DNA from: Sulfurimonas indica
GTDB taxonomy: Bacteria; Campylobacterota; Campylobacteria; Campylobacterales; Sulfurimonadaceae
Assembly (NCBI RefSeq): GCF_009192995.1
Contig: NZ_SDID01000007.1
Location: 1-64,000, forward strand
Reading direction: 5' to 3'
Length of the DNA stretch: 64,000 nt
Numbering within the stretch: position 1 is the first letter of the stretch; the number at the start of each line of letters is the position of its first letter. This document shows positions 1-64,000 of the stretch, piece after piece. The position numbers were made by a program, and so were the translations under genes. The notes under the pieces are model-generated. The model did no database searches and had not been told where the DNA came from. It saw only the letters and a program-made list of their open reading frames with translations.

Positions 1-32
1 TTCTTCAAGAAAATTGCATTTATGATTTGAAC

Positions 33-659
33 TTAGGATGTCAAAACTATTAATCGTTTCTCTATAAAAAGTTCTTTAAAGCCATACTGCTCTTGAATCC
101 AAGAAAATGTCTCTTTTGTGTATAAAAAGACATGTGTGGGATCATTTTTATAGTACCAAGAGCCAAAATCTCTCTCATCATAAATATCTGTCATCAGATA
201 GAGCTTACCACCCTCACGCAGCATCTCACGCAGATGCCCAAACTCTTTTGCAGGATTGTAAAAATGTTCTATGACCTCACATGAGGAGATGTAGTCGTAT
301 TGCGTCTCTAAAAGTTCAGGATAGTTATGAAAATAGGGATCATAGTTTTGAATATCATAACCCTTCTCACGTAAAACTGCAGAGATGATAGCCGATGTTC
401 CTGCTCCAAAGTCCAATCCTTTATGAAAAGCTTGAAAATCTTTAGTGATACTCTCTGTAATAGGTGAAACAAATTTTCTATATCCTCTATCTTCCGTATC
501 ACTGTCATGCAGCTCATAACGTTCTACCTCTTCATCCTGCTTTGGTAAATCCTCTTGCACTACAAAAACAGCCCTGCACTCCGGACATCTACAATATCTC
601 TGCGTATCTTCATAAAATTTTTGACTTAGTGTATCACATAAGGGACATCTTTCTTTCAT
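33..659 (-). CDS. Class I SAM-dependent methyltransferase with N-terminal zinc ribbon
   Basis: Predicted cytosolic methyltransferase of 208 residues whose substrate cannot be read from sequence. An N-terminal zinc ribbon is visible (C5-x2-C8 and C25-x2-C28), followed by a Rossmann SAM-binding fold with motif I LDFGAG at about 82-87 and the EVIEHF segment at about 128-133, typical of UbiG-like and methyltransferase type 11/12 families. The reading frame stays open upstream to 788, but that extension runs antisense into pgsA. The ATG at 659, just before the zinc ribbon, is the better start. It is divergent from pgsA with 77 bp between. Bases 1-32 downstream hold nothing I can assign. Confidence 0.75.
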   Translation of the reverse strand: MKERCPLCDTLSQKFYEDTQRYCRCPECRAVFVVQEDLPKQDEEVERYELHDSDTEDRGYRKFVSPITESITKDFQAFHKGLDFGAGTSAIISAVLREKGYDIQNYDPYFHNYPELLETQYDYISSCEVIEHFYNPAKEFGHLREMLREGGKLYLMTDIYDERDFGSWYYKNDPTHVFLYTKETFSWIQEQYGFKELFIEKRLIVLTS

Positions 660-736
660 GCCTAATCTTATCGTATCAACCATTGATAAGCAATAAAAAG
701 ATAAAATCCTATTATTATAATTTTTAAGGAACTTTA

Positions 737-1291
737 TTGTTAAATTTACCAAATTTTTTGGCATCCATCCGTATAGTACTTGCGCCATTGATGTTCTGGG
801 TTATTTTAAATCCCCAAATATTTACAAACAATGGCTTTGACATTACATGGAACTACTATTTTGCTTCACTTCTCTTTGTTCTAGCATCTGTTACAGACTT
901 TTTTGACGGCTATATAGCAAGAGAGTGGAATCAGATGACACTTCTTGGTGCCATACTTGACCCCCTTGCAGACAAGATGCTAACCCTTGCTGCATTTTTG
1001 GGTCTCATGGTTATAGGAGAAGCTTCTGCATGGGCTATTTACATCATCATCGTACGTGAGCTTTTCATTACAGGTATCCGCACAGTAGCTGTAAGTGAAG
1101 GTGTAAGTGTAAAAGCAAGCTGGGCCGGTAAAGTAAAAACAGTAGCACAGATGATAGCTATCGGTTTTTTACTAATGCGCTGGCCTTTTGGAGATGCCCT
1201 ACTTTGGTTTGCGGTATTTTTAACAATTTATTCCGGTCTTGAATATCTTTGGGGCTTTCGAAAAGCCCTACTGAAGGATGAAATTTCATGA
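737..1291 (+). CDS. pgsA: CDP-diacylglycerol--glycerol-3-phosphate 3-phosphatidyltransferase
   Basis: Makes phosphatidylglycerol phosphate from CDP-diacylglycerol and glycerol-3-phosphate in the inner membrane, the committed step to phosphatidylglycerol and cardiolipin. The CDP-alcohol phosphatidyltransferase signature D-G-x2-A-R-x8-G-x3-D-x3-D is complete at residues 57-79, and several hydrophobic helices follow. Length (184 aa) is normal. Translation starts at TTG 737, with AAGGA at 726-730 six bases upstream; no ATG lies nearby. The stop overlaps the rseP start by 4 bp (ATGA), so the two are probably translationally coupled. Confidence 0.93.
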   Translation: MLNLPNFLASIRIVLAPLMFWVILNPQIFTNNGFDITWNYYFASLLFVLASVTDFFDGYIAREWNQMTLLGAILDPLADKMLTLAAFLGLMVIGEASAWAIYIIIVRELFITGIRTVAVSEGVSVKASWAGKVKTVAQMIAIGFLLMRWPFGDALLWFAVFLTIYSGLEYLWGFRKALLKDEIS

Positions 1292-2346
1292 GCTATTTCG
1301 TATCACTGATAGTTATCTCAGGACTTATCTTTTTTCACGAACTTGGACACTATAGTGCTGCCAAAATGATGGGTGTTTCTGTAGAGGTTTTCAGTATCGG
1401 TTTTGGAAAGAGGCTCTTTACATTTCGAGCTTTTAACACAGAGTGGAGTATCTCAGCCATTCCGCTTGGTGGTTATGTCCGTATGAAAGGTCAAGATGAT
1501 TCTGACCCTACAAAAAAGAACTACGACCAGGACAGTTATAATTCCAAGTCACCCCTGCAGCGTATTTTCATCCTTGTAGCAGGACCACTTGCAAACTTTG
1601 TTTTAGCATTTTTTCTCTACTTTGCCATTGCGATGGGTAATCCTGCAGTATTGGCCCCTGTTATCGGCGAGGTTACAAAAGACTCTCCAGCATATGTTGC
1701 AGGACTAAAATCCAATGATACCATCCTCTCTATCAATGGCAAAAAAATAGCCTCTTGGAAAGAGATGGCAGAGCTCATTAAGGAGTCACAAGGCAGTATT
1801 GCACTTGAAGTTGACAGAAAAGGCTATCTCAAGTTTATAACACTCACACCGGAATTAAAAGATGCCAAAAATATGTATGGTGAAGATATCAAACGTAAAA
1901 TGATAGGTATCTCTGCAGCCGGTGTTATGAAAGAGAGGGAACTGGACTTTATTGAGAAGCTCGAGTATGCAACAGAACAGACTGTTTTTGCTTCTACGCT
2001 TATCTTTACAGGGGTCAAAAAACTCATCTTCGGTGAAGTACCTGCATCTGAAATGGGTGGTGTTATAAGTATTGTAAAACTTACCTCTGATGCAACTGAT
2101 GCAGGCTGGATGAGTGTTCTTTTCTTTGCTGCACTTATCTCTGTTAACCTGGGAGTTTTAAATCTGCTTCCAATTCCTGCACTTGATGGCGGACATATTA
2201 TGTTTAATCTCTATGAGATGCTTTTTCGCCGTGAGCCAAGTGAGAAAATCCTTATAAACCTTACTATTGCAGGTTGGGTTATTCTTTTTGGATTAATGGG
2301 GCTAGGGCTTTTCAATGATATAAACAGACTAATGGGACAAGGATAA
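1288..2346 (+). CDS. rseP: RseP-type intramembrane zinc metalloprotease (site-2 protease)
   Basis: Inner-membrane protease that cuts transmembrane segments such as anti-sigma factors or signal peptide remnants. The zinc site HELGH is at residues 17-21 in the first membrane helix, a single PDZ domain lies at about 115-190, and the second active-site motif N-x2-P-x-P-x-LDG is at 292-301 near the C-terminus. At 352 aa with one PDZ domain it is shorter than E. coli RseP, which has two. It follows pgsA with a 4-bp overlap and is followed 3 bp later by the YggS-family gene, so the three genes form one operon. Its substrate is unknown here. Confidence 0.92.
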   Translation: MSYFVSLIVISGLIFFHELGHYSAAKMMGVSVEVFSIGFGKRLFTFRAFNTEWSISAIPLGGYVRMKGQDDSDPTKKNYDQDSYNSKSPLQRIFILVAGPLANFVLAFFLYFAIAMGNPAVLAPVIGEVTKDSPAYVAGLKSNDTILSINGKKIASWKEMAELIKESQGSIALEVDRKGYLKFITLTPELKDAKNMYGEDIKRKMIGISAAGVMKERELDFIEKLEYATEQTVFASTLIFTGVKKLIFGEVPASEMGGVISIVKLTSDATDAGWMSVLFFAALISVNLGVLNLLPIPALDGGHIMFNLYEMLFRREPSEKILINLTIAGWVILFGLMGLGLFNDINRLMGQG

Positions 2347-2349
2347 AAA

Positions 2350-3024
2350 ATGAACGATATCGAATACAAACTTAAAATAGATGATGTTATACGCCGCGTA
2401 GAAGCTGCAAGAGTAAGAGTAAGTCCTCATCATATTGTAAAGATAGTAGCAGTAAGCAAGTACTCAACATCGCAGGAGGTAGAAAAACTCTACCATATAG
2501 GTCAGCGTGCTTTTGGAGAGAATAAAGTACAAGACTTAGAGAAAAAAGTAACAGAACTTGAAGATTTACCTCTTGAATGGCACTTTATCGGCAACCTACA
2601 GAAGAACAAGATAAACAAACTCCTAGAGATAAATCCATCACTCTTTCAAGGGCTTGATTCTTTAGAGCTTGCACATGAACTGCAAAAACGACTTGCAGTG
2701 CGTGAGATGACACTTGATTGCCTCTTGCAAATAAACTCTGCTAAAGAAGCATCCAAACATGGTGTACTTCCTGAAGATGCTATTGCAACGTATGAAGCAA
2801 TTCAAAAAGAGTGCCCAAATATCAACTTAAAAGGCGTTATGAGCATTGGTGCACACTCTGATGATAAAGAGCAAGTCAAAGAAAGCTTTGTAACAACACA
2901 CAATATCTTTACACAACTAGAGGGTGCGACTATCTGTTCGATGGGAATGAGCAGTGACTTTGAACTTGCTATCGAGTGTGGTTCTAATATGGTTCGTCTT
3001 GGCTCTATCATGTTTAACAGATAG
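2350..3024 (+). CDS. YggS/PLPBP family pyridoxal phosphate homeostasis protein
   Basis: Single-domain TIM-barrel PLP-binding protein that buffers pyridoxal phosphate and affects amino-acid balance rather than catalysing a known reaction. The PLP lysine is K37 in the VAVSKY segment, followed by the conserved FGENKVQ and EWHFIGNLQKNK regions. The C-terminal MGMSSDFELAI and GSNMVRLGS phosphate-binding segments are intact. Length (224 aa) is normal. It starts 3 bp after the rseP stop and is the last gene of the pgsA-rseP operon. Confidence 0.92.
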   Translation: MNDIEYKLKIDDVIRRVEAARVRVSPHHIVKIVAVSKYSTSQEVEKLYHIGQRAFGENKVQDLEKKVTELEDLPLEWHFIGNLQKNKINKLLEINPSLFQGLDSLELAHELQKRLAVREMTLDCLLQINSAKEASKHGVLPEDAIATYEAIQKECPNINLKGVMSIGAHSDDKEQVKESFVTTHNIFTQLEGATICSMGMSSDFELAIECGSNMVRLGSIMFNR

Positions 3025-3144
3025 ACTGAACGAACAAACAAATAAAAAGAAATCTTAAAATATTCAGGTAACCCTAATCATTTTATTGCCTTATAATAAT
3101 TATTAGATAAAATTTCTAAATAAAACTATTATAAGGTACCTGCT

Positions 3145-3537
3145 ATGAAAAAAACTATTCTTATGGATAAATATCCGGTCTTCTCTCTAGAAATAGCTAA
3201 AAATGAAACGACATTTACAACGGTCTCAGAAATTATTGCCTATCTGAAAGATAAAGTTGACAATCATCCCATCGCAACATACATCGCTCTTTTTAATCAC
3301 TACGAGCATACTGCAAATCTTGCAGATGGTGAGATAAATCCAGATATCAAAGATGCACAAAACCTCATTTTCTGTTTTGGAAAACAGATTCCAAATACAA
3401 AGATATTAGCAGCACGTCCAAGAAGTTTTGGTGTGAGTGAGCTGGAAGATTCTTTCGTGATTGACTTTTTGGAAGCACCAAACGAACAGCTTCACAAAGT
3501 TATGGAGGAGTGGGCTAAATCTGTAGCCAACAAGTAA
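3145..3537 (+). CDS. Conserved hypothetical protein, 130 aa
   Basis: I do not recognise a functional family. It is a soluble mixed alpha/beta protein without signal peptide or membrane segment. Notable are a H-Y-E-H cluster at about 52-55 and a DAQNLIFCFGKQIPN segment in the middle. The start is supported by AAGG at 3135-3138 and an A/T-rich promoter-like stretch upstream. It stands alone between yggS and the convergent carbonic anhydrase gene, and its stop codon lies inside a hairpin (3532-3554). It could be a small binding protein; no function is claimed. Confidence 0.75.
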   Translation: MKKTILMDKYPVFSLEIAKNETTFTTVSEIIAYLKDKVDNHPIATYIALFNHYEHTANLADGEINPDIKDAQNLIFCFGKQIPNTKILAARPRSFGVSELEDSFVIDFLEAPNEQLHKVMEEWAKSVANK

Positions 3538-3554
3538 GAGAAAATCTCTTACTT
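3532..3554. terminator. Hairpin between convergent genes
   Basis: Perfect 9-bp stem (AAGTAAGAG / CTCTTACTT) with a 5-nt loop, overlapping the stop codon of the hypothetical gene and 7 bp from the end of the carbonic anhydrase gene. The T-run on either strand is weak, so intrinsic termination is likely but not certain. Confidence 0.5.
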
Positions 3555-3561
3555 ATAAAAT

Positions 3562-4311
3562 TTACTGCAAAACCTTTCTGGCATTTACAGGCTGAACCGG
3601 ACGGTTATTAGGATGGTGCATTGTATGCAGGAACTCCTCGACTTCCTCTTTTGAAACAGTTGAGTAGTCTTTTAGAACAAACCATCTTACACCTTCAGAA
3701 CATGGTGGTGTAGTCAGAGAACCATCAAATCTGTAGTAAGCTCTCTCTTTTGGTAAAAGCTCATTCATCATTGCAGCAGATAATCCGCATTGTACTTTTT
3801 TGCCTGCTTCTTTTGGCATTTTTTTCCAGATTTTATTGATAATTGCATTCTCTTTACCATCTTCAAACATCACAGCGACAACAGCTAAAGCACCATCTTT
3901 TGCCTGATGAACGAAGTGCGCTTCAAGCGGAAAGTTTTTTCCGTCAATCTGATTTTCGCTTGGTGTATGAAAGTGAAACTGCTTGAGTTCAAACTCTTTT
4001 CCGTCAATCATGATAAAACTGCCTTGTTTAATGTTTACCTGTACACTGTGTCCATTGTTAATCACTTCAGATGCACCTGTTGTATAGTGAAAATTAATCG
4101 GTACAAGACCTTTTGTCTCTACGATAATCTCTTTTCTGATGTTTATAGGAGATTGAGAACCACCCAGTTTACACTCTGCATATTTTGGATCTAGATCACC
4201 CCAATGTGCAGGATCTTCATGCCCTGTATATCCCCAGTGAGAGTGATGTACACCTGCAAATAAAGAGCCTGCTAAAAGACAACTGCTTATTAAAATATTA
4301 TTGAATTTCAT
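3562..4311 (-). CDS. Alpha-class carbonic anhydrase, periplasmic
   Basis: Interconverts CO2 and bicarbonate in the periplasm, relevant to carbon supply in an autotroph and to pH. A Sec signal peptide of about 19 residues ends near LFAG. The zinc ligands are H113 and H115 (QFHFH) and H132 (EAHFVH). C47 and the cysteine of the TPPCSEGV motif are placed to form the usual alpha-class disulfide. Length (249 aa) is typical. The start has AAGGA upstream on the minus strand. It is transcribed alone, convergent with the preceding hypothetical gene. Confidence 0.95.
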   Translation of the reverse strand: MKFNNILISSCLLAGSLFAGVHHSHWGYTGHEDPAHWGDLDPKYAECKLGGSQSPINIRKEIIVETKGLVPINFHYTTGASEVINNGHSVQVNIKQGSFIMIDGKEFELKQFHFHTPSENQIDGKNFPLEAHFVHQAKDGALAVVAVMFEDGKENAIINKIWKKMPKEAGKKVQCGLSAAMMNELLPKERAYYRFDGSLTTPPCSEGVRWFVLKDYSTVSKEEVEEFLHTMHHPNNRPVQPVNARKVLQ

Positions 4312-4358
4312 TCAATTCCTTACTGTTAAGTTCAACTCTTATGATAGAATTATTTTCA

Positions 4359-5033
4359 TTATAAATGGTTGAAGTTTAATTCTTTATAGCGTTTAAAACG
4401 TACTGCATTACTTTTTGGATTTGCTATTAGTGCTTGTTGATACGCTATCATCTTATAAAACGGTTCCAAAAAAAGTTCTAATGACTCTTTTTTTATATAC
4501 TCAACACCATGCTGATTCAACGCTTCTAAAACAACAAGGGTGGACTCCATTGTAGAGAGATACGCTGCATCTGGCTGTTCTTTTATCTGATACTGTGACT
4601 TTTTTGTTGTTGTAAAGCTCATATGTCCCAGATTTTGCAGATTTTTACTGTGATAGAAAATCGATTTTGTGCACGACCATGTAGAATCTATAAGAAAAAT
4701 CGCAAGCGGCCTGTTACTTTTTTTTGGATTTTTCTGCGTAAGGTTGAGTGCATGAGGTGAAGGAAAAAGAATATAACTCTCATGTGTTGCAATAATCTCA
4801 TTGATACGTCTGTTATGAGTAAAATCAATACCGATAAAAAGCTCAGAATTCTTAAGACTTTGATGTGTAAAGTGTCCTGTATTATTCTTTACCTTCTTGA
4901 ACTCTTTTGGATGCATTAAGATAACAAATTTTGTCTCTGTCTCTATCTCACAAAAGTACTCGCACATACAGGAGCTTTTTGGTCTGTAACATCTATAACA
5001 TTTTTCTCTATTACCATAATATGTCTGTTTCAT
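4359..5033 (-). CDS. DTW domain protein, probable tRNA-uridine aminocarboxypropyltransferase
   Basis: DTW-domain proteins (TapT/DTWD) transfer the 3-amino-3-carboxypropyl group of SAM to uridine in tRNA, giving acp3U. Visible are an N-terminal cysteine cluster (C12, C15, C22, C24) and the signature D-S-T-W at 116-119. At 224 aa the length fits. A TTG at 5039 is in frame, but ATG 5033 is preferred. There is no Shine-Dalgarno sequence; instead a consensus TATAAT (5046-5041) ends 7 nt before the ATG, implying a leaderless mRNA. The target tRNA is unknown. It is divergent from the flavoprotein gene, only 26 bp away. Confidence 0.85.
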   Translation of the reverse strand: MKQTYYGNREKCYRCYRPKSSCMCEYFCEIETETKFVILMHPKEFKKVKNNTGHFTHQSLKNSELFIGIDFTHNRRINEIIATHESYILFPSPHALNLTQKNPKKSNRPLAIFLIDSTWSCTKSIFYHSKNLQNLGHMSFTTTKKSQYQIKEQPDAAYLSTMESTLVVLEALNQHGVEYIKKESLELFLEPFYKMIAYQQALIANPKSNAVRFKRYKELNFNHL

Positions 5034-5040
5034 TAGCAAA

Positions 5041-5048
5041 ATTATACT
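5041..5048. promoter_or_regulatory. Overlapping bidirectional -10 boxes
   Basis: The 8-bp ATTATACT gives TATAAT on the minus strand (5046-5041) and TATACT on the plus strand (5043-5048). The flanking ATGs lie 7 nt and 11 nt from the respective boxes, so one short element probably drives both divergent genes with leaderless or nearly leaderless transcripts. Confidence 0.6.
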
Positions 5049-5059
5049 AAAATAGCCTT

Positions 5060-6304
5060 ATGCTTACTCAAAAACAGTATGGTTTAATTGTCATCGGATC
5101 TGGTGCAGCAGGCATCATTGCGGCAATTGTTGCAGCGAGAGACGGTAGTAAAGTACTCCTTCTTGAAAAGCTCTCTCAAATCGCAGCAAAACTCAAAGCA
5201 ACCGGTGGTGGACGCTGCAACCTGACAAATACCTTATCTAATGAAGAGTTTATGGCACGTTTTGGCAGAGACGGTCGTTTTATGCAAGATGCGCTGCAAG
5301 CCTTTGATCATAAAAAACTCATTGCTTTTTTGGAAGAAATCGGCATAGAAACACATGCACCTGACGGATTTCGAATCTTTCCAACCTCTCACTCGTCTCT
5401 AACTATCATAGAAGGTCTTAAAAAAGAGATGGAGCGTCTTGGTGTAGAAGTAAGATGCAATCAAAAGGTCACTCGCCTGCTCTCAACCGGCAAACATATC
5501 GATGGTGTACGGACAGAAAACGAAACATTTTTTGCTCCCAATGTTATCGTTGCCACCGGTGGTCTTGGTTATCCTCTCCTTGGAGCTGAAGGTAACGGCT
5601 ATAATTTGGCAAGCGAGCTCGGACACAAAGTCACAGACCTCTCTCCGGCCATGATGCCACTTAAAACAAAAGAGGATTGGGTACAAAACTGCCGTGCTGA
5701 TACCATTGCAAAAGTTGAACTTCGGGTAGATATTAAAAAACATAAAAAACTACGTGCAAAAGGGGACCTTATCTTTACAAAGAGCGGTATTCGTGGTCCT
5801 GTCGTACTTGATTTTGCACGAGAAGTGACACCGCTTTTAAAAAAATATGGCGAAGTACCCCTGCTACTCAATCTTACAAAAGGAAAAAATGAGGAGCAGA
5901 TTAGAGAGCACTTCAAACAAGAGCTTGTGCATGAGAATATCAAAACTGTTTTAGATCTTCTAAAAACACTACTGCCAGAAGCACTCTCACGTGAGCTCTG
6001 CAGACTTGCAAAAATAAATCCTGATGATAAATACAAAAAGATAGAAGGAAAAAAGCGTGACAAACTTATCTCTTTGCTTGCATGGACACCACTGACTGTC
6101 ACAGGGCATGACGGCTTTAAAATGGCAATGATTACCCGTGGCGGTATCAGTTTAAAAGAGATAAACCCAAAAACAATGCAAAGTAAACTTATTGACGGAC
6201 TCTATTTTTGTGGAGAAGTTATGAACCTTGATGGTCCCTGTGGAGGTTATAACCTGCAGTGGAGCTTTGCAAGCGGTTATCTTGCAGGTAAACTACTTCG
6301 ATAA
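5060..6304 (+). CDS. HI0933/YhiN-family NAD(P)/FAD-dependent oxidoreductase
   Basis: Flavoprotein of the HI0933 (TIGR00275-like) family. Members bind FAD, but their physiological substrate is poorly defined. The dinucleotide-binding GSGAAG is at residues 13-18, the family hallmark GGGRCN at 49-54, and the C-terminal FAD-contact region with CGEVMNLDGPCGGYN is intact. Length (414 aa) is normal. The start ATG 5060 has no clear Shine-Dalgarno sequence and lies 11 nt after a -10 box. Its 3' end overlaps the convergent antiporter gene by 12 bp. Confidence 0.88.
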   Translation: MLTQKQYGLIVIGSGAAGIIAAIVAARDGSKVLLLEKLSQIAAKLKATGGGRCNLTNTLSNEEFMARFGRDGRFMQDALQAFDHKKLIAFLEEIGIETHAPDGFRIFPTSHSSLTIIEGLKKEMERLGVEVRCNQKVTRLLSTGKHIDGVRTENETFFAPNVIVATGGLGYPLLGAEGNGYNLASELGHKVTDLSPAMMPLKTKEDWVQNCRADTIAKVELRVDIKKHKKLRAKGDLIFTKSGIRGPVVLDFAREVTPLLKKYGEVPLLLNLTKGKNEEQIREHFKQELVHENIKTVLDLLKTLLPEALSRELCRLAKINPDDKYKKIEGKKRDKLISLLAWTPLTVTGHDGFKMAMITRGGISLKEINPKTMQSKLIDGLYFCGEVMNLDGPCGGYNLQWSFASGYLAGKLLR

Positions 6305-7621
6305 TTTCACACCAAAAAGACGAAACTCTTTTTTACCCATATAGTAAGGTTCCCACCACTTAATGGCAGTTGGGACTGCAAGATTAAGCATAAAGATAGC
6401 ACATATTAAAATATAAAACTGATGAAAATCGATAATATGGTTATCAGTATAAGTAATATCAATAACAATAAAAGCAAGTTCAGCACGTCCAAGCATCCCA
6501 AGTCCTACCATAACACTTTGATGCCAAGCATAGCCACCGGTATAGCGTGCTGCAAAAGCAGCTGAAAGCACCTGAAAAACCAATACGGCAAAAAAGAGTA
6601 CAAAAACTGCTGGCAAAATATCAAAAAGTACATGATAATCAAAAATCAGTTTTGTTCCAAGCTCAACAAAGAAGATAGGACCAAAAATAGTATAGGCCAG
6701 ATGATTGATAACGAACTCACCATCTCTTTTATGACTTCTTAGTACATTGTCAACTTCAATGACAAAATACTCCTCACGCAGAAAAAGTCCTGCAAAATAT
6801 GCCCCAATTGCCGGATGAAATCCAAACTTGTCTGCAATGGCACCAAATAAAAATGCTGTAAATATCATTACAAGCGGTGTGAATTTTCCACTGTATGCAG
6901 TCAGTAAACGTCTGATACCAAGATACTTTCTTACCTTTACTGCCAAATGAAAAAACTTACCGTGCTCTTTTCCTTTCTCTTTTTGCAGACTATCAGGAAA
7001 AAGCACCATACCGATAAAACTGATAATTCCAAAAAAGAGAAGAACCTTGAGTATGATTATTGCGATTTCTCCAAACTCTACACTTTGAGAAGATCCTCCT
7101 GTAGCACTGATAGCAATAGGAATCATAATAGCAAGACCAATAAGGGAGAGGATGTCATCAACTACTGCCGCACTCATAATAGCTGTTGAAGCTGTTGTTC
7201 TATGCAGGCCCTCTTCCCGCAGACTTACCATTGTCAGACTGACTGCCGTTGCGGTCATCGTAAGACCCCAAATCATCTGTGAGTTAAAGTCATAGCCAAA
7301 GAGTTTTGCAGTATAAAAACCGGCTAAAAAAGGAAAGATTGCACCAATGACGGCAATACCAAAACTTCGCTTGAGCCCTTGTATGAAGTGGTTCAAGTCC
7401 TCATCAAACCCAAGTGCGAACATAACAAAGACAATCCCCCACTCTCCAATAGCTTCAAGTATTGCATTATGCTCGGGAAGTATGCCTAGATTAACACCGA
7501 TGGATCCAAAAAGAATAAGCCAGAGTACATCAACGGTGGAAGTTTTTTGTGAAATTATCTTCGCTAAAACAACGAAGAAGATAATAATGGCAGAGTATGT
7601 CCACAAGTCATGTCCACCCAT
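6293..7621 (-). CDS. Kef-type cation:proton antiporter (CPA2 family)
   Basis: Inner-membrane monovalent cation/proton exchanger with about 12 hydrophobic segments spread over 442 residues. The sequence resembles the membrane domain of KefB/KefC and GerN/NapA, with no C-terminal RCK nucleotide-binding domain. An HKRDGEF-containing hydrophilic loop lies in the middle. ATG 7621 is preferred over GTG 7624 because AGGAGG sits five bases upstream of the ATG. It is the last gene of a three-gene operon (hypothetical, TenI-like, antiporter), starting 9 bp after the TenI-like stop. Ion specificity (K+ or Na+) cannot be read. Confidence 0.88.
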   Translation of the reverse strand: MGGHDLWTYSAIIIFFVVLAKIISQKTSTVDVLWLILFGSIGVNLGILPEHNAILEAIGEWGIVFVMFALGFDEDLNHFIQGLKRSFGIAVIGAIFPFLAGFYTAKLFGYDFNSQMIWGLTMTATAVSLTMVSLREEGLHRTTASTAIMSAAVVDDILSLIGLAIMIPIAISATGGSSQSVEFGEIAIIILKVLLFFGIISFIGMVLFPDSLQKEKGKEHGKFFHLAVKVRKYLGIRRLLTAYSGKFTPLVMIFTAFLFGAIADKFGFHPAIGAYFAGLFLREEYFVIEVDNVLRSHKRDGEFVINHLAYTIFGPIFFVELGTKLIFDYHVLFDILPAVFVLFFAVLVFQVLSAAFAARYTGGYAWHQSVMVGLGMLGRAELAFIVIDITYTDNHIIDFHQFYILICAIFMLNLAVPTAIKWWEPYYMGKKEFRLFGVKLSK

Positions 7622-7630
7622 CACTTCCTC

Positions 7631-8182
7631 CTACTCAAAATATCGAATTGATGCAAATCCAAAGGCACCACTCTCTTGGAGTGCTGCGACTTCGTTATCA
7701 CCTATTATACCACCAAGTGCAAAAATATCAATATCTGTCATTCCGGCAATCTCTGCCAAGTCATCAACACCTTTGCTCTCCCCCTTGCCGGGAGTGGAAA
7801 AGATAGGCGAATAAGTTACATAATCAGCACCCATTGCCTCAGCAATATGCACTTCATCATGTGTGTGTGTTGAGATGATAACTTCAAGACCCAAATCTTT
7901 GGCAAGAGAAATATCATCAAATTGTTGTGAAGTCAAATGCACTCCTGCTGCACCAAGTTTACTTGCTAAGTTATAATCTTGATGTAAAAAAGCCTTAAGC
8001 CCATAAAAGTTTTTACAAACATCTAAAAAATGGTCAGCCTGTATTGCATAGTGTGGATTGTTTTTGTCCCTATAGAGTGCAAAATCAGGCAGATGTTTTT
8101 TTAAACCCTCTTGTAAAATAGAGCGAAAGACTGCCGGTGTATCTGTATAATGCTCACGTGAGGTAATGAGATACTTTTTCAT
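7631..8182 (-). CDS. Thiamine phosphate synthase-like protein (ThiE/TenI superfamily)
   Basis: Short TIM-barrel protein (183 aa against about 210 for ThiE). The phosphate-binding regions YSPIFSTPGK and FALGGI are recognisable, and GVHLTSQQ stands where ThiE usually has a GVHLGQ-D motif. The altered pyrophosphate/pyrimidine region and short length make a TenI-like role (thiazole tautomerase or orphan) as likely as true ThiE activity. It begins 2 bp after the upstream hypothetical gene and is 9 bp before the antiporter, so it is co-transcribed. No other thiamine gene is nearby. Confidence 0.75.
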   Translation of the reverse strand: MKKYLITSREHYTDTPAVFRSILQEGLKKHLPDFALYRDKNNPHYAIQADHFLDVCKNFYGLKAFLHQDYNLASKLGAAGVHLTSQQFDDISLAKDLGLEVIISTHTHDEVHIAEAMGADYVTYSPIFSTPGKGESKGVDDLAEIAGMTDIDIFALGGIIGDNEVAALQESGAFGFASIRYFE

Positions 8183-8184
8183 CC

Positions 8185-8613
8185 CTACTTCCTCAGCAGC
8201 GGATTTGCAAAGTCAATATACTCAACATCAACATTTTTTGCATAACGCTCAGCCATTGCAGAGACATGATAGTCGAGTCTATCTAAGAGATAGAGTTCCG
8301 GTTTTGTATACTTTGCCTTTGCCTCCTGAATATAGCTTTGCAAGTATGCAAGTGCTTCTTCTTCACTCTCAAAACATATGGAACTGATTATCTCTTGGAT
8401 TGCTTCATACGCATCACCACATGAAGATAAAAAGTCATAACTCAAGTCCATCGTTTTTAGATTATGGTGTGCCTTTGAAAAAGCAAAATGGTTATAGAGC
8501 ATACAACCTACAAAATACTCAATATCAGAAGGCTCAAACTCAGAGTATTGATTCTCCTCATCTGCAAAATATTTATGCCAAATATCTAATACTTTTGTTA
8601 TTTTACTATCCAT
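8185..8613 (-). CDS. Hypothetical acidic helical protein, 142 aa
   Basis: Unrecognised family; first gene of the operon with the TenI-like protein and the antiporter. It is a predicted mostly helical soluble protein with an acidic N-terminal half and no signal peptide. The ATG at 8613 is preferred. A GTG at 8640 is in frame but lies inside the left arm of the perfect inverted repeat. The likely promoter is TATAAT on the minus strand at 8697-8692, which would put the whole 28-bp hairpin at the 5' end of this mRNA. Confidence 0.72.
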   Translation of the reverse strand: MDSKITKVLDIWHKYFADEENQYSEFEPSDIEYFVGCMLYNHFAFSKAHHNLKTMDLSYDFLSSCGDAYEAIQEIISSICFESEEEALAYLQSYIQEAKAKYTKPELYLLDRLDYHVSAMAERYAKNVDVEYIDFANPLLRK

Positions 8614-8630
8614 AAAGCACCCTTGTTTTT

Positions 8631-8689
8631 TTATCACCACCCCAACAAACTAACTCAAGTTTTGAGTTAGTTTGTTGGGGTGGTGATAA
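8631..8689. repeat. Perfect 28-bp inverted repeat in a divergent promoter region
   Basis: Left arm 8631-8658 and right arm 8662-8689 are exact reverse complements, separated by 3 nt (GTT). It lies between the divergent hypothetical gene (start 8613) and the FliK-like gene (start 8725). A minus-strand -10 box (8697-8692) is just outside the right arm and a plus-strand -10 box (8710-8715) is 20 bp further out. The position excludes a simple terminator for either gene. It could be an operator, a cruciform, a 5' mRNA stabiliser or a mobile remnant. Confidence 0.95.
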
Positions 8690-8709
8690 GAATTATACAA
8701 AAAAAATGC

Positions 8710-8715
8710 TATACT
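8710..8715 (+). promoter_or_regulatory. -10 box (TATACT) of the FliK-like gene
   Basis: Lies 9 nt upstream of the ATG at 8725, so the mRNA leader would be at most about 2-3 nt. The perfect inverted repeat covers the region roughly 20-80 bp upstream of this box. Confidence 0.5.
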
Positions 8716-8724
8716 TAGCCTATT

Positions 8725-9999
8725 ATGATAGATATAAAGAGCTCAGGTAACAAAACTTTAAACATTGTTCTAGCAAATACGAACAAAGCGCTGCGTGAGG
8801 TGCTCAAAGATATAACACCAAAAGAGTTGGCACTACTAGCAAAAGCGAAAGACCTTGGCTCCGTTTTAGAGTCTCTTATAAAAAAAACTCCACAGGATGC
8901 GACACAAAACAGAGCACTGCTGACACTCTTAAAGAACAATCCAACGCTCAAATCTCTTGGAAATGTTACAACAAGCCTCAAAGAGCTTGCACAGCTTTTA
9001 GATACAAAGCTTCCTAAAGAGCCTTTACCTGCCTTGGAAAAGCTCCAAAAAATCCTTACAACTACACTGGGTAACAACACGATTATCACAGAAAAAGCAC
9101 TCAAAAACAGACTGGAAAACTCAGGCATTTTTTTAGAATCAAAACTCAAAAACTTCACAGCCCCTAAAATAGATTTACAAATGCAGCTAAAAGAGCTTGC
9201 CATTCAGCTGCAAGACTCTAAAGTACCTGTTGTAAAAACTCTGCTTATTGATATCAAAGCACTACTCTCAAGTGAACTTTTTACAACACCACAGCAAAAC
9301 AAAGCAATGCTCACGCAGTTGAGCAGTAAAGTAACAACGATATTGGATAAACTAGATAAACAGATACTTTCACATTTTGATAAAACACAGTATCCAAAAG
9401 ATATTCTTTTCACTAAAGAGACCAAAGAGTTGTATACACAACTCCAGCAGCTCAATAAACCTGAAAAACTCCTAAAGTCCACAAAAATTCAAGAGCTTTT
9501 TAGTGATGATTTTAAAGCTGTTATCAAAAAAAGTCTTGAAGAGTTAAATAGTACAAACCATCCCCAAAAATTAGAGCTTATAAAACAGTTAGATAAACTT
9601 TCCCTACAAATTGACTATTATCAACTGCTCTCCCATCTCTCCAATGCTTCGGCCATCTATCTACCTTACTATTTTGATGCTTTAGAAGATGGAAATATCA
9701 CACTTAAATCTGCAAAGAATGAAAAATTCTTTTGTGATATAGAGCTCCAGTTAAAAGAGTATGGTTTTTTGAGACTACGGCTTGGTATGTTTGAAAAGAA
9801 TCAGCTTAACATCAACATTGAGTGTGAGTCCGTTGAACTGGAAACAAAAATGAAAAGTAATATTGGGCAACTTAAAGGAAATCTTCTCTCTGCAGGAATA
9901 CATCCCAAAGATATCCGTTTTATCAAAAGTTCAAATGAAAATGCCCCAGCATATACGAATGAACAAGAGTTACAACTTGGTTTTGAGGTAAAAGCATGA
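8725..9999 (+). CDS. FliK-like flagellar hook-length control protein
   Basis: 424-residue soluble protein. A long helical, lysine/leucine-rich N-terminal two thirds is followed at about 320-420 by a region resembling the flagellar hook-length control C-terminal domain (Flg_hook), with ALEDGNITL, LGMFEKNQLNINIE and LLSAGIHPKDIRF segments. In flagellar assembly FliK-type proteins measure the hook and signal FlhB to switch export to filament proteins. The adjoining FlhX gene, overlapping by 4 bp (ATGA), strongly supports an export-switch role. The call is by pattern; sequence conservation of FliK is low. Confidence 0.7.
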   Translation: MIDIKSSGNKTLNIVLANTNKALREVLKDITPKELALLAKAKDLGSVLESLIKKTPQDATQNRALLTLLKNNPTLKSLGNVTTSLKELAQLLDTKLPKEPLPALEKLQKILTTTLGNNTIITEKALKNRLENSGIFLESKLKNFTAPKIDLQMQLKELAIQLQDSKVPVVKTLLIDIKALLSSELFTTPQQNKAMLTQLSSKVTTILDKLDKQILSHFDKTQYPKDILFTKETKELYTQLQQLNKPEKLLKSTKIQELFSDDFKAVIKKSLEELNSTNHPQKLELIKQLDKLSLQIDYYQLLSHLSNASAIYLPYYFDALEDGNITLKSAKNEKFFCDIELQLKEYGFLRLRLGMFEKNQLNINIECESVELETKMKSNIGQLKGNLLSAGIHPKDIRFIKSSNENAPAYTNEQELQLGFEVKA

Positions 10000-10256
10000 A
10001 AAAGCAGGAGGCTGTTGCACTCAAATATGACCAAGCAAAAAACAAAGCACCAAGGATTACTGCAAAGGGAAAAGGTAAAACTGCACAAAAGATCATTGAA
10101 CTTGCAGCGTTAAATGACATACCGATAAAAAAAGATGAAGATTTGGTAGAACTGCTCTCAAAAGTAGAACTTGACAAAGAAGTACCAGCTGAGATGTATA
10201 AAGCTGTTGCAGAGGTTTTTACATTTATTTACAATATGACGAAAAAATCAGAGTGA
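9996..10256 (+). CDS. flhX: FlhB C-terminal-domain homologue (FlhX)
   Basis: 86-residue stand-alone copy of the cytoplasmic C-terminal domain of FlhB, the type III export switch protein. It aligns with FlhB from just after the autocleavage site: AVALKYDQAKNKAPRITAKG, then ELAALNDIPIKKDEDL and VPAEMYKAVAEVFTFIY. The N-terminal membrane domain and the NPTH cleavage motif are absent, so it mimics the cleaved fragment. In Helicobacter the homologous FlhX can partly replace the FlhB C-terminal part. It is translationally coupled to the FliK-like gene. Its 3' end overlaps the convergent GGDEF/EAL gene by 9 bp. Confidence 0.88.
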   Translation: MKKQEAVALKYDQAKNKAPRITAKGKGKTAQKIIELAALNDIPIKKDEDLVELLSKVELDKEVPAEMYKAVAEVFTFIYNMTKKSE

Positions 10257-11774
10257 TTCTTTCATTAATAGTTCCATATAGTTCTGTTCATCTATAGGCT
10301 TACTAAAAAGATATCCCTGAAAATAGTTACACCCTTTCTTTTGAAGATACTTTCGCTGATAAGGGTGTTCAACACCCTCAGCAATAACACATTTATCAAG
10401 TGTATTTGCCATTGCAATAATAGTATCGATTAATATTTTTTTATTACTCTCATCTTTTGGAATCTCATCAACAAAACTTTTATCTATTTTAATGGAATCT
10501 ATCGGCAGTTTTGTAAGATAAGCTAAAGATGAGTAACCTGTACCAAAATCATCCATGCTTATTTTAACACCAAGTTTTTGTATCTTTTGGAGCAGATGCA
10601 GAGCAAAATCAATATCTTCAGCCATAACACTCTCAGTAATTTCAATAATTAACTGACTAGGCTTAATGCCTACAAGTGCTCTTTGTACAATATTATAAAA
10701 CTCAGAGACCTGCAACTGTTTTAAAGAGACATTCACTGCTATATGCATCTCATTGGAAAGATTTAATGCATTAATACTCTTGATAACTCTATTTGCTTCA
10801 GAAAGTACCCATTCACCTATTTTAATTATATATCCATGATCTTCAGCCAACTCTATAAATTGATGGGGCAGCAAGAATCCAAATTTTGGATGATTCCAGC
10901 GTATCAGTGCTTCTGCTCCAACAATTTTTCCGCTTAAAGCTTCTATTTTTGGTTGAAAATGAAGTTCAAACTCAGCTCTTTTGAGAGCATGGAACATATC
11001 TTCTTCCAGTTGGATTTCATATGCTATCCTCTCATTAAGTTCCTGTGTAAAAAAGCTAAACTTATCACGTCCTAATTCTTTTGCCCTATACATTGCTATA
11101 TCAGCATTTTTTAACAATTCTGATGCTTCATTACCATCTTTTGGATATAAAACAACACCGATACTTGTAGAGATATTCAATACATGTCCGTCAACCTCCC
11201 AGTGTTTTCGAAATAACGAGATAATCTTTTCTAAAATAATAGAGAGTTTTGTCTCATCGATATTTGTAAGGACTATAACGAACTCATCTCCGCCGAGTCT
11301 AGCAAATATATCCTCTTTTCGTAATTTTGGAGCGACTCTGTTTACAACCTCTTTTAAAAGTTTATCCCCAAAATCATGCCCCAAACTATCATTGATATTT
11401 TTAAAATGATCTAAATCCAAAAAGAGCAGAGCAAACTGAGTCTTCGTTCGTCTTGATGTGGAGATTAAACGGGAGAGTTCTTCTTCTAATGAAAATCTAT
11501 TTGATATACCTGTCAGAGTATCATGTTTTGCAAGTGCCCGAAAACGGGCCTCACTTTGTGCCAGTTTTGAACGAGACTTCTTTTCCAACTCTTCATAAAG
11601 ATCATGCATCTCTTTTGAAGAGACCTCTAAGGTATGCTCTAGAAACTCTCTGTCTTCATCATCATCTCTATATGCTTTCTCAACCAGATCTAGAAAAATC
11701 TTAAAATCTTTTTCTAAGACATCTCCTTTTGTATAGTTGATCTTTTTCAGCTGTCTTCGTAAAAGCCTATGCAT
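10248..11774 (-). CDS. GGDEF-EAL bifunctional cyclic-di-GMP protein
   Basis: Cytosolic protein with an N-terminal helical/coiled region (about 1-80), a GGDEF domain (motif intact at 161-165, with the RxxD inhibitory site R152-D155) and an EAL domain (EALIRW from 288, with the later DDFGTGYSSL and IAEGVEHPYQ segments). Both synthesis and hydrolysis of c-di-GMP are chemically possible; which dominates is not visible. There is no membrane segment. ATG 11774 is preferred over GTG 11777. It overlaps the FIST gene by 8 bp, so the FIST protein is the probable input for this output protein. Confidence 0.93.
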   Translation of the reverse strand: MHRLLRRQLKKINYTKGDVLEKDFKIFLDLVEKAYRDDDEDREFLEHTLEVSSKEMHDLYEELEKKSRSKLAQSEARFRALAKHDTLTGISNRFSLEEELSRLISTSRRTKTQFALLFLDLDHFKNINDSLGHDFGDKLLKEVVNRVAPKLRKEDIFARLGGDEFVIVLTNIDETKLSIILEKIISLFRKHWEVDGHVLNISTSIGVVLYPKDGNEASELLKNADIAMYRAKELGRDKFSFFTQELNERIAYEIQLEEDMFHALKRAEFELHFQPKIEALSGKIVGAEALIRWNHPKFGFLLPHQFIELAEDHGYIIKIGEWVLSEANRVIKSINALNLSNEMHIAVNVSLKQLQVSEFYNIVQRALVGIKPSQLIIEITESVMAEDIDFALHLLQKIQKLGVKISMDDFGTGYSSLAYLTKLPIDSIKIDKSFVDEIPKDESNKKILIDTIIAMANTLDKCVIAEGVEHPYQRKYLQKKGCNYFQGYLFSKPIDEQNYMELLMKESL

Positions 11775-12906
11775 CACTTTCCCATATAAGCGTCAATGTC
11801 ATCGTTTGATTATGCAAATCACACTTTCCTGACGCCAGTGGTGATATCTCACCATAAGAGTAAAAACCTATCTGTTTTGTTTTTTGTGGTACTACATCCA
11901 ATATCGCTTCAAGTTCCTCTTCTACCCTGCTTTTAAGTACCAAACGTCTTCCTACACAGCTAATTGCTATTGAGAGAACAACTTCTTCTTTATAGTCTTT
12001 CAGATACAGACTCTCAGCAGCCTCACTCGCACCATCAATAATGCGGTTATAATTTGCTTTCATCAATGTAACATGCGATCCTTGCGGAATATCTCCTGCG
12101 AAGGTAATGGACTGTTCTTCTTCATTAACTGCCAAAATGGTCCGCACTTTACTCTCATCCGAATCTGCTTCATCTCTTAGTTCTAGAGGAAACAAAAGTC
12201 CTGTTGCGGGTAAACCCGCAGCCTTCTCTCCCAAATACTTTTTATATATCTCTAAAGCCGGTTGTTTGTCAAGTTCATAAAGAACACTATCTCTGCTTTT
12301 TGTGACAATCCTCTCAATACCGAGTCTGTCCCATCCACCTTTGGAAGCATGGGCAATATGTACATGCTCTCCATAAAAACCAATAGCACAGACAAAACCA
12401 CTCATTGGCTTACTGTCAACCACTACCCAGGTAGACTCAAACCTGTCATCATCAGCTGCAAGTCCACCGGTAATCGGTATATGTGAAGGAATCACTGAAG
12501 AGAGCCCCTCTGTCAGTTTTGAACCATTTGCATTGAGACCGTCAGAGAGTATAAAAACACCTTTTAAATCATCACGATACAAATCTTGTGCAATATTTAC
12601 ACCATCTTCAAAGGAGTTTTCGGTTGAAATGAGTGTACATAAAGAGTGCCTTAGTTTAGTATGTTCAAATTTCATCACAGATGCAACAAGCGAATCTTCA
12701 TACAACTCATCTTGGTAAATCTCTCCTGCAGTCGAAGCACCGATAATAACAGCATTAAGAAAGGTTTGAGAGAGTTCCAACAGAGGGGTTTTTATAATTT
12801 CGACTTTTGAACTCGCAAAGACAATAATAAGTGTATTGGAGGAATCCAGCGTAGCATTGAGCGAAGTATTCCACCTGTCAGTGTAGAGATAAGTTTCTAA
12901 AAGCAT
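11767..12906 (-). CDS. FIST N/FIST C sensory domain protein
   Basis: 379-residue soluble protein made only of the FIST_N and FIST_C domains, which are predicted to sense small ligands such as amino acids. Diagnostic segments are IIGASTAGEI, the central ITGGLAADD, and the C-terminal IGFYSYGEISPL. It has no signal peptide or output domain. The start has AAAGGAT upstream and a TATAAT box about 25 bp further upstream. It overlaps the GGDEF/EAL gene, giving a two-gene sensor-effector operon. The ligand is unknown. Confidence 0.88.
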   Translation of the reverse strand: MLLETYLYTDRWNTSLNATLDSSNTLIIVFASSKVEIIKTPLLELSQTFLNAVIIGASTAGEIYQDELYEDSLVASVMKFEHTKLRHSLCTLISTENSFEDGVNIAQDLYRDDLKGVFILSDGLNANGSKLTEGLSSVIPSHIPITGGLAADDDRFESTWVVVDSKPMSGFVCAIGFYGEHVHIAHASKGGWDRLGIERIVTKSRDSVLYELDKQPALEIYKKYLGEKAAGLPATGLLFPLELRDEADSDESKVRTILAVNEEEQSITFAGDIPQGSHVTLMKANYNRIIDGASEAAESLYLKDYKEEVVLSIAISCVGRRLVLKSRVEEELEAILDVVPQKTKQIGFYSYGEISPLASGKCDLHNQTMTLTLIWESDA

Positions 12907-12959
12907 ACAGTATCCTTTAGAAACTATTATATTATTTTCAATATTAATTAAAAATTAAC

Positions 12960-15686
12960 TTATTTCAACTGACTCCAATTGTCTCCGATATTCAGTGATG
13001 CTTTGAGTGGAATATTAAGTTTATAAATGTTCTGCATAATATCTCTAAATTTATCTCCTAAAACATCTGCATCATCCGCATCTACTTCAAAAATCAGTTC
13101 ATCATGAATCTGTAGTAGCATCGTTGCCGACAGATTTTCTTCTAAAATAACTTGATGAATTTTATTCATACTCAGTTTAATCAAATCAGCCGCACTTCCT
13201 TGAAAAACACTGTTTACAGATTCTCTCTCATAGGCAGCTTTAAACATCGGTGTAGCACGCTCGTAGTCAAAGTATCTACGGCGCATTAAGAGTGTCTCAA
13301 CATAACCCTTCTCTTTTGAAAAATCAACTATAGAGCGGAAGTATTGCTTAACCGTTGGAAATGACTCAAAATACTTCTCAATGATTGCTTTTGCCTCTTT
13401 GGTAGTTATTCCCAGAGTATCAGAGAGTTTCTTTTGTCCCATTCCATAAAGTAAACCAAAGTTTACCGTTTTGGCAATGTTTCTTTTTGCTTTTGCCTCC
13501 TCTTGTCCAAAAAGGATGATGGCAGTCTGTAAGTGAATATCTTTGTCATGCATAAAGGCATCTAGTAAAACTGGATCTTTTGAGAAATGTGCTAAAAGAC
13601 GCAGTTCAATTTGTGAGTAGTCAATGCCAATGAGTTTTTTTCCTTTACCTGCTACAAAAGCCTCACGTATCTTTGCACCAAGCGGTGAACGCATTGGAAT
13701 ATTTTGCAGATTTGGATTTTTAGAACTGAGTCTTCCTGTTGCAGTACCCGTTTGTACAAAAGAGGTATGAATACGATGTGCTTCATCCTCATATGCCAAT
13801 TTCAAAAGTGGTTCAATATAGGTAGAGTAGAGCTTATAGACCTCACGGTACCCTAAAAGCTTGGGAATAATGTCATGCTTATCTTTGAGGGAGCTCAGTA
13901 CTTTCTCATCTGTTGAGTAACCTGTCTTTGTCTTTTTCCCAACCGGCAGACCAAGTGTCTCAAAGAGTACAACACCTAACTGTTTGGTGGAGTTGATATT
14001 GAACTCTGTCCCGGCTAATGCGTAGATACTTTTTGTCAGACTCTCTAATGTTGCTTTTACCTCAACTAGAAAATCCTCTAAAAAGTTCACATCAACTCTT
14101 ATTCCACGTCGCTCCATACAAAGCAGCGTACTTATAAAAGGAATCTCAACCTCTTTAGCTTCCTCTATCAAATGAAGTGCATCTTGAAGCTCCAGCTTGT
14201 GTAAAAAGAGTTTGTAGAGCTTGTAGGTGATAAGTGCATCCTCAGAAGCATACATACAGGCATCTTCAAGCTCAACAGAAGCAAAACTCTCACCTTTTTT
14301 GACCGTATCTTTAAAGGCTATCATCTCATGATTGAGAAGTGCCTTTGCAAGCTTATCAAGTGAAAGTGCACTCTCAGGATTGATAAGCCAAGCTAAAATC
14401 ATACTGTCAGATTCTATCGGTAGGCTCTCAACACCTAAAAAACGTGTTACAAAATGCAGGTCAAACTTAATGTTGTGACCGACTACTCTGTGTTCAAATA
14501 TCTTGCGCATAGCCTCTTTTGCATCATCTTTGCTGATTTGGTCCGGTACACCAAGATAGAAGTGCCCAAAAGGTACATAATAGGCTTCTTCTTCATTCAT
14601 ACAGAAACTAAAACCGACAAGCTTATCCTTTTCATAATCCAGTCCTGTTGTCTCTGTATCAAAAGCTATTAAAGTATCTTTATCAAGTCCATCCAGTACC
14701 TTAAAAAGCTCGTCTCTGTTTGTCAGTAGTTTTGCAGTGTATTCACTATTTGTACACTCCTCACTTCTGTTATTAGCTACTTTTTTAACAGCTGCTGCTT
14801 TTTGCTCTTCACTCACCATTTTTTTTGCATGCAGTGTTCGAAGAATTGCATTTTGTTCATACTCTACAAGCTCATCATAGATATTTATAAAGGGATTCTC
14901 AATATCCATCTTATAGGTTTCAAAATCGAACTCATCACAGGAAAAGACATCAGGATGCAGAGTTACAAGTTCTTTTGACATGTAAGCAGCCTCACGCGAC
15001 TCAATGAGCTTCTTCTGCGTGGCACCTTTTATCTCATCGATATGCGCATAGATACTGTCCAAATCACCATACTCTTTTAAAAGTTTTTCAGCTCCTACTT
15101 TTCCTATCCCTTTTACACCGGGAACATTATCAGCACTGTCACCCAGAATAGACTGATAATCTATAAACTGCTTTGGTGTGACACCATACTTGTCATAGCA
15201 AGCTCGCTCATTCATCACTTTTTTCTTGATGGCATCAACAAGTGTTACATTATCATCATCGATGAGCTGACAGAGATCTTTATCATGAGAAACTATACGT
15301 ACCTTATAACCCTTCTCTTTTGCACATTTCACCAGTGTAGCAATGATATCATCCGCTTCATAGCCGGTTTTACCAAGTGTCTTGTAACCCATCTTATTAA
15401 TCCACTCCATAGCAACCGGGAGCTGCTGAGTGAGCTCTGGTGGCGGTGCTTGACGATTTGCTTTGTAGTTTGCATCTATCTCATTACGAAATGTTTCTCC
15501 TTTGGAGTCAACTGCAAAGATGATATAGTCACTGTCATGGTCACGTGAGAGTGTAGAGATGAAGTTCGTAAATCCTGTTAAAAGTCCCGTTGGAAAACCC
15601 TCTTTTGTCTTTAGGTGCTGTGGTAGTGCATAGAAGCTTCGAAAGAAAAACCCAAAAGTATCTATTATTGTGACAGTTTTTGACAT
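12960..15686 (-). CDS. polA: DNA polymerase I
   Basis: 908 residues with all three classical domains: 5' nuclease (about 1-290, with YEADD near 109-113 and GDSADNVPG), 3'-5' exonuclease (about 320-490) and polymerase (about 520-908). The proofreading residues are present (D343, E345, D409, Y479, D483), so exonuclease activity is expected. Polymerase motifs A (DYSQIELR), B (KTVNFGLLYG) and C (HDE with D862) are intact. It fills gaps in repair and replaces RNA primers. It overlaps the HDOD gene by 1 nt (TAATG), so translation is probably coupled. Confidence 0.98.
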   Translation of the reverse strand: MSKTVTIIDTFGFFFRSFYALPQHLKTKEGFPTGLLTGFTNFISTLSRDHDSDYIIFAVDSKGETFRNEIDANYKANRQAPPPELTQQLPVAMEWINKMGYKTLGKTGYEADDIIATLVKCAKEKGYKVRIVSHDKDLCQLIDDDNVTLVDAIKKKVMNERACYDKYGVTPKQFIDYQSILGDSADNVPGVKGIGKVGAEKLLKEYGDLDSIYAHIDEIKGATQKKLIESREAAYMSKELVTLHPDVFSCDEFDFETYKMDIENPFINIYDELVEYEQNAILRTLHAKKMVSEEQKAAAVKKVANNRSEECTNSEYTAKLLTNRDELFKVLDGLDKDTLIAFDTETTGLDYEKDKLVGFSFCMNEEEAYYVPFGHFYLGVPDQISKDDAKEAMRKIFEHRVVGHNIKFDLHFVTRFLGVESLPIESDSMILAWLINPESALSLDKLAKALLNHEMIAFKDTVKKGESFASVELEDACMYASEDALITYKLYKLFLHKLELQDALHLIEEAKEVEIPFISTLLCMERRGIRVDVNFLEDFLVEVKATLESLTKSIYALAGTEFNINSTKQLGVVLFETLGLPVGKKTKTGYSTDEKVLSSLKDKHDIIPKLLGYREVYKLYSTYIEPLLKLAYEDEAHRIHTSFVQTGTATGRLSSKNPNLQNIPMRSPLGAKIREAFVAGKGKKLIGIDYSQIELRLLAHFSKDPVLLDAFMHDKDIHLQTAIILFGQEEAKAKRNIAKTVNFGLLYGMGQKKLSDTLGITTKEAKAIIEKYFESFPTVKQYFRSIVDFSKEKGYVETLLMRRRYFDYERATPMFKAAYERESVNSVFQGSAADLIKLSMNKIHQVILEENLSATMLLQIHDELIFEVDADDADVLGDKFRDIMQNIYKLNIPLKASLNIGDNWSQLK

Positions 15687-16504
15687 TAAGAAGCCTTTAT
15701 GACATCAAGTATATCATCGATGGCATCCTCTAGTATCTCATGGTCATAACCAGCGTCTCTTGCTTTTCTTAGACCAAAGTTTATAGCTTGTTCGCTAAAA
15801 GGTTTGTTAACAGGTAAGACAGTTTTTACAATATGCAGTGCTGTTGCATACTCTCTGACCTCTTTTGGTGCTGCAGCGGGATTGTCTGCATAACGAATCA
15901 TCTCTACAAATTCATCCTCAAATCCCCAATGTTCAAAAATAAGGGCCGTTACTTCTGAACTTGTAACATTTACATAAGATTTTTCAACTTGAGCGAGATT
16001 ATTTGACATCTCTACTTCTGATTTAAAACTGATATCTTCATCTTCTTTAATGACATCACTCGCAATTAATATCTTACCTGTTTCTTGAAGAAAAGCCGCA
16101 AGATAGAGTTTTTCAGCTTTTTGTTTGTCAATTTTTTGATACCATTTACTCATCAATGTTGCCTGCATAGAAGATATCTCTGCAAATTTGTCACTTGTTA
16201 TGCCATAGGGCTGCATATCAACATTTAAAAGTTTTCTCACAGCATTTCCAAGAGCAATGGAGCGTGTCATACTCATACCAAAAAGGCTTACTGCCTGAGA
16301 GACATTTTTAATCTCTTTGCCAAAGCCATACAGAGGTGAATTTGCAGCCTTTAAGAGATTTGCTACAATCATAGGATCATGTTCAATAACTTTTGCCAAC
16401 TCCCCAATCCCAGCTTCTTCATCCGCATATACTCTATTGATATCTGCTATTGTTTTTGAGAGAGGAGGAAGTGATTTTATACTGTCAGCGATTGAACTTT
16501 TCAT
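15686..16504 (-). CDS. HDOD domain signalling protein
   Basis: 272 residues dominated by an HDOD domain, an HD-like fold lacking the metal-binding HD residues and typical of signalling proteins linked to chemotaxis, c-di-GMP and stress. Recognisable segments are LLKAANSPLYG and VSLFGM near 50-90. No second output domain is present. It is the first gene of the operon with polA; AAAGG and a TATAAT-like box lie upstream of its ATG. Whether it affects polA beyond co-transcription is unknown. Confidence 0.85.
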   Translation of the reverse strand: MKSSIADSIKSLPPLSKTIADINRVYADEEAGIGELAKVIEHDPMIVANLLKAANSPLYGFGKEIKNVSQAVSLFGMSMTRSIALGNAVRKLLNVDMQPYGITSDKFAEISSMQATLMSKWYQKIDKQKAEKLYLAAFLQETGKILIASDVIKEDEDISFKSEVEMSNNLAQVEKSYVNVTSSEVTALIFEHWGFEDEFVEMIRYADNPAAAPKEVREYATALHIVKTVLPVNKPFSEQAINFGLRKARDAGYDHEILEDAIDDILDVIKAS

Positions 16505-16580
16505 ACTATTGGCCTTTGATTTTTTATTTATTATATCACACTAGCATTAAATTAAAAGGTCGATATCCAATGCTCTTTTT

Positions 16581-17288
16581 CTAGTGGCATTGCAGAATTG
16601 TACGTAACGGATTTGTCAGATAATCATAGCCGTTATATAACGTAAAAAGACCATATAAAATTACCGCAACCGAAGAGAGGCTCATCATCATATTTCTAAA
16701 GCTTGTCGCTGATGCAAGAGATGAGAGAAATCCAAGTGAAAACATTGCAGGAATCGTACTGATTCCAAAGATAAACATCACTAAAGCACCATAAAACGGG
16801 CTTGCTGTACTTGCTGCAGTGATGGCAAAGAAGTAAACAAATCCACAAGGAAGTAAACCATTGAGCATCCCCAGTATAAAAAAACTGATATTTGATTTTG
16901 AGCGCAGTATCTTTTGAAAAGATTGTTTATAGAAATTTGAAGAAGAGATAGAGTGCTCTATCACTGTCAAGAACTTTATTTTTCCCATCAAGGAAAGTCC
17001 TGCAAGTATCATCGCAACCCCCGCAATGATTAAAAGTATCCCGTTTGCACTGTTTGAAAATGTTGCCACTCCGCCAATAGCACCAAAGATAGCACCAAGA
17101 AGCGTATAGGTAAGTACTCGACCGAAGTTATAAAGCAGATGTGCTACTGTTTTTGAGACTTTTGAACTCTCTGGCTCTATTTTAATCGTAGAGTATGCTA
17201 GTACAATGCCGCCACACATTCCGATACAGTGCCCAAAAGAGCCTAAAAAAGCGATAGAGACAATAGTTAAAAGGTTGATTGTATCCAT
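16581..17288 (-). CDS. Sulfite exporter TauE/SafE-like, CcdA/DsbD-type membrane protein
   Basis: 235-residue inner-membrane protein with about six hydrophobic helices. A G-H-C-x-G-M-C-G-G motif lies in the first helix (about 19-27), and a second L-P-C-G-F-V-Y motif is near the middle. These paired cysteine motifs match the DsbD_2 family (often named TauE/SafE family in annotations), associated with thiol transfer or copper delivery to cbb3 oxidase. It starts directly after the NosL-like stop codon (no gap), forming an operon with it. A metal-centre assembly role is inferred from this pairing. Confidence 0.82.
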   Translation of the reverse strand: MDTINLLTIVSIAFLGSFGHCIGMCGGIVLAYSTIKIEPESSKVSKTVAHLLYNFGRVLTYTLLGAIFGAIGGVATFSNSANGILLIIAGVAMILAGLSLMGKIKFLTVIEHSISSSNFYKQSFQKILRSKSNISFFILGMLNGLLPCGFVYFFAITAASTASPFYGALVMFIFGISTIPAMFSLGFLSSLASATSFRNMMMSLSSVAVILYGLFTLYNGYDYLTNPLRTILQCH

Positions 17289-17792
17289 CTATTTCCCTAA
17301 AAGCTGTTTACGAATTTTAGGGTCTTTCATAGTCTCTCCACGTAATACTTTTAATCGCATACTCTCAAAGTCAATCATCCCCTCACCCTTCTTCTCATAA
17401 GCCCCAAAACCATAGCCCATAGGTGTCAGTTCATTCACTGTATAATACGCCTTTCGTCCATCAATCCATCTACGCGTGTCACGACTCATGACCCAGATAA
17501 CTGCATCTTTTGCAAACGGTTTGTCTTTGAGCCACTCTACAAAATCTCCATGGTCATGAAAAAACCAGGTTTTTCCATCAGGTCCAACAACTTGAGAAGC
17601 ATAAGTTAGTTCAGTAATTACCATACCACAAAAGCTGTCTTGGCACTTATTTATTTCCATTTTTAGAGGAACTTTTTTCAGGTTTCCCTCCTTAATAACT
17701 ACCATTTTCTGTGCATTGCCAAGTGATAAGAAGAGTGTGACTATAAGAACAATAATAACGATTACTATAAGTAGCGGTGCGAATTTTTTCAT
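17289..17792 (-). CDS. NosL-like copper-site accessory protein, membrane anchored
   Basis: 167 residues: an N-terminal membrane anchor (about 5-25) followed by a periplasmic domain with the C-x4-C-G-M motif (KCQDSFCGMVI) and a FHDHGDFVEWL segment, as in NosL, the copper chaperone for nitrous oxide reductase. Unlike typical NosL it has a transmembrane anchor rather than a clear lipobox. No nos genes are in the window, so it may serve another copper enzyme. A TATAAT box ends 6 nt before its ATG, so the transcript is predicted leaderless. Confidence 0.75.
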   Translation of the reverse strand: MKKFAPLLIVIVIIVLIVTLFLSLGNAQKMVVIKEGNLKKVPLKMEINKCQDSFCGMVITELTYASQVVGPDGKTWFFHDHGDFVEWLKDKPFAKDAVIWVMSRDTRRWIDGRKAYYTVNELTPMGYGFGAYEKKGEGMIDFESMRLKVLRGETMKDPKIRKQLLGK

Positions 17793-17798
17793 GTGCGT

Positions 17799-17804
17799 AT
17801 TATA
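17799..17804 (-). promoter_or_regulatory. -10 box for a predicted leaderless mRNA (NosL-like gene)
   Basis: Consensus TATAAT on the minus strand, followed by exactly 6 nt and then ATG 17792. No ribosome-binding site can fit between a start 6-7 nt downstream of this box and the ATG. Confidence 0.6.
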
Positions 17805-17815
17805 CTCCCTTTGAG

Positions 17816-18292
17816 TTAATCTCGTCTCTTTTTGCCTTTTCCAAGGTCATCATAATGTAAAAACTTCTCTAAATCTTTTTTAAAATCATCATCCAAAGCA
17901 TCCCATATAAGCTTCTTTTTTGCATATCGTTCCAGATCTTCTTTTTTTGATTTTTTCAGATCGCGAATAAGATAATGATAGCGTACTAAATCTTTTGTAT
18001 AGTCACTGATCAGAGGCCAGTTTTTAATGATTTGATAACTTGTCTCTTCGTGGTTTGTAAAACTCCACTCATTAAACTCCCTATCCTCTTCATCTTTTTT
18101 AAAAGCGACAAAAGGCTTACCGATATCATGTAATAATGCAGCAGATAACATCTTAAAATCACCATGTTTAAGCGTATAATATACAACACGCAAGGTATGC
18201 CACAAGACTCCATGTTGATGCCATTTGTTTTGTGTAAAAAAGAGTGAGTCTAAAAATGGCTTTGAAAATATTTTATTATTTACTTCATTCAT
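17816..18292 (-). CDS. HD domain phosphohydrolase-like protein
   Basis: 158-residue soluble protein with a compact HD domain: an H near the start of the helix HTLRVV, the metal-binding HD in LLHDIGKP (about 54-61), and a further H in NHEETS. It resembles the HD part of tRNA nucleotidyltransferases and small metal-dependent phosphohydrolases. It has no fused domain and a lysine-rich C-terminus. The start overlaps the Xer recombinase stop by 4 bp (ATGA), so it is the last gene of the YfgM-like/BamB-like/Xer operon. Substrate unknown. Confidence 0.78.
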   Translation of the reverse strand: MNEVNNKIFSKPFLDSLFFTQNKWHQHGVLWHTLRVVYYTLKHGDFKMLSAALLHDIGKPFVAFKKDEEDREFNEWSFTNHEETSYQIIKNWPLISDYTKDLVRYHYLIRDLKKSKKEDLERYAKKKLIWDALDDDFKKDLEKFLHYDDLGKGKKRRD

Positions 18293-19116
18293 AAACTCTC
18301 CTTTGTTATAGGATGATATACAGATACCGTATCTTTTAGATCCTGCTTTTGTATGTGTGTATAGACCTGTGTTGTCAGTAGTGATGCATGTCCAAGCAAC
18401 TCCTGCACTACTCGTAAATCCGCACCACCTCGAATGAGCGAAGTCGCATAAGAGTGACGCAGTATGTGAGGAGATACTCCAAGATACTTCTGCGTGATTT
18501 TATAGGCAGATATACGACTCAGTTTACCACCTCTGTAGTTATACCATAAGTAATCTTTCTCAAACGGAGCCTCACGCAAGTACGTATCAATTGCCTCACG
18601 TGCTATGACTGCCAATGGAACTATGCGCTCTTTTTCCCCTTTTGCATGACGAATATGCAGCCATTCTCCTTCAATATCATTGCGTGAGAGCTCTAACGCT
18701 TCACTGATTCTCGCTCCACTTGCATACAAAAAGAGAATAAGTGCATAATCACGCAAACCTATCCAGCTACTTCTGTCAATAAGCTCCAGACCTTTTTGAA
18801 TCGCTTCATAAGAGAGAAACTTTGGTAAGAGCTTGGGAATTTTTGCAAGACGAAGCTTTGAGCGTTTATCTAAAAACTGTGACTTGTAACAAAAATCGAA
18901 AAAAGCATTGATTGAAGAGAGTTTACGATTGAGCGTTCTTTTGTTTTCATAACTCTCTAGTGCCCAAAGGAGTGTCACTGTATCGAGCTTTATAAGCGGT
19001 TTTTTGAGCTTCTCTTCAAAAAAAAGTAAATCACTCCTATAGGCTTCAATACTTTTTTTTGAGAGTGCCTTTGTGACTGTTATATACTCTATAAAAGCCT
19101 CTAACTCATTTGACAT
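18289..19116 (-). CDS. Xer-type tyrosine recombinase
   Basis: 275 residues: an N-terminal SAM-like core-binding domain (about 1-95) and a catalytic domain with the full set R136, K159, H217, R220, H243 and nucleophile Y252. It resembles XerC/XerD/XerH, which resolve chromosome dimers at dif; Campylobacterota usually carry the single-recombinase XerH system. It is embedded in a housekeeping operon rather than beside phage genes, so a chromosomal role is more likely than an integrase role. It overlaps the BamB-like gene by 1 nt (TAATG). Symbol withheld because xerH versus xerD cannot be decided by eye. Confidence 0.88.
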   Translation of the reverse strand: MSNELEAFIEYITVTKALSKKSIEAYRSDLLFFEEKLKKPLIKLDTVTLLWALESYENKRTLNRKLSSINAFFDFCYKSQFLDKRSKLRLAKIPKLLPKFLSYEAIQKGLELIDRSSWIGLRDYALILFLYASGARISEALELSRNDIEGEWLHIRHAKGEKERIVPLAVIAREAIDTYLREAPFEKDYLWYNYRGGKLSRISAYKITQKYLGVSPHILRHSYATSLIRGGADLRVVQELLGHASLLTTQVYTHIQKQDLKDTVSVYHPITKESL

Positions 19117-20105
19117 TATTCTACGAGGATTTTCTCATCATCTACATAAAAAACATTATCACCGACAAAAACAAAACCATCATCAAAATCAACTTCATGT
19201 ACAGTGTAGTCAAAGCTTTTTTTATCCACAACTATCATATAACCTTCTTTTTCAAGGATATAGAGCTTATCATTATGATTTATCATCCCAAGAAAGTGTG
19301 CAAAAGGAAGCTTGATTTTTGAATCTACCTGTAAGTCAGGAGTGAGTGCAAGAATCTCTCCCTGTTTTGTTGTAATATAGATAAGTTTGCCATCAAAAAC
19401 AATATTACGAATCTCATACTTTTGACGCAGCTCTTTTTGTGCCATTGCAAGGAGTTTATACGAAGTCGCTGCCAGAATTTTATTGTCTGCGATATTAAAA
19501 TAGATGACATTGTTAAAATAATCTTCCGAAGAGACTATAACCGTTCTTAAACGCTTTTTTAGCTTTGTATTTACAATAATTACTTTTCCGTCCAAAGTAG
19601 AAAAAAGTACTAAATCATTTAAAAAGAAAGGGTTTACAATACGCATATCATTGGCAATGACCTTGCCACCCTGTTCTCTAAAGAGTATCTCTTTTGTTTG
19701 CGTATCATAGAGAGCTATATCATCATTTGTAAAGAGTACGGCTAAGATGTTTCCAGAAACACTTGCACCTGCGATGGTCTTTTTTAGATCAATGTTTGTC
19801 TTCGTACCATCTTTTGTAGAAGTGAGTGTTACGTTTCCATCAATCGATGCACTAATGACTCTATTGTCACTCAGTGAGATAACTCTTTGATTCTCAGGAA
19901 TCGTTACATTAAGCTCACCATTTTCTGAGAGAACTTTTCTGTTTTCTAGCAGTGCTACATTTGCAGAAGTATCGACGATACTTTCATCCATTGCAGATGT
20001 TTTCTCCCAATCATTGGAGAGTTTTTTCGGTTCATAAACCTCTTTTGTACTACATGCACTCAATAAAAGTACAAGAAATGATAGTAAAAATATATTCTGC
20101 TTCAA
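19116..20105 (-). CDS. Lipoprotein with beta-propeller repeats, BamB-like
   Basis: 329 residues. A lipoprotein signal peptide has lipobox LLSAC with the cysteine at about 18. The mature part shows repeating short beta-strand units typical of PQQ/WD-type propellers. Gene order (helical YfgM-like gene immediately upstream, 3 bp away) mirrors yfgM-bamB of E. coli, which suggests a BamB-like role in outer-membrane protein assembly or as a scaffold. Sequence similarity to BamB is not obvious by eye, so the functional label rests on fold and context. Confidence 0.65.
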   Translation of the reverse strand: MKQNIFLLSFLVLLLSACSTKEVYEPKKLSNDWEKTSAMDESIVDTSANVALLENRKVLSENGELNVTIPENQRVISLSDNRVISASIDGNVTLTSTKDGTKTNIDLKKTIAGASVSGNILAVLFTNDDIALYDTQTKEILFREQGGKVIANDMRIVNPFFLNDLVLFSTLDGKVIIVNTKLKKRLRTVIVSSEDYFNNVIYFNIADNKILAATSYKLLAMAQKELRQKYEIRNIVFDGKLIYITTKQGEILALTPDLQVDSKIKLPFAHFLGMINHNDKLYILEKEGYMIVVDKKSFDYTVHEVDFDDGFVFVGDNVFYVDDEKILVE

Positions 20106-20108
20106 AAT

Positions 20109-20705
20109 CTATTTTACTCCGTAATGCATTAATGCACTTGTTACCTGAGCCATAGAAGAGTTTGCACTGATCATACTGAGTTTGTTATGTGCTTCGTCAA
20201 TTTTACCCTCTTGCATTAAGAGAATAGCGCTCATAACCATCGCCAAATCTTTATAGATGGCATTTTGTTTTCCTGAGTATGCCGCTAGTGCTGCTAAATC
20301 CTCTTTATACTCCGCTGCTTCATATTGCGCTGTATCATTGACTATCAAAGCTTTTGAGTTTTTAAGTTTTTCCAGTTCAGCCGCACTCTCTTGAGCTATT
20401 GCCTGAGAATAAAGCCATACATCATGTAACTGAGGCGAAAGTGATTCAAGTCTTGCGAGTGCTAGTTCATCTTTAGGATTTTTTTGCAGCTCTGCCAAAG
20501 TCTCATTTGCAGACTCAATTCTGTTTTGCTCACTTGCTTCATATGTAAGATTTGCAACAACAATTAAAACAATTGCAACAACAGTACCAATCAAAGGCTT
20601 TTTATATTTTTTTACAAATCTCTCTGTAATCACCGCTTTTTCAAAAAACTTCTCTTCTGAATTCAGCTCATCTTTTACCATCTCTATATTTTCTTTTAAA
20701 CTCAA
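20109..20705 (-). CDS. YfgM-like membrane-anchored helical repeat protein
   Basis: 198 residues: a charged N-terminus, one transmembrane helix at about 36-52 (PLIGTVVAIVLIVVANL), and a helical, TPR-like periplasmic domain. This matches the architecture of YfgM, an ancillary SecYEG/PpiD-associated protein. Translation starts at TTG 20705 after a GGGAAA purine stretch; the next in-frame ATG is well inside the protein. It leads the operon with the BamB-like lipoprotein. A PpiD-like gene occurs elsewhere in this window (61797-63263). Confidence 0.65.
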   Translation of the reverse strand: MSLKENIEMVKDELNSEEKFFEKAVITERFVKKYKKPLIGTVVAIVLIVVANLTYEASEQNRIESANETLAELQKNPKDELALARLESLSPQLHDVWLYSQAIAQESAAELEKLKNSKALIVNDTAQYEAAEYKEDLAALAAYSGKQNAIYKDLAMVMSAILLMQEGKIDEAHNKLSMISANSSMAQVTSALMHYGVK

Positions 20706-20838
20706 AACTTTTCCCTTATCTATACATACATCTGCATTTTAAAATTTCATAATATTATCGCATAGTTTGTTAAAGTTTCATCAAACAAATAAGGTTTCTA
20801 TGTTAAAATCTACAAATTAAATTATATACGGAGAAATT

Positions 20839-21129
20839 ATGCAAGTAGATGACGCACTATTAAGCAGATTAGAAAAATTATCATTTTTAAAAATAAGTGA
20901 AGACAAACGTGAAGAAATCATTGAACAACTCTCCGAGATTGTCGGCTTTGTAGATAACCTCAGCGAATTAGATACCGAAGGTGTCGATGCAACATTTGCA
21001 ATGAGTGATGCAGCTACTCCTTTGCGTGAGGATACGCCAGACTGCAATCCAGAAATCCATGAAGAGATTCTCAAACATGCACCAAAAAGTGCAGATGACT
21101 TCTTTATAGTACCAAAAATCATCGAGTAG
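20839..21129 (+). CDS. gatC: Asp-tRNA(Asn)/Glu-tRNA(Gln) amidotransferase subunit C
   Basis: 96-residue GatC, which stabilises the GatA-GatB complex that converts Asp-tRNA(Asn) and Glu-tRNA(Gln) to the amidated forms. The typical helical start (LLSRLEKLSFLKIS), the IVGFVDNLSELDTEGVD segment and the PLREDTP motif are present. Length is normal. GGAG lies upstream of the ATG. It is separated from gatA and gatB, which are not in this window, and leads an operon with an ArsC-like gene (2 bp gap) and pilT. Confidence 0.95.
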   Translation: MQVDDALLSRLEKLSFLKISEDKREEIIEQLSEIVGFVDNLSELDTEGVDATFAMSDAATPLREDTPDCNPEIHEEILKHAPKSADDFFIVPKIIE

Positions 21130-21131
21130 CA

Positions 21132-21473
21132 ATGATAAAAGTTTACGGTATCAAAAACTGTGACAGTGTAAAAAAGGCACTGAAGTTTTTTAAAGAAAAC
21201 AACATTGCATTTGAACTCATCGACTTTAAACAAGAGCCACTTCCATGTGAAAAAATCACCGCGTGGTTAGAAAAAGTAGATATCAACAAGCTTTTTAATT
21301 CACGAAGCACGACATATAGAAATCTCAAACTAAAAGAGCTCAATCTTGATGATGCCCAAAAAGCAGAATGGCTTTGCAAAGAAAATCTTCTCATTAAAAG
21401 ACCTGTTGTAGAGTTTGACGATAAGCTTACAGTAGGCTATAATGAGCAAGAATATATTCAAAATTTCAAGTAA
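21132..21473 (+). CDS. ArsC/Spx-family (YffB-like) protein
   Basis: 113-residue thioredoxin-like protein of the ArsC family. C10 in the IKNCDSVKKA segment is the only N-terminal active-site cysteine (no CXXC), and the C-terminal KRPVVEFDDKLTVGY motif is the substrate/thiol-binding region of ArsC-like proteins. True arsenate reductase activity is uncertain, and YffB-like proteins of this size are often uncharacterised thiol transferases. Between gatC and pilT, with gaps of 2 and 12 bp. Confidence 0.85.
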   Translation: MIKVYGIKNCDSVKKALKFFKENNIAFELIDFKQEPLPCEKITAWLEKVDINKLFNSRSTTYRNLKLKELNLDDAQKAEWLCKENLLIKRPVVEFDDKLTVGYNEQEYIQNFK

Positions 21474-21485
21474 ACAGGAGCTTTT

Positions 21486-22589
21486 ATGAGTGAAGAAGTT
21501 GCAACACCATCCGAAGGTGCAAACAAAAGATTAGACATCAAAAAATTACTCAAAAGTGTTTTAGCGTTCAAATCTTCTGACTTACACCTTGTTGTTGGAA
21601 GTGAACCACAAATCAGAATAGATAAAGAGCTACGTGCTCTAAATCTTCCGGTTTTAACAGCAAATGATGTTGAAGAGATGGCCTACTCTCTCATCGAAGA
21701 CAAGCAGAAAAAAGAGTTTGAAGAGCATAATGAACTTGACTTCTCTTTTGAGTTGAAAGATATTGGACGTTTTCGTGCCAACTACTACCGTACTATTCAC
21801 GGAATCGGTTGTGCTTTTCGTATGATTCCAATTGATATTCCTACTCTAGATGAGTATGGAAACCCTCCAATCTTTAAAGAACTTGTAAAAAAAGAAAAAG
21901 GGCTTATTTTAGTTACCGGTCCAACAGGTTCAGGTAAATCAACGACACTAGCTTCCATGTTACATGAGATCAATATGACAGAACGTCGTCACATTATCAC
22001 GATTGAGGACCCGGTAGAGTTTGTGCATAAAAACATCAAGTCACTCTTTTCACAACGTGATGTAGGAAGTAATACAGAGTCATTTGCAACAGCATTAAAG
22101 TATTCACTCCGTCAAGACCCTGATATTATTCTCATCGGGGAGATGCGTGATGCCGAGACAATCGGTGCAGCTCTGACTGCCGCTGAAACCGGTCACTTGG
22201 TTTTTGGAACACTCCATACCAACTCAGCTCCTAGTACTATTAACCGTATTATCGATGTTTTTAGTGGTGAAGAGCAAGCTCAGGTTCGTGCACAGTTGGC
22301 ATCTTCTTTAGTCGCTGTAATTTCTCAGACACTGATTCCTCGTATCGGAAGTGGTAAAGTGGCAACACAAGAGATTTTGATCACAAATCCTGCAATTCAA
22401 AATCAGATTCGTGAAGATAAAGTACACCAAATCTACTCACAAATGCAACTCAACCAACAAGAGACATTTATGACTACACAAACACAACAGCTAATTGAAC
22501 TCCTTCAAAAAAGAGTTATTACAAAAGAAAATGCTATCAAAAACTCGAACCGTCCAGAAGAGTTAATGAAAATGATAGAAGGGCTGTAA
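21486..22589 (+). CDS. pilT: Type IV pilus retraction ATPase PilT
   Basis: 367-residue hexameric secretion ATPase that powers pilus retraction and twitching motility. The Walker A motif GPTGSGKST is at 145-153, the Asp and His boxes follow (TIEDPVEF, then GTLHTNSA), and Walker B is in DPDIILIGEMRDAETI. The C-terminal AIQNQIRED segment corresponds to the AIRNLIRE retraction motif. Preceded by a purine-rich ribosome site (AGGAG). Last gene of the gatC operon; no other pilus gene is in the window. Confidence 0.95.
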   Translation: MSEEVATPSEGANKRLDIKKLLKSVLAFKSSDLHLVVGSEPQIRIDKELRALNLPVLTANDVEEMAYSLIEDKQKKEFEEHNELDFSFELKDIGRFRANYYRTIHGIGCAFRMIPIDIPTLDEYGNPPIFKELVKKEKGLILVTGPTGSGKSTTLASMLHEINMTERRHIITIEDPVEFVHKNIKSLFSQRDVGSNTESFATALKYSLRQDPDIILIGEMRDAETIGAALTAAETGHLVFGTLHTNSAPSTINRIIDVFSGEEQAQVRAQLASSLVAVISQTLIPRIGSGKVATQEILITNPAIQNQIREDKVHQIYSQMQLNQQETFMTTQTQQLIELLQKRVITKENAIKNSNRPEELMKMIEGL

Positions 22590-22599
22590 AAGCCTTTCT
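22577..22599 (+). terminator. Probable terminator of the gatC-pilT operon
   Basis: Nine-pair stem (AGAAGGGCT / AGCCTTTCT, one G-T pair) with a 5-nt loop overlapping the pilT stop codon. It is followed a few bases later by a T-run at 22607-22613 on the plus strand. The gap before the T-run makes it imperfect. Confidence 0.5.
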
Positions 22600-23080
22600 A
22601 CTCCTCTTTTTTTAGAACAACATTTCCCAAACCTGTTTTAACAGGATAGCCGGCTTTTGCCCAACCTTTCAGACCACCTTTGAGTGTTGTTACATTTTTA
22701 TAACCCATTTTTCGCAGCACTTCTGCAGCCAATGCTCCACGGCCACCTCGACGACAATATGTCACAATAACAGCATCTTTGTCTTTTATCTCTTTATCTA
22801 CTTTCCACTCTAAATTCCCACGTGTGATAGTATGGAAATTCTCTTTATTAAATTCATCATAAGGGATACTCCCTTCCGAACGCTGCTCGCTCTCACGTAC
22901 ATCAAGAACGATAACATCCTCACCCTCATCCAACATATACTTGAGCTTTTGAGGTGTTATTTCCCCAACTTCTTTTTTAGCTTCATTGATTAAGTCCATC
23001 TTGCTCATCTCTTTTGCCATTACCAATGTACTTGATGCCAAGATACCTATAAACACAACTTTTAAGAATCTATCTTTCAT
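22598..23080 (-). CDS. Periplasmic rhodanese-domain sulfurtransferase
   Basis: 160 residues: a Sec signal peptide (about 1-22) then one rhodanese domain with the substrate loop C109-R-R-G-G-R and the structural LDVRE motif at 59-63. It probably binds or transfers sulfane sulfur in the periplasm, sensible in a sulfur-oxidising organism. It is divergent from an ArsR-type regulator, and two identical palindromes lie between them, so repression by that regulator is likely. AAGGA precedes its ATG. Confidence 0.9.
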   Translation of the reverse strand: MKDRFLKVVFIGILASSTLVMAKEMSKMDLINEAKKEVGEITPQKLKYMLDEGEDVIVLDVRESEQRSEGSIPYDEFNKENFHTITRGNLEWKVDKEIKDKDAVIVTYCRRGGRGALAAEVLRKMGYKNVTTLKGGLKGWAKAGYPVKTGLGNVVLKKEE

Positions 23081-23141
23081 TTCATTCCTTGATTTGATTT
23101 TACATACTCTATCAAGAGTCTGTAAAATTTATATAAAATCT

Positions 23142-23153
23142 ATTTAGCTAAAT
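23142..23153. promoter_or_regulatory. Palindromic operator, copy 1 (ATTTAGCTAAAT)
   Basis: Perfect 12-bp palindrome in the divergent rhodanese/regulator intergenic region. It lies on the rhodanese side, near the predicted -35 region of that gene. Identical to copy 2, with centres 24 bp apart. Confidence 0.75.
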
Positions 23154-23165
23154 TCGAATTTAGGC

Positions 23166-23177
23166 ATTTAGCTAAAT
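23166..23177. promoter_or_regulatory. Palindromic operator, copy 2 (ATTTAGCTAAAT)
   Basis: Second identical 12-bp palindrome. It overlaps the expected -35 position of the regulator promoter (-10 TATAAT at 23192-23197), consistent with autorepression. Confidence 0.75.
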
Positions 23178-23191
23178 AGCTTCAAGTATGC

Positions 23192-23197
23192 TATAAT
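23192..23197 (+). promoter_or_regulatory. -10 box of the ArsR-type regulator gene
   Basis: TATAAT, 38 bp before the ATG at 23236; AAGGG at 23226-23230 serves as the ribosome site. Confidence 0.6.
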
Positions 23198-23235
23198 CTT
23201 TTTTATAAAATGTCAAGCAATGAATAAGGGTATGT

Positions 23236-23610
23236 ATGTTAGATATGCAGCAGAAGATAAAAATTTTTAAAGCATTGGGGAATGAAACACGATTTCTTAT
23301 TTTTAAAAATATATTTACAGGTGGTTATACCTGTTCCATTGATAAAAAAGACCCAAATGTTCAGGTAAGCCCTCATGCAACATGTGTAAGCACTATCGCT
23401 GAGCATTTTAACTTCTCTTTACCTACTATTTCAAAGCATTTAAAAGAGTTGCGTGAGGCCAATATTGTCACTATGGAGAAAAAAGGGAATAAAATCTATA
23501 TTGAACCAAATATTGAAACAATACGAGAGCTCGGCAGTTGTTTTAGTACACTCGTTGAGAATTTTGAAAACAACCGAGAAGCCTTTTTTGGAGAAGTAAC
23601 CCTCAGCTGA
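23236..23610 (+). CDS. ArsR-family winged-helix transcriptional regulator
   Basis: 124 residues with an ArsR/SmtB winged helix: ALGNETRFLIFKNI at about 14-27 and the recognition helix region NFSLPTISKHLKELREANIV. Cysteines at about 33 and 57 (YTCSID and HATCVST) could sense thiol, persulfide or metal; the classical ArsR metal box is not evident. It is divergent from the rhodanese gene and probably binds the two ATTTAGCTAAAT palindromes. The likely signal is a sulfur species, inferred from the rhodanese partner. It ends flush against the convergent methyltransferase gene. Confidence 0.88.
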   Translation: MLDMQQKIKIFKALGNETRFLIFKNIFTGGYTCSIDKKDPNVQVSPHATCVSTIAEHFNFSLPTISKHLKELREANIVTMEKKGNKIYIEPNIETIRELGSCFSTLVENFENNREAFFGEVTLS

Positions 23611-24615
23611 TTATTGCTTGCGAAAACGTATCATTTTAAAACGCTCACCCAAAAAGTTTGGCATGATAAGGATTTTTGCTTTTTCTAACTCTTGTTTATA
23701 GATCTTCTCATCTGCATTTTTTTGAAGCATCTCCAAAAGTTCTAAAAGTCCCATATCAACAAGAGCCACCATCTGTGCTTTAAACTCTACAAAATCAACT
23801 CCAGCTTCAATATAAGCATCTTTTACATGCTCAAAGGTCACATCATAGGTAATATCACTCTTTTTAAAAAGCTGTTCTCTTGGAATGTAATCTTCATTAT
23901 CTTCAGGGAGAAAAAAAGGAAGTACTTTATGTTTCGTATAGACACGCAGTGAAAAATCTGGTCGAGCCTGCATCTCACCATAATCAAAGCTCATAAATTC
24001 AAACTGCTCTGCAGCTCCTGCCATCTCACGTGCAAACTCTTCATAGCCAACAGCTATCTCACCTCTGTCTTTATGGTACTTTTTCGCTTTTTGCTCTACC
24101 CAATCATCTTTTTGATCAAATATCACTTCATGATCTTCAACTCGTGCCACATCACCCTTGAAGTAGAGTTCACAAGGAAATGCATCAAATATCTCATTTG
24201 CAATAAAAAAAGCATTCTCGACATGCATCTCACGCAGAGATTTATAGTGTGTGAGCTTTACAACATCACCAAAACTCTCTGCAAAATATTCTCTCTGTTG
24301 CCTCTGCAGATCATCAAAACGCTCAATGATGACAAAGTTAAACGAAGAGAGCAATGCCGGTCTTAACGTATAAAGAAACTCACACACATCAGCCAAAAAG
24401 TAACCATGATGCGCACCAATCTCACAAATCGTTGCATCAGGCTGTAAAAATCCCTCATCCACCAAAGCAATGATATGCTTGGCAATGGTACCACCAAAAA
24501 ACTTGCTTGTACTTACTGCTGTATAGAAGTCACCCTCTTTCCCTATGTTTTTATAGGTCGTATAGTAACCATCTTCACCATAGAGCCACTCTGTCATATA
24601 TTCACTGAATTTCAT
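23611..24615 (-). CDS. NDUFAF7/MidA-type SAM-dependent methyltransferase
   Basis: 334 residues resembling the Methyltransf_28 family (PF02636), whose mitochondrial member NDUFAF7 methylates an arginine of complex I. The N-terminal YGEDGYYT and GDFYTAVSTSKFFG segments and the SAM-binding CEIGAHHGYF motif (about 62-71) are characteristic. The bacterial target is unknown. Its start abuts the TolC-like stop with no gap, so it is the last gene of the five-gene operon beginning at 29540. Confidence 0.87.
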   Translation of the reverse strand: MKFSEYMTEWLYGEDGYYTTYKNIGKEGDFYTAVSTSKFFGGTIAKHIIALVDEGFLQPDATICEIGAHHGYFLADVCEFLYTLRPALLSSFNFVIIERFDDLQRQQREYFAESFGDVVKLTHYKSLREMHVENAFFIANEIFDAFPCELYFKGDVARVEDHEVIFDQKDDWVEQKAKKYHKDRGEIAVGYEEFAREMAGAAEQFEFMSFDYGEMQARPDFSLRVYTKHKVLPFFLPEDNEDYIPREQLFKKSDITYDVTFEHVKDAYIEAGVDFVEFKAQMVALVDMGLLELLEMLQKNADEKIYKQELEKAKILIMPNFLGERFKMIRFRKQ

Positions 24616-25845
24616 CTACTCTCCACTATTTACATACATCTCATAGAGTGTTAACAACTCTAACTGCTTGTCTATCTCATATATCTCTGTATCTATATTT
24701 TGTATCTCCAAAGAGTTTTTGAGCGTATCGACATCGTACTCTGTCTTGTACCCTGCAGCAAAAAGCTCTTTTGTATCACGAAGTAACTTACTATAGAGTT
24801 CTTTGTTCTCTTTTGAAAGTGCTATTTTCTTGTCAAAGTTTTCAATATTATGCATGACCTGTTCAAAAAGAGCCTGCAGTTCTCTTTGTTTGTCTTTTTT
24901 AAGTAGCTGTGCTTTGAGATAATCTACACGTGCTGATTCAATATCACGAAATGTATTGATATCCAAAGGAACAGTTGCCCGAAAACCATAATCATAATAA
25001 TTTAACTCGTTCGAACTGTCAAAGAGACTACCACCAGCATAGAACTGCTGCCCACTGCTTTTACTCCAGTTATACCCGGCTGTGATGTTTACGCGAGGAA
25101 GATACTTTGCGACACGCACATCTTTAGCATATCTGTTTTTTTGAATCTCAGCATCTCTTTGTTTAAGTACGATATTATGTTTGATAAACTGCTCTGGTGT
25201 CAAATATTCAAGATGTGGAATCCTTGCTGTTTTATAGTCCAGATCACTCAAGGTCTGAAACTGTGTCACAAGTTTTTCTTTTACTGTCTCTATATCATAA
25301 AGTGTCTGGATGACTATATTTCTTTGAATGATTGCATTGTCCAAGAAACCAGAATCCAGCTGTCCACTAAGATACTGCTCTTTTTTCTGTGCCAGATTTA
25401 TTTCGGAGTTTTTGATTAAAAGTTTCTGTTTTTTTACTTTTAAAGCAGTCTGCTTTATCTGCATAAGCAGTGCTACGGCATCTTTTATCATCTTTCGTTT
25501 TGCAACATCAATGCTGTAGTCCGAATAGCGCCTGCTTGCATTGGCAAATTTGATACCATAATAGATACCACCACTTTGAAAAATCGGTTGGTCCATCTTA
25601 ATGGCAGCACTCTCATTTTGCTGCTCTTTTTCATAGGGTTTTGAGCGTGAAAATGAGTAGTTTATATTGAGCGGTGCTATCCATGAATCACGCAGTTTTG
25701 AGCTCTCTGCTGCATTCTTTTCATAATCATACCCAAATGCATCTTGCTTGTATTTTGAGATATAAGCATCTAAACTTGCATTGTTCTCATTGGCAAAAAG
25801 ACTAGAGCCCAGAAACAGCAGCAGTGAGAGCTTTAAAGCCTTCAT
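24616..25845 (-). CDS. TolC-family outer-membrane efflux protein
   Basis: 409 residues with a Sec signal peptide (about 1-18) and two long alternating helix/strand repeats typical of TolC/OEP channels, including IKMDQPIFQSGGIYYGIKFA early and LDINTFRDIESARVDYLKAQ late. It would form the outer-membrane duct of a type I or RND exporter. ATG 25845 is chosen (GAGGA just upstream) over TTG 25848. The gene overlaps the end of argD by 44 nt, so the signal peptide and the ArgD C-terminus share DNA. The matching adaptor is three genes upstream; no transporter is in the operon. Confidence 0.87.
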   Translation of the reverse strand: MKALKLSLLLFLGSSLFANENNASLDAYISKYKQDAFGYDYEKNAAESSKLRDSWIAPLNINYSFSRSKPYEKEQQNESAAIKMDQPIFQSGGIYYGIKFANASRRYSDYSIDVAKRKMIKDAVALLMQIKQTALKVKKQKLLIKNSEINLAQKKEQYLSGQLDSGFLDNAIIQRNIVIQTLYDIETVKEKLVTQFQTLSDLDYKTARIPHLEYLTPEQFIKHNIVLKQRDAEIQKNRYAKDVRVAKYLPRVNITAGYNWSKSSGQQFYAGGSLFDSSNELNYYDYGFRATVPLDINTFRDIESARVDYLKAQLLKKDKQRELQALFEQVMHNIENFDKKIALSKENKELYSKLLRDTKELFAAGYKTEYDVDTLKNSLEIQNIDTEIYEIDKQLELLTLYEMYVNSGE

Positions 25846-26983
25846 CAATTTCCTCTTTTGTAATTGTAAGTGGTGGTAAGAAACGAAGTGTGTTTCTTCC
25901 GGCTTTAAGCACCATCACTCCATTTTCTCTTGCACTATTGATGATATTTGACAAAGTCTCGGCATCTTTTACACGGAGTCCACACATCATACCAAAGCCG
26001 ACTTTTTGAGTAAAAATATCTTGATGTTCTTTGTAAAATGCTTCAAGAGCTTGGTTGAAAATCAAAGATGTACTCTCCAAATCACCGCTCTTTTTTAGCT
26101 CATCGAGAATATCAACTACTTCACATACTGCACGAGCTGAGAGATAGTTTCCTCCAAAAGTTGAGCCGTGATCACCTGCTGAGAGCACATTTTTAAGTGT
26201 TGTCATAACTATACCGACAGGAACTCCTCCAGCAACACCTTTTGCTAAAGTAATGATTTCAGGTTCAATACCATAAGCCTGAGAAGCTGTAAATTCACCT
26301 ACACGATAACATCCAGTCTGTACTTCATCAACGATAAGCGGAATCTCTTTTTCTTTAAGCAGTTTTTCCAGAGCCTGCACTTTTTCTTTGTCTTGCGGTT
26401 CAACACCACCCTCACCTTGAATCAGCTCTATCATTACAGCTGCTGTATGGTCATCTAAAAGAGATTCTATCTCATCAATGCCATCGGCATAAACAAAACC
26501 ATCAGGAAACGGTCCAAAGTAGTTATGCATAGACTCTTGGCCTGTTGCTTTTACGGTTGTAATTGTACGCCCATGAAATGAGTGGTTGAGTGTAATGATT
26601 TTATAGCGTTTTATCTCTCCATCACGTTCACCGTGCTTACGTGCTATCTTAATAGCTCCCTCATTTGCTTCTGCACCGGAGTTTCCAAAGAAACACTGCA
26701 TATCATAGCCACTTGCCTCTACCACTCTCTGTGCTGCTTTAGCCTGCGGCGCAATATAGTAAAGATTTGAGATGTGTGTTATTTGTGAGACCTGCTCACA
26801 CAAAGCCTGTGCAACTCTTTTGTTGGCATGTCCGACAGAAACCACACCGATTCCCGAAGTAAAATCTATATATTTTTTCCCATCTGCATCAAAAAGTGTT
26901 GCATTTTCACCTTTTACAAACTCAACATCTGCTCTCGCATATGTCGGCAACACATATTTTTTATCTAGCTCTTCTATATTCAT
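25802..26983 (-). CDS. argD: Acetylornithine aminotransferase
   Basis: 393-residue class III aminotransferase. It converts N-acetylglutamate semialdehyde to N-acetylornithine in arginine synthesis, and many bacterial enzymes also serve lysine synthesis. Motifs: NSGAEANEGAIK, the HGRTITTVKATGQ region, VDEVQTGCYRVG, and the PLP lysine in TLAKGVAGGVP. Length is normal. It starts 9 bp after the molybdopterin gene and overlaps the TolC-like gene by 44 nt. Other arginine genes are not in the window. Confidence 0.92.
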   Translation of the reverse strand: MNIEELDKKYVLPTYARADVEFVKGENATLFDADGKKYIDFTSGIGVVSVGHANKRVAQALCEQVSQITHISNLYYIAPQAKAAQRVVEASGYDMQCFFGNSGAEANEGAIKIARKHGERDGEIKRYKIITLNHSFHGRTITTVKATGQESMHNYFGPFPDGFVYADGIDEIESLLDDHTAAVMIELIQGEGGVEPQDKEKVQALEKLLKEKEIPLIVDEVQTGCYRVGEFTASQAYGIEPEIITLAKGVAGGVPVGIVMTTLKNVLSAGDHGSTFGGNYLSARAVCEVVDILDELKKSGDLESTSLIFNQALEAFYKEHQDIFTQKVGFGMMCGLRVKDAETLSNIINSARENGVMVLKAGRNTLRFLPPLTITKEEIDEGFKALTAAVSGL

Positions 26984-26992
26984 AAAAATCCT

Positions 26993-28741
26993 TTAATTTA
27001 CTTTTTCAATTCTGACAAAATTCTCTTGACAGATTGCACTTTTACCTTCATAGGAATGTTTTGAAGTCGTTAAATTGTTTACGCCCTTAGTCCCGCTGTA
27101 AATAAGAACACAATCCTCACGCAAGTCATCATTCAGCTTTACCGGCAACTCTACTTCACCTACATTTGAGATAAGTTTTACCAACTCACCCTCTTTATAT
27201 CCTAGAGCACTGTGAAGATAGACATTCTCTTCTCTGTAAAATTGAGAATTGAGTGACTTCGGTGATTTGACAGTGATAAGATAGAACTCATTTTCTTCGA
27301 CCTTTTGCGGTACTTCAAATTCTTCTAAAAAAACAAATTCACCATCATCCGTATCAAAGCCCTCTTGATAAGGTATTGCTTCACGCTTTTCTACTTCAAA
27401 AGAGCCATCAATCTTCACGACAGCATGATTTTTAAAGTGTTCAAGATACTCAGCCTCACTTTTTAGCGCAATATCATACTCTTTGGCTAAAAATACCGCT
27501 AAATCATACTCAGATATCCCAATATCACTCTCTTGCTGTTGATGCATTAACATCATGCCGTTATGTGAATAAGATGTTCTGATATCATCTTTTTCTAAAA
27601 ATGTTTTGGCAGGAATGACCAGATCTGCGATCTCACTTGTCTCATTCTCATACAAACCAAAATAGACAACATTCTCAACATGTTCGATACTGTCTCGCAC
27701 TCTGTTTGAGTCTGGCATCTGAGAGAGTGGGTTTGCACCTTGGATAAAAACTGTTTTAAACTCATCAAAAGGCGTATCTACCTTAGAGACTTTTTTTGCT
27801 TTACTGAGATCAAATGGCATCTTTATAGCCTCTTTTGAATTACCTAGATAGGCAACACCACACCCCTTTTTTCCAAAAAGACCAAGACCTACGGCAAAAG
27901 CATCGATAGCACGCATAACATCTGCACCGTCACGATACTTCTGCATACCGACACCACAAACGATAGCCGTCTTTTTGCCGACGACAAGATGTAAGAAATC
28001 ACCAATCTGCCCAAGTGTCATACCGATATCTTCAAGTATCGCTTTGATACGAATCGTCTGCGTAAGTTCATAATAATCTTCATGCTCACTTGCAAACTCT
28101 TTTAAAAATGCATCATCACACGAATCTTCAATGTGCAAAAAACGGTACAGAAGCATCGCTAAAAAGATGTCAGTATGCGGCTTGATCTGAATATGCAGAT
28201 CTGCCATCTTTGCAATCTTTGTCTTTACAGGATCAATAACAATAACTGTCTTGTCTTTAATGAGCGGTAAGAGATGTGAAGATGTTACGTGAGGGTTTCT
28301 TCCCCAAAAAACAATAACTTCAGACTTTGCAATCTCAGAGAGTGGCATATTTTTATTGCTTCCTCTGCCTTCAATGATTCCCGCTTCTCCTGCTCCGTCA
28401 CAAAGTGATCCCTCTGTAACATACGTTCCCATTTGAGCAAAAACATGCTCTGTTACACCCTGCATCAATGCGAAGTTTCCACTACTACGATAACAGAGCG
28501 TTTCACTCTTCAGATTAGCATCAAGTATCTCCTTGAGTTTAGCAAGAGCCTCATCCATACTAATCTCTTGACCTTTATAACGAGCTTTTTCTATTCTTGC
28601 ATGAGCATCATAATGGTTAATATGAGGGCATAAAAAACCATTTGTATGTCCGTCTTTAAAAGCTTTTAGTTTGCCATCATCATAAACAATGCCACAGGCA
28701 TCATAACAATCCAATGGACAAGCCGTAATACTACTTTTCAT
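26993..28741 (-). CDS. Molybdopterin oxidoreductase (DMSO reductase superfamily), cytoplasmic
   Basis: 582-residue molybdenum/tungsten-bis-PGD enzyme. An N-terminal iron-sulfur site has C8-x3-C12-x3-C16-x21-C38. The cofactor-binding regions follow (FWGRNPHVTSSH, FIQGANPLSQMPDS), and a C-terminal MopB domain ends the protein. A SLCDGAGEAG segment is near residue 100, where the Mo ligand of this superfamily normally sits. No Tat signal is present, so it is cytoplasmic. Substrate unknown. ATG 28741 is chosen because AAAGGAC precedes it; an in-frame start at 28762 lacks support. It overlaps the adaptor gene by 11 nt. No electron-transfer subunit is adjacent. Confidence 0.85.
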   Translation of the reverse strand: MKSSITACPLDCYDACGIVYDDGKLKAFKDGHTNGFLCPHINHYDAHARIEKARYKGQEISMDEALAKLKEILDANLKSETLCYRSSGNFALMQGVTEHVFAQMGTYVTEGSLCDGAGEAGIIEGRGSNKNMPLSEIAKSEVIVFWGRNPHVTSSHLLPLIKDKTVIVIDPVKTKIAKMADLHIQIKPHTDIFLAMLLYRFLHIEDSCDDAFLKEFASEHEDYYELTQTIRIKAILEDIGMTLGQIGDFLHLVVGKKTAIVCGVGMQKYRDGADVMRAIDAFAVGLGLFGKKGCGVAYLGNSKEAIKMPFDLSKAKKVSKVDTPFDEFKTVFIQGANPLSQMPDSNRVRDSIEHVENVVYFGLYENETSEIADLVIPAKTFLEKDDIRTSYSHNGMMLMHQQQESDIGISEYDLAVFLAKEYDIALKSEAEYLEHFKNHAVVKIDGSFEVEKREAIPYQEGFDTDDGEFVFLEEFEVPQKVEENEFYLITVKSPKSLNSQFYREENVYLHSALGYKEGELVKLISNVGEVELPVKLNDDLREDCVLIYSGTKGVNNLTTSKHSYEGKSAICQENFVRIEKVN

Positions 28742-29540
28742 CTTTTTGTCCTTTAAACTCAACTTTTACCAATTGAGAGAAAACTTTTGGTGCATTTATA
28801 GCAATTTGTACTTTATACTTTGATATATTGATACTGTCTGCAATATTTAAGACTCGTAAAATCTTATAATTACTCTTTTTGTCATCAATATAGATAATTT
28901 TATCTTGAATATTTTGTAATTCATCTGTATCTACATAAACTGTCAGCAGTGCTTTTGACATATCTGCTACTCTTGCTAATGGAGTACCAATATTGACAAC
29001 CTGTCCCTCTTCAACATCAATAGAATAGAGTAAATAGCCCTCTTGTATAGCTTTTTTATCTCGTATGTTTTTTTGCAGCTGTATCTCACGCAACTCTAGG
29101 TCAGCAATGGAGTTTTTCAGTGAGTTTACCTCTTTTTGTGTTGCGATAAATGAGTTCTCACTTACAATCAAATCATAGAACTCTCTATCTTTATCAATAC
29201 GGGATTTTATTTTTAATGCTTCTGTTTTTTTAAAATTTGCTCTTTTTCTTTTAAGTACTTCTTTTAAATTTTGTAATATCTCTTGATTTAGTTTCAGTGT
29301 ATCTTTCAAACTTATGAGTTTTTTTCTCACATCTGCTAGTTCTGCTGTGTCAATTTCAGAATCTATAAGAAGAAACGGCTTTTTAGAGAGCTTTTTACCC
29401 AGCATATTTTCATCAATAAAAGTCACTTCTCCAATGACATTCGATGTAATTTTTTTAAACTTGTAAGGTTGTACTTTTGAGTAATAGACCTCACTGAGTA
29501 AAAGTTGTGAAGTTAAAAATAGATAGAGTAGTATTCTCAC
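28731..29540 (-). CDS. HlyD-like periplasmic adaptor protein
   Basis: 269 residues: a short signal peptide (about 1-17), a beta-barrel/lipoyl-like N-terminal part, a long coiled coil (about 65-160) rich in K/E/L, then YLLYSIDVEEGQVVNIGTPLARVAD, the second lipoyl half typical of membrane fusion proteins. It would bridge an inner-membrane transporter and a TolC-type channel. Translation starts at GTG 29540 with AAGAAGG upstream. First gene of the operon. It is short for the family and lacks the usual inner-membrane anchor. Confidence 0.78.
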   Translation of the reverse strand: MRILLYLFLTSQLLLSEVYYSKVQPYKFKKITSNVIGEVTFIDENMLGKKLSKKPFLLIDSEIDTAELADVRKKLISLKDTLKLNQEILQNLKEVLKRKRANFKKTEALKIKSRIDKDREFYDLIVSENSFIATQKEVNSLKNSIADLELREIQLQKNIRDKKAIQEGYLLYSIDVEEGQVVNIGTPLARVADMSKALLTVYVDTDELQNIQDKIIYIDDKKSNYKILRVLNIADSINISKYKVQIAINAPKVFSQLVKVEFKGQKDEK

Positions 29541-29659
29541 TTAATTATGCCTTCTTTTTAATTTTAATAGTTTCTATTTTAACATTTCCTAGCTAATATT
29601 CAAGCATATTTCATTTTATTTTTGCTACTATTAAGGCATATTTAACGAAAAGGTATTTA

Positions 29660-30616
29660 ATGTCTGTATTAGATAATGTTGATGCTGCTACAAATCTGGC
29701 AAAAAACAACGAACTGCAACTTTTGGTATTTCGTGTAAGCGAAAAAGAGGACTCTGCATACTATGCTATCAATGTTTTCAAAACAAGAGAAGTCGTTGAA
29801 TCAAAAAATCATTTCTTAACACAGATACCTTCACCACATCCTCTTTTAGAAGGCACTATCATTCTTCGTGGTCTGCAGATTCCTATATTAAACCTACCGG
29901 CATGGCTAGGGGTGACTCTTACAAAAGAGGAGATTGAACGCTCAAATATCTTAATATGTGACTTTAACGGCGTGATTATCGGTCTTCGTATTATGTCTGC
30001 ATATAGAGTTATCAAGAAAAACTGGAATGAGATGCATGCCCCTGATAGTTACAGACTTAAAGAAGATGGTGTTGTCATGAACGATACACGCCTGGAAGAC
30101 GGCTCACTCTGTTTGATACTTGATTATGAAAAACTTCTTGCAGATGTGCTACCACAAGCACTTGTTGATGTAGACAGAGATACAGAGATGCTTAAAGACA
30201 TAGATCTTCCTGATAAGCTCAAATTTGGAACAGTTCTCATTGCAGAGGACTCTAAAACGGCACAAAGACATCTTGTACAACTCTTCGCACGTGCAAATAT
30301 TACTATGAAACTTTTTGACAATGGAAAAAAACTTCTTGATTATATCAATGAGCTCGATGAAGCACAGATTGAACAAGTCTCTGCTATCATTACAGATATT
30401 GAGATGCCGGAGATGTCAGGATTTACTGTTGTTAAACTCTTAAAGTCAAATCCAAAAACAAGCAATATCCCAATCGTTATAAACTCATCAATGACAGGTG
30501 ACAATAATAAACGTGAAGCAGAAGTCCTTGGAGCAGATGGCTTTATCGATAAAACAAAAAGCCATAACATCATCCCTCTTATCGCTTCAATCATGAAAAA
30601 AACTGCCCAAGCGTAG
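29660..30616 (+). CDS. cheV: Chemotaxis coupling protein CheV (CheW-REC)
   Basis: 318 residues: a CheW domain (about 18-165) joined to a response-regulator receiver domain (about 190-315). Receiver residues are intact: E196-D197, phosphoacceptor D246 in ITDIEMPEMSG, and K298. CheV couples chemoreceptors to the kinase CheA and can be phosphorylated for adaptation; Campylobacterota often have several copies. AAAAGG precedes the ATG. It stands alone here, followed by a T-rich repeat. Confidence 0.94.
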   Translation: MSVLDNVDAATNLAKNNELQLLVFRVSEKEDSAYYAINVFKTREVVESKNHFLTQIPSPHPLLEGTIILRGLQIPILNLPAWLGVTLTKEEIERSNILICDFNGVIIGLRIMSAYRVIKKNWNEMHAPDSYRLKEDGVVMNDTRLEDGSLCLILDYEKLLADVLPQALVDVDRDTEMLKDIDLPDKLKFGTVLIAEDSKTAQRHLVQLFARANITMKLFDNGKKLLDYINELDEAQIEQVSAIITDIEMPEMSGFTVVKLLKSNPKTSNIPIVINSSMTGDNNKREAEVLGADGFIDKTKSHNIIPLIASIMKKTAQA

Positions 30617-30641
30617 TTTTTTCTTTTTTCTTTTTTCTTTT
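30617..30641 (+). repeat. Heptanucleotide tandem repeat (TTTTTTC x3.5)
   Basis: Three and a half copies of TTTTTTC directly after the cheV stop codon. It may act as a U-rich termination tract or as the periodic T-rich upstream part of a promoter for the GC-rich segment that follows. Copy number is low, so phase variation is not claimed. Confidence 0.8.
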
Positions 30642-30715
30642 GTTAATTTTTCAAAAATCTATAAAATAATTACGTCGAATAAATTTAAAGAGTGATGTAA
30701 AGTGCCCTGAAAGAA

Positions 30716-30835
30716 ATGCCCTTGGGGTACAAGGCGCTGATGACGAAGCGTACTTTCGTATGCGCTGTGAGTGAAACGAGGAAGTACTCTTGGGGTATGA
30801 GAAAGAAGCAACGCAGCAAGTGCGTCGCTATTTAA
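30716..30835 (+). other. GC-rich structured segment with a possible 39-codon ORF
   Basis: Between convergent cheV and oadB (226 bp gap) lies a stretch clearly richer in G+C than its surroundings. It contains an ATG-initiated 39-codon frame coding a basic peptide (start MPLGYKALM, end SKCVAI), and is also open on the opposite strand. Two hairpins are visible: 30748-30763 (GCGTAC/GTATGC, loop TTTC) and 30811-30825 (ACGCA/TGCGT). CTTGGGGTA occurs twice, at 30721 and 30789. No good ribosome site precedes the ATG. It could be a small RNA, a dispersed repeat or a small gene; a TATAAA-like box lies at 30660. Confidence 0.4.
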
Positions 30836-30842
30836 ATTTTAG

Positions 30843-32180
30843 TTATTGAAAGAGTGAGATTAATACTCCGGCTGCTACGGCTGAACCGATTACACCCGCA
30901 ACATTAGGCCCCATCGCATGCATAAGAAGCATATTCGTTCTATCATACTCCATACCAACTTTATTTGATACACGAGCTGCCATAGGAACTGCAGATACAC
31001 CTGCTGAACCGATAAGTGGGTTAATTTTATGACCTGGGAAAAGATTCATAATCTTAGCCATAAGTACACCTGCTGCAGTACCAACAGAGAATGCAACGAT
31101 ACCAAGAACCATAATAAACATAGTCTCAGGTACTAAGAACTGATCTGCTGCCAGTTTAGAACCAACACCAAGACCTAAGAAGATCGTTGTAATGTTGATA
31201 AGTGCATTTTGAAGCGTATCATTCAAACGCTCAACTACACCTGACTCTTTTAAGAAGTTACCAAACATAAACGCACCGATAAGTGGTGTAGATTCTGGTA
31301 AAACTAAAATCGCAAGAACAAGTACTAAAATAGGGAAAATCAGTTTCTCTAAACGAGATACGTGACGTAGTGTACTCATTTTGATTTTTCTCTCAGCTTC
31401 ACTTGTTAACGCTTTCATAATCGGAGGCTGAATGATTGGTACCATCGCCATATATGAGTATGATGCAACCGCAATCGCTCCAAGAAGCTCAGGTGCAAGT
31501 TTTGTTGCGATAAAGATAGATGTCGGACCATCCGCTCCACCAATAATTGAAATCGCAGATGCTTGCTGCAGTGTAAAGTCAACAAGACTAGCTTGAGAGA
31601 GTGCAACTGCACCAACAAGTGTACCAAAGATACCAAATTGCGCAGCACCACCAAGAAGCGCTGTTTTAGGGTTAGATAATAGTGGACCAAAATCTGTCAT
31701 CGCACCAACACCCATAAAAATGATGATAGGGAACATTTCATTCGAGAGACCCATCTGATAGATGACTCCCAAAAAGCCGTGATCTCCTGCGATACCAGCT
31801 ACCGGAATATTGGCTAAAAGTCCACCAAAAGCAATAGGTAGGAGTAAAAGTGGTTCAAAACCTTTAGCAATTGCAAGCCAAAAAAGTAAAAATGTTACAA
31901 GAATCATAATTACACGGCCTAAACCTTTATGAAAATCACTCATTGGCTGACCAGTTGCACTCATCTCATCCTCACGTGGATTTACAAGTGCTACGATACC
32001 TGTTGACTCCAAGAATCCTGTTATCATCTCTGAAAAAGGTTTAGATTGATAATTCTCTTCTTTATGCGTTGATGATACTTGCTGTTCTGTTGTTGCATGT
32101 TCTGATGCAGCAGCATTTGCAGAAAATGCAAATGCAAAAAGCATCAATGATGCAAGTAGTTTAATTACAATATTTTTCAT
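30843..32180 (-). CDS. oadB: Sodium-translocating decarboxylase beta subunit (OadB)
   Basis: 445-residue integral membrane protein of the Na+-transporting carboxylic acid decarboxylase beta family, with an N-terminal signal-like segment and about ten membrane helices. Characteristic segments are the [13 protein letters not shown] motif in the first core half and the [13 protein letters not shown] segment in the second, which together line the Na+/carboxybiotin site. It decarboxylates carboxybiotin and pumps Na+. It starts 4 bp after oadA. An N-terminal extension (about 80 aa) precedes the conserved core. Confidence 0.94.
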
Positions 32181-32184
32181 CTGC

Positions 32185-33987
32185 TTATCCTAAGACTGCT
32201 ACGACTTGACCTTCTACAACTTTATCATTTGTAGCTACATTGATAGATTTGATTACTCCACCTTTTGGTGCAACAACATCTATCTCCATTTTCATAGACT
32301 CAAGAATCATGATTACATCACCTTCATTAACGCTCTGACCTGGATTCGCTACGATTTTCCAAACATTACCCGGAAGTAATGCTTTGATATCTACACCTTC
32401 ACCTGATGCTGCTGCTGGAGCCGCTGCTGCTGGAGCTGCGCTTTCACCATTTACTGCAGTTACTTGGATATCTGCATCACCTTCTGCTACTTGAACACTA
32501 AATTTTTGACCATCTACTACTACTGTATAATTTCCACTACCCATATTTGAACTTCCTTCTTCACAATCTTTTTTCATTTCTGAAATTTTACGTACGTTTA
32601 ATTCGCCTTCACCTTTTAAGAATGCGATACCTTTTTCCTGACAAGCTGCTGCGATAAAGATATTTTCTTCAGTGATCTCGATATCTTCATCTTTAAGTCT
32701 GTTAATCCAGCTCTCTAAAGATTTTGCAGGATCAGCATCAGCCAGATCTAAAGCTTTTTCAGTTGTTGGCTCAAGTTTTAACTGCTCTGAAGCAATTTTA
32801 ACTATCTCTGGATCTGGTTCAACCGGAGTTTTACCAAAGTATCCAAGAACCATTTTTCCATAACCTGGAGCAATTGCTTTCCAAGGACCTTGCATAACAT
32901 TGTTGAGTGCCTGTTGGAAATAGAACTGTGAAACCGGTGTTACTGATGTACCGTACCCACCTTTTTCTACAACTTCCTGCATTGCAGCAATTACTTCTGG
33001 GAATTTTTCCATAATACCATTGTCACGCATCATTTGCGTATTTGCAGTAAGTGCACCACCTGGCATTGGAGAGAATGGAATAATAGGAGAAACCATAGTC
33101 GCCTCTGGCGGCATAAAGTAATCTTCAAGACATGCTTGAAGCTCTTTTTCATATGTAAGTATCTTACCAAGCTCTAAACCACCAAGGTCATAGTTCATTC
33201 CCTTAGTTGCATGAAGCATAGTTAAGATATCTGGTTGACTTGTCCCACCACTCACAGGACTTGCTGCCATATCGATACCATCAACACCAGCTTCAAGTGC
33301 AGCCATGTAAGCAGCTACAGAAACACCGGCAGTTTCATGTGTATGGAGACGAATATGTGTATCATCACCTAAAAGTTTTCTAGCCATTTGAATCGTTTCA
33401 AAAACTTTTTGAGGGTTTGAAGTACCACTTGCATCTTTAAAACAGATACTGTCATATGGAAGTCCACTGTCTAAGATATCACGAAGTGTTTTTTCATAGA
33501 ACTCAACCGTATGTGCACCATGGCATCCTGGTGGGAGATCCATCATTGTAACAACAGCTTCATGCTTAAGACCATGATGTGTAATTCTCTCAGCTGAGTA
33601 TTTCAGGTTTTCTACATCATTTAAAGCATCAAAGTTACGAATAGTCGTTGCACCATGCTTCTTAAACATTTTTGCATGCAGGTCAATAAGCTCTTTACTA
33701 CCAGTATCAAGCATTACTGTATTTACACCACGAGCAAGTGTTTGAAGGTTTGCATCTGGTCCAACGATCTTACGGAACTTGTCCATCATCTCAAATGCAT
33801 CTTCTCTCAGGTAAAAGTAAAGCGATTGAAATCTCGCTCCTCCACCAAACTCGAAGTGAGTAATACCAGCCATTTTAGCCGCTTCAACTGCCGGAAAAAA
33901 GTCATCCATTAATACACGACCACCAAAAACTGACTGGAAACCATCTCTAAAAGTTGTATCCATTACATCTATATATTTCTTAGCCAT
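32185..33987 (-). CDS. oadA: Oxaloacetate decarboxylase alpha / pyruvate carboxylase subunit B
   Basis: 600 residues: an N-terminal HMGL-like carboxyltransferase domain (DTTFRDG at 10-16, the lysine of [11 protein letters not shown], the metal-binding HTHETAG), a conserved PYC_OADA middle domain, an alanine/proline-rich linker and a C-terminal biotinyl domain with ESMKME (biotin lysine K566). With OadB/OadG it forms a Na+ pump that decarboxylates oxaloacetate; with a separate biotin carboxylase it could act as pyruvate carboxylase. A candidate carboxylase is at 48905-50332. Gap to oadG 8 bp, to oadB 4 bp. Confidence 0.95.
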
Positions 33988-33995
33988 TATAATCC

Positions 33996-34229
33996 TTAAC
34001 CTTGTCTATGGTGTGCAATTGCTGCTGTGATTGCTGCAATTATTTTCTTATTGTCTTTTTGTGCACCTGCTTGTTGCATATCCGCACTTGGCTGTGGCTC
34101 AGGGAAAAATTTATGTATTACATATGACATTAAATTCATAAATAATATCATTATAATTAGGAATGCGAACACTGTTCCCATTCCTAAAAACATAAATTTA
34201 ACTCCCTCTATTACGAGGTTAGTCTCCAT
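33996..34229 (-). CDS. oadG: Oxaloacetate decarboxylase gamma subunit (OadG)
   Basis: 77-residue small membrane protein: one transmembrane helix (about 9-33, FLGMGTVFAFLIIMILFMNL) and a cytoplasmic tail rich in P/A/Q ending IAAAIAHHRQG-like, as in OadG, which joins OadA to OadB. ATG 34229 is preferred because AAAGG lies 8 bp upstream; an in-frame ATG at 34247 lacks a ribosome site. First gene of the oadG-oadA-oadB operon. Confidence 0.85.
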   Translation of the reverse strand: METNLVIEGVKFMFLGMGTVFAFLIIMILFMNLMSYVIHKFFPEPQPSADMQQAGAQKDNKKIIAAITAAIAHHRQG

Positions 34230-34413
34230 AAAATTACCTTTATTCATAATTTGTGCAGGTAGTATAGTACAAAGATGTTTAAAGAAAGTTTTTCTTTTAC
34301 TTAATCTTTTTTAATATTAGAATTCTGTTACTTTTTCGAAGTCTAATCTTTAATTGATATCTTTTTAGATAAAATACTTCTAAGAGAGATAATTTTTCAA
34401 GGATTTAACAGTT

Positions 34414-34719
34414 ATGATAGCAGGAATGTATGAACAAGATTTTATTGCATATATGATATTTGGACTTATTCTCAACTTTGTTATGTCGATGATGTTTGGA
34501 GTCTATCTAAGCAAAAATATCGGCATGCAGGAGATGATAGAGTCCAAAGGAAATAAAGAGCAGTCCCTGCTTGTTCGTTTAAGTCTTTTTATTCCTTATG
34601 CAAAAATGTTTATCACCCTCTACAGAGTAGCTATCTTACAGTTCTTCTTTTTAAACAAAGGCTACACACATAAAGAGTTTTGGATATATATGACAAGTGA
34701 GCAGGAAAAAAGTTCCTAA
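34414..34719 (+). CDS. Small membrane protein, unknown function
   Basis: 101 residues with two hydrophobic segments (about 11-32 and 58-78) separated by a charged loop. AAGGA lies about 10 bp upstream of the ATG. I do not recognise the family. It is followed 11 bp later by another small membrane protein gene on the same strand, so the pair probably forms an operon. Function unknown. Confidence 0.7.
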   Translation: MIAGMYEQDFIAYMIFGLILNFVMSMMFGVYLSKNIGMQEMIESKGNKEQSLLVRLSLFIPYAKMFITLYRVAILQFFFLNKGYTHKEFWIYMTSEQEKSS

Positions 34720-34730
34720 AAAGGCAAAAA

Positions 34731-34901
34731 ATGGATGACTTTAAATTAAAAGTGCTACTCAGTATATTAGGGGGAATTGCCTTCTCTTTTATCTTTATAC
34801 TGCTTGCCTTTATTCTACCGCCTCAAAAAGAAGAAGTTCAGGTTATCACAAAACCGAAAGGAAAGCTTGAACAGATTTCACAGTCTCTACGTGAGAGATA
34901 A
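34731..34901 (+). CDS. Single-span membrane protein, 56 aa
   Basis: Short frame with AAAGG six to seven bases before the ATG. It encodes a charged N-terminus (MDDFKLK), one transmembrane helix (about 9-30, hydrophobic with a double glycine), then a basic/acidic cytoplasmic or periplasmic tail ending SLRER. Good codon use, ribosome site and tight spacing after the previous small membrane gene argue for a real gene. No recognised family. It converges with the HPt-like gene, 5 bp away. Confidence 0.65.
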   Translation: MDDFKLKVLLSILGGIAFSFIFILLAFILPPQKEEVQVITKPKGKLEQISQSLRER

Positions 34902-34906
34902 AACCC

Positions 34907-35428
34907 TTAAAGAGAGTTTTTTATCTGTATAAGTTTGATTGTGTCATAGGCACATTTTGGACGAAGTTTTATTGCACATACCTTCAAAGCTTCCAAGCAT
35001 ATAAGCAGGTACTCTAGGTCATCTTTTTTCATAAGCTCATAAAGAAGCACTTCAGCATCTTTTATACGAAGATTTCGGGCTACGCCCAAGTTTTTATGTG
35101 CAAGGTCTCTAAAAAGTGTATAATCTAACTCTATCTGATTTGCTTCAGAGTGCTGCAATTTTTCCATATACTCATCAAATTGAATGATCGCTTTTATTAT
35201 CTGCGCCACATAATCATCCACTAACTGCTCTACCATCTCTTTATCGAGTCCTAGTTCAGCAACAGCTTCTTTTGTATCATACGTATAATTTTGTATCTTA
35301 AGATGTGCTAATTTATCTGAAAAGAGAGTATTGCACACTTCTGTAGCACTCTTCTTTAAAAGTTCAACATCATTTGATTCTGCTTCTTTTACAACTGGTT
35401 TACGGAAAAAGTTTAATTTATGTAACAT
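34907..35428 (-). CDS. Hypothetical protein with HPt-like domain
   Basis: 173 residues. The C-terminal part (about 60-150) resembles a histidine phosphotransfer domain: ELGLDKEMVEQLVDDYVAQI, then a conserved-looking H in LAHKNLGVARNLRIKDAE, matching the usual H-x2-K/L-G-x-A pattern. It has no kinase or receiver domain, so it would be a stand-alone phosphorelay intermediate if the call holds. There is no Shine-Dalgarno sequence before the ATG, and a TATGAT box 11 nt upstream suggests a very short leader. Alternatively it is an unrelated helical protein. Confidence 0.5.
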   Translation of the reverse strand: MLHKLNFFRKPVVKEAESNDVELLKKSATEVCNTLFSDKLAHLKIQNYTYDTKEAVAELGLDKEMVEQLVDDYVAQIIKAIIQFDEYMEKLQHSEANQIELDYTLFRDLAHKNLGVARNLRIKDAEVLLYELMKKDDLEYLLICLEALKVCAIKLRPKCAYDTIKLIQIKNSL

Positions 35429-35490
35429 AGAAGAAACATATCATATTTCTGTGTTAAAAGTAAATAAAAAGTAAACTAAAAATGGAGAAA

Positions 35491-35529
35491 TAGAAAAAAA
35501 ACGAATGGGTGCTACAATTACACCCATTC
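35491..35529 (-). terminator. Intrinsic terminator of htpG
   Basis: Perfect 9-bp stem (35503-35511 with 35521-35529, GAATGGGTG/CACCCATTC), 9-nt loop, followed on the minus strand by a run of T. It lies 8 bp after the htpG stop. Confidence 0.85.
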
Positions 35530-35536
35530 AAAAAAA

Positions 35537-37468
35537 TTATATTGCTTTTGTGATTATGCGGTTGAGTCGCATTGCGAACTCTGCTGTATCATCAAGTTCT
35601 CTACCATCAAAGAGTTTTGCCTGATCAAAAAGAACATGCGCAGCATCTTCAATGAGGTTCTGGTCACTTGACTCTTTGAGTTTTGCAATAAGCTCGTGTT
35701 TCGGATTGATTTGTAAAATCGGTGCCGGCTCTTCCACATCACCAGCTTGACCCATCTGTTTCATCATCTGAGCCATCATAAATGCCGGATCATCTTTATC
35801 AACTTTGAGTGCCACAGGAGAGTCTGTTAGCTCAGTTGTAACCTCGACCTCTTTGACAGCATCACTTAGAGTAGTTTTGAACTCTTTTGCAAGTCCTTCA
35901 AACTCTTTTACAAGCTCCTCTTTAGCTTTTTTCTCTTCTTCGCTCTCTTCAAATTTTGCATCAGCTACTGGGATGAGTTTGTACTCTTTGTATTCTGTTA
36001 CCATTGGGAAGATGATCGTATCTACCTCTTCATTAAGCAAGAGTACATCAATACCACGCGCTTTAAACTTCTCTAAAACAGGAGAGTGTTTGAGCATATC
36101 AACAGATGCTTTGTTTGCAAGGTAGTAGATCTCTTTTTTCTGACCCAGGTCACCCTCTCTGACTTCGTCATTCACCTTGTCTTCATCTACATTTTTAACA
36201 AACTCAGTAATCGTTGTCATTTCATCAGAGTTAAGCGTGTGGAATTTGAGCAGCTCTAAAATCTTCTCACGGTTTGCAAAGTCGTTATAAAGCCCCTCTT
36301 TGAGTACATTTCCAAATTCTTTATAGAAAGTATCATATTTCTCTGGCTCTTTTTCCATCATTTTTCCAAGCTCAGAGAGTACTTTTTTCACTGATGCATT
36401 TCTGATTTTTGCCATTACTGGATTTGACTGCAGTATCTCACGTGAGACATTCAGAGGCAAGTCTTTAGAGTCAATCACACCACGTAAGAAACGCAGGTAT
36501 GTTGGCATAAGCTCTTTGTCATCATCAGTGATAAATACACGGTTGATGTAGAGCTTCACACCTGGTTGATAATCAACTCTGTATATATCCATCGGTGCCT
36601 TACTTGGAATGTAAAAGAGTGTCGTATACTCTATAGCACCCTCAGCTTTATGGTGCATCCATTTAAGCGGCTCTTCATTTGAGTGTGCCAATGTTTCATA
36701 GAATGAGATGTAATCTTCATCTTTTAGCTCACTCTTAGGAAGTGTCCAGAGTGCATTTGCAGAGTTGATCTGTACATTTTCGATCTCTGTTTTACTTGGT
36801 TCGATCTCTTTACCGTCATCATCTGTTTTTGCAGGAATGAACTTCTCTTTGTCCATAAAGATTGGGAATGGAATGTGATTTGAGTACTTTTTCACGATCG
36901 CTTCAATGCGATACTCTTCTAAGAACTCACTCTCATCATCTTTGAGATGCAGTGTAATCTCTGTACCATGTCCCTCTTTTGTAGTCTCTTCGATCTCAAA
37001 CTCACCACTACCGTCACTTACCCATTTGTAAGCCTTCTCTTCACCCGCTTTTTTCGTAACAACCTCTACTTTGTCAGCGACCATAAATGCAGAGTAAAAT
37101 CCAACACCAAACTGACCGATAAGATGAGAGTCAACTTTTTGATCTCCCGTAAGGTTCTCTAAAAATACTTTTGTACCAGACTTGGCAATCGTTCCGAGGT
37201 TGTTCATAAGATCCTCTTCATTCATCCCGATCCCGGTATCTGCAATTGTTAAAAGTTTTGCATCTTTGTCACGTTTAATGTCGATACGTGGATCAAACTT
37301 TACCCCTTTATATTTTTCATCTGTTAAAACCAACATATTGAGCTTGTCAAGTGCATCCGATGCATTTGAGATAAGCTCACGCAGGAATATCTCCTTGTTT
37401 GAGTAAAGTGAATGTATCATTAATTGTAAAATCTGATTTGCTTCTGTTTGAAATTGATGTTTTGCCAT
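35537..37468 (-). CDS. htpG: Molecular chaperone HtpG (Hsp90)
   Basis: 643-residue Hsp90 ATPase: N-terminal GHKL ATP-binding domain (LRELISNASDALDK, DTGIGM, GTIAKSGT, GQFGVGFYSAF), middle domain with the conserved arginine in the LNVSREILQ segment, and C-terminal dimerisation domain. It helps fold client proteins under stress. ATG 37468 is chosen because AGGA is 8 bp upstream; the ATG at 37474 is too close to it. It is followed by a strong terminator. A TTAGC-N7-GCTAA inverted repeat overlaps its probable -10 region (37500-37516). Confidence 0.97.
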   Translation of the reverse strand: MAKHQFQTEANQILQLMIHSLYSNKEIFLRELISNASDALDKLNMLVLTDEKYKGVKFDPRIDIKRDKDAKLLTIADTGIGMNEEDLMNNLGTIAKSGTKVFLENLTGDQKVDSHLIGQFGVGFYSAFMVADKVEVVTKKAGEEKAYKWVSDGSGEFEIEETTKEGHGTEITLHLKDDESEFLEEYRIEAIVKKYSNHIPFPIFMDKEKFIPAKTDDDGKEIEPSKTEIENVQINSANALWTLPKSELKDEDYISFYETLAHSNEEPLKWMHHKAEGAIEYTTLFYIPSKAPMDIYRVDYQPGVKLYINRVFITDDDKELMPTYLRFLRGVIDSKDLPLNVSREILQSNPVMAKIRNASVKKVLSELGKMMEKEPEKYDTFYKEFGNVLKEGLYNDFANREKILELLKFHTLNSDEMTTITEFVKNVDEDKVNDEVREGDLGQKKEIYYLANKASVDMLKHSPVLEKFKARGIDVLLLNEEVDTIIFPMVTEYKEYKLIPVADAKFEESEEEKKAKEELVKEFEGLAKEFKTTLSDAVKEVEVTTELTDSPVALKVDKDDPAFMMAQMMKQMGQAGDVEEPAPILQINPKHELIAKLKESSDQNLIEDAAHVLFDQAKLFDGRELDDTAEFAMRLNRIITKAI

Positions 37469-37499
37469 TTTCATAATCCTTTTAATTTTTTAGAGAATT

Positions 37500-37516
37500 T
37501 TAGCAAAAAAAGCTAA
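37500..37516. promoter_or_regulatory. Inverted repeat TTAGC-N7-GCTAA in the htpG promoter region
   Basis: Short palindrome overlapping a minus-strand TAAAAT -10 candidate of htpG. It resembles a shortened repressor operator but does not match the CIRCE consensus. A second inverted repeat, ACTAAAG-TTA-CTTTAGT, is at 37554-37570. Confidence 0.35.
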
Positions 37517-37607
37517 TAGTTGCAAGTTTTATCAAGAAAGTTTAGTGAATTTGACTAAAGTTACTTTAGTTTTTCCATCTAATTCATCTGGTTTTCTTTT
37601 TTTTGGT

Positions 37608-37613
37608 TATAAT
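37608..37613 (+). promoter_or_regulatory. -10 box for a predicted leaderless mRNA (membrane protein gene)
   Basis: Consensus TATAAT followed by exactly 6 nt and then ATG 37620; no ribosome-binding site precedes the ATG. Confidence 0.6.
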
Positions 37614-37619
37614 CTTATT

Positions 37620-37940
37620 ATGAATAAAGAGTATATAAACCTTATAGAGCCGACGCCAAAACTGCACTCAAAAAAATGTAAACTGATTGCACTGCTGTTG
37701 CGCATTTTTTTACAGTATGCCATCTACCCTTTTGGCTTGGCTGTATGGTACTTTTATGACTACTTTATTGCAGGTGCTGCTTTTTTGCTTGGCTTTATCA
37801 TCATTGGTATCATTCGAGCGAAACTGAGAAACTCGGTCATACCGCTCACGCAACGTGAATACCACTACAGTGATGCAGCCATTGCGGACTGGTACAGTGC
37901 CAAAATCTTATGCATGGAGGAAGAAAATGATAGAAAATAA
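37620..37940 (+). CDS. Small membrane protein, unknown function
   Basis: 106 residues with two adjacent hydrophobic segments (about 23-45 and 48-65) and a hydrophilic, acidic C-terminus containing W and Y residues (ADWYSAK). The frame is open further upstream to 37545, but ATG 37620, six bases after a TATAAT box, is the likely start. It overlaps the nitroreductase-like gene by 14 bp. No recognised family. Confidence 0.6.
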   Translation: MNKEYINLIEPTPKLHSKKCKLIALLLRIFLQYAIYPFGLAVWYFYDYFIAGAAFLLGFIIIGIIRAKLRNSVIPLTQREYHYSDAAIADWYSAKILCMEEENDRK

Positions 37941-38559
37941 ATTTACTGAGGCGATGGACTTTCGCCACGCCTGTAAGGTCTTTGATGAAACAAAAAAGAT
38001 CCCTGATGAGGAGATGCATTACATCTTGGAGATGGGAAGAAAATCTCCTTCTTCTTTTGGAATGGAAGGGTGGAAGTTTTTAGTCATCACCAATCAAAAG
38101 ATTAAAGAGAAACTTCGTCCGCTCTGCTGGAATCAGCCACAGATTACTTCTTGTTCTCATTTAGTTGTCATTTTAGCTGCCATTGAGAGTCTCAAACCTC
38201 AAAGTGGTATACCTTTAAAAAGATTTGAGCGTAGAAAGATGCCACAAGAGAAACTTGATTCCTATCTAGATCTCTATGCAAAACATCTACAAAAGACACT
38301 CAGTTCTGATGAGAACATCTACTGCTGGAGTACACAACAAACCTACATAGCAGCGGCAAATATGATGAGTGCAGCTGCATACATCGGCATAGACTCTTGT
38401 CCTATAGAGGGTTTTGAGAAAGATAATGTTGAAAAAGTCCTCGAACTTGATACGAAAAAATACCAAGTAGCACTCATACTGCCTTTTGGCTATAGAATCA
38501 AACCACAACCATCACAAATGAGACTTTCCTTTGATGAAGTTGTCGAGTTTATAGAGTAA
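37927..38559 (+). CDS. Nitroreductase-family NAD(P)H-dependent oxidoreductase
   Basis: 210-residue FMN-binding protein of the nitroreductase superfamily: an early FRHACKVFDETKKIPDEEM segment with the basic flavin-binding residues, GRKSPSSFGMEGWKF, and a later CPIEGFEKDNVEKVLEL segment. It resembles NfsB/DrgA-like reductases that act on nitro compounds or quinones. GGAGG lies eight bases before ATG 37927; an upstream in-frame start at 37855 would overlap the preceding gene much more. Natural substrate unknown. Confidence 0.87.
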   Translation: MIENKFTEAMDFRHACKVFDETKKIPDEEMHYILEMGRKSPSSFGMEGWKFLVITNQKIKEKLRPLCWNQPQITSCSHLVVILAAIESLKPQSGIPLKRFERRKMPQEKLDSYLDLYAKHLQKTLSSDENIYCWSTQQTYIAAANMMSAAAYIGIDSCPIEGFEKDNVEKVLELDTKKYQVALILPFGYRIKPQPSQMRLSFDEVVEFIE

Positions 38560-38563
38560 CTTT

Positions 38564-39442
38564 ATGACCGGTGGATTTTTTGCAATATTTGATGACATTG
38601 CTTCGCTTTTAGATGATGCAGCAGCGATGAGTAAAGTCGCTACGAAAAAAACAGCCGGCATCCTCGGTGATGACTTAGCCGTCAATGCGCAAAAAGCATC
38701 CGGTTTTGCAGCCTCACGTGAGCTTCCGGTTCTTTGGGCCATAACAAAGGGCTCATTTCGAAATAAACTCATCATCTTGCCCATTGCCTTTTTATTCTCA
38801 GCCTTTGCACCATGGACAATTGTCCCCATCCTTATGCTTGGTGGTATCTACTTGGCTTATGAAGGTGTGGAGAAGATCTATGAATACATAGCAGATCATA
38901 AAGAGAGCAAGAAAGAAACTCAAACTGAGCTCAGTGAAGATGAACTGCTAAAAATCGAAGCCAAAAAAGTAAAATCCGCTATCACAACAGACTTCATCCT
39001 CTCCATTGAAATAGTCATCATCGCTCTTGGAACTGTACTAGAACAATCTCTTATGATTCAGATCATTGCTGTTACAGTAGTAGCCTTTTTAGCAACCATA
39101 GGCGTCTATGGTTTTGTAGCCCTACTAGTACGTATGGATGATTTCGGGTTTACTCTCATAGAAAAAGCTCAAGATGAAAAGAGCTTCATCCATAAAATCG
39201 GCCGTCTGTTAGTAATATCACTACCAAAAGTCATCCGAGCCCTCACAGTCATAGGAACATTTGCAATGCTACTCGTTGCCGGTGGCATCTTTATGCATAA
39301 TGTTCATCAGATACATGAAGTACTCCACTTTATGCCATCACTACTTGGAGAACTTTTTGTTGGGATTATCGTGGGAAGTATGGCATTTGGAGTACACCTT
39401 ACTTATATAAAACTTTTTAAACAAACACATATTAAAACTTAA
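38564..39442 (+). CDS. DUF808 family membrane protein (YedI-like)
   Basis: 292 residues beginning with the conserved FAIFDDIASLLDDAA segment of DUF808/YedI. It continues with KTAGILGDDLAVNA and four to five membrane helices, separated by a charged loop with EYIADHKESKKETQTE at about 105-125. Function of the family is unknown. It starts 4 bp after the nitroreductase-like gene and is probably co-transcribed with it. Confidence 0.9.
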   Translation: MTGGFFAIFDDIASLLDDAAAMSKVATKKTAGILGDDLAVNAQKASGFAASRELPVLWAITKGSFRNKLIILPIAFLFSAFAPWTIVPILMLGGIYLAYEGVEKIYEYIADHKESKKETQTELSEDELLKIEAKKVKSAITTDFILSIEIVIIALGTVLEQSLMIQIIAVTVVAFLATIGVYGFVALLVRMDDFGFTLIEKAQDEKSFIHKIGRLLVISLPKVIRALTVIGTFAMLLVAGGIFMHNVHQIHEVLHFMPSLLGELFVGIIVGSMAFGVHLTYIKLFKQTHIKT

Positions 39443-39503
39443 GGGATATTATCTCCTTTTAATGACAATGAAATTTAATTTTGTGATTTAGAGTTGTTTC
39501 GGA

Positions 39504-39509
39504 TATAAT
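39504..39509 (+). promoter_or_regulatory. -10 box upstream of the truncated gene
   Basis: TATAAT. The predicted start at about 39516 would place the hairpin 39530-39552 in the leader, ahead of an AAAAGGA ribosome site and ATG 39588. Confidence 0.5.
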
Positions 39510-39529
39510 GTTTGTTAAATTAATATTTA

Positions 39530-39552
39530 CTCTGGACGCTACGCATCCAGAG
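39530..39552. repeat. Hairpin in a GC-rich patch
   Basis: CTCTGGA (39530-39536) pairs with TCCAGAG (39546-39552), with an inner GC/GC pair, in a G+C-rich patch (39530-39566) within AT-rich DNA. It lies between the DUF808 gene and the remnant genes. Confidence 0.6.
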
Positions 39553-39587
39553 CAACGAGGTGCAGTTATATTTAAAAGGAATTATAC

Positions 39588-39749
39588 ATGACAACTCAAG
39601 ATATTATAAGTTTATTAGAATCAAATGGTTTTAAATTAAGCGAAGAGAATGATATTCAACATGGAAAACAAATAAAATTTACAAATGGTTCTATAATTAA
39701 TGTCTTCAATAGTGGAAAAATCACTCCTCACTCCTATGGAGTGGTATAA
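39588..39749 (+). pseudogene. Truncated gene A (53-codon N-terminal fragment)
   Basis: ATG with a good ribosome site (AAAAGGA) opens a frame coding LLESNGFKLSE and KQIKFTNGSIINVFNSGKI. This resembles the start of a small beta-sheet nucleic-acid-binding domain of the kind seen at RNase HIII N-termini (DUF3378-like) or in certain TIR-associated proteins. The similarity stops after GKI, and a short unrelated tail ends at 39749. The downstream DNA is instead a fragment of another gene in the +1 frame. Most simply a deletion fused two genes; family assignment is tentative. Confidence 0.5.
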
Positions 39750-39888
39750 ACCACTCAAAAATGCTTCTATTACAGAACTCAAAAACTATAAATTTATCTG
39801 TATGAATACAGGCATAGAATGGGAATCTATTGATTATCACCTCAATATAGAAAGCATGCTTGAAAATTCAATGCAAGATGTTGCATAG
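39715..39888 (+). pseudogene. DUF2442-like C-terminal fragment
   Basis: In the +1 frame relative to gene A, KSLLTPMEWYKPLKNAS then a G-I-E-W-x-S-I-D-Y-H-L-N-I-E-S-M-L segment matches the second half of DUF2442 proteins, often found in toxin-antitoxin-like pairs. The first half of the domain is absent. An ATG at 39736 could in principle start a 50-residue product, but it has no ribosome site. Best read as a remnant. Confidence 0.55.
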
Positions 39889-39906
39889 GAATATAGTCAA
39901 TTATAC

Positions 39907-40389
39907 TTACTTCACATAACACAAAGAGTAAGCTACATCTGTCTCAAACCAGATTTTCATTGCCTCTTTTATGCCAAGTTCTTTTCTTGTATCTTCTTCT
40001 AAATTTTTCGAGATTTTCATCACGCCCTTATTAAAGATATATGGCATTGAGATGGTTTTTTCTTTATCATCATATTGAAATTTTACGATAAAAAGACCTG
40101 TTTTTGGTTTTCCTTTGATGCGTTTGTTTGGTTTATAGTCAAGGACTTCTGCTGAGAGTTTTTTTGCTTTTGCAGGCACTTCAACTTCAAGCTTTGCACC
40201 GACAAAAAGCTCACGAAAGTTTTTTCCGACTTTTTCATTTGGTGTGTATTTTACTGTTTCGAGTTTTACATCATTGTAACCGACTTTTACGATACCGCTT
40301 TGCGTGAGGGTGCACCCTCCGATTTTCCCCATTTCAACTGCGTAAAGTGATGAGATAAACAACAAAATCATTAAAAATATTTTCTGCAT
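39907..40389 (-). CDS. Periplasmic hypothetical protein, possibly YceI-like
   Basis: 160 residues with a Sec signal peptide (about 1-17, ending SLYA) and a beta-rich mature part. The pattern of strands (GIVKVGYNDVKLETVKY, LEVEVPAKAKKL, KTGLFIVKFQYDD) suggests a YceI-like lipocalin, but I cannot confirm it by eye. Two cysteines (about 26 and 157) could form a disulfide. AAGGA precedes the ATG. Transcribed alone. Confidence 0.6.
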   Translation of the reverse strand: MQKIFLMILLFISSLYAVEMGKIGGCTLTQSGIVKVGYNDVKLETVKYTPNEKVGKNFRELFVGAKLEVEVPAKAKKLSAEVLDYKPNKRIKGKPKTGLFIVKFQYDDKEKTISMPYIFNKGVMKISKNLEEDTRKELGIKEAMKIWFETDVAYSLCYVK

Positions 40390-40484
40390 AAATAGTTCCT
40401 TACTATTTTTTTATGATTATATCATAAGCCCCTATTAACCCCCTAAGTGCTATTATTACAAAAACTAAAAAAAGTAAACTGTTT

Positions 40485-42434
40485 ATGGCATTAATCGACC
40501 TGCAAAAAGTATCAAAACACTATTCGGCACAAAAAATTCTTACAGAAGTTGACTTTCATGTTGATGAGGGTGAGCGTATCGTTATCATCGGCAAAAATGG
40601 AAGTGGAAAATCTACTCTTATGAAGATAGTCAATGGTTCTTTGGAACCTGATGGCGGTAAACGCATTGTCCAAAATGACCTTGAGATCAAGATGCTCGAC
40701 CAGCGTCCAGAGTTTGAAGAAGGACACTCTGTGCGTGAGGCTGTTGAAGCAGGACTTACAGAGATAAATGCTGCAAAAGAGCGTTACAATGAGCTCTCTT
40801 ACCTGCTTGCAGAGGATTTTGAAAACAAAATCTTACTTGATGAGCATGAAAAGCTTTCACGCTACATCGAACATCACAATGCCTGGAACTTAGATGACAA
40901 GATAGAACGTATCATCCAACACTTTCAGCTAAAACCTTACGAGCACAAGCCAGTAGCACTGCTCAGTGGTGGAGAACAGCGCCGTGTCGCACTTGCATCA
41001 CTGCTCCTGCAAAAACCAGATGTCCTACTCCTTGATGAGCCTACCAACCACCTTGATGTCTATATGGTTGAATTCTTAGAAGAGCTTTTACTCAAGGAAA
41101 AGTTTACCCTTGTCTTTATCTCTCACGACCGTTACTTCATAGACCGTGTTGCAACAAAGTCTGTGGAGGTTGAAGATTGTAAACTGCGTGAATATCGTGG
41201 CGGATACAATGACTACCTGCAACAAAAACAGGAGTACCTCAGAACCCTGCAAAAACAGCATGAAAATCTCTTAGGACTGCTCAAGCGTGAAAATGAGTGG
41301 TTTGCAAGAGGTGTAAGAGCACGTCTGAAGCGTAATGAAGGACGAAAAGAGCGTCTGATGCAGTTGCGTGAGGCTGCAAAAACAAATCCGACAAAGATTC
41401 GCAAGATGAGTGTTGAGTTGCAGCGTGAGGCAAAGCATTTTAACCGTGACAAAAGTGTCAATAAGCAAAAAATGCTCTTTGAAGTAAAAAATCTAGGGCT
41501 GAAACTCGGTGACAAAGAACTCCTGCGTGACTTCTCAACAAGAATCCTCCAAAAAGATGTCATCGCTATCGTCGGACCAAACGGCAGTGGAAAATCAACC
41601 CTCTTAAAGGCTCTGCTTGGGCGTATAGAGCCAACAAGTGGAAAGATTAAACGTGGAGAGTTCAAAGTTGGCTATTTCGACCAGCATCGTGAGATGCTTG
41701 ATGATGATAAAAACCTCATCGAGACTTTCTGTCCGCATGGAGGTGATAGAGTCAATGTACGTGGCAGTGACCTACATGTTTACGGATATCTTAAAAACTT
41801 CCTCTTCCCACGTGAGTTTTTAGACAAGAAGATAGGTGTTCTCAGCGGTGGCGAGAAAAACAGAGTTGCCCTTGCCCTGCTCTTTACACAAGATGTTGAT
41901 ATCTTGATACTCGATGAGCCTACAAATGACCTCGACATCCCGACTATCAACATTTTAGAAGAACAGTTAACAAACTTTGCAGGTGCCGTCATTATCGTTT
42001 CTCACGATAGATACTTTGTTGACAAGATTGCAAAAAAACTCTTTATCTTTAAACCAAACAAGACCATAGAAGAGTCTTATCAGGACTACTCTGAGTACCT
42101 TGAGTTGGAAAAAGAACTCCATGAATTAGAAGATATGGAGAAAGAGGCAACAACAGTCAAACCAAAAGAGCAAAAAAGAGAGAAACCAAAAGTCCTCAAA
42201 CTCACCTACAAAGAAAAAATTGCACTTGAGAAACTCCCCTTAGAGATAGAAGAGTTAGAGCTGCTTATGGAAGAGAAGAACAACTGTTTAGCAGATCCTA
42301 ACTGCTACGAGGAGATCAGCATTACTGCGCTTGCAAAAGAGTTGGCAGATATAGAAGCAGAGTATGAAGAAAAAGTAGAAGAACTGTTGACGATTCAAGA
42401 AAAAGAGGAAGAGATCAATGCGCAAGAGAACTAA
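40485..42434 (+). CDS. ABC-F family ATP-binding protein (Uup-like)
   Basis: 649 residues with two ABC domains and no membrane segments, so a soluble ribosome-associated or DNA-linked ABC-F protein. Walker A motifs are GKNGSGKST (near 37) and GPNGSGKST (near 364); signature motifs are LSGGEQRRVAL and LSGGEKNRVAL; an arm/linker of charged helices lies between the domains (about 235-315). A C-terminal coiled coil rich in E and K (about 545-649) is Uup-like. It overlaps the SLC13 gene by 17 bp. Confidence 0.93.
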   Translation: MALIDLQKVSKHYSAQKILTEVDFHVDEGERIVIIGKNGSGKSTLMKIVNGSLEPDGGKRIVQNDLEIKMLDQRPEFEEGHSVREAVEAGLTEINAAKERYNELSYLLAEDFENKILLDEHEKLSRYIEHHNAWNLDDKIERIIQHFQLKPYEHKPVALLSGGEQRRVALASLLLQKPDVLLLDEPTNHLDVYMVEFLEELLLKEKFTLVFISHDRYFIDRVATKSVEVEDCKLREYRGGYNDYLQQKQEYLRTLQKQHENLLGLLKRENEWFARGVRARLKRNEGRKERLMQLREAAKTNPTKIRKMSVELQREAKHFNRDKSVNKQKMLFEVKNLGLKLGDKELLRDFSTRILQKDVIAIVGPNGSGKSTLLKALLGRIEPTSGKIKRGEFKVGYFDQHREMLDDDKNLIETFCPHGGDRVNVRGSDLHVYGYLKNFLFPREFLDKKIGVLSGGEKNRVALALLFTQDVDILILDEPTNDLDIPTINILEEQLTNFAGAVIIVSHDRYFVDKIAKKLFIFKPNKTIEESYQDYSEYLELEKELHELEDMEKEATTVKPKEQKREKPKVLKLTYKEKIALEKLPLEIEELELLMEEKNNCLADPNCYEEISITALAKELADIEAEYEEKVEELLTIQEKEEEINAQEN

Positions 42435-43824
42435 AAATGCCCACTATAAACAACTCTTCGTTTTTGCCTTTGGTTTACTTCTTTGGTTTTTACCCACTCC
42501 TGCTGGATTAACACCAGAAGCATGGCACCTCTTTAGCATCTTTATCTCTATTATCTTAGCAGTCATCATTGAAGCAACTTCTATCTTCACAGCTTCCATC
42601 ATCGGTCTTGGCTTTGTTATCATAACCCATACACTTACTGCAAAGCAGGCATACAGTGGATTTTCCCAAGGCTTTATCCTTCTTATTATCGTTGCTTTTT
42701 TAATCGCTCGTGGCGTTATCAAGTCAGGTCTTGGTAAACGCATAGCCTTTTTAATCATCAAACGTTTTGGTAAATCCTCTCTTGGACTTGGATACTCCAT
42801 AGTAGCTGCAGATATGTTCATCGCTCCTGCATTTCCAAGCAATACTGCCCGCTCAGGTGTCCTCTACCCAATTGTGCAGGCTCTCTCTTCGGATAGCGGC
42901 TCGAAAGTAGCCGATGGCACACGAAAAAAGCTTGGATCTTACCTTATGATGACTTCCATGGCAGGACTTACCATATCTTCAGCTATGTGGCTTACAGCAA
43001 TGGCTGCAAATCCTGCCGGAGCGAAGATGGCAAAAGAGTTTGGTGTTGAGATAAGTTATGGTTCATGGGCTCTTGCATCACTGGCACCTTCACTTGTAGC
43101 ATTTATTGTCATTCCATGGCTGCTTTTTAAAATCTTTCCACCCGAACTCAAAGAGACTCCTGATGCTCCACGTATTGCCCAGGAACAATTAGAACATATG
43201 GGAAATGTTCATAAAAATGAGTATATTATGGGCTTTACTTTCATTGCTATGATAACACTTTGGATATTTTCAGACTCACTGGGTCTTGACAAAACTGCCA
43301 TTGCTTTTTTAGGTCTTGGCATCTTAATGCTGAGTAATATCTTTACACTCGATGACCTAGCACATGAAGGGCGAGCGCTTGGAACACTCATCTGGTTTGG
43401 AACGCTCTATGCCATGAGTAGCTATCTCAATGAATTTGGCTTTATGTCATGGCTTGGTGCCCATATCTCAACACTTATCATGGGACAGAGCTGGGTGATA
43501 GTCTATGTAGGACTTGTGCTTGGTTATGTCTTTATACACTACTTTTTTGTATCACAAACAGCACAAATGCTGGCTCTTTTTTCTGTATTTTTAGGTGTTG
43601 GTGTGAGTGCTGGAGTACCCGCAGAGATGCTTGCACTTATGCTTCTTTTTGCAACGAACTTCAATGCAGTCATCACACCGCAAGGATCTAGTGCCAATGT
43701 CATTTATCTGAGTTCTGGATATATTGAGAGTCGTGAGGTTTATAAATACGGAGGGCTTGTAACACTTGCCAACACCATTATCTATCTTGGTGTTGGAACT
43801 GCGTGGATGATGCTTATTTTATAG
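42418..43824 (+). CDS. SLC13/DASS-family anion:sodium symporter
   Basis: 468-residue membrane transporter with about 12 hydrophobic segments. The SNT motif of the divalent anion:Na+ symporter family is seen in AFPSNTARSG, and a second substrate/Na+ motif in VITPQGSSANV. Substrates of the family are dicarboxylates, citrate or sulfate; which one applies here is not visible. GGAAGAG lies before its ATG, and it overlaps the ABC-F gene. It converges with DAHP synthase, with a hairpin between. Confidence 0.9.
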   Translation: MRKRTKNAHYKQLFVFAFGLLLWFLPTPAGLTPEAWHLFSIFISIILAVIIEATSIFTASIIGLGFVIITHTLTAKQAYSGFSQGFILLIIVAFLIARGVIKSGLGKRIAFLIIKRFGKSSLGLGYSIVAADMFIAPAFPSNTARSGVLYPIVQALSSDSGSKVADGTRKKLGSYLMMTSMAGLTISSAMWLTAMAANPAGAKMAKEFGVEISYGSWALASLAPSLVAFIVIPWLLFKIFPPELKETPDAPRIAQEQLEHMGNVHKNEYIMGFTFIAMITLWIFSDSLGLDKTAIAFLGLGILMLSNIFTLDDLAHEGRALGTLIWFGTLYAMSSYLNEFGFMSWLGAHISTLIMGQSWVIVYVGLVLGYVFIHYFFVSQTAQMLALFSVFLGVGVSAGVPAEMLALMLLFATNFNAVITPQGSSANVIYLSSGYIESREVYKYGGLVTLANTIIYLGVGTAWMMLIL

Positions 43825-43831
43825 CATCATC
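43806..43831. terminator. Hairpin between convergent genes
   Basis: Perfect 8-bp stem (GATGATGC / GCATCATC) with a 10-nt loop at the SLC13 stop codon. Neither strand shows a proper T-run after the stem, so termination is only a possibility. Confidence 0.35.
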
Positions 43832-43839
43832 ATAAAAAA

Positions 43840-45189
43840 TTATTTATGCGCGTCTTTGAGTGAGTCTGCGATTAAAAATGCAAGCTCTAAAGACTGATCA
43901 GCGTTAAGGCGTGGGTCACAGTGTGTATGATAACGAGAACTTAAGTCCTCTTCTGTTACCGTAAAGCTTCCTCCGATACACTCAGTTACATTCTTACCTG
44001 TCATCTCCAAGTGAACACCGCCACCAAAAGTACCTTCTGCTTTGTGAACCTGGAAGAACTGTTTCATCTCAGTTAAGATATCATCAACCGGACGTGTTTT
44101 ATAGTTGTTCGAAGATTTGATAGTGTTACCATGCATCGGATCACATGACCATACAACATTCAGTCCTTCTCTCTCGATAGCACGGATAAGTTGTGGCATA
44201 TGCTCAGCAACTTTGTTCGCACCCATACGAACGATGATGTTCAGACGTCCCGCTTCATTATCAGGGTTCACTGCATTTGCAAGACGTACTAAATCATCAG
44301 GGTCCATAGATGGTCCAGCTTTGATACCGATAGGGTTTTTAATACCTTTCATATACTCAACATGCGCACCGTCTAGTTGACGTGTTCTGTCCCCTATCCA
44401 AACCATATGTGCTGCTACATTGTACCAGTCACCTGTGATAGAGTCTTTACGAGTGAACGCTTCCTCATAAGGAAGTAAAAGTGCTTCATGTGATGTATAG
44501 AAGTCAGTCTCACGCAGTGTTCTGTATGTTTTTGAAGTAACACCACATGCTTCCATAAATTTGAGTGATTTTTCGATATCTTCTGCTAGTTTTTCATACT
44601 TTTCACTTACTTCGGATTTATGAGCAAAATCAAGATTCCATTTACTCACCTGATGCAAGTCAGCTAAACCACCCGATGCAAATGCACGAAGGAGGTTTTG
44701 TGTCGCAGTTGCCTGATTATACGCTTTTATCATACGCTCAGGGTCTGGAACACGTGCTTTTTCATTGAACTCAATACCATTGATGATATCTCCACGATAT
44801 GAATCAAGTGTAATACCCCCTTGCGTTTCCGTATCAGATGAACGAGGTTTTGCAAACTGCCCGCCAAGACGGCCTACTTTTACAACAGGAAGCCCACCAG
44901 CATATGTCATAACAACTGCCATCTGCATCAATGCTTTAAAAGTATCACGGATATTATCTGCGTGAAATTCAGAGAAACTCTCTGCACAGTCCCCGCCTTG
45001 AAGTAAAAATGCTTTGCCCTCTGCAACATTTGCAAGTTGCTCTTTTAAAGAGCGTGCTTCTCCCGCAAAAACAAGTGGCGGATAATGTTTGAGTTCATTT
45101 AAAACAGCATCAAGTTTTGCTTTGTCCGGGTATGTCGGTTGTTGTAAAATTGGTTTTTCTCTCCAAGAAGATGGACTCCAAGTACTCAT
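43840..45189 (-). CDS. Class II 3-deoxy-7-phosphoheptulonate synthase (DAHP synthase)
   Basis: 449-residue plant-type (class II) DAHP synthase, the first step of the shikimate pathway (phosphoenolpyruvate plus erythrose 4-phosphate). Typical segments: [15 protein letters not shown] at the start, [22 protein letters not shown], and the metal-binding [15 protein letters not shown] and GGVHLEMTG regions. Campylobacterota use this class rather than AroG-type enzymes. The other shikimate genes are scattered; aroE is at 55220. Confidence 0.96.
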
Positions 45190-45240
45190 TGTCTAAACCT
45201 TATCTATAAATAATTTTTGCAATTTTATCCAAATATAGAT

Positions 45241-45266
45241 AAAATAGCTATGATAAAAGCTATTTT
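45241..45266. repeat. Inverted repeat in a divergent promoter region
   Basis: AAAATAGC and GCTATTTT (8 bp) separated by 10 nt, between DAHP synthase and the diguanylate cyclase gene. A TATAAT box of the cyclase gene is at 45281-45286, so the repeat sits near its -35 region. Very AT-rich, so it may be fortuitous. Confidence 0.4.
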
Positions 45267-45321
45267 TATGATTAAATGAGTATAATCGCATATCTAAAAT
45301 AACCATTTTATTGGGAGAATT

Positions 45322-46245
45322 ATGAAAAAAGATGATTTGAAATCTTTGGTTTCACAAATGCATAAAGAGCTACTCAATAATATTGACTCCCAAAAAGAAG
45401 TTAATAAAGAGATGCTTATTTCTTACCTGACAGATGCGATAAAAAGCATTAAGAAAATCCATGATGACGAGATAGACTCTATCGAACATGCCAAACTTGC
45501 TTTTACCAATGCCTACAAAGAAATCGCACAAAAAAGTATATCTTCTTACAAACATACAAACGGTAAATTTGAAGAGTTGAGCAAACTACACAAGATGACA
45601 CTTGATGAAGCAAAAGATCATCTCATTGATATTCCAAATATAACAGAAAAGTTCGATGAGATTCAGTCATATATGCTAGAAGAGGTAGAAAAGGCAAACG
45701 CTATTATTTCCCAACTGACACACCAGATAAAAGAGTTGGAAGATGACTCCAATCTTGATGCATTAACGAAGGTTTTTAACCGCCGGGCACTTGAGCGATA
45801 CCTAAAAAAAATCATGCAAAAAGGCTCTCTTAAACATGAACTCTACTTGCTTATCTTAGATATTGACGACTTTAAAAGTGTCAATGATATGTATGGTCAT
45901 ATTGTGGGAGATAAAGTTCTTATTTTTATAGCCAACCTTTTACGTTCTACACTGCGTGATGGTGATAAGATATTCCGTTACGGCGGAGAGGAGTTCGTAA
46001 TCATTCTCAACCGAATTACAAAAGAGAAATGTCAAGAGATTACACAGAGAATTCTTCAGACAATCAGCACCAGTAAACTCATATACAAAGACAACTCTGT
46101 CAATGTAACTACCAGTATCGGTGTTACAAAATATATAGAAGGGGATACCCCAGATTCACTTATAGACAGAGCAGACAAGGCACTCTATCATTCAAAAGAG
46201 CGTGGAAAAAATCAACTGAATATGGAATTTACAAATGGACATTAA
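45322..46245 (+). CDS. GGDEF diguanylate cyclase
   Basis: 307 residues: a helical N-terminal region with coiled-coil character (about 1-140) and a C-terminal GGDEF domain. The active-site motif is GGEEF (221-225), and the inhibitory RxxD site is R212-D215. Soluble, no membrane segment. It probably makes c-di-GMP in response to an unknown input sensed by the N-terminal part. GGGAGA precedes the ATG. It overlaps cvpA by 11 bp and starts the cvpA-fur-lysS operon. Confidence 0.92.
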   Translation: MKKDDLKSLVSQMHKELLNNIDSQKEVNKEMLISYLTDAIKSIKKIHDDEIDSIEHAKLAFTNAYKEIAQKSISSYKHTNGKFEELSKLHKMTLDEAKDHLIDIPNITEKFDEIQSYMLEEVEKANAIISQLTHQIKELEDDSNLDALTKVFNRRALERYLKKIMQKGSLKHELYLLILDIDDFKSVNDMYGHIVGDKVLIFIANLLRSTLRDGDKIFRYGGEEFVIILNRITKEKCQEITQRILQTISTSKLIYKDNSVNVTTSIGVTKYIEGDTPDSLIDRADKALYHSKERGKNQLNMEFTNGH

Positions 46246-46867
46246 TTATTTTGACCTTATAGCAGCCATAATTATTCTGCTTCTTGGGTTAAAAGGCATT
46301 CTAAATGGCTTTTTTAAAGAGCTTTTTGGACTTATCGGCATTATTGGCGGTATCTTTGTAGCTTCACGTGTAGGTGACAGTGTCGGAGAGCACCTCAGCG
46401 AACTTATCTTTAACTTTTCAAACCATGCAGCTATCAGCTTTACAGGTTTTTTAGTAACGCTTACACTTTTTTGGATAGTCATGATTGCCATAGGCTATGT
46501 GTTTAAAAAGCTCAGTGTTATGAGTGGGCTTGGTATATTTGACAGAATATTGGGCTTTATTTTTGGCGCGAGCAAATTCTTTTTGATTGCTGCAGTTATT
46601 GCTTTTGCCGTAAACAATGTCAAAGCATTCAAACCGACACTTGACTCTGCATTTTCAAACTCGGTTCTTTTCCCTGTACTTGTCTCTACAGGTGGGTTCA
46701 TCATGAAAATAGACCCAAGTGATGTTACACAAGATATCAATAACTCTGTAGAAGATGCGACACGAAAGGTTTCTGATACGATTCAAGAAAAAACCGAAGA
46801 GCTTGCTCAGGAAAAACTTCAGGAAAATATCCAAGAAATAAAAAACGAGTTGAAAAAAGAGAATTGA
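46235..46867 (+). CDS. cvpA: CvpA family membrane protein
   Basis: 210 residues: four membrane helices in the first 145 residues typical of CvpA/colicin V production proteins (YFDLIAAIIILLLGLKGILNG at the start, a GIFDRILGFIFG segment in the middle), then a charged coiled-coil tail (EEKTEELAQEKLQENIQ-like). It is implicated elsewhere in cell-envelope integrity, not toxin production. It overlaps the preceding cyclase and is 1 bp before fur. Confidence 0.88.
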   Translation: MDINYFDLIAAIIILLLGLKGILNGFFKELFGLIGIIGGIFVASRVGDSVGEHLSELIFNFSNHAAISFTGFLVTLTLFWIVMIAIGYVFKKLSVMSGLGIFDRILGFIFGASKFFLIAAVIAFAVNNVKAFKPTLDSAFSNSVLFPVLVSTGGFIMKIDPSDVTQDINNSVEDATRKVSDTIQEKTEELAQEKLQENIQEIKNELKKEN

Positions 46868-46868
46868 T

Positions 46869-47354
46869 ATGCCAAATGTAACAACAAACTTTAAATACAG
46901 AACAATTGAGTATAAACAACTTTTAGAGGATTTTAAAACACTGCTCAAAAAAAACAATCTCAAGTTTACTATCCAGAGAGAAGTGATCTTAGAAACACTC
47001 TATAATTCAAACGAACATCTTACTCCTGAAGCTCTGCACCACTTGATTCAAGAGAGACACCCTAATCTAAAAACAGGAATTGCAACGGTTTACAGAACAC
47101 TTTCACTTTTAGAAGACTCAAATGTTGTCACTTCACTCTCATTCGGTGCACAGGGAAAGAAATACGAACTTGGTGCCAAAGAGCATCATGACCACCTTAT
47201 TTGCACAGAATGTGGCGAGATTACCGAATTTGTAGATGAGCAGATAGAAAAACGCCAACATGCCATTACAGATGAGCTTGGCTTTAAAATGTTAGACCAC
47301 TCTATGCAGATTTACGGTATTTGTAAAAAGTGTCAAGAAAAAACAAATAAATAA
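46869..47354 (+). CDS. fur: Ferric uptake regulator Fur
   Basis: 161 residues: winged-helix DNA-binding domain (LKFTIQREVILETLY, then ATVYRTLSLLED) and a C-terminal dimerisation domain with the metal-binding HHDHLICTECGE cluster and a second C-x2-C (CKKC), the structural zinc site. It represses iron-uptake genes with Fe2+ as corepressor. One base after cvpA and 11 bp before lysS, as in Campylobacter where fur and lysS are neighbours. Confidence 0.95.
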   Translation: MPNVTTNFKYRTIEYKQLLEDFKTLLKKNNLKFTIQREVILETLYNSNEHLTPEALHHLIQERHPNLKTGIATVYRTLSLLEDSNVVTSLSFGAQGKKYELGAKEHHDHLICTECGEITEFVDEQIEKRQHAITDELGFKMLDHSMQIYGICKKCQEKTNK

Positions 47355-47365
47355 AGGAAAATTAA

Positions 47366-48883
47366 TTGTTTAGTAACAAATTCATTCAACAAAGAATTGA
47401 AAAAGCAAATGTTTTAAGAGAAGCGGAAATAAATCCGTATGCAAACAACTCACGAAGAAATACAACAGTAGAAAAATTTTTAAATGTAAACTCGGATATT
47501 GAACAAAAAGAGAACAAACGTGATGAAAACCGCATCTATACAGTAAGCGGACGTATTAAATTTTTACGTATTATGGGAAAAGCAAGCTTTGTAAAGATTG
47601 AAGATGAGAGTGGGATGCTGCAAGTCTATGTTGCACGTGACAATCTTCCTGAAGGTTTTTACAACACTATATTCAAGAAAAATATCGAAGTTGGAGATAT
47701 CATTGAAGTAGAGGGCTACCCTTTTGTTACGGGAAAAGGTGAGCTATCGCTTCATGTAAATGATTTTAGAATTCTTACAAAAGCCATCTCTCCGCTTCCA
47801 GAGAAATTTCATGGTATTACAGACAAAGAAGTACGTTACAGAAAACGTTATCTTGATCTGATTATGAATGCCGAAGTAAGAAAAACATTCCAAATTCGTT
47901 CTAAAGTAATCTCTTTGACACGCCGTTTCTTTGAAGATAAAGGTTTCTTGGAAGTTGAGACTCCTATGATGCACCCAATCGCCGGTGGAGCAAATGCAAA
48001 ACCATTTGTGACACACCATAATGCACTTGGTGTTGACAGATACCTTAGAATCGCACCGGAACTTTATCTAAAACGTCTCATCGTTGGTGGTTTTGAAGCA
48101 GTGTTTGAGATCAACAGAAACTTTAGAAATGAAGGGATGGATGCAACACACAATCCAGAATTTACTTCAATTGAATTCTACTGGGCATATAAAACGTATA
48201 AAGACCTCATAGAAATCACAAAAGAGTATTTTCAATATCTTTTTGAGCATTTAGACCTGCCAACACTGCTGCCTTATGGAGACTTGGAAGTAAACTTTGA
48301 AAACTTTACTGAGATTCCTCTTATTGAATCACTGACAAAAATCGGTGGTGTACCAGCTGATATCGTTAATGATAAAGAAAAGATCATTGCTTACCTTAAA
48401 GAGAAAAATATTGATGTCAATGAAGCAATGAATCTCGGACAACTGCAAGGTGAACTTTTTGATGAGTTCGTTGAAGAAAAACTCATTGACCCTACTTTTA
48501 TCACAGAATACCCGGTAGAGATCTCTCCACTTGCTCGAAGAAGTGATGAAAATCCTGCTATTACAGAGAGATTTGAGCTTTTCATAGCAGGACGCGAAAT
48601 TGCAAATGCATTCTCAGAACTTAACGATCCACTTGACCAGTTAGAGCGTTTTGAAGGTCAGATGGCAGCAAAAGATTGTGGAGATGATGAAGCTCATGCT
48701 ATGGATACAGATTTTGTTGAAGCACTCAGTTATGGTATGGCACCAACTGCAGGACAGGGAATCGGAATAGACAGACTTGTAATGCTACTGACAAATGAGC
48801 ACAGCATCCGTGATGTACTCCTCTTCCCTGCTATGAAACCATTAACACAAGATATTTGTGAGGAAGATGAAGAAGAGAAGTAA
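47366..48883 (+). CDS. lysS: Lysine--tRNA ligase (class II)
   Basis: 505-residue class II synthetase charging tRNA(Lys). It has an N-terminal OB-fold anticodon-binding domain (about 55-150), motif 2 around [20 protein letters not shown], and motif 3 [10 protein letters not shown] near the C-terminus. The start is TTG 47366 with AAAGGA at 47353-47358 seven bases upstream; the next ATG is far inside. Last gene of the cvpA-fur-lysS group, followed by hairpins. Confidence 0.97.
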
Positions 48884-48892
48884 AGACTTCTC
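48875..48892. terminator. Hairpin after lysS
   Basis: Seven-bp stem GAGAAGT/ACTTCTC with a 4-nt loop at the lysS stop codon. A second stem, CTCTCTT/AAGAGAG (48898-48920), lies at the accC end. T-runs are short; probable but unproven terminators for the two convergent genes. Confidence 0.4.
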
Positions 48893-48904
48893 CTCTACTC
48901 TCTT

Positions 48905-50332
48905 TTAATAAAGAAGAGAGTTTGATCCCTCTAGCACATAGCTTTTATCCTCTATAACTTCTGCAGTTTTATTTTCCCTAAAATCAAAGTTTGGTAATTT
49001 CTTTTCTAAATACGAAGTGTCAAATACCCCTGCTCTAAAATCTTCATCATTAACGATTGCTTTATGTAATGGTATATTTGTAATGATACCGTCAATATAG
49101 AACTCATCAAGTGCGCGCATAGCTTTTTTCACGACACCATCCCATTCAAGAGCGTAAACAATCAGTTTTCCAATCATAGAGTCATAATTTGTCACAATAT
49201 CATAACCCGCATAGATACTTGTATCAAGACGTACTCCAGGACCACCCGGCGCCATATAGTTGACAATTTTTCCAACTGTCGGCATAAAGTTTTTCTCCGG
49301 GTTTTCGCTGTTGATCCTAAACTCGATCGCATAGCCTTTAAAGCTTATCTGATCTTGTCTATATTTCAGCTTATCTCCACCGGCTATCTCTATCATTCTT
49401 TGAATGATATCTATCCCTGAGATAATCTCTGTTACAGGATGTTCTACCTGAACACGTGTGTTCATCTCTATAAAATAGACATTATCTTGATCATCTACCA
49501 AAAACTCAACTGTACCTACATTTTCATAGCCTATCTTTTTCACGGCATCGACGGCAATAGTGTAGAGTTTTTCTCTTGTTGCATCATTGAGCCTTGGACT
49601 AGGTGCTATCTCAACGACTTTTTGATGTCTTCTTTGAATGGAGCAATCACGCTCACCCAGATGGACAACATTTCCAAACTTGTCTGCAACAATCTGTACT
49701 TCAATATGACGAGGATTTTGGACATACTTTTCAATGAAAACATCACCTTTTCCAAAGTACTTCTTTGCTTCATTCGTAGCGGAATCAAAGAGCTCTTGAA
49801 ATTCTGCTTCACTATGAACGATTCGCATACCCCGGCCACCACCGCCAAATGCAGCTTTGATGATAACTGGAAATCCTATCTCTTTGGCAATTTTCTCACC
49901 CTCCTGAGCAGTGATTACAGGTTCAACTGTACCTTCGAGGATAGGAACACCTACATTTTTCATAGCAGTTTTTGAAGCCATCTTATCACCAAAGAGTGCA
50001 ATATGTTCCGTCCGTGGGCCTATAAAAATGATATCATTCTCTTGACACGCCTCGGCAAATTCAGCGCTCTCTGATAAAAATCCATAGCCTGGATGAATGG
50101 CGTCACAGCGCAATCTTTTTGCAATATCGATAATTTTATCAACATCCAGATATGCTTCAACAGGATTGCCATCTATCTTGTATGAAAGATCAGCTTTTTT
50201 TACCCAGACACCCTCTGCATCCACTTCTGAAAATATTGCAACACTTTTAATTTGCAACTCTTTACATGCACGGATAATTCGCAGTGCTATCTCTCCTCTG
50301 TTGGCAATCAAAATTCTTTTTATTGTATTCAT
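48905..50332 (-). CDS. accC: Biotin carboxylase subunit (AccC/PycA type)
   Basis: 475-residue ATP-grasp biotin carboxylase: N-terminal RILIANRGEIALRIIRA, HPGYGFLSE, the glycine-rich AAFGGGGRGMRIV loop, and the catalytic EMNTRVQVEHPVTE segment. It makes carboxybiotin from bicarbonate and ATP. No biotin carrier (accB) gene is adjacent, unlike most accBC operons, and an extra C-terminal tail of about 25 residues follows the domain. So it may be the PycA partner of the OadA-type biotin protein at 32185-33987 (Campylobacter pycA/pycB are also unlinked). Both assignments are open. Confidence 0.85.
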   Translation of the reverse strand: MNTIKRILIANRGEIALRIIRACKELQIKSVAIFSEVDAEGVWVKKADLSYKIDGNPVEAYLDVDKIIDIAKRLRCDAIHPGYGFLSESAEFAEACQENDIIFIGPRTEHIALFGDKMASKTAMKNVGVPILEGTVEPVITAQEGEKIAKEIGFPVIIKAAFGGGGRGMRIVHSEAEFQELFDSATNEAKKYFGKGDVFIEKYVQNPRHIEVQIVADKFGNVVHLGERDCSIQRRHQKVVEIAPSPRLNDATREKLYTIAVDAVKKIGYENVGTVEFLVDDQDNVYFIEMNTRVQVEHPVTEIISGIDIIQRMIEIAGGDKLKYRQDQISFKGYAIEFRINSENPEKNFMPTVGKIVNYMAPGGPGVRLDTSIYAGYDIVTNYDSMIGKLIVYALEWDGVVKKAMRALDEFYIDGIITNIPLHKAIVNDEDFRAGVFDTSYLEKKLPNFDFRENKTAEVIEDKSYVLEGSNSLLY

Positions 50333-50403
50333 ATTTTTCCTTTTTCATTGTATTCTACAATTATAGAACTAAAAAGGAAATGCTTGCCTCAGTAGAGTAG
50401 AAC

Positions 50404-51063
50404 CTACTTTGGCTCTACTAAACGTGATTGATACGCTTGTGGATGTTTACAAACAGGACAGACCTCCAGAGCTTTTGGCCCATAATGAATGTGTCCACAC
50501 ACTTCACAAATCCACACCTCTTCTTCATTATCACTTAAGAACTCTTTGTGTGATGTGAGTCTCTCTAAAAGCATTCTGTACATCTTCTCATGCTCTACTT
50601 CTATTTTTCCTATGTTTTTAAAGAGCGTTGCTGCTTCAAGATGCCCCTCCTCTTTTGCTATTGCTGCAAAATCAGGATACATTGTCGTATTTTCATAGCT
50701 TTCACCATTGATAGCATCTTGGAGATTCTCTTCTGTGTTGCCAAAGTTGTTTTCTCTCTCGAACTTCATACGGTTATGCAGAGAGAGTTGTAATTTCGCA
50801 TGAGTCTTTTCATTATCAGCTGCTCTTTGAAAATGTACTGCAATATCACGATATCCTTCTTTTTGCGCTACTTTGGCATAAAACTCATATCTGTTTCTAG
50901 CCATTGACTCTCCTGCAACTGCTTTCATCAGGTTAACTAAAGTGAGATTTTCAGTAATCCTCTTCATAGCCTCTCCACAACAATGAAGCTCACCGCCACC
51001 AACATCTTGAACTTCTACAATATTGCCACATTTGTTACATCTGTACGATTCATACTGTCTCAT
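50404..51063 (-). CDS. Desulforubrerythrin (desulforedoxin-ferritin-like-rubredoxin)
   Basis: 219 residues with three modules: an N-terminal desulforedoxin-like iron site (C9-x2-C12 and C28-C29), a ferritin-like four-helix diiron domain (about 45-170, with E/H ligands in [12 protein letters not shown] and [10 protein letters not shown]), and a C-terminal rubredoxin (C-x2-C in ICEVCGH and CPVCKH). This matches the three-domain enzyme described in Campylobacter jejuni, which reduces hydrogen peroxide. Transcribed alone, divergent from glyA (160-bp gap). Confidence 0.93.
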
Positions 51064-51223
51064 CTTCTATCCTTTTATAGTTTAGATAGGACTATTGTTA
51101 CACAAAGCAACTTAAAGGAAAATTATTATCTTTTGAAAATCAATTCCAAAGTATCTTCAGTACTATATTATTATATTTTGAGTATAATCTGCATATTTTT
51201 ATTTTTACAAGGAATTTCAAACC

Positions 51224-52471
51224 ATGAGTTTTTTAAAAGAGTTTGACGAAGAAGTATATAACTTATGCGAAAAAGAGCTAGAGAGACAAACAGACCACTT
51301 AGAGATGATTGCATCAGAGAACTTTACACTTCCTGCAGTTATGGAAGCAATGGGCTCTGTATTTACAAACAAATATGCAGAAGGTTACCCTGCAAAACGT
51401 TACTATGGTGGATGTGAATATGCTGATGGTGTAGAACAACTGGCAATAGACAGAGCTTGCAAGCTTTTTGGATGTAAATATGCAAATGTACAGCCTCACT
51501 CAGGTTCTCAGGCAAACGGTGCAGTTTATGCAGCGCTTTTAAAAGCAGGTGATAAACTCTTAGGGATGGACCTAAGTCATGGTGGACACCTTACACACGG
51601 TTCCAAGCCAAGCTTTTCTGGTAAAAACTACTCATCATTTACATATGGTGTTGAGCTTGATGGTCGCATCAATTATGAGAGAGTTTTAGACATTGCTAAA
51701 ATCGTTCAGCCTAAGATTATCGTATGTGGTGCTTCTGCATATGCACGTGAGATTGACTTTGCAAAATTCCGTGAGATCGCAGATGAAGTCGGTGCTATTT
51801 TATTTGCTGACATTGCACACATTGCAGGTCTGGTAGCTGCAGGTGAACATCCTAGCCCATTCCCTCACGCACATGTGGTCACTACGACTACACACAAAAC
51901 TCTTGCAGGCCCTCGTGGTGGTATGATCATGACAAATGATGAAGATATCGCTAAGAAAATCAACTCTGCAATCTTCCCTGCCCTCCAAGGTGGACCGCTT
52001 GTTCATGTGATCGCTGCAAAAGCTGTTGGTTTTAAACATAACCTTAGCCCAGAATGGAAAGAGTATGCACAACAAGTGAAGAAAAATGCTGCTGTTCTTG
52101 CTGATGTACTGATGAAGCGTGGTTATGATGTTGTATCAGGTGGAACAGACAACCACCTTGTACTTGTGAGCTTTGTTGGTAAAGAGATCTCTGGAAAAGA
52201 TGCAGATGCTGCTCTTGGAAATGCCGGTATCACTGTTAACAAAAACACTGTTCCGGGTGAGACAAGAAGTCCGTTTGTAACTTCTGGTATCCGTGTAGGA
52301 AGCCCTGCACTTACAAGCCGTGGTATGAAAGAAAAAGAGTTTGAACTTATTGCAAACCGTATGGCTGATGTTTTAGATGATATCAACAATACAGAGCTCC
52401 AGACAAAAATCAAAGAAGAGCTAAAAGAGTTAGCACAAAACTTTGTAATTTATAATCAAGCAACGTATTAA
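51224..52471 (+). CDS. glyA: Serine hydroxymethyltransferase
   Basis: 415-residue PLP enzyme interconverting serine and glycine with tetrahydrofolate, the main one-carbon source. The PLP lysine is in the [16 protein letters not shown] motif; [12 protein letters not shown] and [11 protein letters not shown] are intact. AAGGA lies upstream. It leads a rightward operon with DUF1882, SPOR, trpE and aroE, an order related to that in Campylobacter and Helicobacter. Confidence 0.97.
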
Positions 52472-52486
52472 CAGGTATATAACTTT

Positions 52487-53029
52487 ATGACTTCAATGGA
52501 CTTAAAACTCATTAAAATGGTAAGTGACCACTACTGGATCAAACGTGATACAGTAGTAGATAAAATCTCATTTAAAGGGCGTACTTTTTATAACAAGTTT
52601 GAAAGAGTCAATGCTCCACTTACCCAATCGGTTATCAACCAACACCTCAAAGGTGAGATAACAGTTGCACATTCATTGGTCAATAAAATGAATAAAGTAG
52701 AAAATATCGTTATCGATTATAATGGTCGTGACCCTGAACGGTTCTACCACAAGACACAACTTCTTCTCCGTGAAGAAGGTTTTATAAACTTTACAGCGTA
52801 TAAGAGTAAGACAGAAGGCCATTTACACGTTTACATTCACAAAGGTCATACAACACTTCAAGAGGCTATACAGCTTGGAAAAATGCTCAGTATGAAACTG
52901 GCAGCCAAACAACCAAAACAGTGGAGAATGTTTCCAAACAATGATATGCCGGATGAGTATAATATTCTTGTTTTACCGTATGATGTCTATGCCAAAGAGC
53001 GTGGTGCTTCTTGGTCAAAACACATGTAG
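52487..53029 (+). CDS. DUF1882 domain protein
   Basis: 180 residues, soluble, basic, with an [15 protein letters not shown] start and a later [18 protein letters not shown] segment. It matches the DUF1882 family, found next to glyA in Campylobacterota. Function unknown. It starts 15 bp after glyA. The sequence after its stop contains a 12-bp inverted repeat (53032-53064). Confidence 0.85.
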
Positions 53030-53031
53030 TG

Positions 53032-53064
53032 TTTCTTTAGAAAATAATCTGATTTCTAAAGAAA
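53032..53064. repeat. 12-bp inverted repeat plus direct repeat after the DUF1882 gene
   Basis: TTTCTTTAGAAA (53032-53043) and TTTCTAAAGAAA (53053-53064) are exact reverse complements with a 9-nt loop. The 10-mer GTTTCTTTAG at 53031-53040 recurs at 53077-53086. It lies between DUF1882 and the SPOR gene. No T-run follows the stem, so a regulatory or RNA-processing role is as likely as termination. Confidence 0.7.
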
Positions 53065-53132
53065 ATTATCTGGCTTGTTTCTTTAGCCTATTTTTGGTAT
53101 TATAAACAAGAGATTTAACAAGAGGTAAGATT

Positions 53133-53774
53133 ATGGATGATAAAAACGAACTGAGTGATATTGTACTTAATAAAGGAAATGCGTCAGGTTCTAATAAAAA
53201 AATTATACTGGCAATAGCAACATTAGGTGTAGTTTTAATTATTGTCTTAATGCTTATGAGCTCTATGAACTCAGGCTCAACTGACAACTTACCTCAAGCA
53301 GTTTTACCACCAAAACCACAAAAAGAAACTGTTCAGGAGAATGTTCAAGAAGAACCACTTTTTGAAGAAGTGCAAGTAATCGAGGATGACTCTTCGACTG
53401 ATGCCGATCTTGATAAAATCGCGCAAAAACTCAAAGAAGAGAGTCAAACAGAAGCAGCTACTGCTCCTGTCAAAAAAGCTCCTGATGCTACGAAAACGGT
53501 GAATAAACCAGTAAAAACAACAACGAAAAAAGTTGCACAAACAGCAACAACAGGTATCAAGTATTATATTCAAGTTGGTTCTTTCTCAAGATATGAACCA
53601 AATAAAAAATTCTTAAGATCTATCAAAAATCTAGGTTTTAACTATAGATACCATAAGGTTGGTAATCTTAATAAGGTTCTTGTTGGACCGTTTAATACAA
53701 GAAAAGAAGCTAACAATGCCAAAAGAGTTCTTCGTGCTAAAGTTGAACCGGGTGCATTCTTAGTAAAACTATAA
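53133..53774 (+). CDS. SPOR domain membrane protein
   Basis: 213 residues: a short cytoplasmic N-terminus, one transmembrane helix (about 28-50, IILAIATLGVVLIIVLMLM), a long proline/glutamate/lysine-rich linker, and a C-terminal SPOR domain (about 145-213) beginning GIKYYIQVGSFSRYEPN. SPOR domains bind denuded peptidoglycan at division sites. Campylobacter has a similar gene in the same place (between the DUF1882 gene and aroE). AGAGG precedes the ATG. Confidence 0.88.
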   Translation: MDDKNELSDIVLNKGNASGSNKKIILAIATLGVVLIIVLMLMSSMNSGSTDNLPQAVLPPKPQKETVQENVQEEPLFEEVQVIEDDSSTDADLDKIAQKLKEESQTEAATAPVKKAPDATKTVNKPVKTTTKKVAQTATTGIKYYIQVGSFSRYEPNKKFLRSIKNLGFNYRYHKVGNLNKVLVGPFNTRKEANNAKRVLRAKVEPGAFLVKL

Positions 53775-53807
53775 TAATTTATTAACAAATATTTTTCAAG
53801 GCAGACT

Positions 53808-55223
53808 TTGATACACTCAAAACAATTTACGCTTGACCAGTTAGCACCGATAGCGGTCTACTCAAAAATACGTGAGATGTTTTCGGATGAAATATCTTAT
53901 CTTTTTGAAAGCGCCGGTGGAAGTGAGGGCAACTACTCTTTCATCTGTATTGGCGCTAGAGAACGTTTACAATATATCGATGATAAAACAGTCTATACTG
54001 ACATAGAAGGCGTACAACATACAAAAGAAGAGAATCCGTTTACTTTTTTAAAAAAGTACTATAAAAAGATAGATACAACTATCTATAAGCAAGCTACAAA
54101 AGAGCTTGGTGTCGGTTATGTAGATGGCTTTATCGGTTTTATCGGTTATGATATGGTAAAAGTCTTTGAACCAAAACTGGGTTCCAGTATGGACCACTTA
54201 GTCGATGAACTGCATACTCCTGATTTAGACCTGATATTGCCTAAACTTGTTTTGGTTTATTCGCATAAAAATCATAAAATCACACTTATCTCTACACTTA
54301 AAGAGTATGCAGAGAAGTTTGAAAACATTGAAGCAGATCTCAAAGGTACCTATACTTATAAACACAGAGTTTATAATATCGGTAATGATAAAGGCAGTTA
54401 TGCTCACTCTAAAGAGAAGTTCTTTGAGATGATAGATAAATCAAAAGAGATGATAAAAAGCGGTGATGTTTTTCAGATTCTTATGACAAACCGCTTCACC
54501 CGTCATATCAAGGTAGACCCATTCTCTTTTTATAGAATCCTCCGTGCTAAAAACCCTTCACCATATATGTTTTTAATGGAGTATGAAGATTTTAGCATCG
54601 TTGGCTCTTCTCCAGAGGTTATGGTTCGTCTGACTGATGGTGAGCTGTTATTACGACCGATTGCAGGAACAAGAAAACGCGGTAAAACAAAAGAGCGAGA
54701 TAAAGAGCTCGAAGCTGAGCTTCTTAATGATCCAAAAGAGTTGGCAGAGCATTTGATGCTAATTGATTTAGGACGTAATGATGTCGGTCGTGTTGCAAAG
54801 ACAGGAACTGTCAAAGTAGAAGATATGATGCATATAGAGCGTTTTTCCCATGTGATGCACATCGTTTCCGATGTTGTTGCCGAACTTCGGGATGATAAAG
54901 ATATGTTTGATCTGTTTATGGCAACTTTTACAGCTGGAACAATGACCGGTGCTCCAAAAATCCGTGCAATGGAACTCATCGCTGAGTATGAAGGTCTCAA
55001 GCGTGGTTTTTACAGTGGAAGTATCGGTTACTTTGGATTTGATGGAAATATGGATAGTGCTATTACCATCAGAACGGCTCTTGTCACAAAAGAGAAGGTA
55101 GTACTTCAAGCTGGTGCCGGTGTAGTTGCGGACAGTATTAATGAGTTAGAGTACTTGGAAGTGAAAAATAAACTTGGTGCACTTATTCACTCTTTAGAAG
55201 ATCTTGATCCAAAAGACTCATGA
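53808..55223 (+). CDS. trpE: Anthranilate synthase component I
   Basis: 471-residue chorismate-binding enzyme that makes anthranilate for tryptophan synthesis together with a glutaminase partner. The FESAGG segment near 36 corresponds to the LLES tryptophan-binding motif, so feedback inhibition is expected. Catalytic-domain motifs: PIAGTRKRG, LIDLGRNDVGRVA, FTAGTMTGAPK and GSIGYFGFDG. The start is TTG 53808 with AAGG upstream. It overlaps aroE by 4 bp (ATGA). No trpG or other trp gene is adjacent, and PabB activity is less likely. Confidence 0.9.
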   Translation: MIHSKQFTLDQLAPIAVYSKIREMFSDEISYLFESAGGSEGNYSFICIGARERLQYIDDKTVYTDIEGVQHTKEENPFTFLKKYYKKIDTTIYKQATKELGVGYVDGFIGFIGYDMVKVFEPKLGSSMDHLVDELHTPDLDLILPKLVLVYSHKNHKITLISTLKEYAEKFENIEADLKGTYTYKHRVYNIGNDKGSYAHSKEKFFEMIDKSKEMIKSGDVFQILMTNRFTRHIKVDPFSFYRILRAKNPSPYMFLMEYEDFSIVGSSPEVMVRLTDGELLLRPIAGTRKRGKTKERDKELEAELLNDPKELAEHLMLIDLGRNDVGRVAKTGTVKVEDMMHIERFSHVMHIVSDVVAELRDDKDMFDLFMATFTAGTMTGAPKIRAMELIAEYEGLKRGFYSGSIGYFGFDGNMDSAITIRTALVTKEKVVLQAGAGVVADSINELEYLEVKNKLGALIHSLEDLDPKDS

Positions 55224-56011
55224 AACTTTTTACAATTTTTGGAAATCCCGTATCACACTCTCGTTCTCCATTGATGCACAACAGTGTATTTAAACACCTT
55301 GGCTATCCGGCTTGCTATACACGTACACATCTTGAAGATGGTTCAACTCTGCGTGAGACTTTTTTTAATTTAAAACTGAGTGGTGCAAATATAACAGTCC
55401 CACATAAAGAAGCAGCCTTTGCAGCCTGTGATGAGATACGTGGTTTTGCAAACAAAGTTGGTGTTGTCAATACTATTGTAGAAGAAAATGGAAAGCTCAT
55501 CGGCTACAATACTGATGCTGATGGCTTTTTATACGCTATCCTAGAGTTTGAGAATGTCAAAAGTGTACTCATTCTTGGTGCAGGCGGTACTGCAAAAGCA
55601 TTAGCAGCAAAGTTTTTAGAAGAAAATATGCAAGTAAGTGTTTTAAACAGAAGTGCTGGACGTCTTGAGTTCTTTAAAACAGTTGGCTGTAAAACATTCA
55701 CATGGGATGATTTTCAACTCTCATCCTATGATTTAGTTGTAAATACGACAAGTGCAGGACTGAATGATACAGAACTTCCTGCTCCAAAAGAGCTAGTTAC
55801 ATCTGTTTTAGATGCTACTCGCTACGCAGCAGATGCCATTTATGGGAAACTCACTCCTTTTTTGGCACTTGCGAAAGAGAAGAATCTTCCATACAAAGAT
55901 GGTGCGGATATGCTTCTAGGACAAGGAGTCCTTGCCAACGAACTTTTTGTTCAGGGTAAACTTAAAAAAGAGCAGATAAAAGCATCAATGCAAAAAAGCT
56001 TTCTGCTTTAA
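55220..56011 (+). CDS. aroE: Shikimate dehydrogenase (NADP+)
   Basis: 263 residues: an N-terminal substrate domain (GNPVSHSRSPLMHN, NITVPHKEAA with the catalytic lysine) and a C-terminal NADP-binding Rossmann domain (ILGAGGTAKA, LNRSAGR). Reduces 3-dehydroshikimate in the shikimate pathway. It overlaps trpE by 4 bp and is the last gene of the glyA operon. It converges with pldA, 5 bp away. Confidence 0.95.
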   Translation: MKLFTIFGNPVSHSRSPLMHNSVFKHLGYPACYTRTHLEDGSTLRETFFNLKLSGANITVPHKEAAFAACDEIRGFANKVGVVNTIVEENGKLIGYNTDADGFLYAILEFENVKSVLILGAGGTAKALAAKFLEENMQVSVLNRSAGRLEFFKTVGCKTFTWDDFQLSSYDLVVNTTSAGLNDTELPAPKELVTSVLDATRYAADAIYGKLTPFLALAKEKNLPYKDGADMLLGQGVLANELFVQGKLKKEQIKASMQKSFLL

Positions 56012-56016
56012 AACTT

Positions 56017-56925
56017 CTAGCGTGAGAAAGAAAAACCTATAGCAAACTTTGTAATATTTTTATTATAATCAATCAGAGATTCAACATAACCACTAAAAAG
56101 CTTCATGTAAAGATATGATTTATCTTTTCGTAACGGATATGAATATGTTGCTTCCATAGCTCCTCGCATACTTTCAATATTACCACGAACCATAAGACTA
56201 AACATGCTTTCATTATAGAAATAAGTAAATTTTACTTGTGTATATCCCAAATACTTCATTAGATCCGGGTTATCACTTAAGTTTGAGCTACCAGGAAAAG
56301 GATACAATAGTGTTAAGTCGGTAATTAAGGTACTATGCTGTAGACGTAGAGTTCCATAAAGGTAGTTAATACTTTTGGAAAGATTGAATCTATTAAACTC
56401 TGGAATATTTTCAGTATTTGGCTGTCCATTAGATTTATGCGCAATAGCTACTTTAAGTGAGCGCATATGAAACATCGACTTTTTATCACTAATAGGGAAG
56501 ACTACAAAGCCCTCTGGATTGTATAAACTCTCTCTAAAAGGCGAAGATTCAATATAAATCTGCCAAAATGCATGTTGCGTATATGCGAGATAGTATTTTT
56601 CATTCAAACCAAAAAGATTGTATGCAATTTGTAGTTTCAAACTCACCTGAATCTCTGCCTCTTTTTTATCATAGTTAATGACATTTGGCAGATGTGAAGT
56701 ATATGGCCGGTTTGCAATCGCAAAAGGTAAGATATAATTTGCCTTATATGGTTGCAGACCAAAAACATCATCTAGCCAATTTTGCATACTCTCTTTTGAA
56801 CGGTCATTTTTAATATTTTCTATATTTATTTTACTTTTTGTTGCATCAATCGGTGCAGGTTTATCACACACTTCTACCGCTGATAAAGAGAGTGCAATCA
56901 ATAATATACTTATAAAAAACTTCAT
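56017..56925 (-). CDS. pldA: Outer-membrane phospholipase A
   Basis: 302 residues: Sec signal peptide (about 1-16) and a 12-strand barrel-like mature region. The catalytic site has the OMPLA pattern: H163-x-S165-N166-G167, with N178 in EFNRF completing the H-S-N triad. It hydrolyses phospholipids in the outer leaflet and needs calcium-dependent dimerisation in known homologues. GAGGG precedes the ATG. The start abuts the recR stop, so it is co-transcribed with recR and mltA. Confidence 0.9.
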   Translation of the reverse strand: MKFFISILLIALSLSAVEVCDKPAPIDATKSKINIENIKNDRSKESMQNWLDDVFGLQPYKANYILPFAIANRPYTSHLPNVINYDKKEAEIQVSLKLQIAYNLFGLNEKYYLAYTQHAFWQIYIESSPFRESLYNPEGFVVFPISDKKSMFHMRSLKVAIAHKSNGQPNTENIPEFNRFNLSKSINYLYGTLRLQHSTLITDLTLLYPFPGSSNLSDNPDLMKYLGYTQVKFTYFYNESMFSLMVRGNIESMRGAMEATYSYPLRKDKSYLYMKLFSGYVESLIDYNKNITKFAIGFSFSR

Positions 56926-57495
56926 TTATACCCTCACTCTGTCTTCCAAGGCTCGTGTCAACGAGAGCAAGTCAATATTTTCCAAGCTTACTCCTGTAGG
57001 CACACCTTGAGCAATTTTAGAAAAATTCACATGATAAGCGCTCAATTTATCCTCAATATAAAGAATAACAGCATCATTTGCAATGGAAGGAGTCAGGGCA
57101 AAAAGTATCTCTTCTATGCCATTTTTTACTATATTTTCAAGATGTGATATAGAGAGCTCTTCTAGTGAATCCAGGACAAAATATTTTCCGTCAAACAAGC
57201 CGTTCTCTTCTAAAAGTAGTATATCTTTTGCATTTTCAACAATACATAAAAGTGTAGTATCACGTGTCTCGTCAGAGCATATATGACAGAGTTCATCTTC
57301 ACTCATACCACCGCACATACGACACTTTTTCAAACTCCCTATCGCATCCTCTATTGCGTGAGATATTTTCAAACCGACATATGTATTGTTCATAATCATA
57401 AAATAGGCAAGTCTTGTAGCAGATTTTTTACCAATCGTAGGTAACTCTTGCAATGCATCAACAAGCCTGTTGAATTTTTCTAATGAATTATTCAT
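56926..57495 (-). CDS. recR: Recombination mediator RecR
   Basis: 189 residues: helix-hairpin-helix (LPTIGKKSATRLAY), a C4 zinc finger (C-x2-C in CRMCGG and C-x2-C in CHICSD), and a Toprim domain (LLCIVEN-type start). It loads RecA on gapped DNA with RecO; RecF is often missing in this phylum. Overlaps mltA by 8 bp and abuts pldA. Confidence 0.95.
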   Translation of the reverse strand: MNNSLEKFNRLVDALQELPTIGKKSATRLAYFMIMNNTYVGLKISHAIEDAIGSLKKCRMCGGMSEDELCHICSDETRDTTLLCIVENAKDILLLEENGLFDGKYFVLDSLEELSISHLENIVKNGIEEILFALTPSIANDAVILYIEDKLSAYHVNFSKIAQGVPTGVSLENIDLLSLTRALEDRVRV

Positions 57496-58594
57496 CTCTA
57501 TCTACTGCTTTCTCTTTAGGAACGAGCAACCAAAGCTTTAAGGGTGCATTGAGCCTGCCTGCAAGTTGGAGTGCTTCATCACCACTTCCTACAAACAAAT
57601 CAGCTCTTACGCTTCCTTTGATTGCACCACCCGTATCTTGTGCGAATACAATTCTGTTGATTTTCTTCTCTTGTAAATTTGCGCTCAAGTATAACATATT
57701 TCCTAACAAAATATACCTTTTATCCACTGCAATAGAGCGCATCGGTGTCAATTCTACACCTAAAGCTCCTGTAGCACCCTGCTCTCTTTTTGAAAAAAAG
57801 ACCATTGAGTTGTTGTAATTGAGTACTTCATCAAGTTCTTGCGGATGTTCTTGTAACCATTTTTTTATGCTTTGAAGTGAAACTTCTTCGAGTGTCAGAT
57901 TACCTCTTTTTACAAGATATTTACCGATAGATCGGTATCTATGCCCATTTTGATTATCGTATCCTAAATAGATAGAACTGTTATCATCAAATTTTGCGAT
58001 TCCTGATCCCTGTACTTCTAAAAAAAACTTATCTATCAAAGAATCGCAATAACAGATTACTGATGCATTCAAATCATTATAAGCCACCTCTCCTCGAGCG
58101 TAGTAAGGCACAAGTTTATTCCCTACCAAACGACCACGCAGTCTGTAGTGTTTAAGTTCAGGATATATTCTTGCCAAATCAATAGTAACTAAATCTTTCG
58201 GTGTCGCATATACTGGGTATCTGTAACGTTCTGTTTGTTCATAAGAGGCGTGAATTTCGGCTTCATAGTAGCCTGTAAGTGTTCCTTGATTATCTTCTTT
58301 GTTATTTAAAATAAGAAAAGGTTGGAAGTTTGCTGTAATGAATTCTTGAGCGTTTTGTGTTTCTTGTGCTTTATTACATAAATCTGTATAGATATCAAAA
58401 ACTTTTTTAGTTTGACAATTTTTTACAAACAGCTGTAGCACCTCATCAAAATTCTCTTTATGAAAATCAGGTAGAGATTCAAACGTCGTTTTTCGCAATT
58501 CTGTATTTGACAGCTCTTTAAGATGCACTTTTGGCTCTTTTGAGCAGGATACAAAAAAGAGAAAAAAGAATAAAGTGATGATTACTATTTTCAT
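57488..58594 (-). CDS. mltA: Membrane-bound lytic murein transglycosylase A (lipoprotein)
   Basis: 368 residues: lipoprotein signal peptide with the cysteine at C17 (FFVSC), MltA domain with GTLTGYYEAEI, LEVQGSGIAKFDD and YLGYDNQNGHRYRSIG segments, and a C-terminal 3D domain in which the catalytic aspartate lies in FAQDTGGAIKGSVRADLF. It cleaves peptidoglycan glycan strands to 1,6-anhydro products. A TATAAT box (58607-58602) ends 7 nt before its ATG, so the mRNA is predicted leaderless. First gene of mltA-recR-pldA. Confidence 0.94.
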   Translation of the reverse strand: MKIVIITLFFFLFFVSCSKEPKVHLKELSNTELRKTTFESLPDFHKENFDEVLQLFVKNCQTKKVFDIYTDLCNKAQETQNAQEFITANFQPFLILNNKEDNQGTLTGYYEAEIHASYEQTERYRYPVYATPKDLVTIDLARIYPELKHYRLRGRLVGNKLVPYYARGEVAYNDLNASVICYCDSLIDKFFLEVQGSGIAKFDDNSSIYLGYDNQNGHRYRSIGKYLVKRGNLTLEEVSLQSIKKWLQEHPQELDEVLNYNNSMVFFSKREQGATGALGVELTPMRSIAVDKRYILLGNMLYLSANLQEKKINRIVFAQDTGGAIKGSVRADLFVGSGDEALQLAGRLNAPLKLWLLVPKEKAVDRDE

Positions 58595-58601
58595 GAGTGA
58601 G

Positions 58602-58607
58602 ATTATA
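58602..58607 (-). promoter_or_regulatory. -10 box for a predicted leaderless mRNA (mltA)
   Basis: Consensus TATAAT on the minus strand, 7 nt before ATG 58594; no ribosome-binding site in between. Confidence 0.6.
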
Positions 58608-58681
58608 TCATCAAAGTATTTATTTTAAATTACAAAATGGGTATAATTTCACAAAAATTTTAAACAAATATAGGATTATAA

Positions 58682-59806
58682 ATGGAAGAGTTAAGCTATT
58701 ATGAGATTTTAGAAGTATCACGTGACGCAGATAAGGCAACAATCAAAAAAGCTTATAGAAAAATGGCAAAAAAATACCATCCCGATAAAAATCCGGGAGA
58801 CAAAGAAGCTGAACATAAATTCAAGCTCTGTAATGAGGCCTATCAGTGCCTTAGTGATGACCAGCAAAGAAGTATCTATGACAGATATGGTAAAGAAGGT
58901 CTCCAAGGTATGGGTGGAGGCCATGGTGCTTCTCACGCAGGATTTGATGACTTAGGAGCTATCTTTGAAGAGATGTTCAGTGGTTTTGGAGGCGGTGGCA
59001 GAAGACGTCAAAATCCGGCAGATATGGACAAATATCCACTTGATATGAACGTCGATATGTACATCAGCTTCCAAGAGGCTATCTTTGGTTGTGAAAAAGA
59101 GATAGAGTACACATATAAAAAAGCATGTGAAGCTTGTAAAGGTACAGGTGCCAAAGATGGTAAGCTCTCTACCTGTCCACAATGTAAAGGACAAGGTCAG
59201 GTTTATATGAAGCAAGGCTTTATGACCTTCTCTCAAACATGTCCAGTATGTCACGGAACAGGTTCCTCTGCAGCCCAGAAGTGTAAAGTATGTCGCGGTA
59301 GTGGTTATGAAGAGGTACGTGAGAAGATCACTATCACCGTTCCAAAAGGGATTGATTCTGGAAATCGTCTTAGAGTCTCTGGTAAAGGTAACATTGGTAA
59401 AAACGGTAATAGAGGTGATCTCTACATCACATTTGAGGTCAAACCGGACAAACACTTTATAAGAAACGACAATGATGTCTATATTGAAATTCCGGTATTC
59501 TTTACACAGGCTGTAAAGGGCGATACTTTAACAATTCCGTCACTTACAGGTGAGCTTGAATTAAAGCTTGATATTGGAACAAAAGACAAACAACGCTATA
59601 CTTTTAGAGGTGAAGGTATCGATAATGTTCATGGACATGGAAAAGGTGACTTAATTGCTATCATCAACATCCAGTATCCTAAAAAACTGAGTGATGAGCA
59701 ATTAGAGTTGCTAAATCAACTCCAAGAGTCCTTCGGTATTGAGTCAAAACCGCATGAGAGTCTGCTTGACTCTGCTATAGATAAAATGAAAAGTTGGTTT
59801 AAATAA
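58682..59806 (+). CDS. dnaJ: Chaperone DnaJ (Hsp40)
   Basis: 374 residues: J domain with YHPDKNPG at about 33-40, a glycine/phenylalanine region (about 75-105), four C-x2-C-x-G-x-G zinc repeats (about 150-215) and the C-terminal substrate-binding domains. It stimulates DnaK. AGGA precedes the ATG by six bases, and a TATAAT box is further upstream. dnaK and grpE are not in the window. It is followed 6 bp later by an aldolase-like gene. Confidence 0.97.
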
Positions 59807-59812
59807 AATATT

Positions 59813-60403
59813 ATGAATAAACAGCATCTTAAAGACAAGCTATCATCATTAGCTCTTTCTATGTTTCGAAAAGACTTTTTTGGAATATATCACGGTTCGC
59901 TCTCAGCAAAAACTGAGTCAAGCCGTTTTCTTATCAACACAAAAGAAGCTGTCTTTGATGCAATTGATAACAATTCACTGATTGAACTCTACTTTAAAAA
60001 AGATTATAGATGGAAGCAAGCAAGTATCGATGCAAGTATCCACCACTCTATCTACTCACAGATATCAGAAGCAAAATTTGTCTGCTTCTCTATGCCGCAA
60101 TTTACAACTGCTTATTCACTTAACCACAACATCATCGTTCCTAAGGATTATTTTGGGCATAAAGAGATTGGCTCCATTGAAATTTTTGACCCAAAACAGT
60201 TTGAAGATTGGTATGAGAGAGCACAGAGTGAGATAGCCTACTATTTTCAGACAAATAAAACAAACATCATGGTAATTCGCGGATACGGTGTTTATGCCTA
60301 CAGCAGAGATATGCATGAGATGGCCAAACAGTTAGCCATCTTGGAGAAAAGCTGCAGACTTTTAATGCTTGACAATGATGCAGCCAATTGTGAGTTCGAC
60401 TAA
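59813..60403 (+). CDS. Class II aldolase/adducin-like protein
   Basis: 196 residues with the layout of class II aldolases: GIYHGSLSAK (the G-N-x-S region), FLINTKEAVF, and a C-terminal VIRGYGVYAY and KQLAILEKSCRLLML region. The usual C-terminal zinc ligand (the H of a HGV motif) is replaced by Y in GYGV, and the mid-protein H-x-H motif is also missing, so metal-dependent aldolase activity is doubtful. It is probably a binding or structural relative. It lies 6 bp after dnaJ and converges with bioA, 3 bp away. Confidence 0.65.
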   Translation: MNKQHLKDKLSSLALSMFRKDFFGIYHGSLSAKTESSRFLINTKEAVFDAIDNNSLIELYFKKDYRWKQASIDASIHHSIYSQISEAKFVCFSMPQFTTAYSLNHNIIVPKDYFGHKEIGSIEIFDPKQFEDWYERAQSEIAYYFQTNKTNIMVIRGYGVYAYSRDMHEMAKQLAILEKSCRLLMLDNDAANCEFD

Positions 60404-60406
60404 TTT

Positions 60407-61702
60407 TTAAAGTGCTTCAATCGCTTTATAAGCCACATCCATCATCTTCTTTATCTCTTCTTCACTAATAATATACGGCGGCATAAAATAGACGATATGT
60501 CCAAGCGGACGTAAAAGTACTCCATTATTAAGCCCATACTCGTACACTTTTAGCCCTATGCGTTCTTCTGCTGTGTACCCTTTGAGCTCAACTGCACAAA
60601 CCATACCGGTTTGACGTACTTCTGCCACATTTTGCAAGCTTTTAAATCTTTCAAGCTCTTTTGCCATCAAAGCTGCTTTTTCTCTGTTTTTCTCAATAAT
60701 ATTTTCATTTTCAAAGATATCCAAAGTTGCATTTGCAGCAGAACATGCCAAAGCATTACCGGTATAAGAGTGTGAGTGTAAAAACGCTTTATGCTCATTA
60801 TAGTCACAATAGAACTTTGCATAAACATCGTTAGAAGTAAGCACTACAGAGAGTGGGAGATATCCGCCGGTAAGTCCTTTTGAAAGAACTAAAAAGTCAG
60901 GTGAGATTCCAGCCTTTTGACAAGCAAAAAGCTCTCCGGTACGACCAAAACCAACCATTACCTCATCCGCGATAAGATGTACATTGAATCTGTCACATAT
61001 CTCACGCAGTAAAACTAAAAAGTGAGGATGATACATATGCATATACCCTGCCCCTTGGATCAAAGGCTCAACAATAATAGCACTTATCTCATCGGCTCTT
61101 TGTTGACAAAGTAGCTCAAACTCCTGGGCTGCTGTTATAGCACTTTCTTTGCTCATATCTTGTGGTACGGGAGTTTGAACAGTCTTCATAAGAAGTGGTT
61201 CATAGGTATCTTTGTAAAGTTCTACATCACCGACACTGAGAGCTCCTATTGTCTCTCCGTGATATGAATTCGTTAGTGAAACAAAGAGTGGTTTTTTCTC
61301 TCCTGAGTTCAAATGAGCGTGATAACTCATCTTAAGTGCAACTTCAACTGCAGATGAGCCGTTATCTGAGTAAAAACATTTATCTAAACCATTAGGTGTT
61401 AGTTTTACAAGACGCTCAGAAAGCCTCACAACCTGTTCATGAGTAAACCCTGCGAGTATAACATGTTCTAATGTATCTAACTGCTTTTTTATCTTTTCGT
61501 TTATATAACTGTTAGTATGTCCAAACATATTTACCCACCATGAGCTTATAGCATCAATATAACGATTTCCTTCAAAATCTTCCAGATAGACTCCATGGGC
61601 TTTCTTTATCGGTATTAGCGGCAATCTCTCATGATCTTTCATCTGTGTACAGGGGTGCCAAAGGACATCCAAGTCTCTGTTTTTTAATTCTTCATTTTTC
61701 AT
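60407..61702 (-). CDS. bioA: Adenosylmethionine-8-amino-7-oxononanoate aminotransferase
   Basis: 431-residue class III PLP aminotransferase making 7,8-diaminopelargonate in biotin synthesis, with SAM as amino donor. It shows the N-terminal LWHPCTQMKD segment typical of BioA, SSWWVNMFGH, FYSDNGSSAVEVALKM, and the PLP lysine in VLSKGLTGGYLPL. The frame extends upstream to 61912, but that part is antisense to the PpiD-like gene; ATG 61702 is the real start. A TATAAT box ends 6 nt before it, so it is predicted leaderless. Useful with the biotin enzymes in this window. Confidence 0.94.
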   Translation of the reverse strand: MKNEELKNRDLDVLWHPCTQMKDHERLPLIPIKKAHGVYLEDFEGNRYIDAISSWWVNMFGHTNSYINEKIKKQLDTLEHVILAGFTHEQVVRLSERLVKLTPNGLDKCFYSDNGSSAVEVALKMSYHAHLNSGEKKPLFVSLTNSYHGETIGALSVGDVELYKDTYEPLLMKTVQTPVPQDMSKESAITAAQEFELLCQQRADEISAIIVEPLIQGAGYMHMYHPHFLVLLREICDRFNVHLIADEVMVGFGRTGELFACQKAGISPDFLVLSKGLTGGYLPLSVVLTSNDVYAKFYCDYNEHKAFLHSHSYTGNALACSAANATLDIFENENIIEKNREKAALMAKELERFKSLQNVAEVRQTGMVCAVELKGYTAEERIGLKVYEYGLNNGVLLRPLGHIVYFMPPYIISEEEIKKMMDVAYKAIEAL

Positions 61703-61708
61703 AACAAA

Positions 61709-61714
61709 ATTATA
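61709..61714 (-). promoter_or_regulatory. -10 box for a predicted leaderless mRNA (bioA)
   Basis: Consensus TATAAT on the minus strand followed by 6 nt and ATG 61702; no ribosome site. No BirA-type operator is recognisable by eye. Confidence 0.6.
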
Positions 61715-61796
61715 TCTTTCTCTCTCCTCTTTATCAAGTTTAAAGGCGAATTTACATAGAATTACATAAATTTGATGAAGAAGGTTTTTTACTATT

Positions 61797-63263
61797 ATGA
61801 TTACATGGATGCAAAGACATAAGAAATGGCTTATTATAACCATTTGGATTTCAACTATCGCTTTTATCGGTGCTGGTTTTGTCGGTTGGGGACAATATAA
61901 ATATGGAGACAAAGCAAGTGCTGTTGCAAAAGTCGGTGATGTTGAGATATCTATGAGCGAACTGCAAAAAACCTACTCTCGTCTCTATCAGCAATATAAC
62001 CAGATGATGCAAGGTAATTTTGATGAAGAAAAAGCGAAACAGTTTGGCTTACAGAAACAGGCTTTACAACAACTCATCCAACAAGCGTATCTTCTTAATC
62101 TTGCGCAGTCGTATGACCTAATGGTCAGTGACCTGGAACTTTTCAAAGTTATAAAATCGCAAAAGGTTTTTTATAAAAACGGTGCTTTTGACAAAGATAC
62201 ATACAAACAGGTTCTTTCACAAAACAGAATGACTCCAAAAGAGTATGAAACAGGACTTAGAAGAGAACTGCTTTTACAAAAAACTCTTGCCCTTCTTCCT
62301 GTAAAAACTTCAAAAAATGAAGCAAAAATCTTAGATACACTGTTGAACATTGCAGATAAGATTGAATATAAAATACTTTCAGAATCAATGATCAGTGTTG
62401 ATACATCAGATGCAAAACTCAAAGCATTCTGGGAGAGTATGAAAAACAACTTTATGACAGATGTAAGTTATGAGATCAACTTTGTCAAACAGTCTCCTGT
62501 AGTAAAAGAGTACGATGAAGCTGCCATTACAAAATACTACCAAGCCAACAGAACACACTTTAAAGACAGCGAAGGTAAGATACTTCCACTCAAAGAAGCA
62601 AAAGAGGCAGTAATAAAAGAGTTAAATACAAAAGCATCTAAAGATACAGCGCTCAGAACATACATCGCTTTCAAAAAAGGAAAGCTTGATTCATCGATAC
62701 AGAAAGAGACACTGACAGTTTCAGCATCCAATAACCCTCTAGGAACAGAGGTACTTGAGAAGATAAAGTCTCTTTCTGCTACAAAACCGTATGCAAAACC
62801 TGTTCTTGTTAACGATACTTATTATATAATCGAGTTAGTTAAAACAAACCCTGCAATGCCAAAATCTTTTGAAGCTGCACGTACGGAAGTTTTACCACTC
62901 TATCTAAAACAAAAAAGAAAAGAGAAGCTCTTTGAGTTAGCAAACAACTCATTAGCTACATTTAAAGGAAAAACTACCGATTTTATCACTGTTAGTTCAT
63001 TAGATGCGATGAATGGTCTTTCAAAAGCAGAGACAGCAGAGTTTCTTCAGAAGCTTTTTACTTCTGATAAAAAAAGAGCTTTTATAACATTAAAAGATGA
63101 AAAAGTTGTTTTATACAACATTTTGGAACAAAAACTGCTTAATAACAAAAATAGTAATCAAAGTGATGTTATCACTCGATTAAAAAGTACAATGTTTAGT
63201 GAAGGTCTTCTAAAAACCCTCCAAAACAAGTACCAAACTGAGATATTTATCCAAGGACTCTAA
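61797..63263 (+). CDS. PpiD-like periplasmic folding chaperone (SurA N-terminal domain)
   Basis: 488 residues: one N-terminal transmembrane anchor (about 13-31) and a periplasmic region with a SurA_N-like chaperone domain (QKTYSRLYQQYNQMMQG, then LIQQAYLLNLAQSYDLMVSD). It may include a degenerate parvulin-type region, but active-site residues are not evident. It would help newly exported proteins fold near the Sec translocon. Directly followed by ftsA (1 bp gap), an order I recall from Campylobacter. A YfgM-like gene is in the same window. Confidence 0.85.
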   Translation: MITWMQRHKKWLIITIWISTIAFIGAGFVGWGQYKYGDKASAVAKVGDVEISMSELQKTYSRLYQQYNQMMQGNFDEEKAKQFGLQKQALQQLIQQAYLLNLAQSYDLMVSDLELFKVIKSQKVFYKNGAFDKDTYKQVLSQNRMTPKEYETGLRRELLLQKTLALLPVKTSKNEAKILDTLLNIADKIEYKILSESMISVDTSDAKLKAFWESMKNNFMTDVSYEINFVKQSPVVKEYDEAAITKYYQANRTHFKDSEGKILPLKEAKEAVIKELNTKASKDTALRTYIAFKKGKLDSSIQKETLTVSASNNPLGTEVLEKIKSLSATKPYAKPVLVNDTYYIIELVKTNPAMPKSFEAARTEVLPLYLKQKRKEKLFELANNSLATFKGKTTDFITVSSLDAMNGLSKAETAEFLQKLFTSDKKRAFITLKDEKVVLYNILEQKLLNNKNSNQSDVITRLKSTMFSEGLLKTLQNKYQTEIFIQGL

Positions 63264-63264
63264 A

Positions 63265-64000
63265 TTGAGTAGAACTGTTTTAGCCATTGACATTGGCTCA
63301 ACAAAAATTTGTGCTGTTATCGCTGAGATTGCTAACGATAACACTATCTCCATTACAGGAGCTGGAACAACAAAAGCACAAGGCCTCAAAAAAGGAAGTA
63401 TCACAAATATTGAACTTGCCTCTCGCAGTATTAAAACAGCTGTTGAAGATGCAAAAAGAGTTTCCGGTGCAAATGTTACGAGTGCAATCGTATCAATTTC
63501 GGGAGCCTATACAAAAAGTCTAAACTCTAACGGCATTGTAAATATCCAATCAAAAGAGATATCTTTTGAAGAGATCAAACGTGTTATGCATACATCTCTT
63601 TATAATGCAAATATTCCAAATGAGTATGAAGTACTTCATGCTCTGCCATTTAACTTCAAAGTAGATGATCAGGACTATATCGAAGACCCACTTGGAATGA
63701 ATGCTTCTCGTTTAGAAGTTGAAACACATATCATTACAACACAAAAATCAAATCTTAACAATCTCAAAAAAGCTGTCAAAGGTGCAGGAGTAGAAGTAGA
63801 AAACATAGTGCTTAACTCGTATGCATCAGCTATTGCAACACTTAATGAAGATGAACGCGAACTTGGTGCTGCGGTTATTGACATGGGTGGTAATACTAGC
63901 AATATTGCAATATACTCTGGAAACTCCATTAGATACAATGAGTATCTTGGTGTTGGTTCCAACCATGTCACAAGTGACCTTTCAATGGCACTGCATACAC
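63265..64000 (+). CDS. ftsA: Cell division protein FtsA (5' part, cut by window end)
   Basis: Actin-like ATPase that tethers the FtsZ ring to the membrane. The visible 245 codons include phosphate-1 (AIDIGSTKI), the 1C-domain region, and the phosphate-2/adenosine area (GAAVIDMGGNTSNIAIY). Translation starts at TTG 63265, with AAGGA at 63253-63257 seven bases upstream. The rest of ftsA, and probably ftsZ, lies beyond position 64000. Confidence 0.95.
   Translation, partial: MSRTVLAIDIGSTKICAVIAEIANDNTISITGAGTTKAQGLKKGSITNIELASRSIKTAVEDAKRVSGANVTSAIVSISGAYTKSLNSNGIVNIQSKEISFEEIKRVMHTSLYNANIPNEYEVLHALPFNFKVDDQDYIEDPLGMNASRLEVETHIITTQKSNLNNLKKAVKGAGVEVENIVLNSYASAIATLNEDERELGAAVIDMGGNTSNIAIYSGNSIRYNEYLGVGSNHVTSDLSMALHT

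Follow-up and report, generated by a model that had tools for sequence, protein, structure and literature searches.

The 64,000-nucleotide window analysed here (positions 1 to 64,000 of a Sulfurimonas indica contig) contains, between two divergent genes, a perfect palindrome which we read, with a probability of roughly 0.8, as an ultra-short MITE-like element without coding capacity that was inserted here recently. Its interpretation as a mobile, non-autonomous repeat is based on (i) two near-identical copies at unrelated loci of the genome, (ii) the lack of any copy in the relatives, including the rest of the genus, and (iii) a near-empty site in the closest relative; these observations support the suggestion of an earlier note on this DNA that the palindrome may be a miniature mobile relic. 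The repeat is species-specific, and its position immediately downstream of a promoter is accidental; it is not a shared genetic switch. The conspicuous perfect hairpin is thereby accounted for without inventing one.

Structure of the palindrome and its genetic setting

The arms of the palindrome are exact reverse complements of each other, as the earlier note had stated (Table 1). The whole repeat is 59 bp long with its TTA/TAA flanks counted in, and in a repeat search it could be extended to an inverted repeat of 31 nt at 97% identity. Its outer ends are TTATCACC and its inverted ends read TA-TCACCACCCCAACAAACTAACTCAA. The assembly is a 52-contig draft (in the loci used, nine short contigs appear as N), from which stretches totalling 1.12 Mb out of 2.1 Mb were sampled for inverted repeats. 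Within this 1.12 Mb, perfect tight-loop stems longer than 20 bp were formed only by this palindrome and its second copy, while the longest perfect arms found in random DNA (six 1-Mb sequences with the trinucleotide statistics of this genome) were 11-14 bp at a loop of at most 3 nt.

Table 1. Features of the palindrome region (window positions) and copies of two inverted-repeat families of the same genome (locus:positions)
Feature	Position	Strand	Remarks
Gene of 142-aa protein	8188..8613	-	first gene downstream of palindrome; no Pfam or NCBIfam family
Palindrome, left arm	8631..8658	+	TTATCACCACCCCAACAAACTAACTCAA
TA flank	8632..8633	.	candidate target duplication
Putative mobile core TCACC...GGTGA	8634..8686	.	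53 bp, TA on both sides; boundaries inferred from near-empty site of G020
Palindrome, loop	8659..8661	.	3 nt, GTT
Palindrome, right arm	8662..8689	+	exact reverse complement of left arm
TA flank	8687..8688	.	candidate target duplication
TATAAT, -10 of leftward promoter	8692..8697	-	kept in relatives without palindrome
TATACT, putative -10 of rightward fliK-like gene	8710..8715	+	kept in relatives
Gene of FliK-type flagellar hook-length control protein	8725..9999	+	Pfam Flg_hook
Family A	L139:2048-2325		contig C49
Family A	L162:9929-10208		contig C23
Family A	L157:10396-10684		contig C50
Family A, short form	L138:10532-10595		64 bp
Family B	L143:14958-15237		contig C49
Family B	L134:16694-16964		contig C1
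Family B	L189:3819-4046		contig end
Family B, short form	L158:19660-19720		61 bp

Both -10 boxes proposed earlier, the minus-strand TATAAT and the rightward TATACT, are present in the sequence, the latter only about 10 bp ahead of the ATG at 8725. The accompanying description of the neighbours as a transport operon and a flagellar switch pair calls for small corrections. On the leftward side, the 142-aa protein gene is accompanied by genes for a TMP-TENI (thiamine-phosphate synthase) protein and a CPA2 antiporter. Those on the rightward side encode the FliK-type hook-length protein and a short homologue of the FlhB C-terminus.

The second copy and the corresponding sites in relatives

A search of the whole genome for further copies, which the earlier note had recommended, yielded one, at C14:34764-34822, and the genome thus holds two dispersed copies (contigs C50 and C14), the minimum for a MITE. 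In other respects the repeat resembles MITEs in having terminal inverted repeats (two arms of 25-28 bp) and no coding capacity within a total of 53-59 bp. The second copy shares 97-98% identity with the first across the full palindrome and its arms are identical; its loop is AAT, so that in matching orientation (GTT vs ATT) one base differs, owing to which copy 2 forms a 29+1+29 palindrome. Both copies are flanked by TTA/TAA.

Copy 2 is flanked by the starts of two divergent genes, one for an ABC-F ATPase and the other for a GNAT acetyltransferase. A small lipoprotein gene is present in many congeners, either in the interval between these two or at the equivalent position upstream of the ABC-F gene; in L080, L083, L092 and L101, for instance, its product reads ...GCSAKEIN...DSIT...AFENSKDKSN-stop. 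In the genome studied, remains of this gene (CSAK...SN; L030:5690-5860, contig C14) lie upstream of the ABC-F gene: a start (ATGAAAAAACTCTCCTACTTTTTTATT) and an end (TGCAGCGCAAAAGACTCCTCCAACTAA, i.e., CSAKDSSN-stop) are all that is left of it on the two sides of the palindrome, so that copy 2 breaks up a lipoprotein gene in decay and is no promoter element. A separate deletion between CAAAAGA repeats seems to have produced the CSAK/DSSN join. The evidence of an empty site is indirect for copy 2, being provided by the intact lipoprotein gene of relatives; for copy 1, empty sites are found in G020 and other relatives.

For copy 1, 26 relatives in which the 142-aa protein gene and the fliK-like gene are still divergent neighbours were compared; in 18 of them the two start codons are 45-64 bp apart, vs 111 bp here, and the promoter block GCTAAGTATAGCAT..TTTTGTATAATTC is kept in G013, G125 and G027. 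By this gene, G020 is the closest relative (90% identity; the upstream neighbour differs); it reads GTATAATTCTTAAAAAACAAGGGTG at this site, which is exactly 56 bp shorter and thus nearly empty. The comparison of close relatives proposed in the earlier note revealed the divergent pair and its promoters, and no palindrome. Most simply, the 56-bp difference is made up of the 53-bp core (TCACC...GGTGA), a duplicated TA and a further A in an A-run; judging from the sequences a TA duplication at insertion is probable, and a 56-bp insertion without target duplication is possible.

The distribution of the repeat was surveyed more widely. No arm was detected at up to 3 mismatches in 26 in 135 genomes of the genus, its own being the sole exception (hence none in 134 congeners), or in 399 genomes of the order, and there was no exact match to an arm in 84,980 GTDB species genomes. 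The palindrome was not found in plasmids, and searches of phages gave nothing above chance, only partial matches with E of at least 1; a 19-base match in Salmonella phage 18-India was inspected and discarded, and the match to a viral contig (L077) involved a single arm and 19 bases, which is the chance level. With 20-mer ends at 3 mismatches, scattered single matches occurred across the genus, in similar number for the reversed control, and never as inverted pairs outside the genome studied.

Proposed mechanism of insertion and alternative explanations

The core of about 53 bp comprises almost only two inverted ends placed face to face (25-28 bp each, 1-3 bp apart) and flanked by TA. Such an element may have been derived from a longer one through loss of its interior, and a transposase recognising the inverted ends would have moved it in trans, duplicating TA. 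As the fusion point is common to both copies, the palindrome itself appears to have moved, and not a longer parent. It is conceivable, though we hold it only tentatively, that an element reduced to its bare fused ends (about 53 bp, almost entirely stem) is still able to transpose as such. If true, it would be smaller than the shortest Correia form (69-73 bp) and would provide a test of the minimum DNA needed by a transposase and of whether perfect hairpins transpose.

Several observations count against the mobile-element reading. There are two copies only, and no parent element was found. The TA duplication is not clean: TA is present on either side of both copies, but copy 1 requires one extra A in the A-run (56 = 53 + 2 + 1 bp), and for copy 2 there is no empty site in a close relative. 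Full-length elements or transposons with the ends of the palindrome, at up to 2-3 mismatches, were found neither in the draft genome nor in the genus. The DDE_3 (IS630/mariner type) and DDE_Tnp_1 families were not found in the assembly, and transposases of the IS630 and IS4/IS5 types were dismissed as movers, there being none in it. A Y1 (IS200/IS605-type) transposase fragment adjoining a divergent tnpB-like gene, apparently a decayed IS605-like insertion sequence, is located on contig C16 (L165:839-1782). This fragment is the only Y1 transposase, and its surroundings are unlike those of the palindrome; IS200/IS605 parentage was rejected, as no such palindrome lies alongside the two genes. A telomere-resolution (protelomerase) palindrome, considered on account of the length, is made unlikely by the two chromosomal insertions and the empty site.

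Since the insertion lies downstream of the -10 box of the 142-aa protein gene and upstream of its ribosome-binding site, the mRNA of this gene now probably starts with a hairpin. Transcription is predicted to begin at about 8685, inside the right arm, and the predicted 5' end folds into a stem of about 24 bp (-49 kcal/mol; z -9.4, about -9 to -11 across versions) that leaves the ribosome-binding site outside and single-stranded. The 5'-terminal hairpin foreseen in the earlier note is thus retained as a structural consequence of the insertion, and not as an evolved function. As a by-product it could protect the 5' end or be a substrate for RNase III, and this would be a fresh case of a tiny repeat rewriting the 5' end of an mRNA. 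That the hairpin instead evolved for regulation, as a 5'-UTR stabiliser or an RNase III site controlling the leftward operon (142-aa protein, thiamine-phosphate-synthase-like protein and cation:proton antiporter), would suit a transcript opening with this stem and a free ribosome-binding site. We consider it unlikely: no relative carries the palindrome despite the conserved promoter and gene pair, and a copy with identical arms is found in a decayed gene, where the layout is not comparable.

Much less probable still is a DNA operator or cruciform governing both divergent genes together. The palindrome does lie between the two promoters and extends to the -35 region of the rightward promoter, but relatives that lack it have retained the divergent pair and both -10 boxes, the second copy sits among unrelated genes and not between comparable promoters, and perfect arms of 28 bp are longer than any operator needs; the joint control of the two gene sets once suggested is therefore unsupported. 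An assembly or library artefact (fold-back or chimera) is about as improbable. Libraries can generate perfect inverted repeats and the genome is a draft, yet the two genes linked by the flanks of copy 1 are also neighbours in relatives, the arms are not duplicated from neighbouring sequence, and the palindrome is present at two loci with differing loops. The least probable explanation is a bidirectional transcription terminator, for which only the very stable stem speaks. Copy 1 is located upstream of both genes, the wrong place for a terminator as already remarked in the earlier note, and lacks the stem-then-U-run arrangement of intrinsic terminators, having no T-run after the stem on either strand; the terminator scan was empty, and the 3' sides of copy 2 read TAATAAAAAAG and TAAGTGAC. 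An Rfam scan produced only sub-threshold matches (eukaryotic microRNA-type and others), caused by the perfect stem.

Comparison with known repeats and with other inverted repeats of the genome

Among known systems, the Correia elements (CREE/NEMIS) of Neisseria, with 24-bp perfect terminal repeats, 5'-TA ends and target duplication, insert between promoters and genes as well as inside genes, and their mRNA hairpins are recognised by RNase III (PMC2229807, PMC2649163); insertions between promoter and gene are cut by this enzyme (PMC2649163). The palindrome is likewise a short non-coding inverted-repeat element. However, Correia elements measure 104-157 bp (69-73 bp in the shortest forms), have a core between the repeats and a different sequence, and occur in 100-250 copies, whereas the palindrome is almost coreless (1-3 nt between the arms), 53-59 bp long and present twice; as noted above, its arms have no exact match among the GTDB genomes. 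RUP of Streptococcus pneumoniae is a TA-targeted, non-autonomous repeat mobilised in trans by IS630-Spn1 (PMC2229807); it has 9-bp perfect terminal repeats and a known parent IS, in contrast to the present genome, in which no DDE_3 transposase was found. REPs are high-copy sequences of 20-40 bp with a GTAG or CGTC tag (PMC3733652). The palindrome recalls the REP/REPIN system with its RAYT transposases as far as short palindromes scattered between genes are concerned, but it has neither the tag (see its ends above) nor a high copy number, and the sole Y1 transposase of the genome is the fragment beside the tnpB-like gene.

Within the same genome, two homologous families of non-coding, MITE-like inverted repeats of about 272 bp, A and B, were distinguished, each represented by three copies in the half of the genome that was sampled; family B copies have TA on both sides. 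Each family also has a short form (Table 1) composed of the two ends and a middle of 13-16 nt. The families and the palindrome have in common inverted ends, short forms near the length of the palindrome and, in family B, the TA flanks; they differ in that full-length copies exist for the families and none for the palindrome. The ends are not significantly similar (12 of 25 positions match; p = 0.06 in the same register and 0.23 over offsets), and common descent is not claimed. The short forms may nevertheless serve as a precedent for collapse to a palindrome. Since the 59-bp palindrome falls into the same size class as the short forms of 61-64 bp and consists of ends only, we infer that it represents the short version of a third family, with a long form and a transposase that this assembly lacks. 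This suggests that in this genome MITEs collapse time and again to palindromes of fused ends, about 60 bp in length.

The short form of family B lies directly at a TATAATA box, much as the palindrome does at its -10 box. A single 62-bp imperfect palindrome (L167:18425-18486) has 24-bp arms with one mismatch and a 14-nt loop. In other members of the genus, GTACCGGTTCC-type repeats, possibly REP-like, occur upstream of the orthologue of the 142-aa protein gene (GGCACTAAAGTACCGGTTCC in L118, GAAGTACCGGTTCC in L009). In G018, the orthologues of this divergent pair are separated by an inserted relative of family B (L022:1205-1492), and by this comparison the interval of the divergent pair is one that has been struck at least twice in the genus.
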